From: an uncultured Caryophanales bacterium
GTDB lineage: Bacteria; Bacillota_I; Bacilli_A; RFN20; CAG-288
Reading direction: 5' to 3'
Assembly (NCBI GenBank): GCA_949287425.1
Contig: CASEGJ010000003.1
Span: forward strand, 134,993 to 198,992
Length of the DNA: 64,000 bases
Below, piece by piece: positions 1-64,000 of the stretch. Numbering within the stretch: position 1 is the stretch's first letter; each line of letters opens with the position of its first letter. Position numbers and translations under genes: made by a program. The notes under the pieces were generated by a model. It saw only the letters and a program-made list of their open reading frames with translations. It searched no databases and had not been told where the DNA came from.

Positions 1-756
1 CATCCAGATTTTACTTTGTTAGATGGAAAAAACGCTTTAATTAAAAAAGGCGATATTGATCAATTAGCCGCTTTTTATTCCATGTCTAATCTTGAAGATA
101 ATAAAAAGAGCACATACATCATTAATAGAATAGAGAATATAACTGAGGATGCGTTAAATGCGTTATTGAAATTTTTAGAAGAACCTAACAGCGATGTTCT
201 AGCTATTATAACTACGACAAATAGACACAAAGTTTTGCCAACGATTCTTTCAAGATGCCAAATATTTCAAGTTCAAGCTAAAGATCCTATTTTGTTAGTT
301 GATAATTATAAAGGTGAAATACCTTTGGATAGATATTATTATTTATCTAATCTCGCTTATTCTGATAAAGAAAAAGAAGAGATAAATAATTCGAATGAAT
401 TTGATTTTGCATATAAGAGTGTTATCAATTATTTAGAAGCTATATATAAATCAAAAGAGAATTCCAGTTTAAGTTTATTTGTAGATATTGTTGATCTGTT
501 TAAACAAGTCTCAAAAAAAAGCGGGTTTAATAACAATAAATGTTATAATTATTTTTACAGCATGCTTTCTATCTCTTTTAAAGATGCTGTTTTAGAAAAA
601 GATAATCCACTTAAGCAAATTACTAGTAAATTAGCTAAATATAAAACCAATCTAGCTAGAGCCATCAGTTTTCTTATGGATATGGATTTTAAATTACAAG
701 CTAACCTTAATTTTACTTTAATTTTAGCTAAGCTTGGGAAAATAATAGAGGAGTAG
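1..756 (+). CDS. holB: DNA polymerase III subunit delta' (5'-truncated by window edge)
   Basis: Clamp-loader subunit that helps load the beta sliding clamp onto DNA. The frame is open from base 1 (it begins His-Pro-Asp-Phe, the HPDF segment typical of delta' proteins), so the true start lies outside the window. Visible family features are the segment ending in EDALNALLKFLEEP, which corresponds to the conserved AxNALLKxLEEP of delta', and the following TTNRHKVLPTILSRCQ, the sensor-1/SRC region. About 250 residues are present, ending in TAG. The next gene, ricT, starts 6 bases downstream, the same order as holB-yaaT in Bacillus subtilis, which supports the call. The C-terminal half is poorly conserved, as is usual for this family. 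Confidence 0.9.
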   Translation, partial: HPDFTLLDGKNALIKKGDIDQLAAFYSMSNLEDNKKSTYIINRIENITEDALNALLKFLEEPNSDVLAIITTTNRHKVLPTILSRCQIFQVQAKDPILLVDNYKGEIPLDRYYYLSNLAYSDKEKEEINNSNEFDFAYKSVINYLEAIYKSKENSSLSLFVDIVDLFKQVSKKSGFNNNKCYNYFYSMLSISFKDAVLEKDNPLKQITSKLAKYKTNLARAISFLMDMDFKLQANLNFTLILAKLGKIIEE

Positions 757-762
757 CGATTT

Positions 763-1821
763 ATGGAAGATAAATATTTAATGAAGATATCTATTGAAAA
801 TGAGCCGGATTGTATCGGTACATTTGTAAATGAATTAGATGTAGGTACTAAAGTAGTTGTTTTAGTAGATAACTCTTCATATTTAGGTGAAGTAAATCAA
901 GTTAGTTTAGCTAATCAACAAGATGATTTATCTATTTATAATCAAATTTTAAGAGTAGCTAGTAAAGATGACATTGCTAGACATTTAAAAAACAAAGAAA
1001 TTGATGAAAAGTTATTACCTCAAATTCAAAAAGAAGCTGATAAATTAAATTTAGATATGAAAGTTTTTAAAGTTAGCTCTTCTTTAGACAAGACAAAATG
1101 TCTAATTATGTATACTTCTGATAACAGAGTAGATTTTAGAGATTTGCTAAAGATATTAGCTAAATTGATAAAAGCTAGAATTGAAATGAGACAGGTTGGT
1201 TCTCGCGATAAAGCTAAAGTAGTCGGTGGATTAGGAATCTGTGGACTAAAATTATGCTGCTCAACATTTTTAAACGTCTTTGATGGAATTTCTATTTCCA
1301 TGGCTAAAAATCAAATGTTAGCAATTAATATTCCAAAACTTTCAGGTCAATGTGGAAAGCTCATCTGCTGTTTAAAATACGAAGACGAAGCTTATAGTAA
1401 ACTTCATCCATTTTTCCCAAAAATCGGAACTAAAGTTACTTATGAGGGCAAAGAAAATAGCGTAAGTGGAGTTAATATGCTTCTAAAAAACGTCACTTTA
1501 TACGATGGCGAAAAATATTCTACTTTCGCTTTAGAAGATTTCAATAAAATTCAAAAGGGCATTAAGTTAGAAAGAAAAGAAGAATTTGTTTCTGAACTTT
1601 CTTTAAATTCCACTTACTCTGCTTCGTTTGGTAAAGATATTTCTTCTACAAGTGAATTGGATTTAAATAAGAAAAACAATCAAAATAGCAATAACTTTGA
1701 AAATAGAAATAACAACAAAAATAAATTCAACAACAATTCTAAATTTAATAATCATAGATATAATCAAAATAATAGATATAATAGGAAAAACAAAGGGAAA
1801 TTTAACAATCAAGATAAGTAA
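763..1821 (+). CDS. ricT: RicT/YaaT PSP1-domain protein
   Basis: Relative of B. subtilis RicT (YaaT), a member of the RicA-RicF-RicT complex that assists RNase Y-dependent RNA processing and was first noted through sporulation. A PSP1 C-terminal domain covers roughly residues 60-150, followed by a cysteine cluster (Cys160, Cys165, Cys166, Cys197, Cys202, Cys203) in the motif GLGICGLKLCC and a second CGKLICC; these cysteines are implicated in Fe-S binding in the Bacillus complex. The last 60 residues or so are an Asn/Lys/Arg-rich low-complexity tail that could contact RNA (inference). Start ATG is preceded by gaggag. It sits between holB and rsmI, the conserved firmicute order, although the yabA gene usually between them is absent. 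No partner RicA or RicF gene lies in the window. Confidence 0.9.
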   Translation: MEDKYLMKISIENEPDCIGTFVNELDVGTKVVVLVDNSSYLGEVNQVSLANQQDDLSIYNQILRVASKDDIARHLKNKEIDEKLLPQIQKEADKLNLDMKVFKVSSSLDKTKCLIMYTSDNRVDFRDLLKILAKLIKARIEMRQVGSRDKAKVVGGLGICGLKLCCSTFLNVFDGISISMAKNQMLAINIPKLSGQCGKLICCLKYEDEAYSKLHPFFPKIGTKVTYEGKENSVSGVNMLLKNVTLYDGEKYSTFALEDFNKIQKGIKLERKEEFVSELSLNSTYSASFGKDISSTSELDLNKKNNQNSNNFENRNNNKNKFNNNSKFNNHRYNQNNRYNRKNKGKFNNQDK

Positions 1822-1823
1822 AA

Positions 1824-2690
1824 ATGCCAATAAATAGAATTAAACCATTTAAAGATAATTTAAAAAAAGGATTAGTATATTTAATATCAACTCCGATAGG
1901 AAACATCGATGATATTTCTAAACGAGCGATAGATACTTTAAATAGCTTAGACATCGTTTTAGCAGAAGATACTAGAAACTCTTCTATTTTATTTAAACGT
2001 ATTGGAGTTAATCCTAAAAAATTAATTTCTTGCTTTTCTTATAAGGAAGAAGAACTGGCTAATAAAATATTAAACGAAGTTAAATTGAACAATTTAACTA
2101 TCGGTTTAGTTTCTGATGCTGGAACACCTGGAATTTCTGATCCAGGAGCTATTTTAGTAAAAAAAGCTATTGAATTAAACATTCCTGTTTCAGCAATTTT
2201 AGGGCCATCTGCTTTTATTCAAGGATTGATTTTATCTGGATTTAATACTGCAAATTTTTCTTTTTATGGCTTTTTACCTACTAAAGAGCAAGAAAGAGAA
2301 AGAGTTTTATCAAATTTAGTTAATAAAGAAGAAACTTTGATTTTTTATGAAGCTCCTCATAGATTAATAAAAACTATTCAATCTATGCAAAAAGTTTTTA
2401 AAGACAGAAGGTGTTTAATTTGCCGTGAACTTTCTAAGATATATGAAGAATATATTAGAGGAAGTTTAGATGAGTTAGTTAACTTAGATCCATCTAGTTT
2501 AATAGGCGAATTTGTTATTGTCATTGAAGGTAATAATTCTGCTTCTAATCAATATGACGATGAAAAAATTATTCAAATGGCAAAGTTGATGTTAGATGAA
2601 GGAATTTCTAAATCAACTTGCTGTAAGATTATTGTTAATTTAACTAATTTAAAAAAGAACTATATTTACGATTTAATTAATAAGTTATAA
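1824..2690 (+). CDS. rsmI: 16S rRNA (cytidine1402-2'-O)-methyltransferase
   Basis: SAM-dependent methyltransferase that 2'-O-methylates C1402 in the decoding centre of 16S rRNA. Recognisable family segments in order are the N-terminal STPIGNIDDIS, AEDTRNS, SDAGTPGISDPG (SAM pocket), GPSAFIQGLILSGF, FYGFLPT, FYEAPHRL and CRELSKIYEEY. Length, 288 residues, is normal. The ATG is two bases after the ricT stop, so the genes are probably co-transcribed and translationally coupled. No clear hairpin follows the TAA in the 96 bases before the convergent membrane-protein gene. Confidence 0.95.
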   Translation: MPINRIKPFKDNLKKGLVYLISTPIGNIDDISKRAIDTLNSLDIVLAEDTRNSSILFKRIGVNPKKLISCFSYKEEELANKILNEVKLNNLTIGLVSDAGTPGISDPGAILVKKAIELNIPVSAILGPSAFIQGLILSGFNTANFSFYGFLPTKEQERERVLSNLVNKEETLIFYEAPHRLIKTIQSMQKVFKDRRCLICRELSKIYEEYIRGSLDELVNLDPSSLIGEFVIVIEGNNSASNQYDDEKIIQMAKLMLDEGISKSTCCKIIVNLTNLKKNYIYDLINKL

Positions 2691-2786
2691 ATATGTTCTA
2701 GAATTTATAAAATATTTTTAAGGGATTAATAAAAAGATTTTGTTCATTAATTTAAGAGTTATTTAGATAAATGAATTACTATATAA

Positions 2787-3478
2787 TTAATTTAATCTAG
2801 TAAAATCATCGTTAGATGAACTAGAAAAATTCATTACTTCTTTTAAGTATAGTTTTCTATCCATATAAATAGCGTCTTTATCATTTAAAAACCATAAGTC
2901 TACTTGATTTTTCCATTTAGGAACTCCGTATTTATAAATATTTCCCGCAAAGAAATAATCATCATAAAATACGCATATCATAAATAAGAAAATAAAAACG
3001 AAGAAGGAAATAGGGGAAATATTACTAGTATAACTATGTTGATTAGCAATTGGTTTACTATAAATTAGAGCAAATATAATTACTAAGACAATCAATATAT
3101 AATATGGGCCTATATTGAAAATTAGATAATATGGCTTTTTAAATATTTTTTTCTGGTAACAATTAATTATATGAGCTGAAGAATAATTAAAAAGATAATG
3201 AACCAAGTTAAAAAGAAAATCAAATTTCCTCTTGCAGCTTGATTAACAAAATCTAGGCCAGTTAAAAGAGGACTAATTATAGTTAAAAAGCAGAGAACTT
3301 TAATTAGTCTAATAGGAGCAATTAATAAAGAATATTGCTCGCTAGTAAGTTTTCTAGAAAGGTTTGTTTCATTGATAAAGTAATTACGATTTAAGTTTCT
3401 TTTTAAATTTTTAAAAAACATCTTTATTAACTCATTTCTAAATAGAACATATTTAAATCTGGTTATATTATAATACAT
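2787..3478 (-). pseudogene. Multi-pass membrane protein split by an apparent frameshift
   Basis: Two minus-strand reading frames overlap: 3478-3167 (103 codons, ATG start) and 3206-2787 (139 codons). The second frame has no ATG near its beginning, only a TTG inside the overlap, and no ribosome-binding site, so it looks like the continuation of the first. Inserting one T into the T5 run (A5 on the plus strand at 3189-3193) joins them into a protein of about 229 residues with four hydrophobic segments and a soluble C-terminus of some 50 residues. Function is unknown and I recognise no family. It may be a real inactivating deletion, a homopolymer sequencing error, or a programmed shift; the run is C TTT TTA rather than a perfect slippery heptamer. 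It faces rsmI convergently. Confidence 0.5.
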
Positions 3479-3633
3479 TTTATTGTCGCTAATAATCTTT
3501 TTTACTTGCTCTATTTAAAGAAGTATTTATATTAAGAAATATTTAAAAATAGATGTAAAATTATTATTCATGTCGAAAAATGTAAATTTTCTTAAAACAT
3601 TCGTGTAATTTAGTGTTAAATTTTTATGAAATA

Positions 3634-3662
3634 TTACACAAATTGTATTTACGTGTTATACT
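3634..3662 (+). promoter_or_regulatory. Promoter for the AAA/DUF4143 gene
   Basis: TTACAC (3634-3639), 17-base spacer, TATACT (3657-3662) with an extended TG two bases upstream. The -35 lies in one arm of a GTGTAAT/ATTACAC inverted repeat whose other arm is near 3603-3609, a possible operator. Confidence 0.55.
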
Positions 3663-3689
3663 ATAATTAATAGGAGAGTTAGAAATCGT

Positions 3690-4985
3690 ATGTATAGAAA
3701 GATCATGGAAGCTTTAAAAGCCTGGAAAGAAAGCAAATATCGTAAGCCATTAATTTTACAAGGGGCTCGTCAAGTTGGTAAAACATATACGATTTTAGAA
3801 TTCGGTCGTACTTATTATGAAAATGTAGCGTATTTTAACTTTGAAACTAACGTGAAATTAAATAAAACATTTGAAGAAAATATTAATCCTGAATATTTGA
3901 TAGCTGTTTTATCTAGTATCGCTAATCAAACTATTGTAAAAGAAAAAACGCTGATAGTTTTTGATGAGGTGCAACTTTGTGAAAGAGCATTAACATCTTT
4001 AAAATATTTTTGTGAACAAGCTAATGATTATCATATTGTCGCTTTAGGAAGTTTATTAGGTGTAGCAGTTAATAGAATAAAGTTTTCTTTTCCAGTTGGT
4101 AAAGTTGATATGAAAACTATGTATCCTATGGATTTTGAGGAATTTTTATTAGCTATGGGAGAGAATTCACTTATAGAGCAAATTAGACATAGTTTTGAAA
4201 CCAATTTGCCATTACCATCAGCTTTACATGATATTGCAATGTCATTTTATAAAAAATATCTTTTAGTAGGTGGAATGCCGGAAGCAGTTTTACAATTTTC
4301 TTTAACAAAAGATTATATTTTAGTTCGTAATATTCAAGAAAACATTATCGGAAGTTATCTTAATGATATGAGCAAATATAATAGTAACAATGAAATTAAG
4401 AAAACAAGACTTGTTTATGATAATATTACTGTTCAACTTTCTAAAAAGAATACTCGATTTCAATATAAATTATTAAAAAAGGGAGGTCGAGCATCTGAAT
4501 TTGAAAATGCTATTGAATGGCTTCAGTTATCGGGAATAATTTCTAAAATATATAAAGTTGAGCAAATAAAAAAACCTTTAGAAAATTATCGCAATATAGA
4601 TGAATTTAAAATTTACGTTTCAGATTTAGGTTTACTTTGTGCTAAAAAAGATATCGTTTTTAGCGACATTTTATATTCAGAAGAAGCAATTAATGATTTT
4701 AAAGGCGGCATGACTGAAAATTATGTTAATATTCAACTTACTATTAATGGATATAAAACATATTATTATGAATCTGTACGCGGAGCAGAAATAGATTTTA
4801 TAATTCAAAAAGAAGGGCATATAATTCCTATTGAAGTAAAATCAGCTGATAATACAAAAGCTAAAAGTTTAAATGTTTATATAAACACATATAAACCTAG
4901 TTATGCTATTAAATTATCAAGTAAAAACTTCGGTTTTGAAAATAATAAAAAGATAGTGCCTTTATATGCGGCTTTTTGTATTTAA
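3690..4985 (+). CDS. AAA (AAA_14) ATPase with DUF4143
   Basis: Member of the widespread bacterial and archaeal AAA_14/DUF4143 ATPase family, whose biological role is not established. Walker A is GARQVGKT (residues 25-32) and Walker B LIVFDEVQ (88-95), followed by a sensor-1-like LGSLLGVAVN. The C-terminal domain contains GMTENYVNIQL and then AEIDFIIQ...PIEVKSA, which matches the D...ExK pattern of PD-(D/E)XK nuclease-like folds found in DUF4143 proteins. At 431 residues it is normal length and appears intact. It has its own promoter and aggagag ribosome-binding site and no operon partners. These genes are often present in many divergent copies per gut genome and are thought to be horizontally mobile (family knowledge). 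Confidence 0.9.
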   Translation: MYRKIMEALKAWKESKYRKPLILQGARQVGKTYTILEFGRTYYENVAYFNFETNVKLNKTFEENINPEYLIAVLSSIANQTIVKEKTLIVFDEVQLCERALTSLKYFCEQANDYHIVALGSLLGVAVNRIKFSFPVGKVDMKTMYPMDFEEFLLAMGENSLIEQIRHSFETNLPLPSALHDIAMSFYKKYLLVGGMPEAVLQFSLTKDYILVRNIQENIIGSYLNDMSKYNSNNEIKKTRLVYDNITVQLSKKNTRFQYKLLKKGGRASEFENAIEWLQLSGIISKIYKVEQIKKPLENYRNIDEFKIYVSDLGLLCAKKDIVFSDILYSEEAINDFKGGMTENYVNIQLTINGYKTYYYESVRGAEIDFIIQKEGHIIPIEVKSADNTKAKSLNVYINTYKPSYAIKLSSKNFGFENNKKIVPLYAAFCI

Positions 4986-5155
4986 TATATCTATAAATTT
5001 TATAGTTTAAGTTCTTTGATTTTGAATAGTTAATTTTAAGTGAACCTATTTTTGATTTAAGACATTTTTATTATATAAAATCAAAATAATAACCTTATTA
5101 ATTTGTAAAATTCAACAAGTTGGTGTTATTAGAATTTTTATAAAATCAGACACGT

Positions 5156-5176
5156 CGCTTTTAAAGCGTTTTAATT
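5156..5176 (+). terminator. Weak terminator-like hairpin
   Basis: CGCTT TTA AAGCG (5156-5168) followed by TTTTAATTT. It lies 170 bases after the AAA gene and just before the next promoter. The stem is only five pairs, so this is tentative. Confidence 0.3.
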
Positions 5177-5195
5177 TGTTTGTTTAAAATTTGTC

Positions 5196-5224
5196 TTGCA
5201 CTTTTTGTTAATACGTGGTAACTT
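5196..5224 (+). promoter_or_regulatory. Candidate promoter for the 722-residue lipoprotein
   Basis: TTGCAC (5196-5201), 17-base spacer, TAACTT (5219-5224). The -35 is good and the -10 poor. The aaagga ribosome-binding site and ATG follow at a normal distance. Confidence 0.45.
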
Positions 5225-5256
5225 AAAGTTAAGTTTTACGAAAGGAAAAATTTATC

Positions 5257-7425
5257 ATGAAAACCAATAAAGTATTTTTGTCTTTATTGTTGGTGACTAG
5301 TTTAGCTAGTATCACCAGCTGTGATGATAAAGGTAAAACGACTAGTTCAAGTTCTTCTATAAGTTCTTTAACGTCAACAGGAACTTCTTCTAGTTCACCT
5401 TTATCTTCAGAATCAACATCATCGTCTTCAAGTACTTCTTCCGTAGGTGAGGAGACTGATAAGATTGAGCTTATGATGATGGGGGATCTTTATATTAATA
5501 ATATGAGATCTATTTACGCTTTAGTTGACGAGAGTTTGAAAGGTCAAGAATTAGTTTGGACCTCATCTGATACTAGTGTTATTTCTTTAACTGGAGTTGA
5601 CGCTAGTTTACCTGAAGCCTATCTTTCAGCTAGAAATTATGGAACAGCTACTATTACTTGTAGCTTAGCTAATGATCCTTCTATTTATGTTACTAAGGTT
5701 GTCGAAGTTAAAGAAGGGGAAGTAATGCCAGTAGATTTATATAAAAAGGTTACTGGTTCAGTTAAATTTACCTCCACTCAAGAAATGCTTAGTTTTGATG
5801 CAAATTACAATTCTAGTGTTGAAGAATCTTATACTGTAACAACAATCTTTGAAGAAAATAAGCCAACTCCAGATAGACTTACCGAAATTGAAATTAGCGA
5901 TGCGTATGAACTTGTTGCTAAAAATAACAAGACACAAGAAGAGGAAGTTTATCGTTATGTTCGTTCTTCTAATGATAAAGTAGCGACCGAAATTATTACT
6001 AAAGATAATACGATTGGCTATGATGTCGTTTTAAATGAGGATGATCAAGTTTTAAGTTGGGATAGTTCTTTCTATGTCAATATGTTTAATTATCCTTACG
6101 GAGTTACTAATGAGGATTTTATTAGTGTAGATGGTGGTAAAACATATCATTTTATCGGTGGATATTTAAATGCCTCTTATATTTGTGCTTCATTGTTTTT
6201 AATGGATATGGCTCCTGATGATATGTATTTTACTATTTCAGATGATAATATGAGTTTTAGTATCGATATTGATCCATATAATAGTGAGGCCGATGCTCAA
6301 GTTAAATATGGTCAAAAGATAGTTTCTGCTATTTCTGAAGTTGGAACAGCTAAAATTCAGCATCTTCAAGTTTTTGAATATGAAGCTTATCACGATGCAA
6401 TCGATGAAGCTATAACTAAAATGGCTGGACTTAAAAATTATAAAGTCGGTTACAATGTAGATTTTGATGGAACTGATGATGATAGATATTATGAATTTAT
6501 TTACACTGAAGATACTATCGATCAAAAGATAATGACAAGCGATAAAAAAGGAGTAATTTCTCATACAGGTATCCATAAAGTTGCTGATGATCAATATTAT
6601 GAATATATAGTTAATAATGATGGAACTATTTCTATTGAAGAAATTCATAATTCCTATTGGGAAACTGATAAAATAAAACGTTATCCGACTTTCGATTTCG
6701 CTAGTGAAATTTTTGCAGATAAAGATAGTAACAATAGATATATTTCTCGCTGTAGTGAATCTAATTATATTAGATATATGGCTTATTTACCTGGAACGTT
6801 TGATTATGTTGAACTAGAAGATAATGGCTATATTACTCTTGATGATAATGGCTATATTGCTTCTGCATTTGCTAATGGGACATTTTATGATGAAGATGTT
6901 TCTATTTCAATGGAGTTTTCTGAATTTAATCTCGCTGATCCAGAATTAGATTTTTCTAATGCTGGTCAAACAATTCCTACTTCTTGGGAAGAAGATAATC
7001 CATCTTTGTTTGAAGAATTAACTAATTGGACAGTTGGTGATATTCCTTTAGTAGAACAATTACCATATTTATATTCTTCAGCAGGTTATGATGATTATTG
7101 TGGTTGGTTACGTGGAGATGATGGTATGACACCAAAATGCGTATATTTTTTAACCGGTGATTTTGAAACTGCTGATGGAGAAGATGATGTTGAAGCCATT
7201 AATAAATTTATAGCTGATTATAAAGCCTTATTATTAGAAAATGATTTCAGTTTAACTGATATGATAGATCCTGATAATGATGATGCAGCATTTTATACTA
7301 ATGGAACATTGAATATTTCTATAGCTAGAGAAATGAATTGGTCAGGTGAAATTGGATTAGGTTCAGTTAAGCTTAATATAACTGCCTGTGATGGCAATGA
7401 AATTGTCGATAATAGTGAGTGGTAA
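5257..7425 (+). CDS. Large serine-tethered lipoprotein with a bacterial Ig-like domain
   Basis: Secreted lipoprotein of 722 residues and unknown function. The signal peptide ends in the lipobox ITSC with lipidated Cys22, and a Ser/Thr-rich tether runs to about residue 63. Residues 70-150 resemble a BIG2-type Ig-like domain (VWTSSDTSVISL...YGTATITC). The rest is acidic (many Asp, Glu, Tyr and Asn), probably beta-rich, and I cannot assign a family. It is expected to be anchored in the outer face of the membrane. Its tether is of the same type as in the four lipoproteins at 52309-59377 and in 21571-24390. It is a single-gene unit with a promoter candidate upstream and a strong terminator at 7429-7463. 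Confidence 0.85.
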   Translation: MKTNKVFLSLLLVTSLASITSCDDKGKTTSSSSSISSLTSTGTSSSSPLSSESTSSSSSTSSVGEETDKIELMMMGDLYINNMRSIYALVDESLKGQELVWTSSDTSVISLTGVDASLPEAYLSARNYGTATITCSLANDPSIYVTKVVEVKEGEVMPVDLYKKVTGSVKFTSTQEMLSFDANYNSSVEESYTVTTIFEENKPTPDRLTEIEISDAYELVAKNNKTQEEEVYRYVRSSNDKVATEIITKDNTIGYDVVLNEDDQVLSWDSSFYVNMFNYPYGVTNEDFISVDGGKTYHFIGGYLNASYICASLFLMDMAPDDMYFTISDDNMSFSIDIDPYNSEADAQVKYGQKIVSAISEVGTAKIQHLQVFEYEAYHDAIDEAITKMAGLKNYKVGYNVDFDGTDDDRYYEFIYTEDTIDQKIMTSDKKGVISHTGIHKVADDQYYEYIVNNDGTISIEEIHNSYWETDKIKRYPTFDFASEIFADKDSNNRYISRCSESNYIRYMAYLPGTFDYVELEDNGYITLDDNGYIASAFANGTFYDEDVSISMEFSEFNLADPELDFSNAGQTIPTSWEEDNPSLFEELTNWTVGDIPLVEQLPYLYSSAGYDDYCGWLRGDDGMTPKCVYFLTGDFETADGEDDVEAINKFIADYKALLLENDFSLTDMIDPDNDDAAFYTNGTLNISIAREMNWSGEIGLGSVKLNITACDGNEIVDNSEW

Positions 7426-7428
7426 ATT

Positions 7429-7466
7429 AAAGGGCTGTATAGATTAAAAGTCTACAGCTCTTTAGT
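7429..7466 (+). terminator. Rho-independent terminator after the lipoprotein
   Basis: The arms AAAGGGCTGTA (7429-7439) and TACAGCTCTTT (7453-7463) pair over 11 positions with one G-U, and the U-rich arm continues into TTAGTTTTA. Confidence 0.8.
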
Positions 7467-7526
7467 TTTAATAAAATAAATTTATTGAAACACGGAAAAA
7501 TCGCTCTACATTTATAATTTATTCAT

Positions 7527-7555
7527 TTAAAATTATTGAAGTTTTCATCTATAAT
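7527..7555 (+). promoter_or_regulatory. Promoter giving a leaderless or nearly leaderless P-type ATPase mRNA
   Basis: TTAAAA (7527-7532), 17-base spacer, TATAAT (7550-7555). The ATG at 7565 lies only nine bases beyond the -10, and there is no ribosome-binding site between them. Confidence 0.6.
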
Positions 7556-7564
7556 TATTAATGT

Positions 7565-10177
7565 ATGAAAGAAAAAACAAACGAAGAAATTGAATTTGAA
7601 AAAGGTGCTGAAGAATATATTAAAAAGCAAACTTCAACCTCGACTAAAATCTCCTTTGATTCAGATGAGACTATTGAATTTCAAATAGTTAATAAGTTTT
7701 TCTTATCGAAATTTAAATCGAAAAGAAAAATGCTTAAAGAATATGAGAGGTTATTAAAAAGGAAGAATGTTAAAAGGTTTGAACCTAGTGTTGAAGAAGG
7801 TTTAACTTCTGAACAAGTTCAACTGAGAATTGATGAAGGTTTTGCCAATAAAACCCCAAATAAATATACTAAATCTATCTGGGCTATTATCGCTTCTAAT
7901 TTATTCACATATTTTAATATTTTAATGATTATAATTGCGGTTATTTTAATTGCCGCTCAAGCACCTATTTCTAACCTTTTCTTTTTAATGATTGTCGTCT
8001 TAAATTTAGCTGTAGGTGTCGTTCAAGAAATTAAATCCAAACTAACAATAGATAAGCTTAGATTAATTACTAATCCTAAAGTTAAAGTAATTAGAGATTC
8101 TAAACAAGTTGAAATTAATCAAAATCAAGTTGTTTTAGATGATATTATGCTTTTAAAAACCGGGGATCAAGTTTGCGTTGATGCTACTATTTTACAAGGT
8201 GAAATGGAAGTAGATGAATCGGCTTTAACTGGTGAATCTTTACCAATTAAAAAGAAAATAAACGATTATTTGTTATCTGGCTCATATGTCATTTCTGGAA
8301 ATTGTATTTGCAAAGTTGATAAAACTGGCTTAGATACATTTTCAGCTGATTTAGCTAAAAACGCTAAAACTTATAAGAAAAACACTTCTGAATTAAGAAG
8401 ATCAATTAACGCTTTTATCACTGTTATTTCTCTTTTATTGATTCCTATAAGTATTTTGATGGCAGTTACTAACTATCTAGGGTTAGGTAATAATGCATCT
8501 ATAAATTATAATTTCTTTAGAGAAGTCGCTTTAACTACTGGTGCTAGTGTTATTGGAATGATTCCATCAGGTCTAGTTTTGTTAGTTTCAGCCGCTTTAT
8601 GTGTTGGGGTTGTTAAATTAGCGAGAAAACAGACTGCTGTTCAAGATCTATATTCAATTGAAAGATTAGCTAGAGTAAGTTGCCTTTGCTTAGATAAAAC
8701 AGGCACTTTAACTGATGGAACTATGAATGTTTGTAAAGTTATAAATTTATCTAGCAAATATACTATTGAAGATATTTTGCCTTCTTATTTAAAACAAATT
8801 AACGATGATAATATGACTTCTAAGGCGATGAAAAATCATTTTGGATTTGATGATAAATATATAGCTAGTAAAATTCTCGCATTTTCTTCTATTAGAAAAT
8901 ATTCCGCTTTAACTTTTGAAAATGGAAATAGCTTTGCCTTAGGAGCTGCTGAATATGTTTGTAAAGATATTCCTAATGAGGTTAATAAATTAATTGATGA
9001 ACAAGCTAAAATAGGTCATAGAGTTTTAATGTTAGTTAATTTTGAACAGTTAACTGATTCAGGAATTCAAGGTAAAGTTGATATAGTCGGCTTAATTTGT
9101 TTAGAAGATCACATTCGTGAGTCAGCATATTCAACTATTGAATGGTTTAAACAAAACAACGTTAAAGTTAGAATTATTTCAGGTGATAACCCTTCAACAG
9201 TTAGCAATATTGCAAGTAAATGTGGGGTAGAGAATGCTGAAAATTATATTTCATTAGAAGGAAAATCTATTGATGAAGTTAAAAAGATAGCTACTCAATA
9301 TACTGTTTTTGGTAGAGTGACTCCTGATCAAAAAGAAGCTATTGTTCGTTCTTTAAAAGAAAATGGCGAAGTAGTTGCGATGACTGGTGATGGTGTTAAT
9401 GATATTTTAGCAATGAAAGCTTCTGATTGTTCAATAGCTATGAATAATGGCAGCGATGCCACTAAAGCTATCGCTCATTTAGTATTGCTAGATTCTAATT
9501 TCTCTAATTTACCTCAAGTTGTTAAAGAAGGTAGAAGAGTTATTAATAACGTTCAATTATCTGCTTCTCTCTTTTTAATTAAAACTATATGCGTAATGTT
9601 GCTAAATGTTTCTGTCATTGTCTTAGGTTTAATATTAAATAGCATATCTAATCTATCTTTTGTTTATCCATTTACACCTTCTATGATGCTGATATTAGAA
9701 ATATTAATTATAGGTATGCCGTCATTTTGCTTAGCTTTGCAACCTAATGATAGACTTGTTCATGGTAAGTTTTTTACTAATGTTTTAAAACAAGCTATTC
9801 CAGGTGGAGTGACTATGTTTATAGTTATATTTATTTCTATGCTATTGAAAGAGTTTGTGCCAGGATTAAAAGATCACGATTCAGCAGTTGAAGTTTTACT
9901 TTTAAATACAGTTGGTCTAATTAATTTAATTTTATTATGTTATCCATTTAATTTATATAGAGGAATATTAGCAGCTGTTAGTTTGATATTATCTGTAGTT
10001 TTCCTTTTCTGTTTACCTAAAAATTTAATTGGAGTAGATATGATCAAAGAGCTTAGTTTAAATGAATTATACGTATATATCAGTTTAGCTATCTTTAGCA
10101 TCATATGTATGTTAGCAGTCAGATATTTCTTTAAGATAAAAGAAAAGAAAGCTTTAAATAAAAAAGATAATAAATAA
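7565..10177 (+). CDS. P-type cation-transporting ATPase, CtpE-like
   Basis: Membrane ATP-driven cation pump of 870 residues. The actuator motif TGES is at residues 222-225, the phosphorylation motif DKTGTLT begins at Asp377, and the hinge motif TGDGVND is at about 607-613. The stretch SGLVLLVSAALCVGVVKLAR just before the phosphorylation site resembles mycobacterial CtpE, a proposed calcium-uptake pump, more than metal-binding CPx pumps; no CPC or N-terminal CxxC is present. Ten hydrophobic segments fit the usual topology. The ion is therefore probably calcium or another non-heavy-metal cation (inference). The ATG at 7565 has no ribosome-binding site and sits nine bases after TATAAT. A terminator follows at 10208. 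Confidence 0.9.
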   Translation: MKEKTNEEIEFEKGAEEYIKKQTSTSTKISFDSDETIEFQIVNKFFLSKFKSKRKMLKEYERLLKRKNVKRFEPSVEEGLTSEQVQLRIDEGFANKTPNKYTKSIWAIIASNLFTYFNILMIIIAVILIAAQAPISNLFFLMIVVLNLAVGVVQEIKSKLTIDKLRLITNPKVKVIRDSKQVEINQNQVVLDDIMLLKTGDQVCVDATILQGEMEVDESALTGESLPIKKKINDYLLSGSYVISGNCICKVDKTGLDTFSADLAKNAKTYKKNTSELRRSINAFITVISLLLIPISILMAVTNYLGLGNNASINYNFFREVALTTGASVIGMIPSGLVLLVSAALCVGVVKLARKQTAVQDLYSIERLARVSCLCLDKTGTLTDGTMNVCKVINLSSKYTIEDILPSYLKQINDDNMTSKAMKNHFGFDDKYIASKILAFSSIRKYSALTFENGNSFALGAAEYVCKDIPNEVNKLIDEQAKIGHRVLMLVNFEQLTDSGIQGKVDIVGLICLEDHIRESAYSTIEWFKQNNVKVRIISGDNPSTVSNIASKCGVENAENYISLEGKSIDEVKKIATQYTVFGRVTPDQKEAIVRSLKENGEVVAMTGDGVNDILAMKASDCSIAMNNGSDATKAIAHLVLLDSNFSNLPQVVKEGRRVINNVQLSASLFLIKTICVMLLNVSVIVLGLILNSISNLSFVYPFTPSMMLILEILIIGMPSFCLALQPNDRLVHGKFFTNVLKQAIPGGVTMFIVIFISMLLKEFVPGLKDHDSAVEVLLLNTVGLINLILLCYPFNLYRGILAAVSLILSVVFLFCLPKNLIGVDMIKELSLNELYVYISLAIFSIICMLAVRYFFKIKEKKALNKKDNK

Positions 10178-10207
10178 TTATTAGTTCATTTATAATTGTT
10201 AATTTTT

Positions 10208-10248
10208 AATCCACTAAAAAAATTTTTAAAAAGTTTTAGTGGATTTTT
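10208..10248 (+). terminator. Terminator after the P-type ATPase
   Basis: A perfect 12-base-pair stem, AATCCACTAAAA (10208-10219) with TTTTAGTGGATT (10234-10245), continues into TTT. Confidence 0.8.
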
Positions 10249-10349
10249 GATTGTGTAATTTTGGATGATACGTATGTAATTTTGATAAAATTATTGACTT
10301 TTATGGTGGGGTAGAATGTTAGTAGATTTTATTAATTGAGGAACAAAAA

Positions 10350-10556
10350 ATGAAATTAGCTGCGTTTATATTATGTTTATTAAGTACTATTGTAATGGGA
10401 TGGATGCTTATCCCACTTTGTTGGTGTATTCCAATGACAGTAAGTGTATATAAAGCTTATAAATGTGAGAAAACTTTAGGAACTGGATTTAAAATTTGTA
10501 CTTTGCTTTTGGTAAATTTAATAGGTGGTATTTTATTGTTTTGTGATAATGACTAG
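10350..10556 (+). CDS. Small membrane protein, 68 residues
   Basis: Predicted two-segment membrane protein: residues 3-30 and 48-64 are hydrophobic, separated by a short polar loop (YKAYKCEKTLGTG). It has five cysteines, some inside the membrane segments. A GAGG ribosome-binding site (gaggaacaaaaaATG) supports the start, and the gene occupies an otherwise empty stretch between two terminators. Function unknown; it could be a small stress or toxin-like protein, but nothing in the sequence decides this. Confidence 0.6.
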   Translation: MKLAAFILCLLSTIVMGWMLIPLCWCIPMTVSVYKAYKCEKTLGTGFKICTLLLVNLIGGILLFCDND

Positions 10557-10663
10557 AATAAATTTATAATGTTATTTACTTAGAGTTCTTAGTTAGTTTC
10601 TGGCTTAAATATTTGATTTTATTAAGGTATTGACGTTTATTTATCATCATTTAAAAAGCCTGT

Positions 10664-10693
10664 ATACTTTTAAATTAGGTTATACAGGCTTTT
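10664..10693 (-). terminator. Strong terminator after nrdD
   Basis: A perfect 13-pair stem, AAAAGCCTGTATA (10664-10676) with TATACAGGCTTTT (10681-10693), sits five bases past the nrdD stop. The T run follows on both strands, so it could also stop plus-strand transcription of the small membrane protein. Confidence 0.85.
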
Positions 10694-10698
10694 ATCTT

Positions 10699-13104
10699 TT
10701 ATAAACTCAATTGTTTAGTAAAATCGACTAAGTCGCTGATATTAGAGATTAATTGATAGTTATCGTTAGTGGAAGGAATTACTACTAAGCTTGGAGCAGA
10801 GACGATTCCGAATTTTTCAACCAAATCAGGATGTTCACTAGCATCAATCAATTCATATTTGACACCATTATCTTCTAATAGCTTTCTAATCATTTTGCAA
10901 TTAGGGCAATTAGGAGTTGTAAATAATAAGTATCTATAACTAATTTGAGAATCTAATTTAACTTCATTATGAGAAGAAGCTTCATTAGTAGCTGATTCAC
11001 AATTACAAGTTTCATCTATAACAGAATCGAGAGTTTGTTGATCAGGTTTATAGACTTTTCTTTCTTTAAATTCTTGGCTCTTACCAGCATTCCAGTTTTG
11101 AACAGGGCGGTAATATCCAGTAATTCTAGAATAGACTTCGGTAGGTTTATGACAGATTGGGCATTCGTATTTTTCTCCGGAAATATAACCGTGATCTTTA
11201 CATACTGAATAAGTTGGAGAAATTGTATAGTAAGGAAGTTTATAATTACTAGCAATCTTTCTAACTAAATTCATAGCCGCTTTCCAAGAAGGTAATTTTT
11301 CACCTAAGAATGTGTGGAAGACTGTTCCTGAAGTATATAAGACTTGTAATCTATCTTGAATATCTAAAGCAGAGAAGACATCATCAGTATATGAAACTGG
11401 TAAGTTAGATGAATTAGTATAGTAAGGATCTTTCTTAGTTCCTGAAGTGATGATATCAGGATATTTTTCAAGATCGTGTTTAGCTAATCTATAAGCTGTC
11501 GATTCAGCAGGAGTAGCTTCTAAGTTATATAAATCACCATATTCTTGTTGATAGTTAACTAATCTATCTCTCATGTGATTTAAAACTTCAACAGAGAAGT
11601 CTTGAGCCTTTTTATCAGTTAAATCGGCTTTGATCCAGTTGGCATTTAAGCAAGTTTCATTCATACCGACTAAACCGATAGTAGAGAAGTGATTGTTGAA
11701 AGTTCCAAGATAGTGTTTAGTATATGGATATAAGCCAGCATCTAACAATCTAGTAATAACTGATCTTTTGATTTTTAAAGATCTAGCCGCAACATCCATA
11801 ACGTGATCTAATCTTTCATAGAATGATTTTTCATCGCTAGAAAGATAAGCGATTCTAGGTAAGTTAATAGTAACAACACCGACTGAACCAGTAGATTCAC
11901 CTGAGCCAAAATAACCACCGGTTTTCTTTCTTAATTCTCTTAAGTCTAATCTTAAACGGCAGCACATCGATCTAATATCAGATGGTTTCATATCTGAATT
12001 TACATAGTTAGAGAAATAAGGGGTGCCGTATTTAGAAGTCATTTCAAATAAGAGTTTGTTATTTTCAGTTTCGGACCAATCAAATTCTCTAGTAATTGAA
12101 TAAGTAGGAATAGGATATTGGAAGCCTCTACCATTAGCATCACCTTCAATCATGGTTTCGATGAAGGCTTTGTTAATCATATCCATTTCTTTTTTACAAT
12201 CTTTATATTTGAAGTTAGTGTATTTACCACCGACAATACAATATTGATCAGCTAAATCATCAGGTACAGTCCAATCTAAAGTGATATTAGAAAATGGAGC
12301 TTGAGTACCCCAACGGCAAGGAATATTAACACCAAAGACAAACGATTCGATGCATTTTTTAACTTCTCTATAAGAAAGGTTATCAACTTTAACAAAAGGA
12401 GCTAAATATGTATCGAAAGAAGAGAAAGCTTGAGCGCCTGCCCATTCATTTTGCATGATACCTAAGAAGTTAACCATTTGGTTACATAAAACAGAAAGGT
12501 GTTTAGCAGGAGCTGAGGTAATTTTACCAGGAACACCACCTAAACCTTCTAAAAGGAGTTGTTTTAAAGACCAGCCGGCACAATATCCAGATAACATGGA
12601 AAGGTCATGTAAGTGGAAATCAGCGTTTCTATGCATAGAAGCGATTTCGTCATCGTAAATTTCAGATAACCAGTAATTAGCAGTAATAGCACCTGAATTA
12701 GAAAGAATCAATCCACCTATAGAATAAGTAACAGTGGAATTTTCTTTAACACGCCAGTCTAAATTTTTAACATATCCATCGACTAATTTTTTATAATCGA
12801 GGACGGTGTTTTTCATGTTTCTAAGCTTTTCGTGGTTTTTTCTATATAAGATATAGTGTTTAGCGACATCGGCAAAACCAGTTTTTGATAAAACTGTTTC
12901 AACAGCATCTTGAATATCTTCAATGGCGATGATGTTGTCTTTGATTTTTGGCTCGAATTCTGATGTAACTTGTAAAGCGATTAATCTAATTTGAGAATCG
13001 TTATATTGTTTGTTGCAGGATTTAAAAGCGTTAGTTATCGCTTTAACGATTCTATCGATATCGAAATCGACAATGTTACCTTCTCTTTTTCTAACTTGAT
13101 ACAT
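10699..13104 (-). CDS. nrdD: Anaerobic (class III) ribonucleoside-triphosphate reductase with fused thioredoxin-like domain
   Basis: Makes deoxyribonucleotides without oxygen through a glycyl radical. Domains in order: an ATP-cone at residues 1 to about 95; the reductase barrel; a zinc-site region with Cys635, His638, Cys648 and Cys651 (HGY...GE...CPIC); and the glycyl-radical loop SRITGYYRPVQNWN with the radical at Gly663. After a linker holding a CxC at 700-702, residues 722-801 form an extra thioredoxin/glutaredoxin-like domain with active site CPNC (Cys733-Cys736) and the cis-proline segment VSAPSL (Pro771). That domain probably supplies electrons in cis (inference). It has an aaggaagg ribosome-binding site 25 bases after nrdG, with which it forms an operon. 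No aerobic reductase is visible in the window. Confidence 0.95.
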   Translation of the reverse strand: MYQVRKREGNIVDFDIDRIVKAITNAFKSCNKQYNDSQIRLIALQVTSEFEPKIKDNIIAIEDIQDAVETVLSKTGFADVAKHYILYRKNHEKLRNMKNTVLDYKKLVDGYVKNLDWRVKENSTVTYSIGGLILSNSGAITANYWLSEIYDDEIASMHRNADFHLHDLSMLSGYCAGWSLKQLLLEGLGGVPGKITSAPAKHLSVLCNQMVNFLGIMQNEWAGAQAFSSFDTYLAPFVKVDNLSYREVKKCIESFVFGVNIPCRWGTQAPFSNITLDWTVPDDLADQYCIVGGKYTNFKYKDCKKEMDMINKAFIETMIEGDANGRGFQYPIPTYSITREFDWSETENNKLLFEMTSKYGTPYFSNYVNSDMKPSDIRSMCCRLRLDLRELRKKTGGYFGSGESTGSVGVVTINLPRIAYLSSDEKSFYERLDHVMDVAARSLKIKRSVITRLLDAGLYPYTKHYLGTFNNHFSTIGLVGMNETCLNANWIKADLTDKKAQDFSVEVLNHMRDRLVNYQQEYGDLYNLEATPAESTAYRLAKHDLEKYPDIITSGTKKDPYYTNSSNLPVSYTDDVFSALDIQDRLQVLYTSGTVFHTFLGEKLPSWKAAMNLVRKIASNYKLPYYTISPTYSVCKDHGYISGEKYECPICHKPTEVYSRITGYYRPVQNWNAGKSQEFKERKVYKPDQQTLDSVIDETCNCESATNEASSHNEVKLDSQISYRYLLFTTPNCPNCKMIRKLLEDNGVKYELIDASEHPDLVEKFGIVSAPSLVVIPSTNDNYQLISNISDLVDFTKQLSL

Positions 13105-13129
13105 GTTAATTCCTTCCTTTCTATATTAA

Positions 13130-13828
13130 TTACAGATCTTCACCTCTAATTAAGGCATTGATACCTAGTTCACATAGTTTTTGTTTGAATAGGTGCAATG
13201 TTTTATCGTCAATAGGGTGTAAACCTTTTTGAATTACATTACTACTATCGACAAAGTTTTGTAGGTAGTATTTGTTAGCGCCTTTAATTAAACTGGCGAT
13301 TTTAATCATATCTTCTAAGGTGTGAAACTCTTGAACTAAGGTTGTTCTAAATTCGTAATCGATAGGATCAGTTAGTAGATATGATATTGTTTCAATTAAG
13401 TTATCGGTTTTAAAGCATTTTATTCCGTTGGTAAGAGGATATTTTTCTAAAGAGTTTTTGATATCGATAGCGACATAATCAACTAGCTTATTTTCGACAA
13501 GCTCTTTTAGAATCTTAGGGTGATTGCCGTTTGTGTCTAATTTTACTAAGTATCCCATATCTTTAATACTTTTTATAAATGGGATTAAGTCAGTTTGTAA
13601 GCAAGGCTCACCTCCTGAAATAGTAACTCCATCTAACTTTCCTATTCTTGATTTAAGAAAATCTAAGATTTGTTCTATAGGAATTATAGGATCGTATTTA
13701 CTAGGAATTACTAGTCCAGAATTTTGACAAAAAGGGCACAAAAAATCACATCCACGTGTGAATAAAGTGCAACTTACTACCCCTGGATAATCTAATAAGG
13801 ATAGTTTTTGAAGACCGCAAATATTCAT
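13130..13828 (-). CDS. nrdG: Anaerobic ribonucleotide reductase activating enzyme (radical SAM)
   Basis: Radical-SAM enzyme that installs the glycyl radical on NrdD. The cluster motif CDFLCPFC (Cys27, Cys31, Cys34; Cx3Cx2C) and the SAM-binding SGGEPCLQ segment are clear. At 232 residues it fits the NrdG2 type (about 230) rather than the shorter E. coli form. It is the first gene of the nrdG-nrdD operon, the reverse of the E. coli order, with a near-perfect promoter at 13875-13903. Its own ribosome-binding site is weak (aaaacaag). No NrdR-box-like repeat is seen upstream. Confidence 0.93.
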   Translation of the reverse strand: MNICGLQKLSLLDYPGVVSCTLFTRGCDFLCPFCQNSGLVIPSKYDPIIPIEQILDFLKSRIGKLDGVTISGGEPCLQTDLIPFIKSIKDMGYLVKLDTNGNHPKILKELVENKLVDYVAIDIKNSLEKYPLTNGIKCFKTDNLIETISYLLTDPIDYEFRTTLVQEFHTLEDMIKIASLIKGANKYYLQNFVDSSNVIQKGLHPIDDKTLHLFKQKLCELGINALIRGEDL

Positions 13829-13874
13829 CTTGTTTTAACTTAATTTTTTACTCGCTTATTAAAAGCGTATGCAT

Positions 13875-13903
13875 ATAATAATTTAGAAAAAAACTGCTGT
13901 CAA
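13875..13903 (-). promoter_or_regulatory. Promoter for nrdG-nrdD
   Basis: On the minus strand TTGACA (plus-strand TGTCAA, 13898-13903), exactly 17 bases, then TATTAT (plus-strand ATAATA, 13875-13880). Confidence 0.8.
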
Positions 13904-14343
13904 TAGATAAAATTGCACTTTCATAAACGCAGCATTTAATAAAAATTAGTTCTAATTTCAGTTAGTAGTTTTTTAGTAAAAATGTTTGATTACAAGCGTT
14001 TTTTGCTTGAATAGTTATAAATAAAATTTAAAGGCTTGATATAGCTAAAATAGTCAAAAATTATTTATTTTAATTGATAATTATTAAAAACGGTTAGTAG
14101 TTTTTTAGTTGTTTAAAATTTTAGTAGATGGTGTCAAAAAAATCATTAAAAATTTTTAAAATGAAAGTTTACAAGATACTTACATTTTGATTTTAAAACA
14201 TGTGAAACTACATACAAGAAACAATTTGTTGCTTTATATAAATAAAGGAAAATATATCTTGTTTTTGTAAAGATTGATATTTAAAAATGCGTTATTGTTA
14301 AACCTATTACTCAGCTCCAGGCGTATATTTTTGTGGTTTTTTA

Positions 14344-14372
14344 TTGACACAAAGCCGTTTTATTAATATAAT
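14344..14372 (+). promoter_or_regulatory. Consensus promoter of the str operon
   Basis: TTGACA (14344-14349), 17-base spacer, TATAAT (14367-14372): a perfect match to the housekeeping sigma consensus, as expected for ribosomal protein genes. It leaves a leader of about 70 bases before rpsL. Confidence 0.92.
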
Positions 14373-14449
14373 TTTTTTCGCACGGATAAAAAACCAAGGG
14401 GTAAAATATTCCCGGTAAAGTGTAAAACAAATAAGAAAGGGGTAAAACT

Positions 14450-14875
14450 ATGCCAACTATTAATCAATTAGTTCGTAATAGTAGAGTTAAAGCTGTTGAA
14501 AAGAGTAAAGCTCCGGCCTTAGGGAAAAGATGGGATTCTTTAAATAAAAAGGAACATTCTCAAAATGCTCCTCAAAAAAGAGGCGTCTGCACCCGTGTCG
14601 GTACTATGACTCCTAAAAAACCTAACTCTGCTTTAAGAAAGTACGCTAGAGTTAGACTCACTAACGGATATGAAGTTACTGCTTATATCGGTGGTGAAGG
14701 TCACAACTTACAAGAACACAAGACTGTTCTAATTAGAGGCGGAAGAGTTAAAGACTTACCTGGTGTTAGATATCATATCATCAGAGGTGGTCTTGAATGC
14801 TTCGGTGTCGAAAACAGAAAACAAGGACGTTCCTTATATGGAACTAAAAGAGACGGTCAAGTCTCTAAGAAATAA
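14450..14875 (+). CDS. rpsL: 30S ribosomal protein S12
   Basis: Decoding-centre protein of the small subunit. The N-terminus [12 protein letters not shown], the loop [17 protein letters not shown] and the segment [18 protein letters not shown] are diagnostic. Its 141 residues match the family. A strong aaaggggt ribosome-binding site precedes the ATG, and the same GGGGTAAAA string also occurs once earlier in the leader. First gene of the rpsL-rpsG-fusA(-tuf) operon. Codons here and in the next three genes use more C-ending triplets than neighbouring genes, a sign of high expression. Confidence 0.98.
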
Positions 14876-14896
14876 TAGAAAGGAAGGAGAATTAAT

Positions 14897-15373
14897 ATGC
14901 CACGTAAGAATGGAAAACTTGAAAAAAGAGATGTTCTACCTGATCCAATCTATAACTCTAAGCTCGTCACTAGACTTATAAATAAAATCATGTATGATGG
15001 TAAAAAAGGTACCGCTCAAAAGATTCTCTATGGTGCTTTTAATAAAGTTGAAGCTAAAACTGGTAAACCAGCTATGGAAGTCTTCGAAGTCGCTATCGGC
15101 AATATCATGCCTGAACTTGAATTAAAGGCTAGAAGAGTCGGTGCTTCTAACTATCAAGTCCCTGTCGAAGTCTCTGCTGAAAGAAAAGTTACTTTAGGCT
15201 TAAGATGGTTAGTTTCTTATGCTAGATTGAGAAAAGGCGAAAAGACCATGGTCGATAAGTTAGCTGCTGAAATTTTAGATGCCGCTAATGGAACTGGTGC
15301 CGCTGTTAAGAAAAGAGAAGATACTCATAAGATGGCTGAAGCTAATAAAGCTTACGCTCACTATAGATTCTAA
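14897..15373 (+). CDS. rpsG: 30S ribosomal protein S7
   Basis: Primary assembly protein for the 30S head; binds 16S rRNA and contacts the E site. Family segments include [17 protein letters not shown] at the start, [15 protein letters not shown], and the C-terminal TVDKLA-type region ending in [10 protein letters not shown]. Its 158 residues match the usual 156. It follows rpsL by 21 bases with a ribosome-binding site (aaggagaa). Confidence 0.98.
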
Positions 15374-15393
15374 TTTAAAAGGAAAATTAAATT

Positions 15394-17472
15394 ATGGCTA
15401 CTCAAAAAGAATATCCTTTAGAAAAAGTTAGAAATATTGGTATCATGGCTCATATTGATGCCGGTAAAACTACTACTACCGAAAGAATACTTTTCTTTAC
15501 TGGTAAGACTCATAAAATAGGTGAAGTTCATGAAGGTGGAGCTACTATGGACTTTATGAAACAAGAGCAAGAAAGAGGAATTACTATTCAATCTGCTGCT
15601 ACCACTTGTTTCTGGAAAGGCTATAGAATCAATATTATTGATACTCCAGGACACGTTGACTTTACCGCTGAGGTCGAAAGATCTTTAAGAGTTTTAGATG
15701 CCGCTGTTACTGTATTAGATGGTAAAAACGGTGTTGAACCTCAAACTGAAACTGTTTGGAGACAAGCTTCCAAATATAAAATTCCTAGAATCGTTTTTGT
15801 CAATAAGTTAGATGCTACTGGTGCTGACTTTGAAATGTCTTATAAGTCTATCAAAGAAAAATTAGGTGCTGAATATCTTGTTATTGAATATCCTATCGGC
15901 TTATCTAGTGAATTTAAAGGTATTATTGACCTTATCAAAATGAAGGCCTATATGTATGATAAAAAGACAGTTGCTGAATTGCCTTCTGAAGTAGAAATTC
16001 CTGCTGATTATTTAGATAAGGCTACTAGCTTACATCAAGAGATGTTAGAAAAGTTAGCTAACTTCGATGATGATTTAATGGGTAAAGTTCTTGAAGGAAT
16101 TGAACCTAGCGTTGAAGAAATAATGTCTGTTATGAGAAAAGCTACTATCTCTGGCGATATTTTCCCAGTTTTATGTGGCTCTGCTTATAAAAATAAAGGT
16201 GTTAGATTAGTTTTGGATAAAGTTACTGAATTACTTCCTTCACCTTTAGATACTCCACCTGCTGTTGGTAAAGCTCCTGATGGTAGTGAAGTCGTCTGTC
16301 ATTCTGATGATAAAGAACCTTTGGCTGCTTTAGCTTTCAAAATTACTACCGATCCATTTATTGGAAGATTAACTTTCGTAAGAATTTATTCTGGTGTTAT
16401 GAAAGCTGGAACTTACGTTCAAAACTCTTCTAAAAACGTTCAAGAAAGACTTTCTAGATTAGTCTTAATGCACGCTAATCATAGAGAAGACGTTGAAGAA
16501 TTATCCGCTGGTGAAATCGGTGCTGTCGTCGGTTTAAAGAACACTTCTACTGGTGATACTTTATGTGATCCTGCTAGAATGGTTAAGCTTGAAAGTATCG
16601 TTTTCTCCGATCCAGTTATTTCTGAAGCTATTGAACCTGCTAGTAAGGCCGATCAAGATAAGATGACCGCTGCTTTATTAAAATTAGTTGAAGAAGATCC
16701 TACTTTCCATTTCTATACCAATGCTGAAACTGGTCAATCATTGATTGCTGGTGTCGGTGAATTGCAATTAGATGTCAATGTCACTAGATTAAAAGAAGAC
16801 TTTAAAGTTAACGTTAAAGTTGGTAAACCTCAAGTCGCCTATAGAGAAACAATTAAGAAGATGGGTGAATGTCAAGGTAAATATGTCAAACAATCTGGTG
16901 GTCATGGTCAATATGGTGATGTTTGGATTAGATTTGAACCTAACCCAGGTAAAGGCTATGAATTCGTCGATGCTATTACTGGTGGTGCTGTTCCAAAAGA
17001 ATACATTAAACCTACTAACGATGGTTTAGTTGAAGCCATGCAAAGAGGTTTAATTGCCGGTTATCCTGTAATCGATGTTAAAGCCACATTGTTTGATGGT
17101 TCATATCACGATGTCGACTCTTCTGAAGCTGCTTATAAAATCGCTGCTGGTTTAGCTTTAAAAGTCGCTGCTAGCAAGTGTGATCCAGTTTTATTAGAGC
17201 CTATCGTCAAAGCTGAAATTACTACCCCTAACGATTATCTTGGTTCTGTTTTAGGTGATATTTCTGCTAGAAGAGGTCAAACTGAAGGTATGGAATCTCA
17301 TGGTAACGCTCAAGTTATTACTGCTATGATTCCTTTAGCTAACATGTTTGGCTATATCTCTGATTTAAGAGCTATGACTCAAGGTAGAGGAATTTATATG
17401 ATGACTTTCGATCATTATTCCGAAGTTCCTAAGTCTGTCGCTCAAGATATTATTAAAGCTAGATCTGAATAA
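15394..17472 (+). CDS. fusA: Elongation factor G
   Basis: GTPase that drives ribosomal translocation. The G1 motif [15 protein letters not shown] near the N-terminus, DTPGHVDF (G3), [11 protein letters not shown] (G4) and the later domains, including [18 protein letters not shown] and the C-terminal [12 protein letters not shown], are all present. At 692 residues it is full length. It starts 20 bases after rpsG and is a canonical bacterial EF-G1. Confidence 0.98.
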
Positions 17473-17508
17473 AGGCAAATTTGTCTTTATTCTAGCTTAT
17501 GTAAGTTG

Positions 17509-17537
17509 TTGAAACAAAAAAGTTTATATGCTATATT
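17509..17537 (+). promoter_or_regulatory. Internal promoter for tuf
   Basis: TTGAAA (17509-17514), 17-base spacer, TATATT (17532-17537) in the 96-base gap between fusA and tuf, so EF-Tu can be made independently of the upstream operon. Confidence 0.75.
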
Positions 17538-17568
17538 AAAATAGAAATTTAATGGAGGATTTCAAAAA

Positions 17569-18753
17569 ATGGCAAAACAAAAATTCGATAGAAGTAAAGT
17601 CCACGTTAACATTGGTACTATCGGTCACGTTGACCATGGTAAGACCACTTTAACCGCGGCCATCACTAGAGCCTTAGCCCAAACTGGCGGTGCTGTAGAG
17701 ATGAAATATGATCAAATTGATGCTGCCCCTGAAGAAAAAGCTAGAGGTATCACAATCAATACTGCTCATATTGAATATTCAACTGAAAAGAGACACTATG
17801 CTCACGTCGACTGCCCAGGACACGCTGACTATGTTAAGAACATGATTACCGGTGCTGCCCAAATGGATGGTGCTATCTTAGTCGTCGCTGCTACTGATGG
17901 TGTTATGCCTCAAACTAGAGAACACGTCTTACTTGCTAGACAAGTCGGTGTTCCTTACATCGTTGTTTGGATCAACAAAACCGATATGGTCGATGATCCT
18001 GAAATCATTGAATTAGTCGAAATGGATGTTAGAGACTTACTTAACAAATACGGCTATCCTGGTGATGAAACTCCTATCATCTGTGGTTCCGCTAAGAAAG
18101 CTCTCGATGGCGATCCTACTGAATTAGCCAACGTCTTAAAATTAATGGCTGCTTGTGATAGCTATATCCCTGATCCTGTTAGAGATGATAAGAAACCTTT
18201 CTTATTAGCTGTTGAAGACGTCTTAACCATTACCGGTCGTGGTACCGTTGTTACTGGTAGAGTTGAAAGAGGTACTTGTAAAGTTAACGATACCGTTGAA
18301 ATCGTTGGTATCCGTCCTACTAAATCAGCTGTTGTTACTGGTCTTGAAATGTTCAGAAAGACTCTTGACTATGCTGAAGCTGGCGATAATGTCGGTGTCT
18401 TATTAAGAGGTATCGATAGAGACGAAGTCGTTAGAGGCCAAGTCTTAGTTGCTCCTGGTAGTGTTACTCCTCATACTTCCTTTGAAGCTAAGGTTTATAT
18501 CTTAACTAAGGAAGAAGGTGGTAGACATACTGGCTTTGTTAACAACTACAGACCTCAATTCTACTTCAGAACTACTGATATTACCGGTGTCATTCACTTA
18601 ACTGGTGATACTAAAATGGTCATGCCTGGTGATAACGTCGATTTAGAAATCGAATTAATTCACCCTGTCGCTATTGAAGAAGGTACCAAGTTCTCCATCC
18701 GTGAAGGTGGTCATACTGTTGGTGCTGGTACTGTTACTAAGATCATCAAGTAA
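17569..18753 (+). CDS. tuf: Elongation factor Tu
   Basis: GTPase that delivers aminoacyl-tRNA to the ribosome. The start [20 protein letters not shown] holds G1, followed by [20 protein letters not shown] (G3 region) and NKTDMVDD (G4). Its 394 residues are standard. An ideal ribosome-binding site (tggagg) precedes the ATG, and the gene is strongly codon-optimised (C-ending codons such as GTC and GAC). It ends at a strong terminator and is probably one of the most expressed genes in the window. Confidence 0.98.
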
Positions 18754-18775
18754 TTGTACTTTCTTAAAACTAATT

Positions 18776-18807
18776 AAAGCTGCTAGACTTAAGTTTAGTA
18801 GCTTTTT
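18776..18807 (+). terminator. Terminator after tuf
   Basis: AAAGCTGCTA (18776-18785) pairs with TAGTAGCTTT (18796-18805), with one G-U, and is followed by T6 in total. Confidence 0.85.
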
Positions 18808-18852
18808 TGCTATTTTTAAATGAATATAAAAAGATAATTCTATTATCTAATT

Positions 18853-18878
18853 AAAAAATGCAACATTAATATGTTGCA
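18853..18878 (-). terminator. Terminator of the 89-residue membrane protein
   Basis: A perfect hairpin, TGCAACAT TAAT ATGTTGCA (18859-18878), is followed on the minus strand by T6 (18853-18858). It could also act as a back-up for tuf on the plus strand. Confidence 0.75.
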
Positions 18879-18912
18879 CTTATTTTTAATTTAACTTTAT
18901 ATTGATTTTAAT

Positions 18913-19182
18913 TTAGATAAGAAGATAGATAGTTAAAGTGTATTGGATAGCTGCAAAGACAAAGGTTAAAAAGGTAAAAATGATAAATAATTTTCTTCTA
19001 GATCTATTATGGCGTCTAAGAGCATATATTTCTTCGTTTGTATCTGAATTTGACGGCTCAGATGAAACAAAATAACGTAAATTATCATACCATCCCTTCA
19101 TTAAGAATATAAATGATAGAATTATTAATATACAAAAAAATATAACTATTAATGAATTAGGGAAATTAACAAAATATTTCAT
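18913..19182 (-). CDS. Small two-helix membrane protein, 89 residues
   Basis: Hydrophobic segments at about residues 8-28 and 66-88 flank a polar loop containing an Arg/Lys patch (RRHNRSRRK), so both ends probably face the same side. No family is recognised. The ribosome-binding site is weak (aaagttggATG), but the gene has its own terminator and a 240-base upstream region, which argues that it is real. Function unknown. Confidence 0.5.
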   Translation of the reverse strand: MKYFVNFPNSLIVIFFCILIILSFIFLMKGWYDNLRYFVSSEPSNSDTNEEIYALRRHNRSRRKLFIIFTFLTFVFAAIQYTLTIYLLI

Positions 19183-19372
19183 CCAACTTTCAATAAATTT
19201 TTCTGAAGAGGTTATATTATCAGTTAGATTTTTCTAGTAAAAACAAATAACAAATTTGTGACTACTTAATTTGAAATTATTATGTTTCTGCGTCTTAATT
19301 TTATTTTTTATACAGCTTTTTTGTAAGTGTGGTTCTAGATATAACTAATAGATATCTTAATTAGTCTTTCAA

Positions 19373-19401
19373 TTAAAAAAGAAAGTTAAATAGTTTATAA
19401 T
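19373..19401 (+). promoter_or_regulatory. Promoter for the aldo/keto reductase-hom pair
   Basis: TTAAAA (19373-19378), 17-base spacer, TATAAT (19396-19401), with aaggag and the ATG following at 19422. Confidence 0.65.
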
Positions 19402-19421
19402 ATCTATAAGGAGTTGACGAT

Positions 19422-20279
19422 ATGGAAGAAATTTATTACACCCTAAAAGATGGTAGTTTAATGCCAAGAATTGGAATAGGCAGTTGGCATATAGGTGAAA
19501 ATGTCAAATTTTATGAACAAGAAAAAGAAGCTTTGAAAACCGCTTTAGATTTAGGTGTTAGATTAATTGATACGGCAGAATATTATTCTGATGGGAAGGC
19601 TGAAAGTTTAATTGGTAATGTTATTAAAGATTACAATCGTTCAGATTTATTTATCGTTTCTAAAGTTTTGCCTCAAAACGCTGGATATGAAAACTTTTTT
19701 AAATCTTTAGAATCTAGTTTAAATAGGCTTTCTACTTCTTATCTAGATTTATATTTGTTGCACTGGAAGGGAAGTATACCTTTACATGAGACAATTAGAT
19801 GTTTTAAAAAAGCTCAAGATATGGGTTTAATTAGAAATTGGGGCGTTTCTAATTTTGATACTAGCGATATGGAAAAATTATATAAAATTGATGGAGGGAA
19901 ACAATGTAGTGTCAATCAATGTTTGTATAATTTAGCTTCTAGAGGTATTGAATATGATTTGTTACCTAATTTAATTCAAAACCATATTGGCTTTATGGCT
20001 TATTGTCCTTTAGGTGATGGTGGTAAATTAACAGAAAAGTTAATTAATGATGAAATCGTTTGTTCGATTGCTAAAAAATATAATATCTCGCCATATTCTG
20101 TTTTATTATCGTTTACTTTGAGAAATCCTAATGTCATTTCAATTTTTAAATCTAGTTCTAAACAGCACATGATTGAAAATTTGAAAGGATTACAAATAAA
20201 TATTTCAGAAGAAGATTTTAAGCTTTTAGATGAAAGATATCCTTCTCCTAAGAAAAGAACATATTTGGATGTGAAATAG
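19422..20279 (+). CDS. Aldo/keto reductase
   Basis: NAD(P)H-dependent reductase with a TIM-barrel fold. The catalytic tetrad is visible: Asp50 and Tyr55 (LIDTAEYYSDG), Lys81 (VSKVLP) and His114 (LYLLHWKG). The cofactor-binding end is recognisable near the C-terminus (FKSSSKQHMIENLKGLQI). At 285 residues it is typical for prokaryotic family members of broad specificity. It is followed by hom after two bases, so the two are one operon; whether the reductase acts on an aspartate-pathway aldehyde is speculation. Strong aaggag ribosome-binding site. Confidence 0.9.
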   Translation: MEEIYYTLKDGSLMPRIGIGSWHIGENVKFYEQEKEALKTALDLGVRLIDTAEYYSDGKAESLIGNVIKDYNRSDLFIVSKVLPQNAGYENFFKSLESSLNRLSTSYLDLYLLHWKGSIPLHETIRCFKKAQDMGLIRNWGVSNFDTSDMEKLYKIDGGKQCSVNQCLYNLASRGIEYDLLPNLIQNHIGFMAYCPLGDGGKLTEKLINDEIVCSIAKKYNISPYSVLLSFTLRNPNVISIFKSSSKQHMIENLKGLQINISEEDFKLLDERYPSPKKRTYLDVK

Positions 20280-20281
20280 TT

Positions 20282-21379
20282 ATGTATAAGATATATAATA
20301 TTGGAATTTTAGGCTATGGTCATATTGGAAGAGGCGTTAATAAAATTATTAACGAGCTTTCTTTACGCCAACCTTTACAAGTAAAAAAGATATTTGATAT
20401 TCCTTCTAAAAGTAAGGAAATAGGCGAGAAATTCGTTTCTTCTATCGATGATATTATCGATGATAACAGCATAGATATTGTCGTCGAAGCTTTAGGGGGA
20501 GATACTTTTCCTTTTGAATGTATCAAGCAAGCTTTAAAAGCTAAAAAGCATGTTGTTACTTCTAATAAAGAAGTCGTCGCTCACCATTTAAAAGAACTTT
20601 TAACTTTAGCTCATGAAAATGGAGTTTATTTTCAATTTGAGGCTAGTGTATGTTCTGGTATACCTTTACTTAGACCTTTAATTGAATTGACTAAAGTTGA
20701 TGAGATTTTAGCTTGTCAAGGAATTTTATCTTCTACTACTAACTTTATTTTAACTAGGATGCAAGATGATAAAATCTCTTTAAAAGAATCGATTAAGCTT
20801 GCTCAAAGTTACAATATCACTGAAAAAGATTACCAAAGAGATATGCTAGGAGAAGATATGGTTGATAAAATATCTATTATTTCTAGCTTAGCTTATTTAA
20901 CTCCTATTAATCCTGATGATGTTTATCGTCACGGTATTGAAACTATTAGCGATGAAATAATTCAAGATATAAATTCGCGTGGATTGTATCTTAAATTTAT
21001 CGCTATATCTAAAAAAGTGAACGATAAGATTGAAATCGGTGTTGCGCCTGTTTTAGTTCCTAGTAGCCATCATTTAGTTTCTATTAAAGATATTTATAAT
21101 GAAGTGAGAATGGATTTAAAAAATTCAGATAGAATTCATTTTTCTGGTATGGGTGGAGGTGAATTACCAGCTAGTAGCGCAATCGCCAGCGATATAGTTA
21201 GAATTATTGAAAATTCAGCTTATATTAACAATGTTGATTTACATCATTATGAACTTATACCATTTGAAGTTAACGATTCTTCCTATTATATATTTGATGA
21301 AGGTAAAGGAAAGATAGTTAAATCTAAACAAGATGTTTTAAAAATTAAGCCTTATTTTTATTCTAGAATTCTTAATTAA
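20282..21379 (+). CDS. hom: Homoserine dehydrogenase
   Basis: NAD(P)-dependent reduction of aspartate semialdehyde to homoserine, the branch point to threonine and methionine. The N-terminal Rossmann motif GILGYGHIGRGV and the catalytic-domain segments SNKEVVAHH, EASVCSGIPLLRPL and STTNFILTRM are present. At 365 residues it lacks the C-terminal ACT domain of longer enzymes, so feedback control by threonine through ACT is not expected. The usual GYAExDP motif is altered to YNITEKDYQRDMLGEDMVDK but keeps acidic residues. No other threonine or methionine pathway genes are nearby. A terminator follows. Confidence 0.88.
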   Translation: MYKIYNIGILGYGHIGRGVNKIINELSLRQPLQVKKIFDIPSKSKEIGEKFVSSIDDIIDDNSIDIVVEALGGDTFPFECIKQALKAKKHVVTSNKEVVAHHLKELLTLAHENGVYFQFEASVCSGIPLLRPLIELTKVDEILACQGILSSTTNFILTRMQDDKISLKESIKLAQSYNITEKDYQRDMLGEDMVDKISIISSLAYLTPINPDDVYRHGIETISDEIIQDINSRGLYLKFIAISKKVNDKIEIGVAPVLVPSSHHLVSIKDIYNEVRMDLKNSDRIHFSGMGGGELPASSAIASDIVRIIENSAYINNVDLHHYELIPFEVNDSSYYIFDEGKGKIVKSKQDVLKIKPYFYSRILN

Positions 21380-21391
21380 ATCCAAAAAAGC

Positions 21392-21441
21392 AATCCCTAA
21401 TATAATTTAATATATGCAATCAATTTATATAGGGATTTTTT
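21392..21441 (+). terminator. Terminator after hom
   Basis: AATCCCTA (21392-21399) pairs with TAGGGATT ending near 21438, extended by AT pairs and followed by T6. Confidence 0.8.
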
Positions 21442-21529
21442 AATGCGAACATATTAAAAATATGGTTAAATCTTGAATAATTTTTAAATTAAAAAAGAAT
21501 TAATAAATATAAATGTAAGCCCTTGCATT

Positions 21530-21557
21530 TAACTGGGAGGGTGGTATATTTAATGCT
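21530..21557 (+). promoter_or_regulatory. Promoter for the collagen-like lipoprotein
   Basis: TTGCAT, 16-base spacer, TATATT, ending about 20 bases before the ATG at 21571. An upstream in-frame ATG at 21523 falls in or before the -35 element, which helps rule it out as the start. Confidence 0.55.
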
Positions 21558-21570
21558 AGGAGGCTATTTT

Positions 21571-24390
21571 ATGAAGAAACTAAAAGTTCTTTCAACAAGT
21601 TTAACAAGTGTTCTATGCTTACTAGCATTAGCGTCTTGTCAACCAGCTTCTGGACCAGCTGGAGAAGTAGGTCCACAAGGTCCAACAGGTGAAACTGGAC
21701 CACAAGGTGAAAAAGGGGAATCAGCTTATGAGCTGTATATTAAAAATCACCCTGAATACACTGGAACTGAAGAAGAGTGGTTAGAAGATTTAGCTAATGG
21801 CAATCTAGTTGTCGATGATGTAAAAGAAGAACCAGAAGGGCAATTCCCAGTTACTTTAAGTGAAGATGGTGGATATTTTGTCTATGGTTTTGAAGGCTTT
21901 GAAAAAACTGTTCAAATTAGTGAAAGAGCAATTTTTGTCGATGGAAGCTTATTAGATAGTGAAATTGAAGGAATGCCAAATGTTTACAATGACTTTAATG
22001 AAGCTATTTATGCAGCAAGTGATGGAATTGAAGAAGATCCAACTACAATTTATTTAGCACCGTGGGTTTATTGGACACACGATCCTAATTCTAAAGAGAC
22101 GAAAGATCCTTTTGGAATTACTGTCGATATTGATAATCTCCATCTAGTTGGTTTAACTAACGATCCTGAAAATGTAGTTATCGCCGGTAACTATGGTCAT
22201 AATGAAGGTTATGATGGCGGTAACTGGACTATGTTTAATATTACTGGTGATGGTTTAACATTAGAAAACATCAGATTTGGTGGTTATTGTAATATCGATT
22301 TAGAATATCCTTTAAATCCAGATTTAAATGTTCCAAAAAGAACAGATAATATTACTCAATGTCAAATTGGTACTTATAATGGCGATAAATTATATGCTGA
22401 AAACTGCGATTTTATCTCTAGATTAAATATGATGCCATTTAATAATAGTCAAAGAGCTTTCTATGTAAATTGCCATTTTGAATCGACAGACGATTCTTTA
22501 AATGGTTCTTCTAAGGCTGTTTATTTAGGTTGTGATTTTGATTTCTACGCTTCTAAACCTTGGGGTGGATCTAGTGGGGTTACTTTATTAGATTGCGATA
22601 TGAATATCAAACATATGAATACTGTTCCTAATCAACCTATCAATCAATATTTATCAAAAGGTCAAGGTCCTTATACTTTAGTTGATTGCCGTTTCCATCA
22701 TGATTACGATGTTCCTGTTTATGTTGGATTTAACGATGTTTTAAGAGATAACTTTAGAAGTTATTATTCAAACGTCACTTTAAATGGTGAACAAATAACT
22801 ATGGATAATGGTGGCTTAGATCCTCAAGCTGGTGTTGATATTACTGGTACAGGTACTTTAAAAGCTTATAAACTTTATAAAGAAAATGGAGAAGTTATAT
22901 ATAACGTTTATAACTTACTTAGAGGAACTGATGAATGGGATCCATTAAAGCAAAAAGATGAGGTTACAGCTTTAAATGGTCAAGATAGAGCGACTAAGAT
23001 TTCAGCTTATGTTAATACTAGCGGTAAACCTACTTCTGCTTCTATTGAAAAAGGTCAAGAAGGTGTAACTTTAGCTTTTGATATCACTGGTCCTCAAAAT
23101 AGCGATTATAGTAATGTTAAAGCTACTTGGAGTGTTTATGATGATAAAAATTTAACTGCTGAAGAAAAGAAAGCTGTTAAATTAACTCCTTCTGAAGATG
23201 GTAAAACATGCTTAGTTGAATCAGTTAGTGAACTTCACAAGATTGTCGATTTAGTTGTTGAAGTTAAAACTAACACTGGTTTAGTCGGCGCTGTTAGCTT
23301 AGAAGTTAAACCAGAAATTCAACCTGCTCCTGAATTTAGCAAGCAACCTAGTATTGTTTTAAATAACGATGGAACTGCTAAATTAGATTATGAACTTAAT
23401 TTAGATGGATATGAAGATGCTTCATCTATTAAATGGTATGTTGTTGATGATGCAAGTGGAACAAATAAGATTTGTGTTCAAGATGACCATGGTATTACTA
23501 TTGGAAAGACACTTAAATTAACTAAAGCTTATGTTGGCAAATATTTAATTTCTGAAATTACACCTAAACACAATCTTTCAGTAAGTGGAGATGTTAAACA
23601 AGTTGTTTCTACTAGTGTAGTTGCTGATACTGGTATTGTTACTTCTAATGAATTAGATGTCGATATCGATTTATTCCCAACTCAAGCTCAAACCGAAATC
23701 ATACCTGGATTCTTCACATTAGATGGTTATAAACCATACGATACAACTTTACCTACAAGTGAAGATCCTTCTAATGGTTATTGGAATTCAAATAAGGCCG
23801 TTAACAGCGATGATTTATGGGCTTATGGAACTGGTAATAAAAATGGTTTCTTAGATTATACTGGTTTATATCAAAAAGATTATGGCGCTAGAATGTTATA
23901 TACTCCTTTAAATGGAACTTATAACGATATGGATGTTACAGTTACATTAGCTCCAGGTAAAACTGCCGGACAAGGTTTTGGTTCAGATCGTAATTATATG
24001 GATATCATGCTTAAATACGATACAACTACTTTAACTGGATATGGTGTTAGAATTCACCGTGTTTCTGGAAATAGCTGCGCTGTTACATTAATGAAATACG
24101 AAAATGGCGTTAGTACTATCTTAACTGGATTAAAAGACCATGTAACTTCTGCATATTTAACTGAATGTACAGTTAGAGTTTGGACTGAAACAGTCGATAG
24201 TAAAACTACATTACACGCCACTTTAAATACTACTGCACCAGAGCCATCTAACAATCAATATGAACATTCTGTAGATGTATCTTGCGATATTACTACTAAT
24301 ACATTTGGTGGATTTGGTATTCAACATGCTTCTTCTGCTGGTGATAATGCGACTTATATTCTCAGTATAAATTCTAAATGGGGAAATTAA
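21571..24390 (+). CDS. Collagen-like lipoprotein with right-handed beta-helix (pectinesterase-like) domain
   Basis: Surface lipoprotein of 939 residues. I chose the ATG at 21571 because it follows taggagg and starts a proper signal peptide; an upstream in-frame ATG at 21523 lacks both. The lipobox LASC gives Cys23. Residues 28-51 are eight collagen-type Gly-X-Y triplets (GPA GEV GPQ GPT GET GPQ GEK GES), followed by AYELYIKNHPEYTGTEEEW, a segment that often trails such repeats in gut firmicute proteins. About residues 100-430 look like a pectinesterase/pectin-lyase-type beta-helix (IYLAPWVYW..., LTLENIRFGGY, YAENCDF, YVNCHFES, YLGCDF). The C-terminal 450 residues contain Ig-like and jelly-roll-like stretches. 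Carbohydrate-directed function is inference; no catalytic residues were verified. Confidence 0.85.
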   Translation: MKKLKVLSTSLTSVLCLLALASCQPASGPAGEVGPQGPTGETGPQGEKGESAYELYIKNHPEYTGTEEEWLEDLANGNLVVDDVKEEPEGQFPVTLSEDGGYFVYGFEGFEKTVQISERAIFVDGSLLDSEIEGMPNVYNDFNEAIYAASDGIEEDPTTIYLAPWVYWTHDPNSKETKDPFGITVDIDNLHLVGLTNDPENVVIAGNYGHNEGYDGGNWTMFNITGDGLTLENIRFGGYCNIDLEYPLNPDLNVPKRTDNITQCQIGTYNGDKLYAENCDFISRLNMMPFNNSQRAFYVNCHFESTDDSLNGSSKAVYLGCDFDFYASKPWGGSSGVTLLDCDMNIKHMNTVPNQPINQYLSKGQGPYTLVDCRFHHDYDVPVYVGFNDVLRDNFRSYYSNVTLNGEQITMDNGGLDPQAGVDITGTGTLKAYKLYKENGEVIYNVYNLLRGTDEWDPLKQKDEVTALNGQDRATKISAYVNTSGKPTSASIEKGQEGVTLAFDITGPQNSDYSNVKATWSVYDDKNLTAEEKKAVKLTPSEDGKTCLVESVSELHKIVDLVVEVKTNTGLVGAVSLEVKPEIQPAPEFSKQPSIVLNNDGTAKLDYELNLDGYEDASSIKWYVVDDASGTNKICVQDDHGITIGKTLKLTKAYVGKYLISEITPKHNLSVSGDVKQVVSTSVVADTGIVTSNELDVDIDLFPTQAQTEIIPGFFTLDGYKPYDTTLPTSEDPSNGYWNSNKAVNSDDLWAYGTGNKNGFLDYTGLYQKDYGARMLYTPLNGTYNDMDVTVTLAPGKTAGQGFGSDRNYMDIMLKYDTTTLTGYGVRIHRVSGNSCAVTLMKYENGVSTILTGLKDHVTSAYLTECTVRVWTETVDSKTTLHATLNTTAPEPSNNQYEHSVDVSCDITTNTFGGFGIQHASSAGDNATYILSINSKWGN

Positions 24391-24420
24391 TTAAGATAAA
24401 TTAGTTAATTAAATAAAATA

Positions 24421-24460
24421 AGGGGTATATTCTTAAGAAATTAAGTTTATACCTCTTTTA
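24421..24460 (+). terminator. Terminator after the collagen-like lipoprotein
   Basis: AGGGGTATA (24421-24429) pairs with TATACCTCT, with one G-U, around an inner CTTAA/TTAAG stem, and is followed by TTTT. Confidence 0.75.
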
Positions 24461-24482
24461 AAATGAAAAAATAAGAAAATTT

Positions 24483-24517
24483 AAAAAGGCTATTTAGAAA
24501 TTTCAAACTAAATAGCC
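24483..24517 (-). terminator. Terminator after eno
   Basis: GGCTATTTAG (24488-24497) and CTAAATAGCC (24508-24517) form a perfect 10-pair stem; on the minus strand it is followed by T5 (24483-24487). It lies 30 bases past the eno stop. Confidence 0.85.
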
Positions 24518-24547
24518 GATAAATTAATTAGATAATACTTAATTTAC

Positions 24548-25879
<1,332 letters not shown>

Positions 25880-25959
25880 TTATATATTAAATAAATTAAA
25901 TATATGTAAAATTTTTATATGCGAAAAATTTTTAAATAATAATTAAAAGAGAATAATAA

Positions 25960-26616
25960 TTAGATAATTTCAATAGAGAAAGCCTTTAATACACGTAGAT
26001 TTCCTTTAGTAATTAATGTTAAGAAAATCTTACCATTATATGTATAATTTGCGTTAGCATTCTTATTAGAAGTATTTGTATCAGTTAAATTAGAAATAAT
26101 GGTTTCAGATAAATTGTAATAATCATTATAGATGTTATATAAATTTGCTTCTTCCAAATTGATTAGATTATAACTATTAGAAAAAATATCCGAATATCCT
26201 CTTTTACCTAAATATGAATTATTAAAGTTAACTATTCCTGCAAAATCAGCAGTAAAATTAAGTCTTCCTTCAACTATATAATCATTTGGGGCATAATCTG
26301 TGATAGTATTGTCTCCAATATGAACATTATAAAGTCCATGGTTAGGATTAAGAGTTAAAAATTTAATTAGTCTATTATTTTCAAAGACGTATCTATTAGT
26401 CATATCATTTGAAATAAATATCTCGTATTTATTTACATTTATTTTATAGTAATTAGTATCTTTTAAGATATTTTCATAGGAATTATGGTCACTAAATTTA
26501 TATTCTAATCCTGGAGTTACAGTTTCAAGGTATTTTAATTCTTGATAGGAACTATTACATGAAGTTAATGGAAATAAAGTTAATAAAATCAGGCTAAATT
26601 TTAATATTTTTTTCAT
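25960..26616 (-). CDS. Family A lipoprotein, copy 1
   Basis: Lipoprotein of 218 residues, lipobox PLTSC (Cys20). The conserved core is EYKFSDHNSYENILKDTNY, then Y.IF.S.D, Y.FENNRLIKFLTLNP and an HIG motif. The same pattern runs through copy 2 (29382-29999) and, more distantly, both family C proteins, so all four are paralogs. It has no recognisable domain. Its ATG overlaps the upstream family B stop as ATGA, with ggagg upstream: last gene of the D-C1-B1-A1 operon. No terminator is obvious before eno. Confidence 0.8.
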   Translation of the reverse strand: MKKILKFSLILLTLFPLTSCNSSYQELKYLETVTPGLEYKFSDHNSYENILKDTNYYKINVNKYEIFISNDMTNRYVFENNRLIKFLTLNPNHGLYNVHIGDNTITDYAPNDYIVEGRLNFTADFAGIVNFNNSYLGKRGYSDIFSNSYNLINLEEANLYNIYNDYYNLSETIISNLTDTNTSNKNANANYTYNGKIFLTLITKGNLRVLKAFSIEII

Positions 26617-27212
26617 AGTTGGTCCTCCATAGAGAATTCGAAGTTAAACATCGTTTGAAACGGACTATCTTTTTGATAAGAATAGGCTAAAGTTAGTTTC
26701 TCATATTTAAAAACTCTATATGAATAAGTTATATTTTCATAAGTAAAATCGGTGTAATTAGTTAGGCTATTTGATTCTGTATAACCTCTATCAATTAATA
26801 AATTTGGTAGAGAAGAATATTTAGAAGCAATCAAAGGATTTTCATTAGATAAAATAGTATTAGCTCCGCAAAAGAAACCATAGATATTAGGGGTAGATGA
26901 GAAAGTTATATTTTCATTTTTAATTTGATTTGTCGTTTCTATTTTATAGACAATATCGTTAGAATTTACATATATTTTATGATTATAAGTATAATTTTCA
27001 CTATATATTGCATATCCATCAATGATATTAACAAAATCATATTGTAATTCTAAATATTTAGTATTAACTCTTTTTCCAACAATCATACCTAGATTATATA
27101 TGCCTTTAGAAAGATTGATAGCTTCATTAGTTAAGCTAGTTTCAATTTTGTTAGGTTGACAAGAAGTTAGACTTAATAAAGGTAAGCATAGTAAAATCAA
27201 TATTTTTTTCAT
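26613..27212 (-). CDS. Family B lipoprotein, copy 1
   Basis: Lipoprotein of 199 residues, lipobox SLTSC (Cys18). I place the start at 27212 because aaaggaggt lies seven bases upstream and the signal peptide begins there; a longer frame to 27248 lacks these. It is clearly paralogous to copy 2 (29996-30595), sharing IETSLTNEAINLSKGI, LGMIVGKRVNT and FTYENITYSYRVFKYEKLTL. Unlike families A and C it has no KDTNY motif. It ends in TGA inside an ATGA overlap with family A. Function unknown. Confidence 0.8.
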   Translation of the reverse strand: MKKILILLCLPLLSLTSCQPNKIETSLTNEAINLSKGIYNLGMIVGKRVNTKYLELQYDFVNIIDGYAIYSENYTYNHKIYVNSNDIVYKIETTNQIKNENITFSSTPNIYGFFCGANTILSNENPLIASKYSSLPNLLIDRGYTESNSLTNYTDFTYENITYSYRVFKYEKLTLAYSYQKDSPFQTMFNFEFSMEDQL

Positions 27213-27222
27213 ATTACCTCCT

Positions 27223-27771
27223 TTATTTATATTGGATAAAAAATCCATAAAGTATATCTACATCAAGAATTCCAAAGATTAATTTATTTTTATAAAAGTA
27301 ATTACACCAATAAGCGCCATTTGTGATTAGTGAATTTGATATAGGTAAAAATAAATCATCAATTGCTGGATCAGTAATTGAAAGATTTTCACTATAATTC
27401 TTCTTCTTTTTCGTATCGTTCATGTTGTTGTAAAATTGATCTTGATTAGCTCCGCCGATTTGATAATCTAAAATAGAAGATTTAGGATCGTAAGTTAAAA
27501 ATCTATATAACTGATTTTCACTAGTGAAATAATAGTAATTTAAGTCGTCTTTAGATCTAAATAACTTATAAGAAACATAATCTTCTAATTCATAATTAGT
27601 ATCTTTGGATATTTTATCAAAAGCTTCTTCATCTCCTATTTTATATTCTTGATTAGTTACATTATCTTGAATATAGTTAAACTCATCTTTATAGTCGATA
27701 ATATTGCAGGAAGTTAATAAAAATAAAGATGATAAAAACAAACATATAATTAATTTGATTTTATATTTCAT
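27223..27771 (-). CDS. Family C lipoprotein, copy 1
   Basis: Lipoprotein of 182 residues, lipobox LLTSC (Cys22). It carries the same core as family A: EYKIGDEEAFDKISKDTNYE, LFRSKDDL.YYYF, QLYRFLTYDPKS and QIG. A 106-base stretch covering the signal peptide end and N-terminus (27631-27736) is identical to copy 2 (31019-31124), while the C-terminal third differs. The ATG overlaps the TGA of the upstream secreted-protein gene. Function unknown. Confidence 0.8.
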   Translation of the reverse strand: MKYKIKLIICLFLSSLFLLTSCNIIDYKDEFNYIQDNVTNQEYKIGDEEAFDKISKDTNYELEDYVSYKLFRSKDDLNYYYFTSENQLYRFLTYDPKSSILDYQIGGANQDQFYNNMNDTKKKKNYSENLSITDPAIDDLFLPISNSLITNGAYWCNYFYKNKLIFGILDVDILYGFFIQYK

Positions 27772-29219
27772 AAATTGTCCTTATTCGTTTCTAAGTAGTT
27801 TATTAATTCATTATATATGTCTCCAGCTATTGTTTTCATATAATTATTCATTTCAGATTTGCTTAATAATGTGAAACTGCCATAATTATCCATGTTATTA
27901 TATTCATCCGCTGGAATAAAATTAGAAATTAAATTATTTTTTAATATAACAGGATTTCTATTAAAATAAGAGTCTTGATGGCATCTAAACGGAATAATAT
28001 TTAGATAGTAATTATTACCATATTGAAGTTTTGATGAATCAAAGAAATTATCTATAGCTATGGTGGCGTTGTTACGTATACAAATTATATCGCCAGGCTT
28101 TCTATCCTTAATATCGTTTTCAATTCTTAAAAAAGTATCTTCAAATTCGTCGATTTTTTTTGCGGTAGCAACAGAGTTAAATCCATCAATTAAATCAGCT
28201 AGTGTACTTATTCCAGATGTTAGTGACATTAGATAATTGACAGGTGATGGTAATGTTATAGTACTACTAACAATTTCTTCCACTATGGCAATGACAAATT
28301 TTACTACATCACCTATTATTTTTGAAAGTGATGTTGAGAATTGGTTAGCTTGAATATAATCAACAGCCGCAGCATACATTATATATAGTTCATCTAAAAT
28401 TTCTTCATCCCAAATATAAAATATTTGTGCAGCACTATTGTATGATGTGGTATATGAACGAGGAGGATATGTTTCATATACATCTGTTCCGTCAATTGTT
28501 TGTTTATATATTATGTCTCCTTCTTGATTTACTGTTTTACCTCCAGGCAAATAGTCTGCTGTCCACATTGCACCAACATAATTTTGTTTAATAGTATCAT
28601 TTATAACCAATGTATCTTTTAATTCATCTGTTTCAATATCGTTAGAACCAAAATTTAATTGATATCCGCCATAATCATTATTTGTTGTTCCTTTTAATTC
28701 AATATAATATGCTCCTGGTTTAAGCTCTAATAAATAGTTAACACTTGTTCCATTTGCAGGAATTGAACATATAGCTTCTTCAACTTCATTATAAACAGTA
28801 CAAGTTAAATTCGCTCCCCTTGGATCTAATCTTAAATTTAAATAAAACCATTGAAGAGCAACACAGTAATAATAATCGCGATCATAAATTATTTTATATG
28901 GATCCCTTTGTGTTTGAGGAGCACTTACACTACCATTTATTTGAGCACTAGTAGTATTAATTTCCATAGCATCATTAAATGAACTATTTTTACCATTACT
29001 ATTAATAACAGAATAGGAAATATTATCAAAATCAATTCCTTTAACGGAAGTGTTTCTAACTTGAATATCATAATCTGGATTTACAATTTCACTTTGATTT
29101 AAATTATATCTATTTAAATCAATATATAAAGTTTGCTCTCTAGGAGCATGACTTTCTTCTTTAGGCGAGGTTAGTCCTGTTAGTGACATTCCAGCTGCTA
29201 ATAACAAGTTGAGTAACAT
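27768..29219 (-). CDS. Secreted protein of unknown function with PPC-like domain
   Basis: Protein of 483 residues with a short signal peptide (MLLNLLLAAGMSLTGLTS) and no lipobox cysteine. Residues about 80-190 (FNDAMEI...DRDYYYCVALQWFYLNLRLD, then LKPGAYYIELKGT...YGGYQLNF) resemble a bacterial pre-peptidase C-terminal (PPC) beta-sandwich, which usually accompanies secreted enzymes, but no catalytic domain is recognisable. A hydrophobic or amphipathic stretch follows at about 290-350. First gene of the D-C1-B1-A1 operon, with its own strong promoter and an aaagga site; the TGA stop overlaps the next ATG. It has no counterpart in the other cassette copy. Confidence 0.75.
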   Translation of the reverse strand: MLLNLLLAAGMSLTGLTSPKEESHAPREQTLYIDLNRYNLNQSEIVNPDYDIQVRNTSVKGIDFDNISYSVINSNGKNSSFNDAMEINTTSAQINGSVSAPQTQRDPYKIIYDRDYYYCVALQWFYLNLRLDPRGANLTCTVYNEVEEAICSIPANGTSVNYLLELKPGAYYIELKGTTNNDYGGYQLNFGSNDIETDELKDTLVINDTIKQNYVGAMWTADYLPGGKTVNQEGDIIYKQTIDGTDVYETYPPRSYTTSYNSAAQIFYIWDEEILDELYIMYAAAVDYIQANQFSTSLSKIIGDVVKFVIAIVEEIVSSTITLPSPVNYLMSLTSGISTLADLIDGFNSVATAKKIDEFEDTFLRIENDIKDRKPGDIICIRNNATIAIDNFFDSSKLQYGNNYYLNIIPFRCHQDSYFNRNPVILKNNLISNFIPADEYNNMDNYGSFTLLSKSEMNNYMKTIAGDIYNELINYLETNKDNL

Positions 29220-29281
29220 ATAATTTTGTCCTTTCCTAAACTATAAGATAAATATAGTTTAAACTTCAACTATCTAACTTT

Positions 29282-29309
29282 ATTATATCGCAGCCATAAA
29301 AATAGTCAA
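29282..29309 (-). promoter_or_regulatory. Promoter for the D-C1-B1-A1 operon
   Basis: Minus-strand TTGACT (plus-strand AGTCAA, 29304-29309), 16-base spacer, TATAAT (plus-strand ATTATA, 29282-29287). The -35 lies within an arm of the 35-bp palindrome at 29299-29333. Confidence 0.8.
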
Positions 29310-29333
29310 CATCAATTTGACGCCGACTATTTT
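29299..29333 (-). terminator. 35-bp palindrome, copy 1: terminator-like stem overlapping a promoter
   Basis: The arms AAAATAGTC (29299-29307) and GACTATTTT (29325-29333) pair perfectly, an inner TCAA/TTGA extends the dyad, and T5 follows on the minus strand. It lies 50 bases past the family A copy 2 stop. It is identical at 34 of 35 positions to the copy at 31231-31265. Confidence 0.7.
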
Positions 29334-29381
29334 GTGTAGATTAAATAACTAAAATTTTCTCAAAGGGAATAGAAAACAAAT

Positions 29382-29999
29382 TTATCTTAAAATTTCGATT
29401 GAAAAACTATCAAATGTATCACATCCAGGATTGATTGATGGGGTAATAAATATTTTATTATCATATGTATAATATCCATCTTTATAATAGTTCATATCGT
29501 TATCCATATAATCTAGATTGTAATAGCTAGCATAAACATATGATAAGTTAGCTTCTTTTATATTAACTAAATTTAAATTGGTTAAAAGAATCCACTCATA
29601 CCCTCTATTTTTTAAAAAATTATAGTAAAAATCACCATATTTAATACTATCTTCAATTTTAAAGCTATTTGGAGCTAGGTTGTTTCTAATAGTATCTCCA
29701 ATATGAATATTAAACATTCCATGCTTAGGATTTAAGCTAATAAACTTAACTAGCTTATTGTTAGTAAAGACATATTTAACCATATTATCAGTGGAAGTAA
29801 ATATATCGTAGTTACTTATAGTTTCTTTAGTATAGTTAGTATCTTTAGATATATTTTCATAGGCAGAATCATCGCTAAATTTATAATCTAGACCTTGAGT
29901 AGTATTTTCTATATATTTAAGTTCTGAATTGGCATTTTTACATGAAACTAGTGGGCATAAGGTTAATAAAACTAAAATTGTTTTAATTGTTTTTTTCAT
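29382..29999 (-). CDS. Family A lipoprotein, copy 2
   Basis: Lipoprotein of 205 residues, lipobox PLVSC (Cys20). It shares with copy 1 the core DYKFSDDSAYENISKDTNY, YVFTNNKLVKFISLNPKHG and IHIGD, then diverges. Last gene of the C2-B2-A2 operon; its ATG overlaps the TGA of family B copy 2, as in the first cassette. A terminator-like palindrome follows. Function unknown. Confidence 0.8.
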   Translation of the reverse strand: MKKTIKTILVLLTLCPLVSCKNANSELKYIENTTQGLDYKFSDDSAYENISKDTNYTKETISNYDIFTSTDNMVKYVFTNNKLVKFISLNPKHGMFNIHIGDTIRNNLAPNSFKIEDSIKYGDFYYNFLKNRGYEWILLTNLNLVNIKEANLSYVYASYYNLDYMDNDMNYYKDGYYTYDNKIFITPSINPGCDTFDSFSIEILR

Positions 30000-30595
30000 A
30001 AATTACCCTCCAAAGAGAATTCAAAATTAAACATCTTTTGATACGGACTATCTTTTTTATAAGAATAAGCTAAAGTAAGTCTATCGTATTTAAATACTCT
30101 ATAAGAATAAATGATGTTTTCATAGGTAAAATCAAAGTAATTTTCTGGATTAGTGTTTTCTATATAACCTCTAGCAATTAATAAATCAGCTAAAGAATAA
30201 TAATCAGAATGTACTAGTGGATTATCTTGAGAAAGAATAGTATTAGCTCCACAATAAAAGCCATAGATATTAGAAGTTGAATCAAAAGTAACATGATATC
30301 TATCTTTAGTTTGCTCGGTAGTTTCTATTTTATAGACAATATCGTTGTTATCTACATATATTTTGTGGTTGTAAGAGTAGTTTTCTTTATAGATTTTGTT
30401 AGTATCTGTTTCACTCTCTAAACTATATTCTAACTTTAGATATTCAGTATTAACTCTTCTTCCTACTATCATTCCTAGATTTAATATTCCTTTAGAAAGA
30501 TTGATAGTTTCATTAGTTAAGCTAGTTTCAATTTTCTTTTGACAGGAAGTTAGACTTAATAAAGGTAAACATAGTAAAACTAACAACTTTTTCAT
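29996..30595 (-). CDS. Family B lipoprotein, copy 2
   Basis: Lipoprotein of 199 residues, lipobox SLTSC (Cys18), aaaggag upstream. It aligns with copy 1 along its whole length without large gaps (IETSLTNETINLSKGI, LGMIVGRRVNTEY, YNHKIYVDNNDIVYKIETTE, PNCGAN-type YGFYCGANTILS), more uniformly than families A or C. Ends in TGA inside an ATGA overlap. Function unknown. Confidence 0.8.
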   Translation of the reverse strand: MKKLLVLLCLPLLSLTSCQKKIETSLTNETINLSKGILNLGMIVGRRVNTEYLKLEYSLESETDTNKIYKENYSYNHKIYVDNNDIVYKIETTEQTKDRYHVTFDSTSNIYGFYCGANTILSQDNPLVHSDYYSLADLLIARGYIENTNPENYFDFTYENIIYSYRVFKYDRLTLAYSYKKDSPYQKMFNFEFSLEGNL

Positions 30596-30607
30596 GCTTT
30601 TTCTCCT

Positions 30608-31159
30608 TTATTTATACTGTATGAAGAATCCGTAAAATACATTATTAGTATCGAGAATTCCAAAAATTAAATTACCTTTATAAAAATAGTTATTCCACCA
30701 ATTAACATCAATTATTTTTGAGTTTGTCATAGGTAAAAACAAATCATCTTCAGTTGGATGACCAGCAGCAATTTCAGAATCATAGTTGGCTTTTTTGTTA
30801 TCTAGATTTATGTTTGCATAAAATTTTTCTTTATTATTAGTACCGATTTGATAATCTAAAATTGAAGATTTAGGATCGTAAGTTAAAAATCTATATAACT
30901 TATTTTCGTTATTAAAATAATAGTAATTTAAATCGTCTTTAGATCTAAATAACTTATAAGAAACATAGTCTTCTAATTCATAATTAGAATCGTTTGATAT
31001 CTTATTAAAAGCCTCTTTATCTCCTATTTTATATTCTTGATTAGTTACATTATCTTGAATATAGTTAAACTCATCTTTATAGTCGATAATATTGCAGGAA
31101 GTTAATAAAAATAAAGATGATAAACATAAACTTATAATTAATTTAAATTTAGGTTTCAT
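30608..31159 (-). CDS. Family C lipoprotein, copy 2
   Basis: Lipoprotein of 183 residues, lipobox LLTSC. First gene of the C2-B2-A2 operon, 12 bases before family B copy 2. The N-terminal half is almost identical to copy 1, including 106 identical bases at 31019-31124; the C-terminal half is less similar but keeps KLIFGILD and YGFFIQYK. The core motif EYKIGDKEAFNKISNDSNYE carries Ser in place of the usual Thr. Function unknown. Confidence 0.8.
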   Translation of the reverse strand: MKPKFKLIISLCLSSLFLLTSCNIIDYKDEFNYIQDNVTNQEYKIGDKEAFNKISNDSNYELEDYVSYKLFRSKDDLNYYYFNNENKLYRFLTYDPKSSILDYQIGTNNKEKFYANINLDNKKANYDSEIAAGHPTEDDLFLPMTNSKIIDVNWWNNYFYKGNLIFGILDTNNVFYGFFIQYK

Positions 31160-31212
31160 AATTAAGTCCTTTTATATTAATAATAGTTTAAAATTTAATT
31201 ACTGCTATCTTT

Positions 31213-31241
31213 ATTATATCTGTGATTAAAAAAATAGTCAA
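31213..31241 (-). promoter_or_regulatory. Promoter for the C2-B2-A2 operon
   Basis: Minus-strand TTGACT (plus-strand AGTCAA, 31236-31241), 17-base spacer, TATAAT (plus-strand ATTATA, 31213-31218). As in the other cassette, the -35 is embedded in the 35-bp palindrome. Confidence 0.82.
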
Positions 31242-31265
31242 CATCAATTTGACGCTGACTATTTT
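31231..31265 (-). terminator. 35-bp palindrome, copy 2: terminator of the ABC exporter operon overlapping a promoter
   Basis: The arms AAAATAGTCA (31231-31240) and TGACTATTTT (31256-31265) pair perfectly, and T7 follows on the minus strand. It begins inside the stop codon region of the ABC permease gene, an unusually tight fit. Confidence 0.78.
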
Positions 31266-32401
31266 GAGTTTTGATTTTTATCGTTTTGTTCTTCAAAATT
31301 ATTTATATTTTTACCAGGTGTATTTTTTCTATATTCTACTTTTGTATTTGTTTGAATAGATGAAGGTATATCCATTTTATTTTCAATAGATTTTATTTGG
31401 GTGTTTTCTTTCAAATTTAAATTCTTTTTCTTTTTTGGAAGACCGAGTAAAATCCTTGAAGAAAACATGATGTTTAAGCTCATAAAGATAATAGAATAAA
31501 CACATAAAGTTAACACCATAAAAGCTGGTGAAACTACATTGCCAAAGAAGTCTAAATTAAAAGAGAAATTAGATTGTAAATCGCTGATAATTGTATTAGC
31601 TTGTTCAAATTGAGCATAGCTAGTTTTAACTAGTTCAGATAATTGATAAACTGGATAATTCATAAAGTAATTTCTAAATAGACCAGCTGAATAAGTTCCA
31701 GGGAAAAACATTGTGACAAACGAAATGGATTTTGGAAGCATGCTAGTAGGAAGATAGGCTCCAATTAAAAATCCAATAGCGGCTGAAGCGATAGCGGTTA
31801 TAGATGAAAGTATACTTTCACTTGAAATTAATGAACAAATAAAAAACATAATTAGCGCTGAACATATTGAAGAAAGAATAATAATACCAATTAAGGCAAA
31901 AAAGTCACTTCCTCTCATTAAAAACGCACCGTAAGTTAATAAATAACAAACACAACCGATAAAGACGATTATATTTACTAGACAAGTGACAATTAAATTA
32001 AATAAGAAATATGAAAGCATAATTGAGCGTGAAGTTATTGGTGAAGATATAAAATCTTTACTTACTCCAGTTTCTTTATCTCGAACTTGAATATAACAAG
32101 TATTTAATGAAACGGTAATACAAGAAGTAGCTAAAACACCAGAAATCATCCAAGCATCGACAATACCATATACTTTTTTAATATCGTTATTTTCTTTTAA
32201 AGCACTAAGAAGTTCTTTATCAATTGCCACTTCTATTTGGGAAAGTTCCATCGGTCTTAAAAACAAAGCGTAAACAGCTAAAATAATTACAGGAACTAAC
32301 AAGGTAAACAAAACGTTAACTTTGTTTTTAAGAAAGATTTTTAAATGTCTTTTGGTTAGAGCCCATAAGACAAAAATTTCATTTTTAATATTTGTTTTCA
32401 T
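31259..32401 (-). CDS. ABC-2 type transporter permease
   Basis: Membrane subunit of an ABC exporter, 380 residues with six hydrophobic segments after a short N-terminus: first near residues 25-45 (VNVLFTLLVPVIILAVYALFL), the rest from about 85 to 310. A charged cytosolic tail of some 60 residues (Lys/Asn-rich) follows. I place the start at 32401, after ggaggaataag; a frame to 32437 would run into the ATPase gene. It begins one base after the ATPase stop. The substrate (drug, lipid or polysaccharide) cannot be told from sequence. The palindromic terminator abuts its stop. Confidence 0.9.
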   Translation of the reverse strand: MKTNIKNEIFVLWALTKRHLKIFLKNKVNVLFTLLVPVIILAVYALFLRPMELSQIEVAIDKELLSALKENNDIKKVYGIVDAWMISGVLATSCITVSLNTCYIQVRDKETGVSKDFISSPITSRSIMLSYFLFNLIVTCLVNIIVFIGCVCYLLTYGAFLMRGSDFFALIGIIILSSICSALIMFFICSLISSESILSSITAIASAAIGFLIGAYLPTSMLPKSISFVTMFFPGTYSAGLFRNYFMNYPVYQLSELVKTSYAQFEQANTIISDLQSNFSFNLDFFGNVVSPAFMVLTLCVYSIIFMSLNIMFSSRILLGLPKKKKNLNLKENTQIKSIENKMDIPSSIQTNTKVEYRKNTPGKNINNFEEQNDKNQNSK

Positions 32402-32402
32402 C

Positions 32403-33383
32403 TTATTCCTCCAATATTTTATTAATTCCAGTGACATTTAAAAAGACATCGTCCATGGAGCCTTTTTCAACTTCAAAATCTTTCAGGATTTCACTGTGAT
32501 TTTGAATAAAAGCAATAGCGTCACTTGAATTTTTAACAGTTACTTTATAATACTTGTTATCATTGTTATAACTGAACTTTCTTTTTTCTTTAATAAGGAT
32601 ATCTTCGATTTTGCTGTCTTTTTTGGAATAAATAAAGACATAATCGCCAGAGAATCTATTTTTTAAATCTGTTGGAGTTCCAGAAGCTATTATTTCGCCT
32701 TTGTTCATTATAACTACATAAGTAGCTTTTTCAGCTTCTTCCATATAATGAGTGGTTAAAAAGACAGTCATTCCTGTTTTTTGTCTTAGTTCATTAATTA
32801 AATTCCAAACCGCTATTCTTGTTTGAGGATCTAAACCAGTTGTCGGTTCATCTAAGATAAGTAAACTAGGATCGTGAATCATAGCTCTAGCGATGTCTAT
32901 TCTTCTTTTTTGACCGCCAGATAATTTACCGACAGGTCTATCTAAGAAGGATTCTAAATCTAACATTTTTGATAATTTTTCAATTTTATCTTTTAATTCT
33001 TGGCCTTTGATTCCATAAAAGCCAGCTCTAACTATTAGATTTTCTCTCCCAGTTAAAACGTTATCTAAAATAGAATTTTGAAAAACAATTCCAATTTTTG
33101 ATTTAATTTGAACATTGTCTTTATCTATATCTAATCCATCGAGGCTAATTTTCCCACTATCTTTATCAAGAATAGAACAAATTATATTGATAGTAGTTGA
33201 TTTACCAGCGCCATTTAATCCTAAAAAAGCAAAAAGAGAACCTCTTTTAACAGAAAATGAGATATTGTTAACTGCAGTTAACTTTCCATAAGTTTTAACT
33301 AAATTGTCAACAGTTAAGATATATTCTGATTGGGAATCAAATTCTTTTTTCTTTTTGGTAAAAATATTCATTTTCATAGCCAT
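32403..33383 (-). CDS. ABC transporter ATP-binding protein (DrrA-like)
   Basis: ATPase partner of the following permease. Walker A FLGLNGAGKSTTI, the signature LSGGQKRRIDIARAM, Walker B LLILDEPTTGLDP and the switch His (LTTHYMEEAE) are all intact. The C-terminal 90 residues are the accessory domain usual in DrrA-type exporters. The start is unsettled: the first ATG (33383) lies one base from a TATAAT-like string and has no ribosome-binding site, so an in-frame ATG at 33377 on a leaderless mRNA is plausible. Confidence 0.92.
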   Translation of the reverse strand: MAMKMNIFTKKKKEFDSQSEYILTVDNLVKTYGKLTAVNNISFSVKRGSLFAFLGLNGAGKSTTINIICSILDKDSGKISLDGLDIDKDNVQIKSKIGIVFQNSILDNVLTGRENLIVRAGFYGIKGQELKDKIEKLSKMLDLESFLDRPVGKLSGGQKRRIDIARAMIHDPSLLILDEPTTGLDPQTRIAVWNLINELRQKTGMTVFLTTHYMEEAEKATYVVIMNKGEIIASGTPTDLKNRFSGDYVFIYSKKDSKIEDILIKEKRKFSYNNDNKYYKVTVKNSSDAIAFIQNHSEILKDFEVEKGSMDDVFLNVTGINKILEE

Positions 33384-33671
33384 TATTATAATACAATAAA
33401 TTTGTCTTCTTTTTCTTAAAATTGATTTATATATTTTTTATTATGTTATAAAGTTAGAATTACTTTTTAAAAGCTTCCATAGTAAATATTATGCTAAAAG
33501 CTTAAAATGCACTTAAAATTAGATGTGTTAAACTTTTTAAGATATTAATTGATTGTTAAAATTAAAACTACGACATAAAAACATCGCTTACTTTAGTAAT
33601 TATTTATATTTTCATATATAATAATAAATGGTTTTGAAAACAATATAGAAATAAGGAGAAAAAGTGAAAAT

Positions 33672-35231
33672 ATGGAAGAAAAATTAACTGATCAAGAACT
33701 TGCAAGAAGAAATAAGCTTCCAAAATATCAAGAATTAGGTGTCAATCCTTTTGGTAAGCGTTTTGATAGAAATTCAAACACTAAACTTATTAAGGAAAAA
33801 TACGAAACTATAAAAAGAGAAAATGAAGGTAAAACGATTGAAGAACTTCACGTAATTTTAGATAGCCTTTCTGAAAGTTATATTATCGCAGGAAGAATTA
33901 TGCTTCTTAGAAAAATGGGTAAAGCTTCATTTTTTAACATTTCTGATAGATATGGAAATATCCAGTGTTATATTTCTTTAAATAATGTCGGTGAAGAAAA
34001 TTATAAGATTTTTAAACTCTCTGATTTAGGTGATATTGTTGGTGTTGAAGGTAGTTTAATGGTTACTCAAACAGGGGAATTAACTTTAAAAGTGAGTAAG
34101 TTTACTCATCTTTCTAAAGCTTTAAAACCATTGCCTGAAAAATTCCACGGTTTAACTGATGTCGAAGAAAGATATAGAAGAAGATATCTAGATTTAATTA
34201 TGAATCCAGAATCTAAGAGAATAGCTTTTTTAAGATCTAAAATTATTAGAGAAATTCAAGCTTTTTTAGATAATCAGGATTTTGTCGAAGTTGAAACTAG
34301 TATGCTTCAGCCGATTTTAGGTGGGGCTTCTGCTAGACCATTTATCACTCATTATAACGCTTTAAATAAGGACTTTTACTTAAGAATCGCCACTGAATTA
34401 GCTTTGAAAAAGCTCATTGTCGGTGGTATGGAAAGAGTTTATGAAATAGGACGTCAATTTAGAAATGAAGGAATTGATACTACCCATTCTCCAGAATTTA
34501 CTTCTATTGAAATTTATCAAGCGTATGGTGATCTTTCTAGCATGATTCAATTAGCCGAGGATTTAGTTAGAGACTTAGCTATTAAATGTGTTGGTACTAC
34601 TAAGTTAAAATGGATGGGTTATGATATTGATGTCGGCCCTGAATTTAAAAAGGCCAGTATGACCGATTTAATCAAAGAAAAGATTGGAATTGATTTTAAA
34701 CAAGTAAAATCTGATCAAGAAGCATTTGAGCTTGCTAAAAAATATGAAATTCCTGTTGAAAAGCACTTTAGATTTGGCCATGTTGTCAATGCTTTCTTTG
34801 AAAAATATGTCGAAGAGAGTTTGATTCAACCTACTATTGTTTATGGTCATCCTCTTGATATTACTCCTTTAGCGAGAAAAGATGATCAAGATCCTAGATT
34901 TACTCAAAGATTTGAACTTTATATTGCTACTAAGGAATTCTGTAACGCTTATACTGAGTTAAATGATCCAATAGATCAAAAGCAGAGGTTTATTGAGCAA
35001 ATGAAAGAAAAAGAACTCGGTAATGCTGAAGCTAATGAAATTGATTATAATTTCTTAGACGCTTTAGAATATGGTTTACCTCCTACTGGTGGAATTGGTT
35101 TTGGTATCGATAGACTTGTTATGTTTTTAGCAGGTGTCGATTCTATTAGAGAAGTTATTTTATTCCCAACTATGAAAGATAGAGGGGATAAAAAAGAATC
35201 AGAAACTTCTAATAAAGAAAAAGATAATTAA
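33672..35231 (+). CDS. lysS: Lysyl-tRNA synthetase (class II)
   Basis: Charges tRNA-Lys. It has an N-terminal OB-fold anticodon-binding domain (about residues 55-150, KMGKASFFNISDRYG) and a class II core with motif 1 near FVEVETSMLQPILGG, motif 2 around GRQFRNEGIDTTHSPEF and motif 3 GIGFGIDRLVMFLAG. Length 519 residues. The 288-base upstream gap holds no T-box: I see no specifier stem or T-box core. A tgaaaata leader with aaggag precedes the ATG. Confidence 0.97.
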   Translation: MEEKLTDQELARRNKLPKYQELGVNPFGKRFDRNSNTKLIKEKYETIKRENEGKTIEELHVILDSLSESYIIAGRIMLLRKMGKASFFNISDRYGNIQCYISLNNVGEENYKIFKLSDLGDIVGVEGSLMVTQTGELTLKVSKFTHLSKALKPLPEKFHGLTDVEERYRRRYLDLIMNPESKRIAFLRSKIIREIQAFLDNQDFVEVETSMLQPILGGASARPFITHYNALNKDFYLRIATELALKKLIVGGMERVYEIGRQFRNEGIDTTHSPEFTSIEIYQAYGDLSSMIQLAEDLVRDLAIKCVGTTKLKWMGYDIDVGPEFKKASMTDLIKEKIGIDFKQVKSDQEAFELAKKYEIPVEKHFRFGHVVNAFFEKYVEESLIQPTIVYGHPLDITPLARKDDQDPRFTQRFELYIATKEFCNAYTELNDPIDQKQRFIEQMKEKELGNAEANEIDYNFLDALEYGLPPTGGIGFGIDRLVMFLAGVDSIREVILFPTMKDRGDKKESETSNKEKDN

Positions 35232-35242
35232 ATTGCTTATTT

Positions 35243-35266
35243 GCCTTAGCTAAATTTAGTTAAGGC
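35243..35266 (+). terminator. Hairpin after lysS
   Basis: GCCTTAGCTAAA and TTTAGTTAAGGC form a 24-base palindrome with one G-T pair, 11 bases past the lysS stop. Only a short T run (ATTTAG) follows, so it may be a weak terminator or an mRNA-end stabiliser. Confidence 0.5.
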
Positions 35267-35324
35267 ATTTAGTTTGTTTATAAATGAAATGTCAAAATAA
35301 ATTAGATGATTTTAAAGGGGGGAT

Positions 35325-35618
35325 ATGGAAGCTAAATATTTAATTGACAACAAAACTTTTGAAATTCAATTAGTTGATAATTCTGAGATAGCGGCATATA
35401 TTTCTGGAATTTTTAATAAAGATGGTGTATTAGAAATAGAACATACCTCTACTAATCCGATCTATCGTGGACAAGGATTAGCTAAGCAGCTTGTTGAACT
35501 AACTATTAAATACGCTAAAGAAAATAAGATAAAAATAATTCCAGTATGTTCATATGTCGTATCGTATTTTCAAAAAAATTCCAATGAGGTTAAAGATATC
35601 ATACAAAATTTATATTAA
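35325..35618 (+). CDS. Small GNAT-type N-acetyltransferase (YjdJ-like)
   Basis: A 97-residue protein matching the short GCN5-related acetyltransferases of the YjdJ type: LEIEHTSTNPIYRGQGLAKQLVELTIKYAKENKIKIIPVCSYVVSYF in overall pattern, with the acetyl-CoA loop RGQGLAKQL (R/Q-x-x-G-x-G/A). Its substrate is unknown. Preceded by aaaggggg close to the ATG. It stands between lysS and the TPR/PP2C pair, with a separate promoter after it, so it is not necessarily functionally linked to either. Confidence 0.82.
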   Translation: MEAKYLIDNKTFEIQLVDNSEIAAYISGIFNKDGVLEIEHTSTNPIYRGQGLAKQLVELTIKYAKENKIKIIPVCSYVVSYFQKNSNEVKDIIQNLY

Positions 35619-35637
35619 AAGAATTTTATATTTTAAA

Positions 35638-35681
35638 TTAACAGCTATGTATTATCTTGTTAAAATATATTTGATAACAAG
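35638..35681 (+). promoter_or_regulatory. Promoter and operator-like dyad of the TPR/PP2C operon
   Basis: TTAACA (35638-35643), 17-base spacer, TAAAAT (35661-35666). The perfect inverted repeat CTTGTTA (35656-35662) / TAACAAG (35675-35681) brackets the -10 and reaches the ribosome-binding site; since its first arm lies upstream of the expected start of transcription, it would act as DNA rather than RNA. Confidence 0.55.
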
Positions 35682-35692
35682 GAGTTAAGTTT

Positions 35693-36943
35693 ATGTCTAG
35701 TAATTTAATAAGTGCTGATAAATTTCAATTTGATGACTTAAAACGATATATTTTGGATTTTTGTAAATCTAAAAATAGTCAAACTAATTATGATCCTAGT
35801 GTAGTAAAAACTTATTTTGACGATAGACAAGTTGAATGTACGATTACTGAAATTTCTAAATTGATAGAGCAAAAGCGTTGGTTAAAACAAGTGGAGCAAG
35901 AATATAGTAGCCTTAAAAATGAATTTTGTCACAATCAAAATCGAGAGAGAAATTTAGATCCGGTCTTTATATATTTCTATGTTATTTTTACATATTATCG
36001 CAGACAGAAAAACTTTACTAAAATGGAAGAGTTTTATAAAGAAGGATTAATGGAATTTAAAGATTATCCTATTTATAACCATATTGATTTATTGTGCAAA
36101 GCTAATTTACCTATTAATTTTGATAAATTGGAGGATTTAATTAGACAATCTATTAAAAATCAAAATAAATATCCACAATTAAAACAACAAGAAGGTGTTA
36201 TTCATCATTATTGTGAAATGGTAGCTATTTATTATGAAAGAAACCTCGATTTAAAACATAATGACGAGGCTAAAAAGCAAATTAAAGACGCTTTAGAAAA
36301 AGTGGATAATTTAATTAAAGAAAACGAAAACAAAAACAAGGGAAATCAAGTTCAATTAAATCCTACAATTAATTCTATCAGTGAATACATCGAATATTTT
36401 AGTAAACAAGATTTAAAAAATTATGATAAATATTATGTTACTAAAGGTAGATTATTAGCTTTAAATCAGCAATATAGTCAAGCTTTAGTTTCTATCAATA
36501 AAGGTATTAGTTTAGTTTACGATTCTGATAATCCTAACAAATCTACCATTGATTCATATAAATTAATTGCTAATAATATTTCTTTAATTAAAGCTTATGA
36601 TACTTCTTTAGAAAATTATGAATCGCTAAGGTCAATTAAAACTGATAACTTTAAAGTTATTTCATTAATGACTGCGGTATTGAGCTTTGTTTTAGGTAGT
36701 GTGCAAATTTTTGCAACGGTTAAGTCTCCTGTTGAAATAGTTACTTATTTAGTGGCGTTTTTAGGCTTAATTTTAATTTTATTAGGTATTTGTTTGTTAG
36801 GCGTTAGCCTTGTAATGAAAGATTGTTCAAAAAAAGAGAAAAAGTTTATTGCTGGTTTAATTGTTTTAGGTGTGATATTGTTAATATGTATATTAATTCC
36901 GCAATTTGTCGAATATTTTAAATTGAAAAATGAATCTGTATAA
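35693..36943 (+). CDS. TPR-like protein with C-terminal membrane anchor
   Basis: A 416-residue protein I cannot assign to a named family. Residues about 1-310 are helical and charged with TPR-like stretches (for example YYVTKGRLLALNQQYSQALVSINKGISL), which suggests protein-protein contacts in the cytosol. Three hydrophobic segments follow at about 322-343, 350-375 and 387-410, with a short basic loop between the second and third. Ribosome-binding site aaggag. The stop overlaps the start of the PP2C-type phosphatase gene by 14 bases, so the pair is translationally coupled. A membrane-bound scaffold or effector controlled by phosphorylation is an inference. Confidence 0.75.
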   Translation: MSSNLISADKFQFDDLKRYILDFCKSKNSQTNYDPSVVKTYFDDRQVECTITEISKLIEQKRWLKQVEQEYSSLKNEFCHNQNRERNLDPVFIYFYVIFTYYRRQKNFTKMEEFYKEGLMEFKDYPIYNHIDLLCKANLPINFDKLEDLIRQSIKNQNKYPQLKQQEGVIHHYCEMVAIYYERNLDLKHNDEAKKQIKDALEKVDNLIKENENKNKGNQVQLNPTINSISEYIEYFSKQDLKNYDKYYVTKGRLLALNQQYSQALVSINKGISLVYDSDNPNKSTIDSYKLIANNISLIKAYDTSLENYESLRSIKTDNFKVISLMTAVLSFVLGSVQIFATVKSPVEIVTYLVAFLGLILILLGICLLGVSLVMKDCSKKEKKFIAGLIVLGVILLICILIPQFVEYFKLKNESV

Positions 36944-37787
36944 AAGGTTAAAAGAAAATAAATTATCTGCTTGTAATTTAATATATAAAACTAGAAAATC
37001 TCATTATTATAATGAGGATAGGTTTTTTATTGGTAAAGATTACATTTTGGTTTTAGATGGAGCTACTGGGTTACTTCCAAGTAAGCTATATCCGACTTCT
37101 GGTGCTAATTTTGCAAGTTATATAAAATCTCATCTTCCTAAAAATTATATTTTGTTAGATGAAAAATTAGAAAATATCAGTAAGGAATTTTATTTGAAAT
37201 ATTTTAATGGTGTTGATGATATGGCAATTCTACCAAGTGCAGGAATGGTAATTGCTAATTTAAATCAAGATAAAGTTAATTTAGCATATATTGGTGATTG
37301 TGAAATAGCTGTTGAATATAAAGATGATAGCTTTCAGTTATTTATGCAAAAAGAACTTAGTCAATTAGATAAAAAAGCTATTAATTTAATGGAAGAATAT
37401 TCTAAAAACAACAATGTTAGTTTGTTTCAAGCAAGAAAAGATAAAAACGATATACTTATTCAAAACAGGCGTTTAGCGAATAAGGAAAATGGATATAATG
37501 TATATTCGTGTTCTAGTTTAGGTAAATTTAATTTTTCTAAAACGAGTTTAGATATTTCTAATATTAAAGCTATATATCTATATACTGATGGTTTTGCTTC
37601 TTTATGGGATACTTTTAAAATTTATCCAAGTTATGTTCAATGTTTAAAAACTATCATCAATCAAGAAAGCTTGGATTTATTGTTTAATAAAATAGAACAA
37701 ATCTCTTATCAAGATACAAAGTTAAATAAATATCCTAGATTTAAAGTTATAGACGATATAACTTTTGTAAAAATCAATTTGAAATAA
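36930..37787 (+). CDS. PP2C-family protein phosphatase
   Basis: A 285-residue PPM/PP2C-type Ser/Thr phosphatase. Metal-site motifs are present in order: YNEDRFF (residues 27-33), VLDGATGL (42-49), AYIGDCE, LYTDGFASLWD and the final DDITFVKI, so all core acidic residues appear kept; it is likely active. The DGATG form differs from the common DGxGG of RsbU/Stp types. No signal or membrane segment. It starts inside the TPR gene with no ribosome-binding site, implying coupled translation. No partner kinase is found in the window. It ends five bases from the convergent ribF. Confidence 0.82.
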   Translation: MNLYKRLKENKLSACNLIYKTRKSHYYNEDRFFIGKDYILVLDGATGLLPSKLYPTSGANFASYIKSHLPKNYILLDEKLENISKEFYLKYFNGVDDMAILPSAGMVIANLNQDKVNLAYIGDCEIAVEYKDDSFQLFMQKELSQLDKKAINLMEEYSKNNNVSLFQARKDKNDILIQNRRLANKENGYNVYSCSSLGKFNFSKTSLDISNIKAIYLYTDGFASLWDTFKIYPSYVQCLKTIINQESLDLLFNKIEQISYQDTKLNKYPRFKVIDDITFVKINLK

Positions 37788-37792
37788 ATATA

Positions 37793-38701
37793 TTAAATTT
37801 TATTTCTAATAAGATTTTTGATGCTGTCTCTATCTTTACTTAGTTGATCTTTTAATTCATCTAATGAATTGAATTTTTGTTCTTCTCTAATTTTATTAAT
37901 AAAGAACACTTCTACATATTTACTATAGATATCCTGATTGAAATCAAATATATTAGTTTCAACTAAAGGGGCATTTAATTCATCAATTGTCGGGTGAGTT
38001 CCTATATTGCTCATACTTGAATAAAGTTTATTATCTATTTTAATTAAACTAGCGTAGACTCCGTTTTTTGGAATTGGATAATTGAAAGAAAGTTTAAGAT
38101 TTGCTGTGGGAAAGTTAATCTTTCTTCCGTTAGCCAATCCGTGAATTACTTTTCCTTTAATTGAATAATATCTACCTAGTTGAGAGTTAGCTTGGTCAAT
38201 TTGCCCAGATAAAATTAAGCTAATAATATTTGAAGATGAAATTTTTTGATTGTTGAAATTGATAAAATCTATCACTTTAGTGTTGAAATGTTTTTCTAAA
38301 GTAAGATAGTTACCTTCGCCTTTATAGCCAAAAGTAAAATCTTGGCCAATAAATACTTTGTTTATATTTAAATCTTCCAAATAATCTTTAATAAAATTTT
38401 CTTTAGTAATACTTATAGTTTTATTGTTAAATTCTAAAATAAAAACATTTTTAATTCCGAGGTTTTTAAATATATTTAACTTATCTTTTAAGCTAGTTAA
38501 TTGATAAGAATCTTTCTTTTTATGAATGAGTTTTTTAACATTTCCATCAAAAGTAAAAACTGATGTATTTGGATTATCTAGTATAGCTTGTTTTATTAAA
38601 AATTGATGCCCGAGATGAATACCATCAAAAAGGCCCAAACAGAGATTAGTTTTTATATTAGATTTATAGTTAAATCCGTTTTTATATTTATATACATTCA
38701 T
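37793..38701 (-). CDS. ribF: Bifunctional riboflavin kinase/FAD synthetase
   Basis: Makes FMN and FAD from riboflavin. The N-terminal FAD synthetase (nucleotidyltransferase) domain has LGLFDGIHLGHQFLI (HxGH-type motif); the C-terminal flavokinase domain has VIHGLANGRKINFPTANL and NGVYASLIKI. Length 302 is standard. It starts two bases after truB in the conserved truB-ribF order. No ribosome-binding site is visible because the gene is coupled to truB. Confidence 0.95.
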   Translation of the reverse strand: MNVYKYKNGFNYKSNIKTNLCLGLFDGIHLGHQFLIKQAILDNPNTSVFTFDGNVKKLIHKKKDSYQLTSLKDKLNIFKNLGIKNVFILEFNNKTISITKENFIKDYLEDLNINKVFIGQDFTFGYKGEGNYLTLEKHFNTKVIDFINFNNQKISSSNIISLILSGQIDQANSQLGRYYSIKGKVIHGLANGRKINFPTANLKLSFNYPIPKNGVYASLIKIDNKLYSSMSNIGTHPTIDELNAPLVETNIFDFNQDIYSKYVEVFFINKIREEQKFNSLDELKDQLSKDRDSIKNLIRNKI

Positions 38702-38703
38702 AT

Positions 38704-39552
38704 TTAAAACATTCTATATGGTTTATAAATCAGTTCGTTTTCTTCATCTTGTTTATATATGGCGATAATTTTAGATTGATAAACCATAGCTAGTAATTTA
38801 TTTGAACTTTTTATTCTAGTAGGATGGCCATTTAAAATGTATTTGGCCTTTTTATCATCTAAATAATATTTTGGATAAGATGATAAAACTTCTTCAATTG
38901 AAATTAGATCTTTATTAGTAATATCTTCAATATATTTTGCTTTATCTAAATTAAATTGACCAATCTTAGTTCTTTTTAAACTGATTAAATGTCCGTATTC
39001 GTTTAATTTATTAGCAATATCTTCACCTAAGCTTCTTATATATGTACCTTTACTTACTTCTACTTCAAAAGTAATTGTGTCGTTTTCATATGAAATTAAT
39101 TTATATGAATAAATGTTAATTTCTCTTTCTTTTCTTTCAATATCGATGTTTTTTCTAGCTAACTTATATAAAGGAATACCATCGATTTTAATAGCTGAAT
39201 ACATAGGTGGAAGTTGCTTAGATTTTCCTAAAAAAGACGATAAAACACTATCTATTTCTTCTAAAGAATGATAGAAAGGTTGTTTAGTAGCAATTATTTC
39301 GCCAGTTAAATCCAAGCTAGAAGTTTTATTTCCTAATTTTAAACTAGCAATATATGTTTTATTTAGATTTTCTAAAAGAGGGAAAAGCTTGTTTCCTTTA
39401 TTAATTCCACATATTATTAATCCGCTTGCAAAAGGGTCTAAAGTACCTAAATGTCCTACTTTTTTTGTGTTAAAAATCTTTTTTAAAGGCGTTTCGGCAT
39501 AAGTGGTTGATTTGCCTTCTTTTTTGTTTAAAAGAATTAATCCGTTTTCCAT
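38704..39552 (-). CDS. truB: tRNA pseudouridine-55 synthase
   Basis: Converts U55 in the T-loop of tRNAs to pseudouridine. The catalytic motif HLGTLDPFASGLI gives Asp39; LKLGNKTSSLD, PPMYSAIKIDGIPLYKLAR and SKGTYIRSLGEDIA follow. Length 282 residues. It has no ribosome-binding site; a TAAAAT string ends about ten bases before the ATG, preceded at 17 bases by TTTAAA, so the mRNA may start almost at the ATG. It is divergent from the Sel1 gene across 64 bases. Confidence 0.95.
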   Translation of the reverse strand: MENGLILLNKKEGKSTTYAETPLKKIFNTKKVGHLGTLDPFASGLIICGINKGNKLFPLLENLNKTYIASLKLGNKTSSLDLTGEIIATKQPFYHSLEEIDSVLSSFLGKSKQLPPMYSAIKIDGIPLYKLARKNIDIERKEREINIYSYKLISYENDTITFEVEVSKGTYIRSLGEDIANKLNEYGHLISLKRTKIGQFNLDKAKYIEDITNKDLISIEEVLSSYPKYYLDDKKAKYILNGHPTRIKSSNKLLAMVYQSKIIAIYKQDEENELIYKPYRMF

Positions 39553-39616
39553 AGCGATATTATTTTAGAATATTTGTCTTCTTTTTTAAATAAAATGGTT
39601 TATAATTATAGCGTTT

Positions 39617-40585
39617 ATGAGATATTTTGCTTCTTATACTGAGATTTTTAACAATAACGATTCAACTAAAAGAGAAATTATAAGACTACAAGCTTATAAT
39701 TTGGCGATTTCTTTTTTGACTAGAAAACAGGTAAAAGGAAATTATATAGTCGATGAAATAAACGAATTGAAAAAATATTTTGAATCGGATGAATTTTGTA
39801 AGATATATTTTCTTTCCCCATATATTTTAAAAGAAGCTAACTTAGTAAAAGATATTATGAATTTAGTTGTTTCTAGCGGAGAATCTAATACTTTTCACAA
39901 ACTTTTTACTACAATTAAAAAAGAAGTTAAAACTATATCTGAATCTTCCAATTTTACTTTTAAAAAATACATCAAAGTTGAAACTGCTGATGAATATCTT
40001 CAAGTGTATCTTTCTTCTAAACAGCACTATGAAGAAGTTATTGATTTAGAAGATAAGCAGGAAATTAAAATTTTAAATAAAAATTTAGAAGATGGATTAG
40101 CTCAAAATAACGAGGAGCTTTCAATTTTATATATAAAATTAAAGTCAAAAGAAGTTAAGTCTACTTTAGATTTGGAAAAGTTGATTCAAATCGGGTTAAA
40201 TTTATCAAAGAAATTTCCTACTAATCCAGAAATTGATTATGTTCTTTCATATTTATATTCGAATATCTACTATACTAAAAAAGATAAATTTACTCAGATT
40301 TTTAATTATTTGTTAAAAGCGAGCAATTACAATTATTCACCCGCTTTATTTATGGTTGGTTTTTTATATTTTACTGGTCAAGGTATTCAAAAAAACGAAG
40401 AAGAAGCTTTAAAATACTGGTCAAAGGCAGCAAGTTTAAATAATTTAGATGCGATTAGTGGGCTAGGAATATATTATTTGTCACATGGAGATAAATTAAA
40501 AGCCAAGCAATATTTACAAAAATCAGCTAACAGTGGAGATTATAAAGCCATTTTACTTTTAGATACTGATTTTGATAGAAAATAA
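39617..40585 (+). CDS. Sel1-repeat protein
   Basis: A 322-residue cytosolic protein. Residues about 1-190 are helical and unrecognised. The C-terminal part contains Sel1-like repeats, clearest in ALFMVGFLYFTGQGIQ...EEALKYWSKAASLNN and DAISGLGIYYLSHGD...AKQYLQKSANSGD. Such repeats mediate protein contacts; the partner is unknown. TATAAT (39601-39606) lies ten bases before the ATG and no ribosome-binding site is present, another candidate leaderless message. It is divergent from truB. Confidence 0.8.
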   Translation: MRYFASYTEIFNNNDSTKREIIRLQAYNLAISFLTRKQVKGNYIVDEINELKKYFESDEFCKIYFLSPYILKEANLVKDIMNLVVSSGESNTFHKLFTTIKKEVKTISESSNFTFKKYIKVETADEYLQVYLSSKQHYEEVIDLEDKQEIKILNKNLEDGLAQNNEELSILYIKLKSKEVKSTLDLEKLIQIGLNLSKKFPTNPEIDYVLSYLYSNIYYTKKDKFTQIFNYLLKASNYNYSPALFMVGFLYFTGQGIQKNEEEALKYWSKAASLNNLDAISGLGIYYLSHGDKLKAKQYLQKSANSGDYKAILLLDTDFDRK

Positions 40586-40706
40586 TTAGCAAAGCTAAAT
40601 TTATTCACTATACAATTTACAATTATAAGGATTTCTATATATTTACTTAAAATTTTAAATAGTATATGATAGGTAAGATTGGTATTTATTTTTACTGCTG
40701 ATTTTT

Positions 40707-42155
40707 ATGAAAACTGAAATAAAAAATCTTAAGACTGCTAAATTAAATAAAAGAAAGTATAAGCCTAATCCGGCTTTAGTTATCGCTGCTTCTTTCTTAG
40801 CTGTCATTTTAATAGGTAGTATCTTCTTGTATCTACCGATATCTTTAAATGAAGGTCAACCTCAAGTTAGTTACATTGACGCTTTATTTACTTCGACCTC
40901 ATGTACTTGTGTTACAGGTTTAGTTTCTGTTAAGCAAGGGGTAGGAAGTTTATATAACGTATTTGGAAGAACTATTATGGGTCTATTAATTCAAATCGGT
41001 GGATTAGGCGTAACTACTTTTGGGGTTATTATTTATATTTTGATTAATCAAAAACTTGGTTTAAATAATCAAACTCTAGTTAAAGAAAACTGGAACTTAG
41101 GTAATTTTAGATCTATTAGAAAGATTTTTTTACAAGTTATATTAGTTTCTTTATCGTTTGAATTTGTCGGCGCTATATTAACTTTCTTTGATTTTTATTT
41201 TGTGCATAATTATCCAGTTAACGATGCTATCGGATATGCTATTTTCCATTCTGTTTCTGCTTTTAATAATGCGGGATTCGATGTTTTTCCTAATAATACT
41301 GGTTCTTTAATTATGTATGAAAATGATCTTTATTTAAATTTGTTAACTTGTTGTTTGATCTTTTTTGGCGGAATTGGTTATTTTGTAATTATTGATATTT
41401 TTCACCATCGTTTTCACTTTAAAAAGTTTTCTTTACAAGGAAAGGTCGCTATAACTTATTCTTTATTTTTGGTTTTTTCTGGAGCTTTAGCTATTTATTT
41501 AGGTGAATTAAATAATGCTGATGATATAACTCAATTAACTAACAACGGTGTAACTTTCCAAGGGGCGTTATTTATGTCAGTATCTTCTCGTACGGCTGGA
41601 TTTACTATGTATGATCTTTCTAAATATAGAGATATTACTATTTTAATGATGATTCTTTTGATGTTTATAGGTGCTTCTCCTGGTTCAGCTGGGGGCGGAA
41701 TTAAAACCACAACTTTTGCTTTATTAATTGCATATATTAGAGGAATTGTCACCAATAGAAAACCTTATTTATTTAAAAGATCTATCAATGAAAATCTAAT
41801 TAAAAAAGCTCTGTTAATTATTTTGCTAGGTTTAATGTTTTTCACTTTAGGTTTAATAATTGTGTCTGGATTTGAAGGTAATGCTAATTATGTGTTAAAT
41901 GGTGAAAAATACAAAGATTACGTTGAAGGCGCAATTAGATTTTCTACTATCGATTACGCTTTTGAATGTATGTCAGCATTTGGAACAGTTGGATTATCAA
42001 CTGGTTTAACTCCTTATTATTCAATAGGTAGTAAACTAGTATTAATCGTGTTGATGTTTGTAGGAAGAATAGGGCCTTTATCTATTCCTACTTTATTTAA
42101 ATCTCAAGCTAATGAAAAATGGCAATATGCTGAAGGGGATATCTCTGTCGGCTAG
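40707..42155 (+). CDS. ktrB: Ktr/Trk-type potassium transporter, membrane subunit
   Basis: Potassium uptake channel subunit of the TrkH/KtrB superfamily, 482 residues. Four M1-P-M2 units are seen with filter regions TSCTCVTGLVS, AFNNAGFDVF, SSRTAGFTMYD and SAFGTVGLSTGL. The ATG has no clear ribosome-binding site; a candidate promoter TTTACT, 17 bases, TATGAT ends about 35 bases upstream. ktrA follows after 14 bases. Co-transported ion, if any, is not predictable. Confidence 0.93.
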   Translation: MKTEIKNLKTAKLNKRKYKPNPALVIAASFLAVILIGSIFLYLPISLNEGQPQVSYIDALFTSTSCTCVTGLVSVKQGVGSLYNVFGRTIMGLLIQIGGLGVTTFGVIIYILINQKLGLNNQTLVKENWNLGNFRSIRKIFLQVILVSLSFEFVGAILTFFDFYFVHNYPVNDAIGYAIFHSVSAFNNAGFDVFPNNTGSLIMYENDLYLNLLTCCLIFFGGIGYFVIIDIFHHRFHFKKFSLQGKVAITYSLFLVFSGALAIYLGELNNADDITQLTNNGVTFQGALFMSVSSRTAGFTMYDLSKYRDITILMMILLMFIGASPGSAGGGIKTTTFALLIAYIRGIVTNRKPYLFKRSINENLIKKALLIILLGLMFFTLGLIIVSGFEGNANYVLNGEKYKDYVEGAIRFSTIDYAFECMSAFGTVGLSTGLTPYYSIGSKLVLIVLMFVGRIGPLSIPTLFKSQANEKWQYAEGDISVG

Positions 42156-42169
42156 AAAGGAAATTTGTT

Positions 42170-42838
42170 ATGGGAAAAAGATCATCAAAAAATGAAACTA
42201 TCGGAATTATTGGCTTAGGTAAATTCGGCATGTGTTTAGCTAATGAACTAGTTCATTTTGGAAAAGAAATTATCTGCATTGATAAAGATGAATTAAAGGT
42301 TCAAAATGCTTTGGATTTTTGTCAGTATGCTTTTGTTAGTGAAGATCTTTCAACTAAGACTTTAGAAGAAACTGGCTTTAAAGAATGCGATACTATTGTC
42401 GTTTGTATTGGCGAACATATGGATACTGCTATTTTTGCTACTTTAAATGCTTTGAATTTAGGGGTTAAGAAAGTAATAGCAATGTCAAATACTGAAGAGA
42501 TGGGTCTAGTTTTAGAAAAACTCGGAGCCGAAGTTATTTATCCATATAAAGATTCCGCAGATAGATTAGCTAAAAGGATATTATCTAACAATGTCATGGA
42601 CTTTATTTCATTAAATGATGAAATTGAAATATCAGAAGTTAAAATTCCTAAAGAATATATCGGTAAAGCGATTATCGATACAGATATTAGAAAAAAGTAC
42701 GGACTAAATATCATCGCTATTGAGCAGGGCGATAAGATTGAAACTAGAATTGATCCTCAATACGTTTTAAAAGAAACTGATATGTTAGTCGTTTTAGGAG
42801 AAAAGACTTTTTTGAGAAAGTTTGAATCTAAAAGATAG
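42170..42838 (+). CDS. ktrA: Ktr potassium uptake regulatory subunit (RCK/TrkA)
   Basis: Cytosolic gating ring subunit that binds nucleotides and controls KtrB. The N-terminal RCK domain has the Rossmann motif IGLGKFGMCLANEL and acidic IDKDE; the C-terminal RCK_C domain spans about residues 140-222 (KIPKEYIGKAI...DMLVVLGE). 222 residues, typical for KtrA. An aaaggaaa ribosome-binding site lies between the two genes. Confidence 0.94.
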   Translation: MGKRSSKNETIGIIGLGKFGMCLANELVHFGKEIICIDKDELKVQNALDFCQYAFVSEDLSTKTLEETGFKECDTIVVCIGEHMDTAIFATLNALNLGVKKVIAMSNTEEMGLVLEKLGAEVIYPYKDSADRLAKRILSNNVMDFISLNDEIEISEVKIPKEYIGKAIIDTDIRKKYGLNIIAIEQGDKIETRIDPQYVLKETDMLVVLGEKTFLRKFESKR

Positions 42839-42867
42839 TTGATAAACATCTATCAAGATGGTAAGAT
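42839..42867 (+). promoter_or_regulatory. Promoter for rpsO
   Basis: TTGATA (42839-42844), 17-base spacer, TAAGAT (42862-42867) with an extended TG immediately upstream. It begins right after the ktrA stop. Confidence 0.65.
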
Positions 42868-42873
42868 ATTTAA

Positions 42874-42959
42874 GCGACTTAGTCTTGGATATGATTGACC
42901 TCTAAAAATTATTTCTAGGTCTAAGCTAAGCAAAGATACATTATGGAGGTATAAAAAAG
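42874..42959 (+). promoter_or_regulatory. rpsO 5' leader, possible S15 autoregulatory structure
   Basis: Nested pairings CTTAG (42878-42882) with CTAAG (42926-42930) and GACCT (42897-42901) with AGGTC (42917-42921) would form a two-part hairpin upstream of the tggagg site. Bacterial rpsO leaders commonly bind S15 to repress translation (known); whether this one does is inference. Confidence 0.45.
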
Positions 42960-43226
42960 ATGTTATCTAAAGAAAGAAAAGCTGAATTAACTAAGAAATT
43001 TGGCGCCAATGAAAAAGATACTGGCAATGTTAAAGTTCAAGTTGCTATCTTAACTGATGAAATTAATTTATTAACTGAACACTTAAAAGTTAATAAGCAC
43101 GATTATTCTTCTAAAAGAGCTTTGTTTGTTAAAGTTGGTCAAAGAAGTGGTTTATTAGGTTATTTAAATAACAAGAATCACGATGAATATCTCGCTTTAA
43201 TTAAGGCCTTAGGTATTAGAAAATAG
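42960..43226 (+). CDS. rpsO: 30S ribosomal protein S15
   Basis: Binds the central domain of 16S rRNA. The segments DTGNVKVQVAILTDEINLLTEHL, HDYSSKRALFVKVGQRSGLLGYL and the C-terminal ALGIRK are diagnostic. 88 residues, standard. Ribosome-binding site tggagg. Single-gene unit with its own promoter, leader and terminator; the usual neighbour pnp is absent. Confidence 0.97.
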   Translation: MLSKERKAELTKKFGANEKDTGNVKVQVAILTDEINLLTEHLKVNKHDYSSKRALFVKVGQRSGLLGYLNNKNHDEYLALIKALGIRK

Positions 43227-43243
43227 TAAATTGATATCAATAT

Positions 43244-43271
43244 ATAGCTGCTAGTAATGGCAGCTATTTTG
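43244..43271 (+). terminator. Terminator after rpsO
   Basis: ATAGCTGC (43244-43251) and GCAGCTAT (43260-43267) form a perfect eight-pair stem followed by TTT. Confidence 0.8.
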
Positions 43272-43329
43272 TTTGCTAAAAAGCTATAATTGATAAGATG
43301 GTTGATGTATATTATTTAGCTACCAATAA

Positions 43330-43359
43330 TTGACAATATATGTTTTTGTTTGTTATATT
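43330..43359 (+). promoter_or_regulatory. Promoter of the protease-lipoprotein operon
   Basis: TTGACA (43330-43335), 18-base spacer, TATATT (43354-43359) with an extended TG. The aaggag site and ATG at 43380 follow. Confidence 0.7.
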
Positions 43360-43379
43360 GAATTATAAGGAGTCAAGTT

Positions 43380-44633
43380 ATGAAAAAAAAGAACATTATG
43401 TTATTGGCTTTATTTTTCATTATACCTAATGTAAATGTTAATAAAGCTAATATGGAAAAGTTAACTATTTATCATTGTGGACCAGAAGATGTTTTTGTTC
43501 CTAATCAAAACAATAATGAAAATAATAATTATGAGATGTTAGATTATCTAAATAATAACGGAACAAATTTAGAAATTAATCCAAGTATTAATTTTGGCAC
43601 TTTAGAATCATCATATTATCTTCAAAAAGATTTTATTTATTACTATTTTTATAACCAAGGTAAAAACATTATTGAAAATCAATTAGGTAATTGTGGTTTA
43701 ACAGCGATATCAATGCTTTTAAGCTATTATGATATTTATTGGAATGATGATATTATTCCAAATCAATACAACATAGGAACGAATTTATCCAGTAGTGATG
43801 ATATGATTACTTCATATGATTCACCTGGTATTACCGATGATATTAAATTTGAAAATAATGGGGAAAGTTTTAGCGAAAGCATCAAGAGTTTTATTAATAT
43901 TGCGATTTTAAATAAAGATACATCATTTATGGGACTATTATTAGATTACGCGGTAAATCAAGGTTATTTTACAAAAGATGATATTGAGTCGTTAGGGGTT
44001 AATTATTTAATGATGATGAGTCTTTTAGATAAATATTTGATGAGTAATCCAATTTTATTAGAACATGCTAAATTAAAATCTCTACATGTTGGTGTTGATG
44101 ATACAGAATATAGAAGATTTTATTTGATGGGAACTATTAAAAATTTATTAATAGAAGGACATCCACTTATAGTTGGTGGAAATGGCGTTGATTCTTCCGG
44201 TATAAAATATGGTCATGTTTGTATAGCATATGATTATGATCAAAAAAATGATATTATTTATGGAAATATGGGTTGGGGTAAAGGAACAGTCACAATAGAT
44301 GGAGTTTCTTATCCTAGTACTAGAGTTAATTTAAATGCTTATTTTAATAACGGGATTGAAGATTATTATTACTATGAATTTGACGATAATTTAACGCATA
44401 AGCATTCTAATAAATATTACATATTATCTACGAATGAATATGTTTGTTCATGTCAATTAAATTCTCACACACATAGTTATGCATATTTATTTTCTACATT
44501 TACTTACCATAAAAAGAAATGTATTTGTATGGAAGATTATGAATTAGAAAAACATAACTATTCTATAAAAGGCGAGTTTTTAGTTTGTTCAAATTGTGGA
44601 GCTTCTAAACCATATATTCATTTAGAAATTTAA
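43380..44633 (+). CDS. Secreted papain-fold cysteine protease-like protein
   Basis: A 417-residue exported protein with signal peptide MKKKNIMLLALFFIIPNVNV. The papain-like triad is suggested by the Cys in LGNCGLTAISMLLSYYD (about residue 104), the His in YGHVCIAYDYD and the Asn/Asp region NMGWGKG; the spacing and the GWG resemble peptidase families C10 and C39. The C-terminal 80 residues contain eight or so Cys/His residues (CSCQ, HTHS, KKKCIC, CSNCG), which may form a small metal-binding domain. No lipobox. Two small lipoproteins follow at 20- and 13-base gaps and may be partners or inhibitors (inference). Confidence 0.72.
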   Translation: MKKKNIMLLALFFIIPNVNVNKANMEKLTIYHCGPEDVFVPNQNNNENNNYEMLDYLNNNGTNLEINPSINFGTLESSYYLQKDFIYYYFYNQGKNIIENQLGNCGLTAISMLLSYYDIYWNDDIIPNQYNIGTNLSSSDDMITSYDSPGITDDIKFENNGESFSESIKSFINIAILNKDTSFMGLLLDYAVNQGYFTKDDIESLGVNYLMMMSLLDKYLMSNPILLEHAKLKSLHVGVDDTEYRRFYLMGTIKNLLIEGHPLIVGGNGVDSSGIKYGHVCIAYDYDQKNDIIYGNMGWGKGTVTIDGVSYPSTRVNLNAYFNNGIEDYYYYEFDDNLTHKHSNKYYILSTNEYVCSCQLNSHTHSYAYLFSTFTYHKKKCICMEDYELEKHNYSIKGEFLVCSNCGASKPYIHLEI

Positions 44634-44653
44634 TCTAGAAAGGAATTATAGTT

Positions 44654-45049
44654 ATGAAAAAGTTTACTTTAGTGGCTTTAGTTATGTTAACTTTAGGCTT
44701 AACTGGTTGTAATAATAATCAAGTTAGTAATAGTAATGATCATAAAGTTACTTTAACTACTTGTTTTATGAAATTAGATTATCAAAACGATAAATTTATT
44801 GAACCTATTTATCCATACATGATTAATTATGTCTTTGAAAATGGACATAAGATAACTAGAAAAGAAATTGAAGATATAAAAGATACAACATTATCTACTA
44901 CTCCTATAGAACTATATAATTCATCAGGCTCTATTAATGGTTATTTATCTTATTTTGGTTTATATTACGATATTGAAAGAACTAGATCTTTTGATTTTGG
45001 AATTGAATTAATAGAAGATACTACTGTTTATTATTCTATAATCGGATAG
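44654..45049 (+). CDS. Small lipoprotein 1 of the protease operon
   Basis: 131 residues with lipobox GLTGC (Cys19). The body has an FENGHKITRKEIEDIKD segment and ends IELIEDTTVYYSIIG. The next gene product has the same plan (FESGHTLTLIDLQDM..., ending ITENKTVYYSLSL), so the two are tandem paralogs that have diverged. The shared V-F-E-x-GH-x-(I/L)T motif is not one I recognise. Ribosome-binding site aaaggaa. It may work with the upstream protease. Confidence 0.78.
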   Translation: MKKFTLVALVMLTLGLTGCNNNQVSNSNDHKVTLTTCFMKLDYQNDKFIEPIYPYMINYVFENGHKITRKEIEDIKDTTLSTTPIELYNSSGSINGYLSYFGLYYDIERTRSFDFGIELIEDTTVYYSIIG

Positions 45050-45062
45050 GAGAATGATTATT

Positions 45063-45455
45063 ATGAAAAAACAAATTATATTATTAGCTAGTTTGTTAGA
45101 AATATTTAGTTTAAATAGTTGTAATCAAACGTCTAATAGTTTTATTTTAACAGCCAAGTTTGTTTCAAAAAGCAATCAGATAGTGGTAAATAGCAGTGAA
45201 TTTACTATTGATTTTGAATTTGAAAGTGGGCATACATTAACTCTTATTGATTTACAAGATATGTCTAAAAATCTATATGAAAATACGCCTAGATCATACT
45301 ATTCAGACTCGGATTTATCTTTTAACTATTACATTAAGATTTATGGCCCTTGTTATGATGAAAAATTAAATAATAGAATTAAAATAGGGGATAAAATAAC
45401 TGAAAATAAAACGGTTTATTATTCTTTATCATTAAATGAAATAAATATAAAATAG
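45063..45455 (+). CDS. Small lipoprotein 2 of the protease operon
   Basis: 130 residues, lipobox-like SLNSC (Cys20). I place the start at 45063 because aggag lies ten bases upstream and the signal peptide begins MKKQIILL; an ATG at 45054 is only two bases from the aggag. Paralog of the preceding lipoprotein. It ends one base from the convergent atpC stop with no terminator visible between the two transcription units. Confidence 0.75.
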   Translation: MKKQIILLASLLEIFSLNSCNQTSNSFILTAKFVSKSNQIVVNSSEFTIDFEFESGHTLTLIDLQDMSKNLYENTPRSYYSDSDLSFNYYIKIYGPCYDEKLNNRIKIGDKITENKTVYYSLSLNEINIK

Positions 45456-45456
45456 C

Positions 45457-47323
<1,867 letters not shown>

Positions 47324-48187
47324 TTATATGTAAGAATTTTTCTTTGAACTAGAAATAACTTCGGTAATTTCTTGAGTTATTTTAGCTTGACGGGCTTTGT
47401 TGTAATTTAGATTTAATTCATAGAGCAGTTTATTAGCAGAAGTGGTTGAATTTTCCATAGAGTTTTTTCTGTTGGTCTGCTCAGATAAACTAGCTTGGAG
47501 TAAATCGTTATAAATAATTGCATCAAGATAATGTGGGATAATTAAATCGGCTTCGTTAGCTGGACTAATTTCAAAGTTAGGCTGAGTTTCTATTTTGTCA
47601 TCTAGATTTATTTCTAAAGGGAGAAGCTTTTCAACTACGCATTTAGTTGTCATTGAATTGATGTATTTTGTATAGACTATAAATATATTGGCGTAGTTTT
47701 CTTTTCTATATATCGCATCTAATTCATGTCTAAATTTATTGACGTTATCAAAACTTAGATTATCTAAAAGTTCAATGTATTCTGAATAAGATTTATTAAA
47801 TCTATCTTTTAAGTGTTTGTAGGATTTTTCCCCGATAAAAATAGCATCTATATCAGTTTTATTTTCTATTTGAGAAATTAGAGTTTTTTCTATTTCGTGG
47901 ATGTAGCTTCCACATAGACCCAAATTGGAACTTACTATTATATATAGATTTTTATTTGAAGAGTTTTTCTTTAGACATGTCGGTAAGTTATTCTCATCAA
48001 AAGAAGCGTATTTTAAACATAGTTTCATAGCTAAAGACATAGAATTTAGATATTCTAAATTGCTATCAAAAAGATTTTTGATTTTGCTATAACGCGAGCT
48101 AGAAATTAATTTCATAGCGTTAGTAATCTTTTTGATTGATTTAACCGCGTTGATTCTAAGTTTAATCGCTAGTAAGTTATCGTTCAT
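47324..48187 (-). CDS. atpG: F1Fo ATP synthase gamma subunit
   Basis: Rotating shaft of F1. The N-terminal helix LAIKLRINAVKSIKKITNAMKLISSSRYSK and the C-terminal SEQTNRKNSMENSTTSANKLLYELNLNYNKARQAKITQEITEVI region are typical. 287 residues. Starts two bases after the atpA stop with no ribosome-binding site (coupled translation). Confidence 0.95.
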   Translation of the reverse strand: MNDNLLAIKLRINAVKSIKKITNAMKLISSSRYSKIKNLFDSNLEYLNSMSLAMKLCLKYASFDENNLPTCLKKNSSNKNLYIIVSSNLGLCGSYIHEIEKTLISQIENKTDIDAIFIGEKSYKHLKDRFNKSYSEYIELLDNLSFDNVNKFRHELDAIYRKENYANIFIVYTKYINSMTTKCVVEKLLPLEINLDDKIETQPNFEISPANEADLIIPHYLDAIIYNDLLQASLSEQTNRKNSMENSTTSANKLLYELNLNYNKARQAKITQEITEVISSSKKNSYI

Positions 48188-48189
48188 AT

Positions 48190-49725
48190 TTAAAACTGAT
48201 TGATGTTAGTAATTTTATTTAAACCGGCTTTGATAGTGGAAATTATATTTTCAATTTGATTTTTATCTTGATTAGAAATTTCCATATTTTCTTCAATATT
48301 TTTATAAATATATGGATATGTTGCTGAAATAGTTGAGGAAAGCAATTTTAAAACGCTGTGAACTTTATTAACTGGAACTTCATCAAGGAGGCCTTGTTGA
48401 ACTATATAGATATCAACTACTTCTTGGGCTAAAGAAAGAGGCATATATTGCTTTTGTTTTAAAACTTCTAACAAGATAGCTCCATGAGATAAAATCTGTT
48501 GAGTTGATTTATCTAAATCAGAACCAAACCTAGAAAAGTCTAACATTTCATTATAGTTAGCTAGAGCCATTCTTAGATTTTTGCTAACTTGTTTCATTAT
48601 TTTAGTTTGAGCTGAAGATCCGACTCTTGAAACAGATAAACCAGAATCGATAGCGGGTCTTTGACCTGAATTAAACATATCGGAATTTAAAAATAGTTGA
48701 CCATCAGTAATTGAAATTATATTTGTAGGAATATAAGCTGAAATATCTCCAGCTTGAGTTTCTACAATAGGTAAAGCTGTTATTGATCCTCCTCCATTTT
48801 CTTTATTTAATCTACAGGAACGTTCTAATAATCTAGAATGAATATAAAAGATATCACCTGGATAAGCTTCTCTACCAGGAGATCTTCTAAGTAATAAAAG
48901 CATAGTTCTATAAGCGACAGCGTGTTTAGATAAATCGTCATAGACAATTAAAACATCTTTACCTTGATGCATCCAATATTCGCCTATTGAAGTAGCTGCA
49001 TATGGGGCAATATAGACCATAGGGGAAGGTTCAGCAGCAGAAGCGTTAACTATAACTGTGTATTTTAAAGCGTCGTATTTTTTCAATTTATCGACAATTT
49101 GAGCTATAGAAGAATTTTTTTGACCGATAGAACAGTAAATACAAATAACATTCTTACCTTTTTGATTGATGATAGTATCTATGGCAATTGCGGTTTTTCC
49201 TGTTTGTCTATCTCCGATAATTAATTCTCTTTGACCTTTACCGATAGGTATCATTGAATCGATAGCTTTGATTCCGGTTTGAAGCGGTTGATCGACTTTT
49301 TGTCTATCCATAATTTGAGGAGCAGGCATTTCTACTGGACGAAACTTTTTTTCTTGAATTGGACCAAGTCCATCGATAGGTTGCCCTAATGCATTAACTA
49401 CTCTACTTAGTAAACTATCTCCAACAGGAACTGAAACGACTTTATGGGTACGTTTGCAAATATCACCTTCTTTAATTGAAATGTTTTCTCCAAATAAAGC
49501 GACACCTATTGAATCTTCTTCAATATTCATAACCATGCCGTAACTATCGTTATTAAAAGAAATTAATTCTCCATTCATTGCTCCTTCTAGACCGTATATT
49601 GTTGCGATACAATCTCCGATAGAAACGACTTGACCAACTTCAAAAGTATCGATTTTATTGGTGTATTTGTCGATTTCATCTTTGATAATTTGTGAAAGAG
49701 TATTTAGATTTTGTTCTTCTGACAT
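48190..49725 (-). CDS. atpA: F1Fo ATP synthase alpha subunit
   Basis: Non-catalytic nucleotide-binding F1 subunit. P-loop [14 protein letters not shown], followed by [26 protein letters not shown] and [18 protein letters not shown]. 511 residues. Ribosome-binding site aaaggag. Standard in all respects. Confidence 0.97.
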
Positions 49726-49727
49726 AA

Positions 49728-50273
49728 TTACTCCTTTTTGTTTAAAAGCTTATTGTAAGTTTCATCTAATTTTGAATTGATACTATATTCATATAAGCTA
49801 CCATCGATAATAATTTTGATACCAGCTATTAGAGATTTATCTATTATCTGTTTAAAAACGATGTTTTTATTTAGCTTTTTAGCAAAGATATCTTGTAAGG
49901 TAGCGAGTTGTTTATTTTGTAATTTAAATGGAGTATATAGGTTTCCTCTTGCGACGTTAAATTCATTATTTACTAATTTAATATAGTTATCTAAGATATC
50001 TTTAAAAGAGGAAATTAATCTTTTTTCAATGATTAAATTGATAAAAAGAACAATTTTAGCAGAAAACAGATTGCTAAAAAGATTAGAGATAACTTTTTCT
50101 TGATCTTTAAAATCGTTAAATGGGGAAAGTAGAAAGTTTCTTAATGCATCATCTTTTTCAATTATCCAATTAAAAAATCTCAGTTGTTCTTGATATTTAA
50201 TTAGATTGTTACTTTCTTTAGCGGCTAAAAAGAAACCTTCAGAAATTTTACTAATATAAGATGAATCTACCAT
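49728..50273 (-). CDS. atpH: F1Fo ATP synthase delta subunit
   Basis: Peripheral-stalk subunit joining b to the top of F1. I place the start at 50273 ([10 protein letters not shown]...) because aaagga lies nine bases upstream and this removes a 54-base overlap with atpF; a longer frame reaches 50327. 181 residues, matching the family. The C-terminal [25 protein letters not shown] segment matches the conserved delta/OSCP end. Confidence 0.9.
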
Positions 50274-50274
50274 T

Positions 50275-50889
50275 TTATTTGTCCTTTGTGTTGTCTTTTG
50301 ATAGTTCATATATAAATTGTTCGACAAACTTATCGTTATCTTCTTGTTTTATTTCTCTTTGAAGGATGTTTTTAGAAGTAGAGATGGCGGTTTGAAGTAT
50401 TTCTTGTTGAGCTTGTTTAAGCATCTTCTGATGAGCTTGTTGAATATCTTTATGTGCTTGAATTTTTTCCTGTTCGATTTGTTTTGCTAGTTCTTGTTCA
50501 ATTTGACTAGTTTTATTTTCAGCAGTAATTTGAGCCTGTTGAATTATTTCAGCGGCTTTTTGCTCACTAGAAAGAATTAAAGAATTAGCTTTTTCTACTT
50601 TTTGTTGAGCTTCTTGATTCTTTATTTCAGCTTGCTTAATATTGTTTTCAATATATTCTGATCTTTGATTTAATTTCTTTTTTATTGGTTTATAAGCGAA
50701 TTTGATAAATATTAAAGCAGTTAAAATAAAAACCGCCAACTGAGCCAATGTTACATAGATATTAGGTAACATGTTGTTAATAGTTGTTTCAATCCTATCT
50801 GAAAGTTCCTGGTTGTCGCAAGAAGTTAACATAAATAGGGAAATAGCAACTACAAAGATAAAGCTGAAATATCTTTTTAGTTTGGACAT
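50275..50889 (-). CDS. atpF: F1Fo ATP synthase b subunit, predicted lipoprotein
   Basis: Peripheral-stalk dimer subunit, 204 residues from the ATG at 50889 (aagg upstream). Unusually it starts with a lipoprotein signal peptide ending in lipobox LTSC (Cys24). The usual b-subunit membrane helix follows at about 45-65 (LAQLAVFILTALIFIKFAY), then a long Gln/Glu/Ala/Lys-rich coiled coil. Mycoplasma AtpF is also a lipoprotein, so a second, lipid anchor is a mollicute-type feature. Confidence 0.9.
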   Translation of the reverse strand: MSKLKRYFSFIFVVAISLFMLTSCDNQELSDRIETTINNMLPNIYVTLAQLAVFILTALIFIKFAYKPIKKKLNQRSEYIENNIKQAEIKNQEAQQKVEKANSLILSSEQKAAEIIQQAQITAENKTSQIEQELAKQIEQEKIQAHKDIQQAHQKMLKQAQQEILQTAISTSKNILQREIKQEDNDKFVEQFIYELSKDNTKDK

Positions 50890-50893
50890 AGCT

Positions 50894-51112
50894 TTAGCCT
50901 TGAACGACAAAGGCCATTAAGATTGCGACAACTAGAATGTAAATAGCGACTGATTCAATTAGACCAACACCGATAATCATAGTTGATCTAACACTAGTAG
51001 CTGAACTTGGATTTCTTCCTATAGCTTCCATAGCTTTACTAACTGACATACCTTCACCTATAGCAGCTAGTCCCATACCGATACACGCAATTCCTAATCC
51101 AATAAAATTCAT
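50894..51112 (-). CDS. atpE: F1Fo ATP synthase c subunit (rotor ring)
   Basis: Hairpin of two membrane helices, 72 residues, forming the ion-driven ring. The carboxylate is Glu53 in GLIESVAIY. In the first helix a second acid, Glu20 (AIGEGMS), lies 33 residues before Glu53, the same spacing as positions 32 and 65 in the Ilyobacter/Fusobacterium rings; Ser54 and Tyr58 match their 66 and 70. This hints at a sodium or two-carboxylate site (inference). Confidence 0.95.
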   Translation of the reverse strand: MNFIGLGIACIGMGLAAIGEGMSVSKAMEAIGRNPSSATSVRSTMIIGVGLIESVAIYILVVAILMAFVVQG

Positions 51113-51166
51113 CTTTTTTCCTCCTATATAAATTTATTTAAATTAAACGTCTAGTTTAAGTTAAAA

Positions 51167-52000
51167 TCATTGAGCTTTTTCTTTTCTAGCTAATCTTTTT
51201 TGCTTTTTTTCTAATTTGAGAGCTTTCTTTTCCTTTTTTTCTTCTAAAAGTTCTGCTTTAGTAGCATATTCACCTGAAATATTAATCATAGTTAACATGC
51301 CAAAAACCATAAGCTGAATAAAGCCATCAAACATATCGAAATAAAGGTGAGCTATTGGGGCAATTATAGGACTAATAAATAATCCATACCAAGAATTAGG
51401 TATGGATGAACCAATTCCGACATATATTAAAGTAATTACGCAATATCCAGCTAAAGCATTACCAAATAAACGCAAAGTTAATGAAAGTAACGAAGACCAC
51501 ATTGTTACTAAATTAATAGGGGCAAAAACGACAAACGGTTCAGTGAACCTTTTAAAATACGACCATTTTTTACATCTTATAGAGGTATAGTGAGTTAAGC
51601 AGAAAGTAATTAAGGCTATTGATAGTGGCATAGCCATATTAGTAAATGGGTTAGGTAAAGCTTCAAAAGCCCAGCTAGAGTTAATTTGAAAGAAATTAGG
51701 TATACCTATCATCCCGATAAAAAAGCCTAAAAAGATATAACCACATACTACTAATAGATAGCCACCAAATCCTTCAAAGGCATCGCCCATTAAGCTAGTA
51801 ACTTGTCTATCGGCAAAATCGATAGCAATTTCTACTAAATGTAAAAAACCTTTAGGTCTTTCTAAAGGGTTGTACTTTTTTAACTTAATATTAATGACTA
51901 AAGTAATTATTAAGATGATAACAAGTGCCAATAAACTAGTGATAAATTCTGGAGGGAGATTATCATAAGATAACGGCTCGATAATTTTATTAAAATCCAT
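51167..52000 (-). CDS. atpB: F1Fo ATP synthase a subunit
   Basis: Stator channel that carries ions to the c-ring. Six hydrophobic segments; the essential arginine is in LTLRLFGNALAGY. A 30-residue Lys/Glu/Ala-rich cytosolic tail (ATKAELLEEKKEKKALKLEKK...) is longer than usual. 277 residues. Ends in TGA, the only TGA stop in the window not in an ATGA overlap. First gene of the operon; no atpI precedes it and no ribosome-binding site is seen. Confidence 0.95.
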   Translation of the reverse strand: MDFNKIIEPLSYDNLPPEFITSLLALVIILIITLVINIKLKKYNPLERPKGFLHLVEIAIDFADRQVTSLMGDAFEGFGGYLLVVCGYIFLGFFIGMIGIPNFFQINSSWAFEALPNPFTNMAMPLSIALITFCLTHYTSIRCKKWSYFKRFTEPFVVFAPINLVTMWSSLLSLTLRLFGNALAGYCVITLIYVGIGSSIPNSWYGLFISPIIAPIAHLYFDMFDGFIQLMVFGMLTMINISGEYATKAELLEEKKEKKALKLEKKQKRLARKEKAQ

Positions 52001-52308
52001 AGATGTATTAATACGATAATTAGGACAATTTAGCGTTAGTAAACTATCATAATTATTCTAGTTTTATTTTTTAAAATATCAAGTTAAAGTAAGCGCTTTC
52101 TTAGTGAACTAACTGTTTTATTCACTTTTTAAGGGAGATTTTAAAAAACAATAAATAAAATATATTAAATAGGACACTTAAAGACTTTTTTAGGTAAAAT
52201 AAATAAAAAAATTTAAAAATTATGGTCTAAATATTGCTTTTTTTACTTGAAATGAAAAAAGTTTGAGCGTATGATTTTCTTAATCTTGTTTATGAAAGGA
52301 AAACTTAT
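52001..52308. other. 308-base divergent promoter region between atpB and a lipoprotein operon
   Basis: No gene is visible. For atpB (minus strand): TTAAAA (plus-strand TTTTAA, 52069-52074), 17 bases, TATGAT (plus-strand ATCATA, 52046-52051). For the lipoprotein operon (plus strand): TTGAAA (52247-52252), 17 bases, TATGAT (52270-52275). Between them are an AAGCGCTT palindrome and an AGTGAA/TTCACT hairpin with T5 near 52100-52130, of unknown role. Confidence 0.65.
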
Positions 52309-54363
52309 ATGAAATCAAAAAATGTAGGCTTATTGGTTCTATTAACTTTAGGCTTAGGACTTGTTTCTTGTAATACTACAACTCAAACAAGCTCAAGCTC
52401 GAATTCTAGTTTAAATAGTTCTCATATTAGTTCTACTTCTGAAAGTTCTGAATCTTCTGAATCAGTTAACTCTTCTCCGATTAGTTCTTCTAGCTCAACT
52501 AATTCAAGCTCTAGTTCAAGTTCAAGTTCGAGTTCTGTTGTTGAAGAAAAGAAAGAATACGCCTTAAGTATTGTTGTTCCTCATTTTACTTATAAGGTTT
52601 ATTTAGCTGGTTCAAGTTCAACTGCTTATGCTCCTATTAAGGATACTTTGATTGATGATGCTTCTAAAATTGAAGAAGGAACTAAATTAATTATTGAACT
52701 TATACCTGAATCTAATGAAGTAGGGGAATATTTTTTAGAATTTCCAGAAGTTGATGATGGTGTAGCTTATTTAACATTGGATGGTTCTGTCGGTGTTCAA
52801 TTTAATGTTGAACAAAATTTAGCGTGTTTAGAAATGCCATCAAGAAACACTACTTTGGATTTTACTAGTTATGTTAAAGATCCTATTGCTGCTCATAAAC
52901 TTACTATTAATACAGGTAATCATCTATTAGTTAAAGCTTATATTAGAGAATCTTCTACTTATTCTGAACCTGCTTTAGGTAGAGAATTATCTTTAGATGC
53001 TATTCCTGAAAAGACTAGTATTGTTTTAGTTTTTTCTGATAATCCTGAAGATGAAGGTAACTATGTTTTAAGGGCTAGTGATGATATTACTATTAATGGA
53101 ATTAATTTATATTTAAGTGCTGATAAGACCATGTTATCTACTTCTAGCAATTTCTTAACTGAAGATTTAACTTTAGATTTAACTAAGTATGTCGGTAAAG
53201 AATCTTTGTTTATTGGTACATTTTCTGTTTATGATGCCAATCAGCAAAAATATGTTGATTTAGTTGTTAAGTCTGATGGTACAGCCACTTACAATAATGA
53301 AAGTCGTACATATACTATCGCTACTGATACTGATGATTTAGCAATTATTAGATTAGCTTACTCATCTTCTACAGCTGTTGGAAATGCTAGCTTCTATTTT
53401 ACCTCTACTGGTGTTGTTGCTGGATTCTTACAATATGATGAATATTCAGCTTGTTTAAAATTAGGTAATACTCAACTTAAATCAGTTGAATATATAGCCA
53501 GTGATGAATCTTCTGCTGAATCTTTACTTTTAAAATACACGACTTCTAACGATGAAACTAAGAATTTCTTCTTACATAATGACGAAATTATTTTAGATGT
53601 CAATTTAAGATCTACTACCGTTAAAGATGAAGATGGCGATGATATTACTATCTATTCTATTTCTAAAAAAGATGGCGGTTTAATCGATGGTTATGAAGTT
53701 ATTTATGGTAGACCATTAACTAGTAATGGTTATTCATTTAATGAGGCTGAAGAAGCAGCTGGTGAATACGTTCTTGATGGTGATACTTCTGGTGAAAAAG
53801 TTGTTTTAGATGGTTCTATTTATCAAGGTGGTATCGCTTCTTATAATGGTAAAAACGCTTATTATTCATACGATTATGCTTCAGGTCCAGTTAAGAATTT
53901 AACTATCTATTGGGAAGATGGAGTGAAGTATTATGAACTTGATTTAGAAAATAAGACAATTACTACCATCCATTATATTGATTACGATCCATTTACTGAA
54001 GGAGCTGCTAGCTTTGTAGAATCTACTAGTGGTATTCAACTTACATTTAACAATGGTTCTGTAACTGTTAGTGATCCTAATAATGCCTTTAAAGAGACAT
54101 TTGGTTCTACACCTGAATCTTTAACCGCTAAATATACTGTTAGTAAAAGTGTTATTTCCTTTACTTTAAAATGCGAAATTAATTCTTGGTATGAGGTTAC
54201 AACTGAAAATATTGAATTTAAGCTCGCTTTAGATGCTGAGGAAGAAGAAAGTGGATTTATTACTTTAACTTTAACTGATGAAGTTGGTTATGATGATTGG
54301 TATTCTGGAAGTGAATATACCTTATTAGAAAAAGGTGTCACTTTTACAAAAGTTACTAAATAA
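52309..54363 (+). CDS. Serine-tethered lipoprotein with two internal repeats
   Basis: A 684-residue lipoprotein, lipobox LVSC (Cys21). Residues 22-78 are an almost pure Ser/Thr/Asn tether. Two tandem repeats of about 105 residues follow (84-189 and 196-295), each opening with a Leu-Ser-Ile/Leu-Thr-Ile strand and ending in LDFTSYV or LDLTKYV; they recall bacterial Ig-like or InlB-type modules. The rest is unrecognised beta-rich sequence. First of four lipoproteins in one operon with an excellent promoter. Function unknown. Confidence 0.85.
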   Translation: MKSKNVGLLVLLTLGLGLVSCNTTTQTSSSSNSSLNSSHISSTSESSESSESVNSSPISSSSSTNSSSSSSSSSSSVVEEKKEYALSIVVPHFTYKVYLAGSSSTAYAPIKDTLIDDASKIEEGTKLIIELIPESNEVGEYFLEFPEVDDGVAYLTLDGSVGVQFNVEQNLACLEMPSRNTTLDFTSYVKDPIAAHKLTINTGNHLLVKAYIRESSTYSEPALGRELSLDAIPEKTSIVLVFSDNPEDEGNYVLRASDDITINGINLYLSADKTMLSTSSNFLTEDLTLDLTKYVGKESLFIGTFSVYDANQQKYVDLVVKSDGTATYNNESRTYTIATDTDDLAIIRLAYSSSTAVGNASFYFTSTGVVAGFLQYDEYSACLKLGNTQLKSVEYIASDESSAESLLLKYTTSNDETKNFFLHNDEIILDVNLRSTTVKDEDGDDITIYSISKKDGGLIDGYEVIYGRPLTSNGYSFNEAEEAAGEYVLDGDTSGEKVVLDGSIYQGGIASYNGKNAYYSYDYASGPVKNLTIYWEDGVKYYELDLENKTITTIHYIDYDPFTEGAASFVESTSGIQLTFNNGSVTVSDPNNAFKETFGSTPESLTAKYTVSKSVISFTLKCEINSWYEVTTENIEFKLALDAEEEESGFITLTLTDEVGYDDWYSGSEYTLLEKGVTFTKVTK

Positions 54364-54408
54364 TGTAAAATATAACATATATTTTGAAATGGAGGATAAA
54401 TATAGATA

Positions 54409-55233
54409 ATGAAAAAAGCTTTATTGTTAACTGGGCTATTAAGTTTAGTTATGTTAGTTGGATGTAATCCAAATCAACCTACTAGCTCAGCAGATAGTTC
54501 AACTGGAACTTCTGATTCAGTTTCTAGTAGTTCTACTTCAGAAGTAGAAGATTCATTAGATTTTCCAGAAGATGTCAGTTTGCCTGATGGCCAAGAAGAA
54601 ATAACTAGAGGAGAATGTGGTGGAGCTATAATTGATATGTCAATTGGGGCTCATTTAGTTGTTGGAAAGACTTACACATTTACATTTTCACCTTCAGTTA
54701 GCTATCCAATGGAAGGCGATATCTTGAATTTTAGTTTTTCTAACGAAGGTATTTTTGAAGTTAATCACGTTTCAGGTGATTCATATTCTATCGTTGCTAA
54801 AAAGGCTGGTGGTGCAATTATGACTGGTGCTGATGAAGGTGGCTTTGAATTTATTCGTATGGCTGTTAATGCCCGTAATGAAGTTCCAGTTGAAGACGCT
54901 ATTGAATATATGTGCTTAGCTGATAGATGGGAATCTCAGTTATATCAAACTACTTATGATAATTACGTTTTATATTTTAAGCCTGATTTAACTGGTGTTT
55001 TCTTAGCTACTGAAAGTGGTGGTATGTATGATCCTATCGATTTAACATTAACTTATGAAAACAAAGTTGAATATGCTGATTCTAACGAATATATTTTTGC
55101 AGTTGAAGCTTCTTTAAATGGTGGAGCTAGCCCAATTAATGTTAACAGAATCGCTATTTCTACTGTCTGTGATATAATTCACGTTTCTGAAGCACAAGGT
55201 GTTATTGATTTCTTTAGACCTGTGTTTGAATAA
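54409..55233 (+). CDS. Serine-tethered lipoprotein, 274 residues
   Basis: Lipobox LVGC (Cys19), then a short Ser/Thr tether to about residue 45. Residues about 70-140 look like a single Ig-like domain (VVGKTYTFTFSPS...SFSNEGIFEVNHVSGDSYSIVAKKAGG). A C-terminal domain of about 110 residues (DRWESQLYQTTYDNYVLYFK...) is unrecognised. Ribosome-binding site tggagg. Second gene of the four-lipoprotein operon. Confidence 0.82.
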   Translation: MKKALLLTGLLSLVMLVGCNPNQPTSSADSSTGTSDSVSSSSTSEVEDSLDFPEDVSLPDGQEEITRGECGGAIIDMSIGAHLVVGKTYTFTFSPSVSYPMEGDILNFSFSNEGIFEVNHVSGDSYSIVAKKAGGAIMTGADEGGFEFIRMAVNARNEVPVEDAIEYMCLADRWESQLYQTTYDNYVLYFKPDLTGVFLATESGGMYDPIDLTLTYENKVEYADSNEYIFAVEASLNGGASPINVNRIAISTVCDIIHVSEAQGVIDFFRPVFE

Positions 55234-55273
55234 TTAAAGGCTTAAATTAAAAAAATAAATAAGGAGAAATATT

Positions 55274-57916
55274 ATGAAATGCAAAAAAAGTTTGTTGTTA
55301 TTATCCGTTTTGTTTACTGCTAGTTTAGTTGCTTGTAATCCAAGTACTCCTACTAGTTCATCTTCAGCTGGAACAGAGACTTCTTCAGATTCTTCTACTC
55401 CTGTTACTTCTGATTCAACAGGTGGAACTGGAGATTCTTCCACTTCTTCTAATCCTGATGTTGAACAAGGTTATGTCGTTAGAGTTACTTCTCCTACTGG
55501 TGTAACTTTAACTGCTGATAAAGATAGAGCTGAAGCTGGTGAAACTGTTACTATTACTGTTTCTAATTTAGCTAGTGGATTTAATTTAGTCGCTGTTACT
55601 TATAATGGAAATAACGCTACTAAAGTTAACGATACAACTTATACCTTTGTTATGCCTAGCCAATCAGTAATTGTTACCGCAAGATTATCTGTTGAAGGTG
55701 ATATTACTATTCAAGGTGATTTTACTGCCGCTTTTGAAGATTTAGGTAATGGTTTATACGCCGCTAGAAATGTTACTGCTCAAGGTAGTGGTAATTTCTC
55801 AGTAGTTATTAAAGGTAAAGATAGTTCTGCTACTACTACTTTATATCAATATGATATCGATAGAACTAAATGCTTTGGTAATTTAGATATTGCTAGAGGT
55901 GATTATACTGGTAATATCAGTGATGGTGGAACTTATGATTTCTACTATGATTCAAATTCTAGTAGACCTTTATATATTCAAAGAACTAAAGTAAATATAT
56001 TACCAACTAGCGTAGATAGCTTATATAACTTATTCTATGGTAGAGTTCAATCTTCCGCTGGTAACTTTGCTCCTAATTTAAGCAATGTCGAATATTCAAA
56101 TAGTGAAGATAATATTAAAGCTACATATAAATTATCTGCTGATGGTAAAAAATCTTTAACAACAGTTACTGAAACTTCCGGCAAACCTGTCGGTGAAATT
56201 TATAAAGAATACGATGAAGCTAATCAATTATTTAAATGGGTTGATACTACCTTTAGTTTTGAAGGTCAAGATGGTCAATCTGGTAAATATAAAATTGCTA
56301 CAAGCAACACTTTAACCGGTTCTGAAATTGATGACCAAGAATGGAATTCTGATAGTCAATTTATCCATCCTATGGTTGCTCCATTTGAAGTTAAAAATAA
56401 CGGATATGATATGTATAATGTCGAATTCGACTTTATGGATGCTTATAGAGTCGGTATGACTGTTGAAGATTATGTTAAATCCGCTAATATCGAAGTTACT
56501 TCAGAAGAAACTAACGATGGCTTTAAAGCTAAAATTGTTTCTAGCAAGACTTACGATTCAACCGGTGCTACTGATTCTGGTATTAAAAAAGTTAAAGAAC
56601 ATACTGAATACAGAGTTGAATTTGAATTTGCTAGTAATGGTGCTATTAAATCCATCAATTATTTAAGCAAAGTTTACGATGATACTAAATATGATTTTAC
56701 TAGCGATAAATTTATTTCTGGTACCGCTGATGAAAACTTTGAAAATAGTGGAACTATCGGAAAAGAATTAAAAGTCACTTATACTTACGATGCTAGTAAG
56801 AACACTACTGGTTTTGATAAAGTTGATGGAAATGATATCTCTACTTATTTTATTAGTGAAATTACTTCCGCCACTTTAAATAATCCTGAAGCTGAAGGAG
56901 AAGATAACACTAACAGTGTTAACTGTGGAGATTCTTTAACTGAATCTGAATACTTAAGCTTTACTTATGCTCCTAGCACTGCTTTAGATAAATGGCAATA
57001 TGATGTTGTTAGCTTTACTAAAACTAGTGATGTTGATGCTATTAGATGGAATGATAGCTACAATAGATTTGAAGCTATCAATGAAGGTACAGCTAAAGTT
57101 AAAATTTCAAATCTTTCTGACCAAAAAGCTGCTTTAGAAATCGAAGTTAAAGTTGTTTATAACATTTTTGTTAGAAGCTTCTATATTCAAAGATACGCTT
57201 ATGAAAATGAATATTTGGATGTCGATAGCTCTACTGCTGCTACTATCTATTCTGGCGGTAAATTTAAATTTGGTTTACATGCTTCTGGTGATTTACCTAT
57301 TGGTGAAGTTGCTTTACCACCTGATATTAAAGTTACTTATAAAAACGACAATCACGGTTTAGAAAGCTATATTGATATCGTCGATAGAAGTATTACTTTC
57401 GATGCTAGTAAAGTTAGTATCACTAGCGAAGTTACTGTTGATTTCACTATTTCTACTGAACACACAAGCCTTGAACATGGTACTGCTTCTTCAGGTTCTA
57501 CTGATTTCAGTGTCACTATTAAACCTGGACAAGGTGCTACTATCGATGCTTTAAAAGGCACTTGGACTAATACTTCTAAAGCCGCCACTATTAATATAGT
57601 TGAAGAAGAAATTACTATTGATGGAGTTCAACGTAATCAAGGTACTATTACTGTAAATGGTCAAACCTATAAATTTGCTTTCACAGTTGATCAAATTACT
57701 GGTAGCTTCTCATATTCAAGAATCATTGACGATGAAAGTAATCCTAATGATAATTACACATTATTATTAACTTATTCAACTGAAGATGGTTTAGGTGTCT
57801 ATTTAGCTAGCTCTAGCTGGTCTGGTCAAGATGAAGTATCTACTGGTTATATCTTAGGTGGTGAAACTGGTGATGAAGACTTCTCAAACTATGAATATGA
57901 TTATTTCACTAAATAA
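55274..57916 (+). CDS. Serine-tethered lipoprotein, 880 residues
   Basis: Lipobox LVAC (Cys21), Ser/Thr/Gly tether to about residue 62. Residues 68-135 (VRVTSPTGVTLTADKDRAEAGETVTITV in pattern, ending FVMPSQSVIVTARL) resemble the Listeria-Bacteroides/InlB B-repeat-type module. A BIG2-like region occurs near residues 570-620 (VSFTKTSDVDAIRW...INEGTAKVKISNLSD). The remainder is unrecognised. aaggag ribosome-binding site. Third gene of the operon. Function unknown; adhesion or glycan binding is possible. Confidence 0.83.
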   Translation: MKCKKSLLLLSVLFTASLVACNPSTPTSSSSAGTETSSDSSTPVTSDSTGGTGDSSTSSNPDVEQGYVVRVTSPTGVTLTADKDRAEAGETVTITVSNLASGFNLVAVTYNGNNATKVNDTTYTFVMPSQSVIVTARLSVEGDITIQGDFTAAFEDLGNGLYAARNVTAQGSGNFSVVIKGKDSSATTTLYQYDIDRTKCFGNLDIARGDYTGNISDGGTYDFYYDSNSSRPLYIQRTKVNILPTSVDSLYNLFYGRVQSSAGNFAPNLSNVEYSNSEDNIKATYKLSADGKKSLTTVTETSGKPVGEIYKEYDEANQLFKWVDTTFSFEGQDGQSGKYKIATSNTLTGSEIDDQEWNSDSQFIHPMVAPFEVKNNGYDMYNVEFDFMDAYRVGMTVEDYVKSANIEVTSEETNDGFKAKIVSSKTYDSTGATDSGIKKVKEHTEYRVEFEFASNGAIKSINYLSKVYDDTKYDFTSDKFISGTADENFENSGTIGKELKVTYTYDASKNTTGFDKVDGNDISTYFISEITSATLNNPEAEGEDNTNSVNCGDSLTESEYLSFTYAPSTALDKWQYDVVSFTKTSDVDAIRWNDSYNRFEAINEGTAKVKISNLSDQKAALEIEVKVVYNIFVRSFYIQRYAYENEYLDVDSSTAATIYSGGKFKFGLHASGDLPIGEVALPPDIKVTYKNDNHGLESYIDIVDRSITFDASKVSITSEVTVDFTISTEHTSLEHGTASSGSTDFSVTIKPGQGATIDALKGTWTNTSKAATINIVEEEITIDGVQRNQGTITVNGQTYKFAFTVDQITGSFSYSRIIDDESNPNDNYTLLLTYSTEDGLGVYLASSSWSGQDEVSTGYILGGETGDEDFSNYEYDYFTK

Positions 57917-57922
57917 TAAAAG

Positions 57923-59377
57923 ATGAATATGAAAATATCTAAAGTCTTATTAGTTTCGTTGTTGTCATTAGGAGTCTTGGTTGGTTGTAATCAAACCACC
58001 CAAGATTCTTCTTCTAATAGTTCTTCTAGTAGTATTAGCAGTGTAAGTGTTAATTCTATTGGGCAATTAAATACTATTAAAGATGCTCTTGATTATATAA
58101 GTGACCCTAATTCTTCTTATGAAGTTAGAGTTGATAGAGCTAGTCAAATTGCAAATTACAGATGGATTTTTACTCCTATTTATTCTTATATCGCTTATAA
58201 TTCTGGTACAGATTATACTTACGCTGGATTTATTACTACTCCTCAAGGTATAGCTAGTTATTCTCTTGAAAGAAGTGATACAAGCGATGATGTTATAACT
58301 ACAGGTGAAGCAATTTTAGATGCTAACGGAAATACAGTTACATCTTTGTATGACAATTCGACAGTTACATCATTAGTTAATTTAGATTATTCAAGTTTAG
58401 ATACTAGTTCAACAAGTTTAAAAACTTCTAGACGTGTATTTTGTGAAAGCATATTAAAATTAGCTAACTTACCTTCTTCTACTTATCTTAATTTAGTAGA
58501 TGGAATTACTTTAACTGTAGCTAACAATAAATTAACTGCTAGTTTTGTAGCTAAAATTGATGGTAAAGAAGTCCAATATACTTATACTTTTTCTAATTTT
58601 GGAAAAGCAAAAGTCGATTCATTAGAAGAATTTTATTATAATGGCGGATCTAGTTTTGTTCCAGATGCCACTTTAAAAGGTGTAAGAGATTTATTTAATC
58701 AGGATAATTATCTTAGAACTGAAATGTTAGATGATAATAATTTTGCAGTTAGAGAATATTTCACTAAGCAATATTATTTCAATGAAGTTTCTGATTCTTA
58801 TTTAGCTAGCTATCCTGAATTAGCTGCTTATGCCAATAGAGGATACGTTTATTTATCTAATCCAGATGAAGGGATTATTCTTCCTGGTTATACTGAAGAA
58901 TTGATTTACGACGATGTTTATCTTTTCTATTCTACTAACAATACTATTTCACTAGTTACTAGAAATAATCCTAATGAACCTGGTCATGCTCAAGGTGGTT
59001 TCTTGCTTAAGCAAGATGATATTTCCGAAGTTATGAACTATCCTAAGAACTTGCTTTTGTTTTCAAATATGCAAAAGTTAGTTTATGAAGATGGCGTATA
59101 TAAAACTGATGATTATAATATCGGTTTAGATTTTATCAACAATTTTGGAATTACTGTCCCTGATGGTATGACTATGGGTTGGACTACCTTAGATATGAAA
59201 ATTACAGGTGATGTTACTAGCTTAGATTGCAAAGTTGAATTCATCTTAAATGTTTTCAATGCTACAACTAATGAAATGTTAACTCCTTATACTTTTTCAT
59301 TCTCTAACTTTGGTACAACTAGTTATAAACCTATCGATAAATTTATTACCGATAACGGGTTTGAATTAAATTTATAA
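57923..59377 (+). CDS. Lipoprotein with two-fold internal duplication
   Basis: 484 residues, lipobox LVGC (Cys22), short Ser tether. The body seems to be two diverged halves: each starts with an (I/L)K(D/G)xxDxx segment (about residues 46 and 255) and ends with a FSFSNFG/FSNFGKAK-type strand followed by DSLEEF or PIDKF (about 200 and 465). Starts six bases after the preceding stop with a weak ribosome-binding site. Last gene of the operon; a terminator follows at 59386. Confidence 0.8.
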   Translation: MNMKISKVLLVSLLSLGVLVGCNQTTQDSSSNSSSSSISSVSVNSIGQLNTIKDALDYISDPNSSYEVRVDRASQIANYRWIFTPIYSYIAYNSGTDYTYAGFITTPQGIASYSLERSDTSDDVITTGEAILDANGNTVTSLYDNSTVTSLVNLDYSSLDTSSTSLKTSRRVFCESILKLANLPSSTYLNLVDGITLTVANNKLTASFVAKIDGKEVQYTYTFSNFGKAKVDSLEEFYYNGGSSFVPDATLKGVRDLFNQDNYLRTEMLDDNNFAVREYFTKQYYFNEVSDSYLASYPELAAYANRGYVYLSNPDEGIILPGYTEELIYDDVYLFYSTNNTISLVTRNNPNEPGHAQGGFLLKQDDISEVMNYPKNLLLFSNMQKLVYEDGVYKTDDYNIGLDFINNFGITVPDGMTMGWTTLDMKITGDVTSLDCKVEFILNVFNATTNEMLTPYTFSFSNFGTTSYKPIDKFITDNGFELNL

Positions 59378-59385
59378 AAGTTATG

Positions 59386-59416
59386 AACCGCTAGGAAGTT
59401 TTATCTTAGCGGTTTT
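59386..59416 (+). terminator. Terminator of the four-lipoprotein operon
   Basis: AACCGCTA (59386-59393) and TAGCGGTT (59407-59414) form a perfect stem, followed by TTTT. Confidence 0.85.
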
Positions 59417-59468
59417 CAACTGGTAAAAAATGGTTGCTGTTAGATAATTAGCTATTAAGTTATCTATC

Positions 59469-59497
59469 TTGTATAAACATCAATTTTATGTTAATAT
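59469..59497 (+). promoter_or_regulatory. Promoter of the rpsB operon
   Basis: TTGTAT (59469-59474), 17-base spacer, TAATAT (59492-59497). It places a structured leader of about 200 bases before rpsB. Confidence 0.6.
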
Positions 59498-59504
59498 TTT
59501 ACAT

Positions 59505-59702
59505 GCTGTTAAAAAGCGAAAGTTTTTTAATTTGCAAATGCACACATCACGGATTGGTTTGGCTAGTCCTTTTATCGGTAGCAATTTAAACTCGTTTTGC
59601 CCAAGGGTGGCGTATTCAACTTAACATTAATTTCAAAGTTTAAATTCGGTAATTGGGCCAGACTTTAGAACTGATGGAGGTTTAACAAATGGAGGTTTCA
59701 CA
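59505..59702 (+). promoter_or_regulatory. Structured rpsB leader with a possible pseudoknot
   Basis: This stretch is richer in G and C than its surroundings. AATTTAAACT (59583-59592) pairs perfectly with AGTTTAAATT (59637-59646), and GCCCAA (59599-59604) pairs with TTGGGC (59653-59658); the pairings cross, so they form either an H-type pseudoknot or two alternative hairpins. A third stem, GGATT/AGTCC, lies near 59553-59571. The leader ends in a repeated ATGGAGGTTT before the ATG. Autoregulation by S2 is inference. Confidence 0.5.
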
Positions 59703-60821
59703 ATGAGTGAAGAAAAAGAATTAAAGGTTGAAGAACAAGAAAGTTCTTCAGAAACTAACGAAGTTTCAACAAATGAAGAAAGTTCAGAAATGGCTAGTGT
59801 CATCCATGATCCTAACGCCCCTGTTGTTACTGTTAAAGAATTATTAGCAGTCGGCGCTCATTTCGGTCATATGACTAGAAGATGGTCACCTAAATTTAAA
59901 AATTACATCTATTCAACAAGATCTGGTATTCATATTATCGATCTTGATAAGACCGCTAGCTATATTAATGAAGATTATAAACTTTTAAAAGATATCGTTG
60001 AAAAAGGCGGTAAAGTTTTGTTTGTCGGTACCAAAAAATCAGCTTCTGATGCTGTTTTAGAAGAAGCCATTAGATCTGGTTCATTCTATGTTAATCACAG
60101 ATGGTTAGGTGGTACTTTAACTAACTTTAAGACCCTTTCTAACAGAATTAAATTATTGAAACAATTAGAACAATATGAAATTGATGGTGTCTATGATACC
60201 ATGCCTAAAAAGGAAGCTATTCAACAAAAGAAATTACAAGCTAAGTTAGCTAGTAACTTAGAAGGTATTAAAGAGATGAGAAAGCTTCCTGATGCTATGA
60301 TTGTTGTCGATCCTAAACAAGAACATAACGCTGTTGCTGAAGCTAGAGTTTTAAATATTCCAGTCTTTGCATTAATTAATACTAATACTGATCCTGATGG
60401 AATCAATTATGTTATCCCTTGTAACGATGATTCTTCTAAGACTGTCAAATTAATTTTAGGCTTATTAGCTGATGCTATTGTTGAAGGTAAAGGTGGAGAT
60501 GTCGCTTATGCTTATGTTAAACAAGAAGGAGATAGTGTCAACTTTGCTGAATCATTAAAAGGCGTTGATAAGATGGAAGAATATAAGTTAATCAAAGCCA
60601 GAGTTAAAGAAGATCAATACGCTTTAAGAAAAGCTAAAAAGCCTTTAGCTAAAGGTATGAGATTACGCAAAAAATCTTCTTTCAAAGCTGCCAAGAAAAA
60701 CTTTAAGAAAAAACCTACCGAACAAAAAGCTAATGCTCAAGTAGCTACTAATACTACTGAAGCTAAACCTGCTGAAGTTAATGCTACTCCAGCTGTTACT
60801 AATGAGAAAGGAACTAACTAA
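59703..60821 (+). CDS. rpsB: 30S ribosomal protein S2, extended at both ends
   Basis: Small-subunit protein S2. The core (LLAVGAHFGHMTRRWSPK, VGTKKSASDAV, VNHRWLGGTLTNFKT, PDAMIVVDPKQEHNAVAEA, INTNTDPDGINYVIP) is canonical. At 372 residues it exceeds the usual 230-260: an acidic Ser/Glu-rich extension of about 40 residues precedes the core and a Lys/Ala/Thr-rich tail of roughly 75 follows. Ribosome-binding site tggagg. The stop TAA overlaps the tsf start by one base. Confidence 0.96.
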   Translation: MSEEKELKVEEQESSSETNEVSTNEESSEMASVIHDPNAPVVTVKELLAVGAHFGHMTRRWSPKFKNYIYSTRSGIHIIDLDKTASYINEDYKLLKDIVEKGGKVLFVGTKKSASDAVLEEAIRSGSFYVNHRWLGGTLTNFKTLSNRIKLLKQLEQYEIDGVYDTMPKKEAIQQKKLQAKLASNLEGIKEMRKLPDAMIVVDPKQEHNAVAEARVLNIPVFALINTNTDPDGINYVIPCNDDSSKTVKLILGLLADAIVEGKGGDVAYAYVKQEGDSVNFAESLKGVDKMEEYKLIKARVKEDQYALRKAKKPLAKGMRLRKKSSFKAAKKNFKKKPTEQKANAQVATNTTEAKPAEVNATPAVTNEKGTN

Positions 60822-61708
60822 TGTCTGAAATTCTTGAATTGATGAAAGTTTTGCGTGAAAGAACCGGTGCCGGTTTAATGGATTGTAAACACGCATTATT
60901 AGCTAGCAATAACGATATCGATGCTGCTATTACTTATTTAAGAGAAAAAGGCCTTGCTAAACAAGCTAAAAAGGCTTCTAGAATTGCTGCTGAAGGTTTA
61001 ACTACAGTTTTAGTTGAAAATAATAAAGCTGTCGTTTTGGAAATTAACTGCGAAACCGATTTCGTCGCTAAATCCGATCCTTTTGTCGATTTAGTTAAAG
61101 TTACTGCTAAAGCTGCTTTAGATAATAATCCAAGTGATGTTGAAGCTTTACAAGCTTGTAAAACTAACAATGGTCAAACTGTCGCTGAACAATTTAACGA
61201 TGCTGGTATCAAATTAGGCGAAAAGTTATCTTTAAGAAGATTTGTTATTGTCGATAAAAATGACGATGAATTATTCGGCAGTTACATCCACATGGGTGGA
61301 GTTGTCTCAGTTTTAGTTAAAGTTAAAGGTGGAGATCAAGAATTAGCTGATAATTTAGCTATGAGCATCGCTTCAACTAATCCAACTTATTTAACTATTG
61401 ATGCTGTTTCTCAAGAAGAAATCGCTAAAGAAAAAGAAATTCAAGTTGAAAAAGCTAAAGAGGATGCTTCCTTTGCTAAAAAACCTGCCAATATTCAAGA
61501 AAAGATTCTTGAAGGTAGAATCAATAAGCATTTTGAAGAACAAGTTCTCACTTATCAAGAATATATTTTAGATTCTACTAAGACTGTCGGTGAAATTTTA
61601 AAAGCTAATAAAGTCACTCCTATTTCTTTCGTCTTATATAAAGTCGGTGAAGGTATCGAAAAGAAGAAAGAAGACTTTGCTGCTGAAGTTGCTAAAGAAC
61701 TTCAATAA
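60821..61708 (+). CDS. tsf: Elongation factor Ts
   Basis: GDP exchange factor of EF-Tu. The start LMKVLRERTGAGLMDCKHAL and the CETDFVAKSDPFVDL segment are diagnostic. 295 residues with the usual coiled-coil region. Coupled to rpsB by the TAATG overlap; a terminator follows at 61727. Confidence 0.97.
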   Translation: MSEILELMKVLRERTGAGLMDCKHALLASNNDIDAAITYLREKGLAKQAKKASRIAAEGLTTVLVENNKAVVLEINCETDFVAKSDPFVDLVKVTAKAALDNNPSDVEALQACKTNNGQTVAEQFNDAGIKLGEKLSLRRFVIVDKNDDELFGSYIHMGGVVSVLVKVKGGDQELADNLAMSIASTNPTYLTIDAVSQEEIAKEKEIQVEKAKEDASFAKKPANIQEKILEGRINKHFEEQVLTYQEYILDSTKTVGEILKANKVTPISFVLYKVGEGIEKKKEDFAAEVAKELQ

Positions 61709-61726
61709 ATCATTTTGTGTCTATTT

Positions 61727-61750
61727 AGGTCGCTATATATGCGGCCTTTT
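61727..61750 (+). terminator. Terminator after tsf
   Basis: AGGTCGC (61727-61733) pairs with GCGGCCT (61741-61747), with one G-U, and is followed by TTT. It separates rpsB-tsf from the next gene. Confidence 0.75.
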
Positions 61751-61779
61751 ATTGTGCTTAAAAATACTTTGGAGGAAAT

Positions 61780-62979
61780 ATGAAAGTCAAAATTTACCCT
61801 ATTTTATCTAGTTTACATACAGATTTTGTCTCAAAAACAACTGCAGATTTACTTAATGAATTAAAAGATGAAAATATTGAAATAGAATTAGTTAAAGATA
61901 TTCCTAGTCTATATTTAGATGCTAACTTATCGTTAATTTTAGTCCAATCTGGTGGTAGTGAAAATCTGTTTTTGGAAAATTTTTCTAAATTTAAAGCCCC
62001 GTATTATTTTTTGACATATGGTTCAAACAATTCTTTAGCTGCTTCTTTAGAAATATTAGCTTTTTTGAAAAAATACAATTTAGATGGTGAGATATTACAT
62101 GGGAATAGTTCTTATTTAAAATCTAGAATTAATGAATTAGTTAATAAAGAAAATTACACTGTTAAATCTAATAATAGATTAGGTGTAATTGGTTTACCTT
62201 CAGATTGGTTAATTTCATCTAATGTTGACTATAAGCTAGTTCAAGAAAAGTTCGATATATCTTTAATCGATATTTCTATTGCAGAAGTTGAAGAAGAGTA
62301 TTTTAAAATAGGTGACGATTTTAAAATAGAAGAAAAATTTAAATCTAGCTTTGATAATATCGAATTAAGAAAAGCATATAGATTTTATCTAGCGTTATCT
62401 AATATTATTTCTAAATATAAGTTATACGGATTTACTATTAGATGTTTTGATTTGTTAAATAAATTAAAAACTACGGCCTGTTTAGGTTTAAGTTTATTTA
62501 ATTCAAAGAAAATTGTCGCTACATGTGAAGGAGATATACCTAGTTTAATTTCAATGTATATCGCTAGAAAATTGTTAAATTTAGAAAGTTTTCAAGCTAA
62601 TCCAAGTCAGATTGATTTGTCAAATAATCAAATTTTACTCGCGCATTGTACTTTGCCTTTAAATATGTGTAAGACATATAAATTTGATACTCATTTTGAA
62701 TCTCAAATTGGCTTAGGCATTCACGGGGAATTAGATTTAGATGATGTTACAATTTTTAGAATAAATTCCAATCTTTCTAAATATTTTGTAACTGAAGGTA
62801 AGATTGTTAAAAACCTTTATAAATCTAATTTATGCCGAACTCAAATTTTAGTTGATGCTACTAATTTAAATAAGTTACTAACTTATCCACTTGGCAACCA
62901 TTTAATAGTTATTTATAAAAAGCACAAAGATGAATTGGAAAAATATTTTGCTAGCAAAAATATGACAGCAGTTATTTAA
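61780..62979 (+). CDS. L-fucose/L-arabinose isomerase-like protein
   Basis: A 399-residue protein of the FucI/AraA-like sugar-isomerase superfamily. The C-terminal half has TACLGLSLFNSKKIVATCEG, DIPSLISMYIARKL, a QANPSQIDLSNNQILLAHCT region and THFESQIGLGIHG...VTIFRI, matching the fucose isomerase C-terminal domain including the acidic and His metal-site positions. It is shorter than FucI (about 590) or AraA (about 500), so it is a compact member of unknown substrate. Ribosome-binding site tggagg. Its place between tsf and pyrH is unusual. Confidence 0.78.
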   Translation: MKVKIYPILSSLHTDFVSKTTADLLNELKDENIEIELVKDIPSLYLDANLSLILVQSGGSENLFLENFSKFKAPYYFLTYGSNNSLAASLEILAFLKKYNLDGEILHGNSSYLKSRINELVNKENYTVKSNNRLGVIGLPSDWLISSNVDYKLVQEKFDISLIDISIAEVEEEYFKIGDDFKIEEKFKSSFDNIELRKAYRFYLALSNIISKYKLYGFTIRCFDLLNKLKTTACLGLSLFNSKKIVATCEGDIPSLISMYIARKLLNLESFQANPSQIDLSNNQILLAHCTLPLNMCKTYKFDTHFESQIGLGIHGELDLDDVTIFRINSNLSKYFVTEGKIVKNLYKSNLCRTQILVDATNLNKLLTYPLGNHLIVIYKKHKDELEKYFASKNMTAVI

Positions 62980-63050
62980 CTTAACAAATCAGTTGTATAT
63001 TTATATTTTCTTATAAATAATATAAAATATACAAGACAAGGAGAAATCTT

Positions 63051-63761
63051 ATGAAATATAAAAGAGTCTTAATTAAGCTTTCAGGAGAAGCTTTGAAAGA
63101 TGTAAAAGACGATCAGATTCTCGATAGTAAATTGTTAAATACTATCTCTTTGGCTATAAAAGAAATTTCTGATTTGGGTGTTCAAGTTTGTATTGTTTGT
63201 GGAGCTGGTAATATCTGGAGAGGAAGATTAGCTGATAAAATCGGTATCGAACATGCTACTGCTGATTATATGGGGATGTTAGGAACTATTATTAACGCTT
63301 TAGCTATTGGAAGTTCTTTAGAAAAAGTCGGCTTACAAACTAGAGTTATGTCTTCTTTAGAAATAGTTAGAGTAGCTGAACCTTACATTCAAAAAAGAGC
63401 GATTAGACATCTTGAAAAAGGAAGAGTGGTAATTTTCGCTGGTGGAATTGGTAATCCTTATTTTACCACCGATACCACTGCGGCATTAAGAGCTAAAGAA
63501 GTTCATTGTGATGCTATCTTAATGGCCAAAAATGGTGTTGAAGGTGTCTATGATTCTGATCCTAGAACTAATAAAAACGCTAAATTAATCAAAGATATTT
63601 CCTATGATGAAGTTTTAAAAAGAAATTTACAAGTAATTGATTCAACTGCTACTTCCTTACTTAGAGATTCTAACATTGTTACTAGAGTCTTCGATATGGG
63701 AGATAAGGAAAACTTTGTTAAAATATGTAAAGATGAACCAATAGGAACTACAATTAAATAG
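63051..63761 (+). CDS. pyrH: UMP kinase
   Basis: Phosphorylates UMP to UDP. The start YKRVLIKLSGEAL, VCGAGNIWRGRLADK, IFAGGIGNPYFTTDTTAALRA and NGVEGVYDSDPRTN are diagnostic of the bacterial amino-acid-kinase-fold enzyme. 236 residues. aaggag ribosome-binding site. Followed by frr after 14 bases, the conserved pyrH-frr order. Confidence 0.97.
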   Translation: MKYKRVLIKLSGEALKDVKDDQILDSKLLNTISLAIKEISDLGVQVCIVCGAGNIWRGRLADKIGIEHATADYMGMLGTIINALAIGSSLEKVGLQTRVMSSLEIVRVAEPYIQKRAIRHLEKGRVVIFAGGIGNPYFTTDTTAALRAKEVHCDAILMAKNGVEGVYDSDPRTNKNAKLIKDISYDEVLKRNLQVIDSTATSLLRDSNIVTRVFDMGDKENFVKICKDEPIGTTIK

Positions 63762-63775
63762 AAAGGATAGATAAA

Positions 63776-64000
63776 ATGGAAGAGATTGTTAAACAATGTG
63801 ACCAAGCTATGGTCAAAGTTATTGAAAATTTGAAAAATGGATTAAAAACAATTCGTTCTGGAGTTGTTTCAGCTTCAGTTTTAGATAAGATTTATATTGA
63901 TTATTATGGAGAAAAGACTCAGTTAAAAGTCGTAGCTGGAATTTCTGCTCCTCTACCTACTCAATTAGTAATTAAACCTTATGATCCAAGTTGCGTTAAA
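63776..64000 (+). CDS. frr: Ribosome recycling factor (3'-truncated by window edge)
   Basis: Splits post-termination ribosomes with EF-G. The 75 codons visible, MEEIVKQCDQAMVKVIENLK onward, include KTIRSGVVSASVLDKIYIDYYG and LVIKPYDPSCVK, corresponding to the family's RTGRAxPxLLDxIxVEYYG and LxIxPYDxS. The frame runs off the end. Ribosome-binding site aaagga is 6-8 bases before the ATG. Confidence 0.93.
   Translation, partial: MEEIVKQCDQAMVKVIENLKNGLKTIRSGVVSASVLDKIYIDYYGEKTQLKVVAGISAPLPTQLVIKPYDPSCVK

What the first reader, a model, noticed from the sequence alone, without database searches (positions are those of the whole stretch)
29299..31265. A duplicated 35-bp palindrome that appears to serve as terminator and promoter at once
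Two copies (29299-29333 and 31231-31265), identical at 34 of 35 positions, each form a stem with a T run on the minus strand just after an upstream operon (one starts within the stop region of the ABC permease gene). In both, the inner edge of the distal arm is TTGACT, the -35 of a near-consensus promoter (16 or 17 bases to TATAAT) for the next lipoprotein operon. A paused or terminating polymerase would therefore sit on the next promoter, and a dimeric repressor could use the dyad. The near-perfect conservation in fast-diverging flanks suggests selection or a recent duplication edge.
Basis: partly seen in the sequence, partly recalled or inferred. Interest (0 to 1): 0.72.

Follow-up and report, generated by a model that had tools for sequence, protein, structure and literature searches.

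The report
Terminator fused to lipoprotein promoter
In an uncultured gut bacterium, the "stop" hairpin at the end of one operon and the "start" signal of the next share the same DNA letters, and this combined switch has been copied at least three times along with a family of lipoprotein genes found only in this species.

Summary
The 35-bp dyads (29299-29333, 31231-31265) are identical at 34 of 35 positions. Each folds as minus-strand RNA into a perfect 16-bp stem with a U-run, and its 3' arm holds TTGACT, 16 or 17 nt from TATAAT.

I found a third copy on another contig (C4:167475). It heads a paralogous lipoprotein cassette and keeps an 11-bp core dyad. There the upstream gene has its own terminator, and two congeners show the locus without the cassette. 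In relatives the permease ahead of copy 2 is followed directly by a tldD-like gene. So the dyad accompanies the downstream promoter, not the upstream gene.

The overlap is rare: 3 of 32 co-directional terminators in 464 kb of this genome, all this family, and 0 of 67 in related Bacilli at the same promoter cut-off. All asymmetric pairs in the core are G·U on the sense strand, which favours an RNA hairpin over a protein operator.

Best reading: an insulated promoter, meaning an intrinsic terminator fused to a sigma-70-type promoter and duplicated with the cassette. Polymerase handover and repressor binding are untested; no other dyad site or adjacent regulator was seen. Copy 2's stem contains the permease stop codon, so termination there may depend on translation.

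The parts
29299..29333 (-). Dyad copy 1: terminator-like hairpin (16-bp stem, -17.7 kcal/mol on the minus strand)
29298..29302 (-). T5 run (A-run on +): U-tract of the copy 1 hairpin and also part of the -35/-10 spacer
   Evidence: read directly
29282..29309 (-). Promoter copy 1: TTGACT, 16 nt, TATAAT; the -35 lies in the 3' arm of the hairpin
31231..31265 (-). Dyad copy 2: terminator-like hairpin (16-bp stem, -18.5 kcal/mol on the minus strand); contains the stop codon of the ABC permease at 31259-31261
31228..31234 (-). T7 run (A-run on +): U-tract of the copy 2 hairpin and part of the -35/-10 spacer
   Evidence: read directly
31213..31241 (-). Promoter copy 2: TTGACT, 17 nt, TATAAT; the -35 lies in the 3' arm of the hairpin
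30608..31159 (-). Lipoprotein A (183 aa), first gene of the cassette behind promoter copy 2
29996..30595 (-). Lipoprotein B (199 aa)
29382..29999 (-). Lipoprotein C (205 aa), upstream neighbour of dyad copy 1
27768..29219 (-). 483-aa ORF, first gene behind promoter copy 1; no Pfam match, no homologue in 58 relatives
27223..27771 (-). Lipoprotein A' (182 aa), second cassette
26613..27212 (-). Lipoprotein B' (199 aa from the inner ATG), second cassette
25960..26616 (-). Lipoprotein C' (218 aa), second cassette
31259..32437 (-). ABC-2 permease whose stop codon lies in the stem of dyad copy 2; in five relatives (same family) it is followed directly by another gene (tldD-like where tested by Pfam)

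Best explanation
The dyad is a real intrinsic terminator that has been fused to, and travels with, the sigma-70-type promoter of a duplicating lipoprotein cassette: an insulated promoter. RNA polymerase arriving from the operon upstream makes the hairpin and stops in the U-run, so the lipoprotein operon is driven only by its own promoter. The -35 hexamer is inside the terminator's 3' arm, so the letters of one are pinned by the other: the arm must stay TTGACT for initiation, and the left arm must stay complementary to it. Shown: the sequence, fold, rarity and association with the cassette. Inferred: that termination and initiation happen there. Not tested: whether the terminated polymerase helps or hinders the next start.
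For: Sense-strand RNA makes a perfect 16-bp stem with a U-run; the antisense strand does not. Its stability ranks 4th and 6th of 89 terminator-like hairpins sampled. In copies 1 and 2 no other terminator-like hairpin stands between the upstream stop codon and the promoter. Among co-directional terminators only this family carries a promoter of at least 10/12 with its -35 in the 3' arm: 3 of 32 in own genome, 0 of 67 in 80 loci of related Bacilli. The element accompanies the cassette: third copy ahead of the C4 cassette behind an unrelated YhcH-family gene that keeps its own terminator; two congeners have YhcH next to the convergent phosphatase gene without the cassette; five same-family relatives have the permease followed directly by the next gene. 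The fourth cassette, whose upstream neighbour is divergent and sends no transcripts in, lacks the dyad. Core asymmetries are all G·U in sense RNA: GG/UU, AG/UU, AA/UU. The dyad is 34/35 identical while third codon positions of the two cassettes are 0.57-0.74 identical; P about 4e-4 at 0.74.
Against: Copy 3 has a separate terminator about 18 nt upstream and has lost the outer stem (-11 to -12 kcal/mol), yet keeps the 11-bp core, which termination alone does not require. The copy 2 stem contains the permease stop codon; in E. coli ribosomes near a terminator block it (PMC4824070). Here, though, 10 of 62 hairpins start within 6 nt of a stop codon, as in runaway-transcription bacteria (PMC7858274). 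The G·U argument rests on few independent changes. The three copies are homologous, so they are not three independent observations. At promoter cut-off 9/12 one relative locus (L087) also shows an overlap. No expression data exist.
Confidence: 0.6

Rival explanations
1. The core dyad GTCAACGTCAA-A-TTGATGTTGAC is an operator: a dimeric or tetrameric regulator binds over the -35 and represses the lipoprotein operons; the terminator is incidental.
For: The 11-1-11 core is kept in copy 3, where another terminator makes a second one unnecessary, and is most symmetric there (10 of 11 pairs). It covers the -35 at the same place in all three copies. It contains a repeated GTCAA/TTGAY pattern at 6-bp spacing (read directly).
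Against: No further site in own genome at up to 3 mismatches; in the 464-kb sample no other site below 5 mismatches. The order-wide search gave only one hit elsewhere, in a coding region that looks like rpsK, and the backward control also gave one. No regulator among the neighbours scanned with Pfam (not every gene of the genome was scanned). All deviations from DNA symmetry are those that keep sense-strand RNA pairing. The fourth cassette lacks it.
Confidence: 0.2
2. The dyad is only the edge of recent duplications: the cassette was copied together with a chance terminator-promoter junction, and the likeness reflects recent copying or gene conversion, not selection for a dual signal.
For: Homology among the copies starts at the left arm and runs rightwards; copy 1 is like copy 2 on the left but like copy 3 on the right, as after recombination. 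At the 90% identity of the best 300-nt stretch of cassettes 1 and 2, 34/35 is not surprising (P about 0.12).
Against: Between copies 1 and 2 the spacer and leader around the dyad have diverged strongly while the dyad, T-run and -10 have not. The left-arm changes keep pairing in all three copies.
Confidence: 0.15
3. Termination-coupled reinitiation: polymerase released in the U-run, about 22-25 bp upstream of the expected next start, keeps or regains sigma and restarts on the lipoprotein promoter, so the lipoproteins follow the activity of the upstream operon.
For: Geometry. E. coli RNAP mostly stays on DNA after intrinsic termination and can restart at nearby promoters (PMC6978380, PMC6978322).
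Against: No data here. The upstream genes are unrelated in function in the three copies, so there is no evident reason to couple them. The same geometry could equally cause occlusion of the promoter. PMC6978322 reports that restarts were usually in the reverse direction.
Confidence: 0.1
4. The dyad is a site-specific recombination site for switching lipoprotein genes, as in Mycoplasma vpma-type loci.
For: A near-identical short site upstream of members of a multi-copy lipoprotein family.
Against: None of the four Phage_integrase-family genes of the genome is on contigs C3 or C4. Copies 1 and 2 are in direct orientation, so recombination would delete DNA, not invert it. The terminator and promoter anatomy is left unexplained.
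Confidence: 0.03

Closest known systems
Intrinsic (Rho-independent) terminators of Bacilli
   Same: Stable sense-strand hairpin with A-run/U-run edges, close behind a stop codon, like the other terminator-like hairpins of this genome.
   Different: The 3' arm is also the -35 of the next promoter, and the element goes with the downstream rather than the upstream gene.
Sigma-70/SigA-type promoters
   Same: TTGACT and TATAAT with 16 or 17 nt between, 11 of 12 consensus letters.
   Different: The -35 is half of a long dyad; the terminator's U-run is the start of the spacer.
Operators overlapping the -35 (dimeric repressors)
   Same: Dyad covering the -35.
   Different: Only RNA-type (G·U) deviations, no second kind of site, no known regulator; binding not testable here.
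Post-termination polymerase recycling and reinitiation (PMC6978380, PMC6978322)
   Same: The anatomy would place a terminated polymerase next to a promoter.
   Different: Those are in vitro or genome-wide observations in E. coli, not a dedicated fused element.
Variable lipoprotein families of Mollicutes (vlp, vpma; vpma in PMC2268961)
   Same: Multi-copy lipoprotein cassettes with a repeated upstream element; homopolymer between -35 and -10 (vlp comparison from my own knowledge).
   Different: The T-run is short (5-7), no recombinase is near, and no variants were observed.

Membership tests
Intrinsic terminator | Stable hairpin in the sense RNA | tested here: met
   -17.7 and -18.5 kcal/mol, z -4.9 and -7.0
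Intrinsic terminator | U-run directly after the stem | tested here: met
   T5 (copy 1) and T7 (copy 2); at least 6 T in 8
Intrinsic terminator | Lies just behind a co-directional gene | tested here: met
   49 nt behind lipoprotein C; overlapping the permease stop codon
Intrinsic terminator | Transcript 3' ends map in the U-run | not testable with these tools
   No transcript data
Sigma-70-type promoter | -35 and -10 hexamers with 16-18 nt spacing ahead of a gene | tested here: met
   11 of 12 letters; the two best of 75 hits in 24-36 kb
Sigma-70-type promoter | Transcript 5' ends about 7 nt after the -10 | not testable with these tools
   No transcript data
Repressor operator | DNA-level dyad kept across sites | tested here: inconclusive
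   8, 9 and 10 of 11 core pairs symmetric; all breaks are G·U-compatible on the sense strand
Repressor operator | Further sites or a linked regulator gene | tested here: not met
   No other site in own genome at up to 3 mismatches; none below 5 mismatches in the 464-kb sample; no regulator among scanned neighbours
Site-specific recombination site of a lipoprotein switch | Linked recombinase gene | tested here: not met
   Four Phage_integrase genes, none on contigs C3 or C4
Site-specific recombination site of a lipoprotein switch | Alternative arrangements in the population | not testable with these tools
   One assembly only

The most novel reading that the evidence does not exclude
A dedicated handover element: the terminator delivers post-termination RNA polymerase onto the promoter built into its own 3' arm, so the lipoprotein operon is fired by termination of whatever operon it is copied behind.
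Probability: 0.08. Interest if true: 0.8.

Novelty: new variant of a known kind. Interest (0 to 1): 0.4.

Why it matters
Terminators and promoters are usually treated as separate parts. Here the same bases appear to serve both, and the pair is copied as one piece with a lipoprotein cassette, so the cassette can settle behind other operons without being read through. It also gives a natural sequence for testing whether a polymerase that has just terminated helps or blocks a promoter about 25 bp ahead, a question raised by single-molecule work that its authors had not yet seen answered in vivo (PMC6978380).

Tried and rejected
Exact 29-mer search of genome contigs: nothing. 35-mer in four congeners: nothing. 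Core 23-mer in 279 genomes of the order: only own copies plus one coding-region hit in G077 that looks like rpsK, rejected as chance because the backward control also gave one. Homologues of lipoprotein A by single sequence (147 genomes) and by profile (279 genomes): no convincing one outside this genome; the best, G036 at 2e-4, covers about 95 residues of a 713-aa frame and was not followed. Rfam: only a sub-threshold snoRNA chance match. Recombination site: no recombinase on these contigs. Dyad as the permease's ancestral terminator: rejected, since five same-family relatives have no terminator there. A general genome habit of overlapping terminators with promoters: rejected. Literature searches for a named class of -35-overlapping terminators found none in the held library, which is not proof of absence.

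Full report
What is there. Copies at 29299-29333 and 31231-31265 are identical at 34 of 35 positions. Read on the minus strand, the direction of the lipoprotein genes, both make an uninterrupted 16-bp RNA stem (-17.7 and -18.5 kcal/mol; z -4.9 and -7.0), followed by T5 and T7. The other strand folds much less well (-9.4 and -10.7). TTGACT in the 3' arm is the -35 of TTGACT-16/17-TATAAT promoters, the two best of 75 promoter-like hits in 24-36 kb.

A third copy and a cassette family. The three lipoprotein genes behind copy 2 (A 183 aa, B 199 aa, C 205 aa) have paralogues in the second cassette of the window, at C4:167.6 kb (A and B) and at C3:27.5-29.2 kb (A, B and C). The C4 cassette has the same promoter, TTGACTATTTTTATGGCCGCGATATAAT, preceded by GTCAACGTCAA-A-TTGATGTTGAC: the inner dyad is kept and the outer arm is lost. 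The most divergent cassette (C3:28.6 kb), whose upstream neighbour is divergent, has a TTGACC/TATAAT-like promoter but no dyad at the -35. No convincing homologue of lipoprotein A was found in 147 relatives by sequence or in 279 genomes of the order by profile. By LysS the closest named genome is Candidatus Scatoplasma merdavium, 72% identical.

The dyad belongs to the downstream unit. The three copies lie behind unrelated genes: an ABC-2 permease, lipoprotein C, and a YhcH/YjgK/YiaL-family gene. In five relatives of the same family the permease is followed at once by another gene, PmbA/TldD by Pfam where tested, with no terminator. In congeners G004 and G002 the YhcH-family gene faces the tyrosine-phosphatase gene directly; in this genome the dyad, promoter, lipoproteins A and B and a ZIP transporter gene lie between them. 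There the YhcH-family gene has its own terminator (AGAGGGCTATTTA-GATAA-TTAAATAGCTCTTT, -13.3 kcal/mol), and the dyad comes after it.

How unusual. In 464 kb of this genome I found 89 intergenic terminator-like hairpins; 62 follow a gene and 32 of these have a co-directional gene within 400 nt. Only the three family members have a promoter of at least 10/12 with its -35 in the 3' arm. In 786 kb of related Bacilli it was 0 of 67, with one at 9/12. The overlap is therefore not a habit of compact AT-rich genomes, but the three cases share one origin.

RNA or DNA symmetry. The right core arm is TTGATGTTGAC in all three copies. The left arms are GTCGGCGTCAA, GTCAGCGTCAA and GTCAACGTCAA. Every departure from a perfect DNA palindrome is a G facing T, a G·U pair in sense RNA and an A·C mismatch on the other strand. 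This favours selection on the RNA, though few independent changes stand behind it. Conservation of 34/35 compares with third-position identities of 0.74, 0.69 and 0.57 for genes A, B and C; at 0.74 the chance of at least 34/35 is about 4e-4. Gene conversion could also explain it: copy 1 resembles copy 2 on the left and copy 3 on the right.

Mechanism. Shown: fold, U-run, promoter letters, rarity, association with the cassette. Inferred: termination of upstream transcripts and initiation of the lipoprotein operon. The U-run lies about 22-30 bp upstream of the expected start, so a terminated polymerase would cover the promoter. Published single-molecule work says polymerase usually stays on DNA after intrinsic termination and can restart nearby (PMC6978380, PMC6978322), so handover is possible; so is occlusion. 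Neither was tested.

Weak points. In copy 2 the permease stop codon lies in the stem, and ribosomes suppress terminators near stop codons in E. coli (PMC4824070). But 10 of 62 hairpins in this genome begin within 6 nt of a stop codon, the pattern reported for B. subtilis, where polymerase outruns ribosomes (PMC7858274). Copy 3 keeps the core without needing a second terminator; the operator reading explains that better, or the core is simply not yet lost. No further dyad site and no adjacent regulator or recombinase were found.

Verdict. A real, unusual terminator-promoter fusion that accompanies a species-restricted lipoprotein cassette; parts known, combination a new variant. Most of the functional claim waits for transcript data.

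Noticed in passing
L023:1975-2040 (G000:C4:167475-167540): Third copy of the promoter with a shortened dyad, ahead of lipoproteins A and B and a ZIP transporter gene.
   Followed up: yes
29228-29281 (and L023:2025-2060): The leaders of copies 1 and 3 begin with a possible small hairpin, ATAGTT...AACTAT, right at the expected 5' end of the mRNA; it might protect the transcript. Seen by eye, not folded.
   Followed up: no
29298-29302 and 31228-31234: The T-run is 5 in one copy and 7 in the other, and the -35/-10 spacer is 16 and 17; slippage would alter terminator and promoter together. No variants were seen.
   Followed up: no
L019, L020, L022 (G000:C5:82208, C5:92972, C10:57608): Three near-consensus promoters share TTGACATTGCTAA, another possible repeated promoter family in this genome.
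   Followed up: no
27768-29219: 483-aa ORF without Pfam match or homologue in 58 relatives, placed between promoter copy 1 and the second lipoprotein cassette.
   Followed up: partly
31259-32437: The permease reads tens of residues past the end of its closest relatives and stops inside the dyad, as if the insertion supplied the stop codon.
   Followed up: partly
21523-24390: 955-aa ORF with a lipoprotein-like signal and a short collagen-like stretch (GPAGEVGPQGPTGETGPQGEKG); no Pfam match.
   Followed up: no
29382-29999 and 30608-31159: Lipoproteins A and C are distant paralogues of each other (about 35% identity over 97 residues), so the cassette itself contains an older duplication.
   Followed up: no
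L024:3760-3800 (G000:C3, about 29.3 kb): Upstream of the fourth cassette there is a perfect palindrome GTTAGCTAGCTAAC about 20 bp before the -35, between divergent genes; possibly an operator.
   Followed up: no
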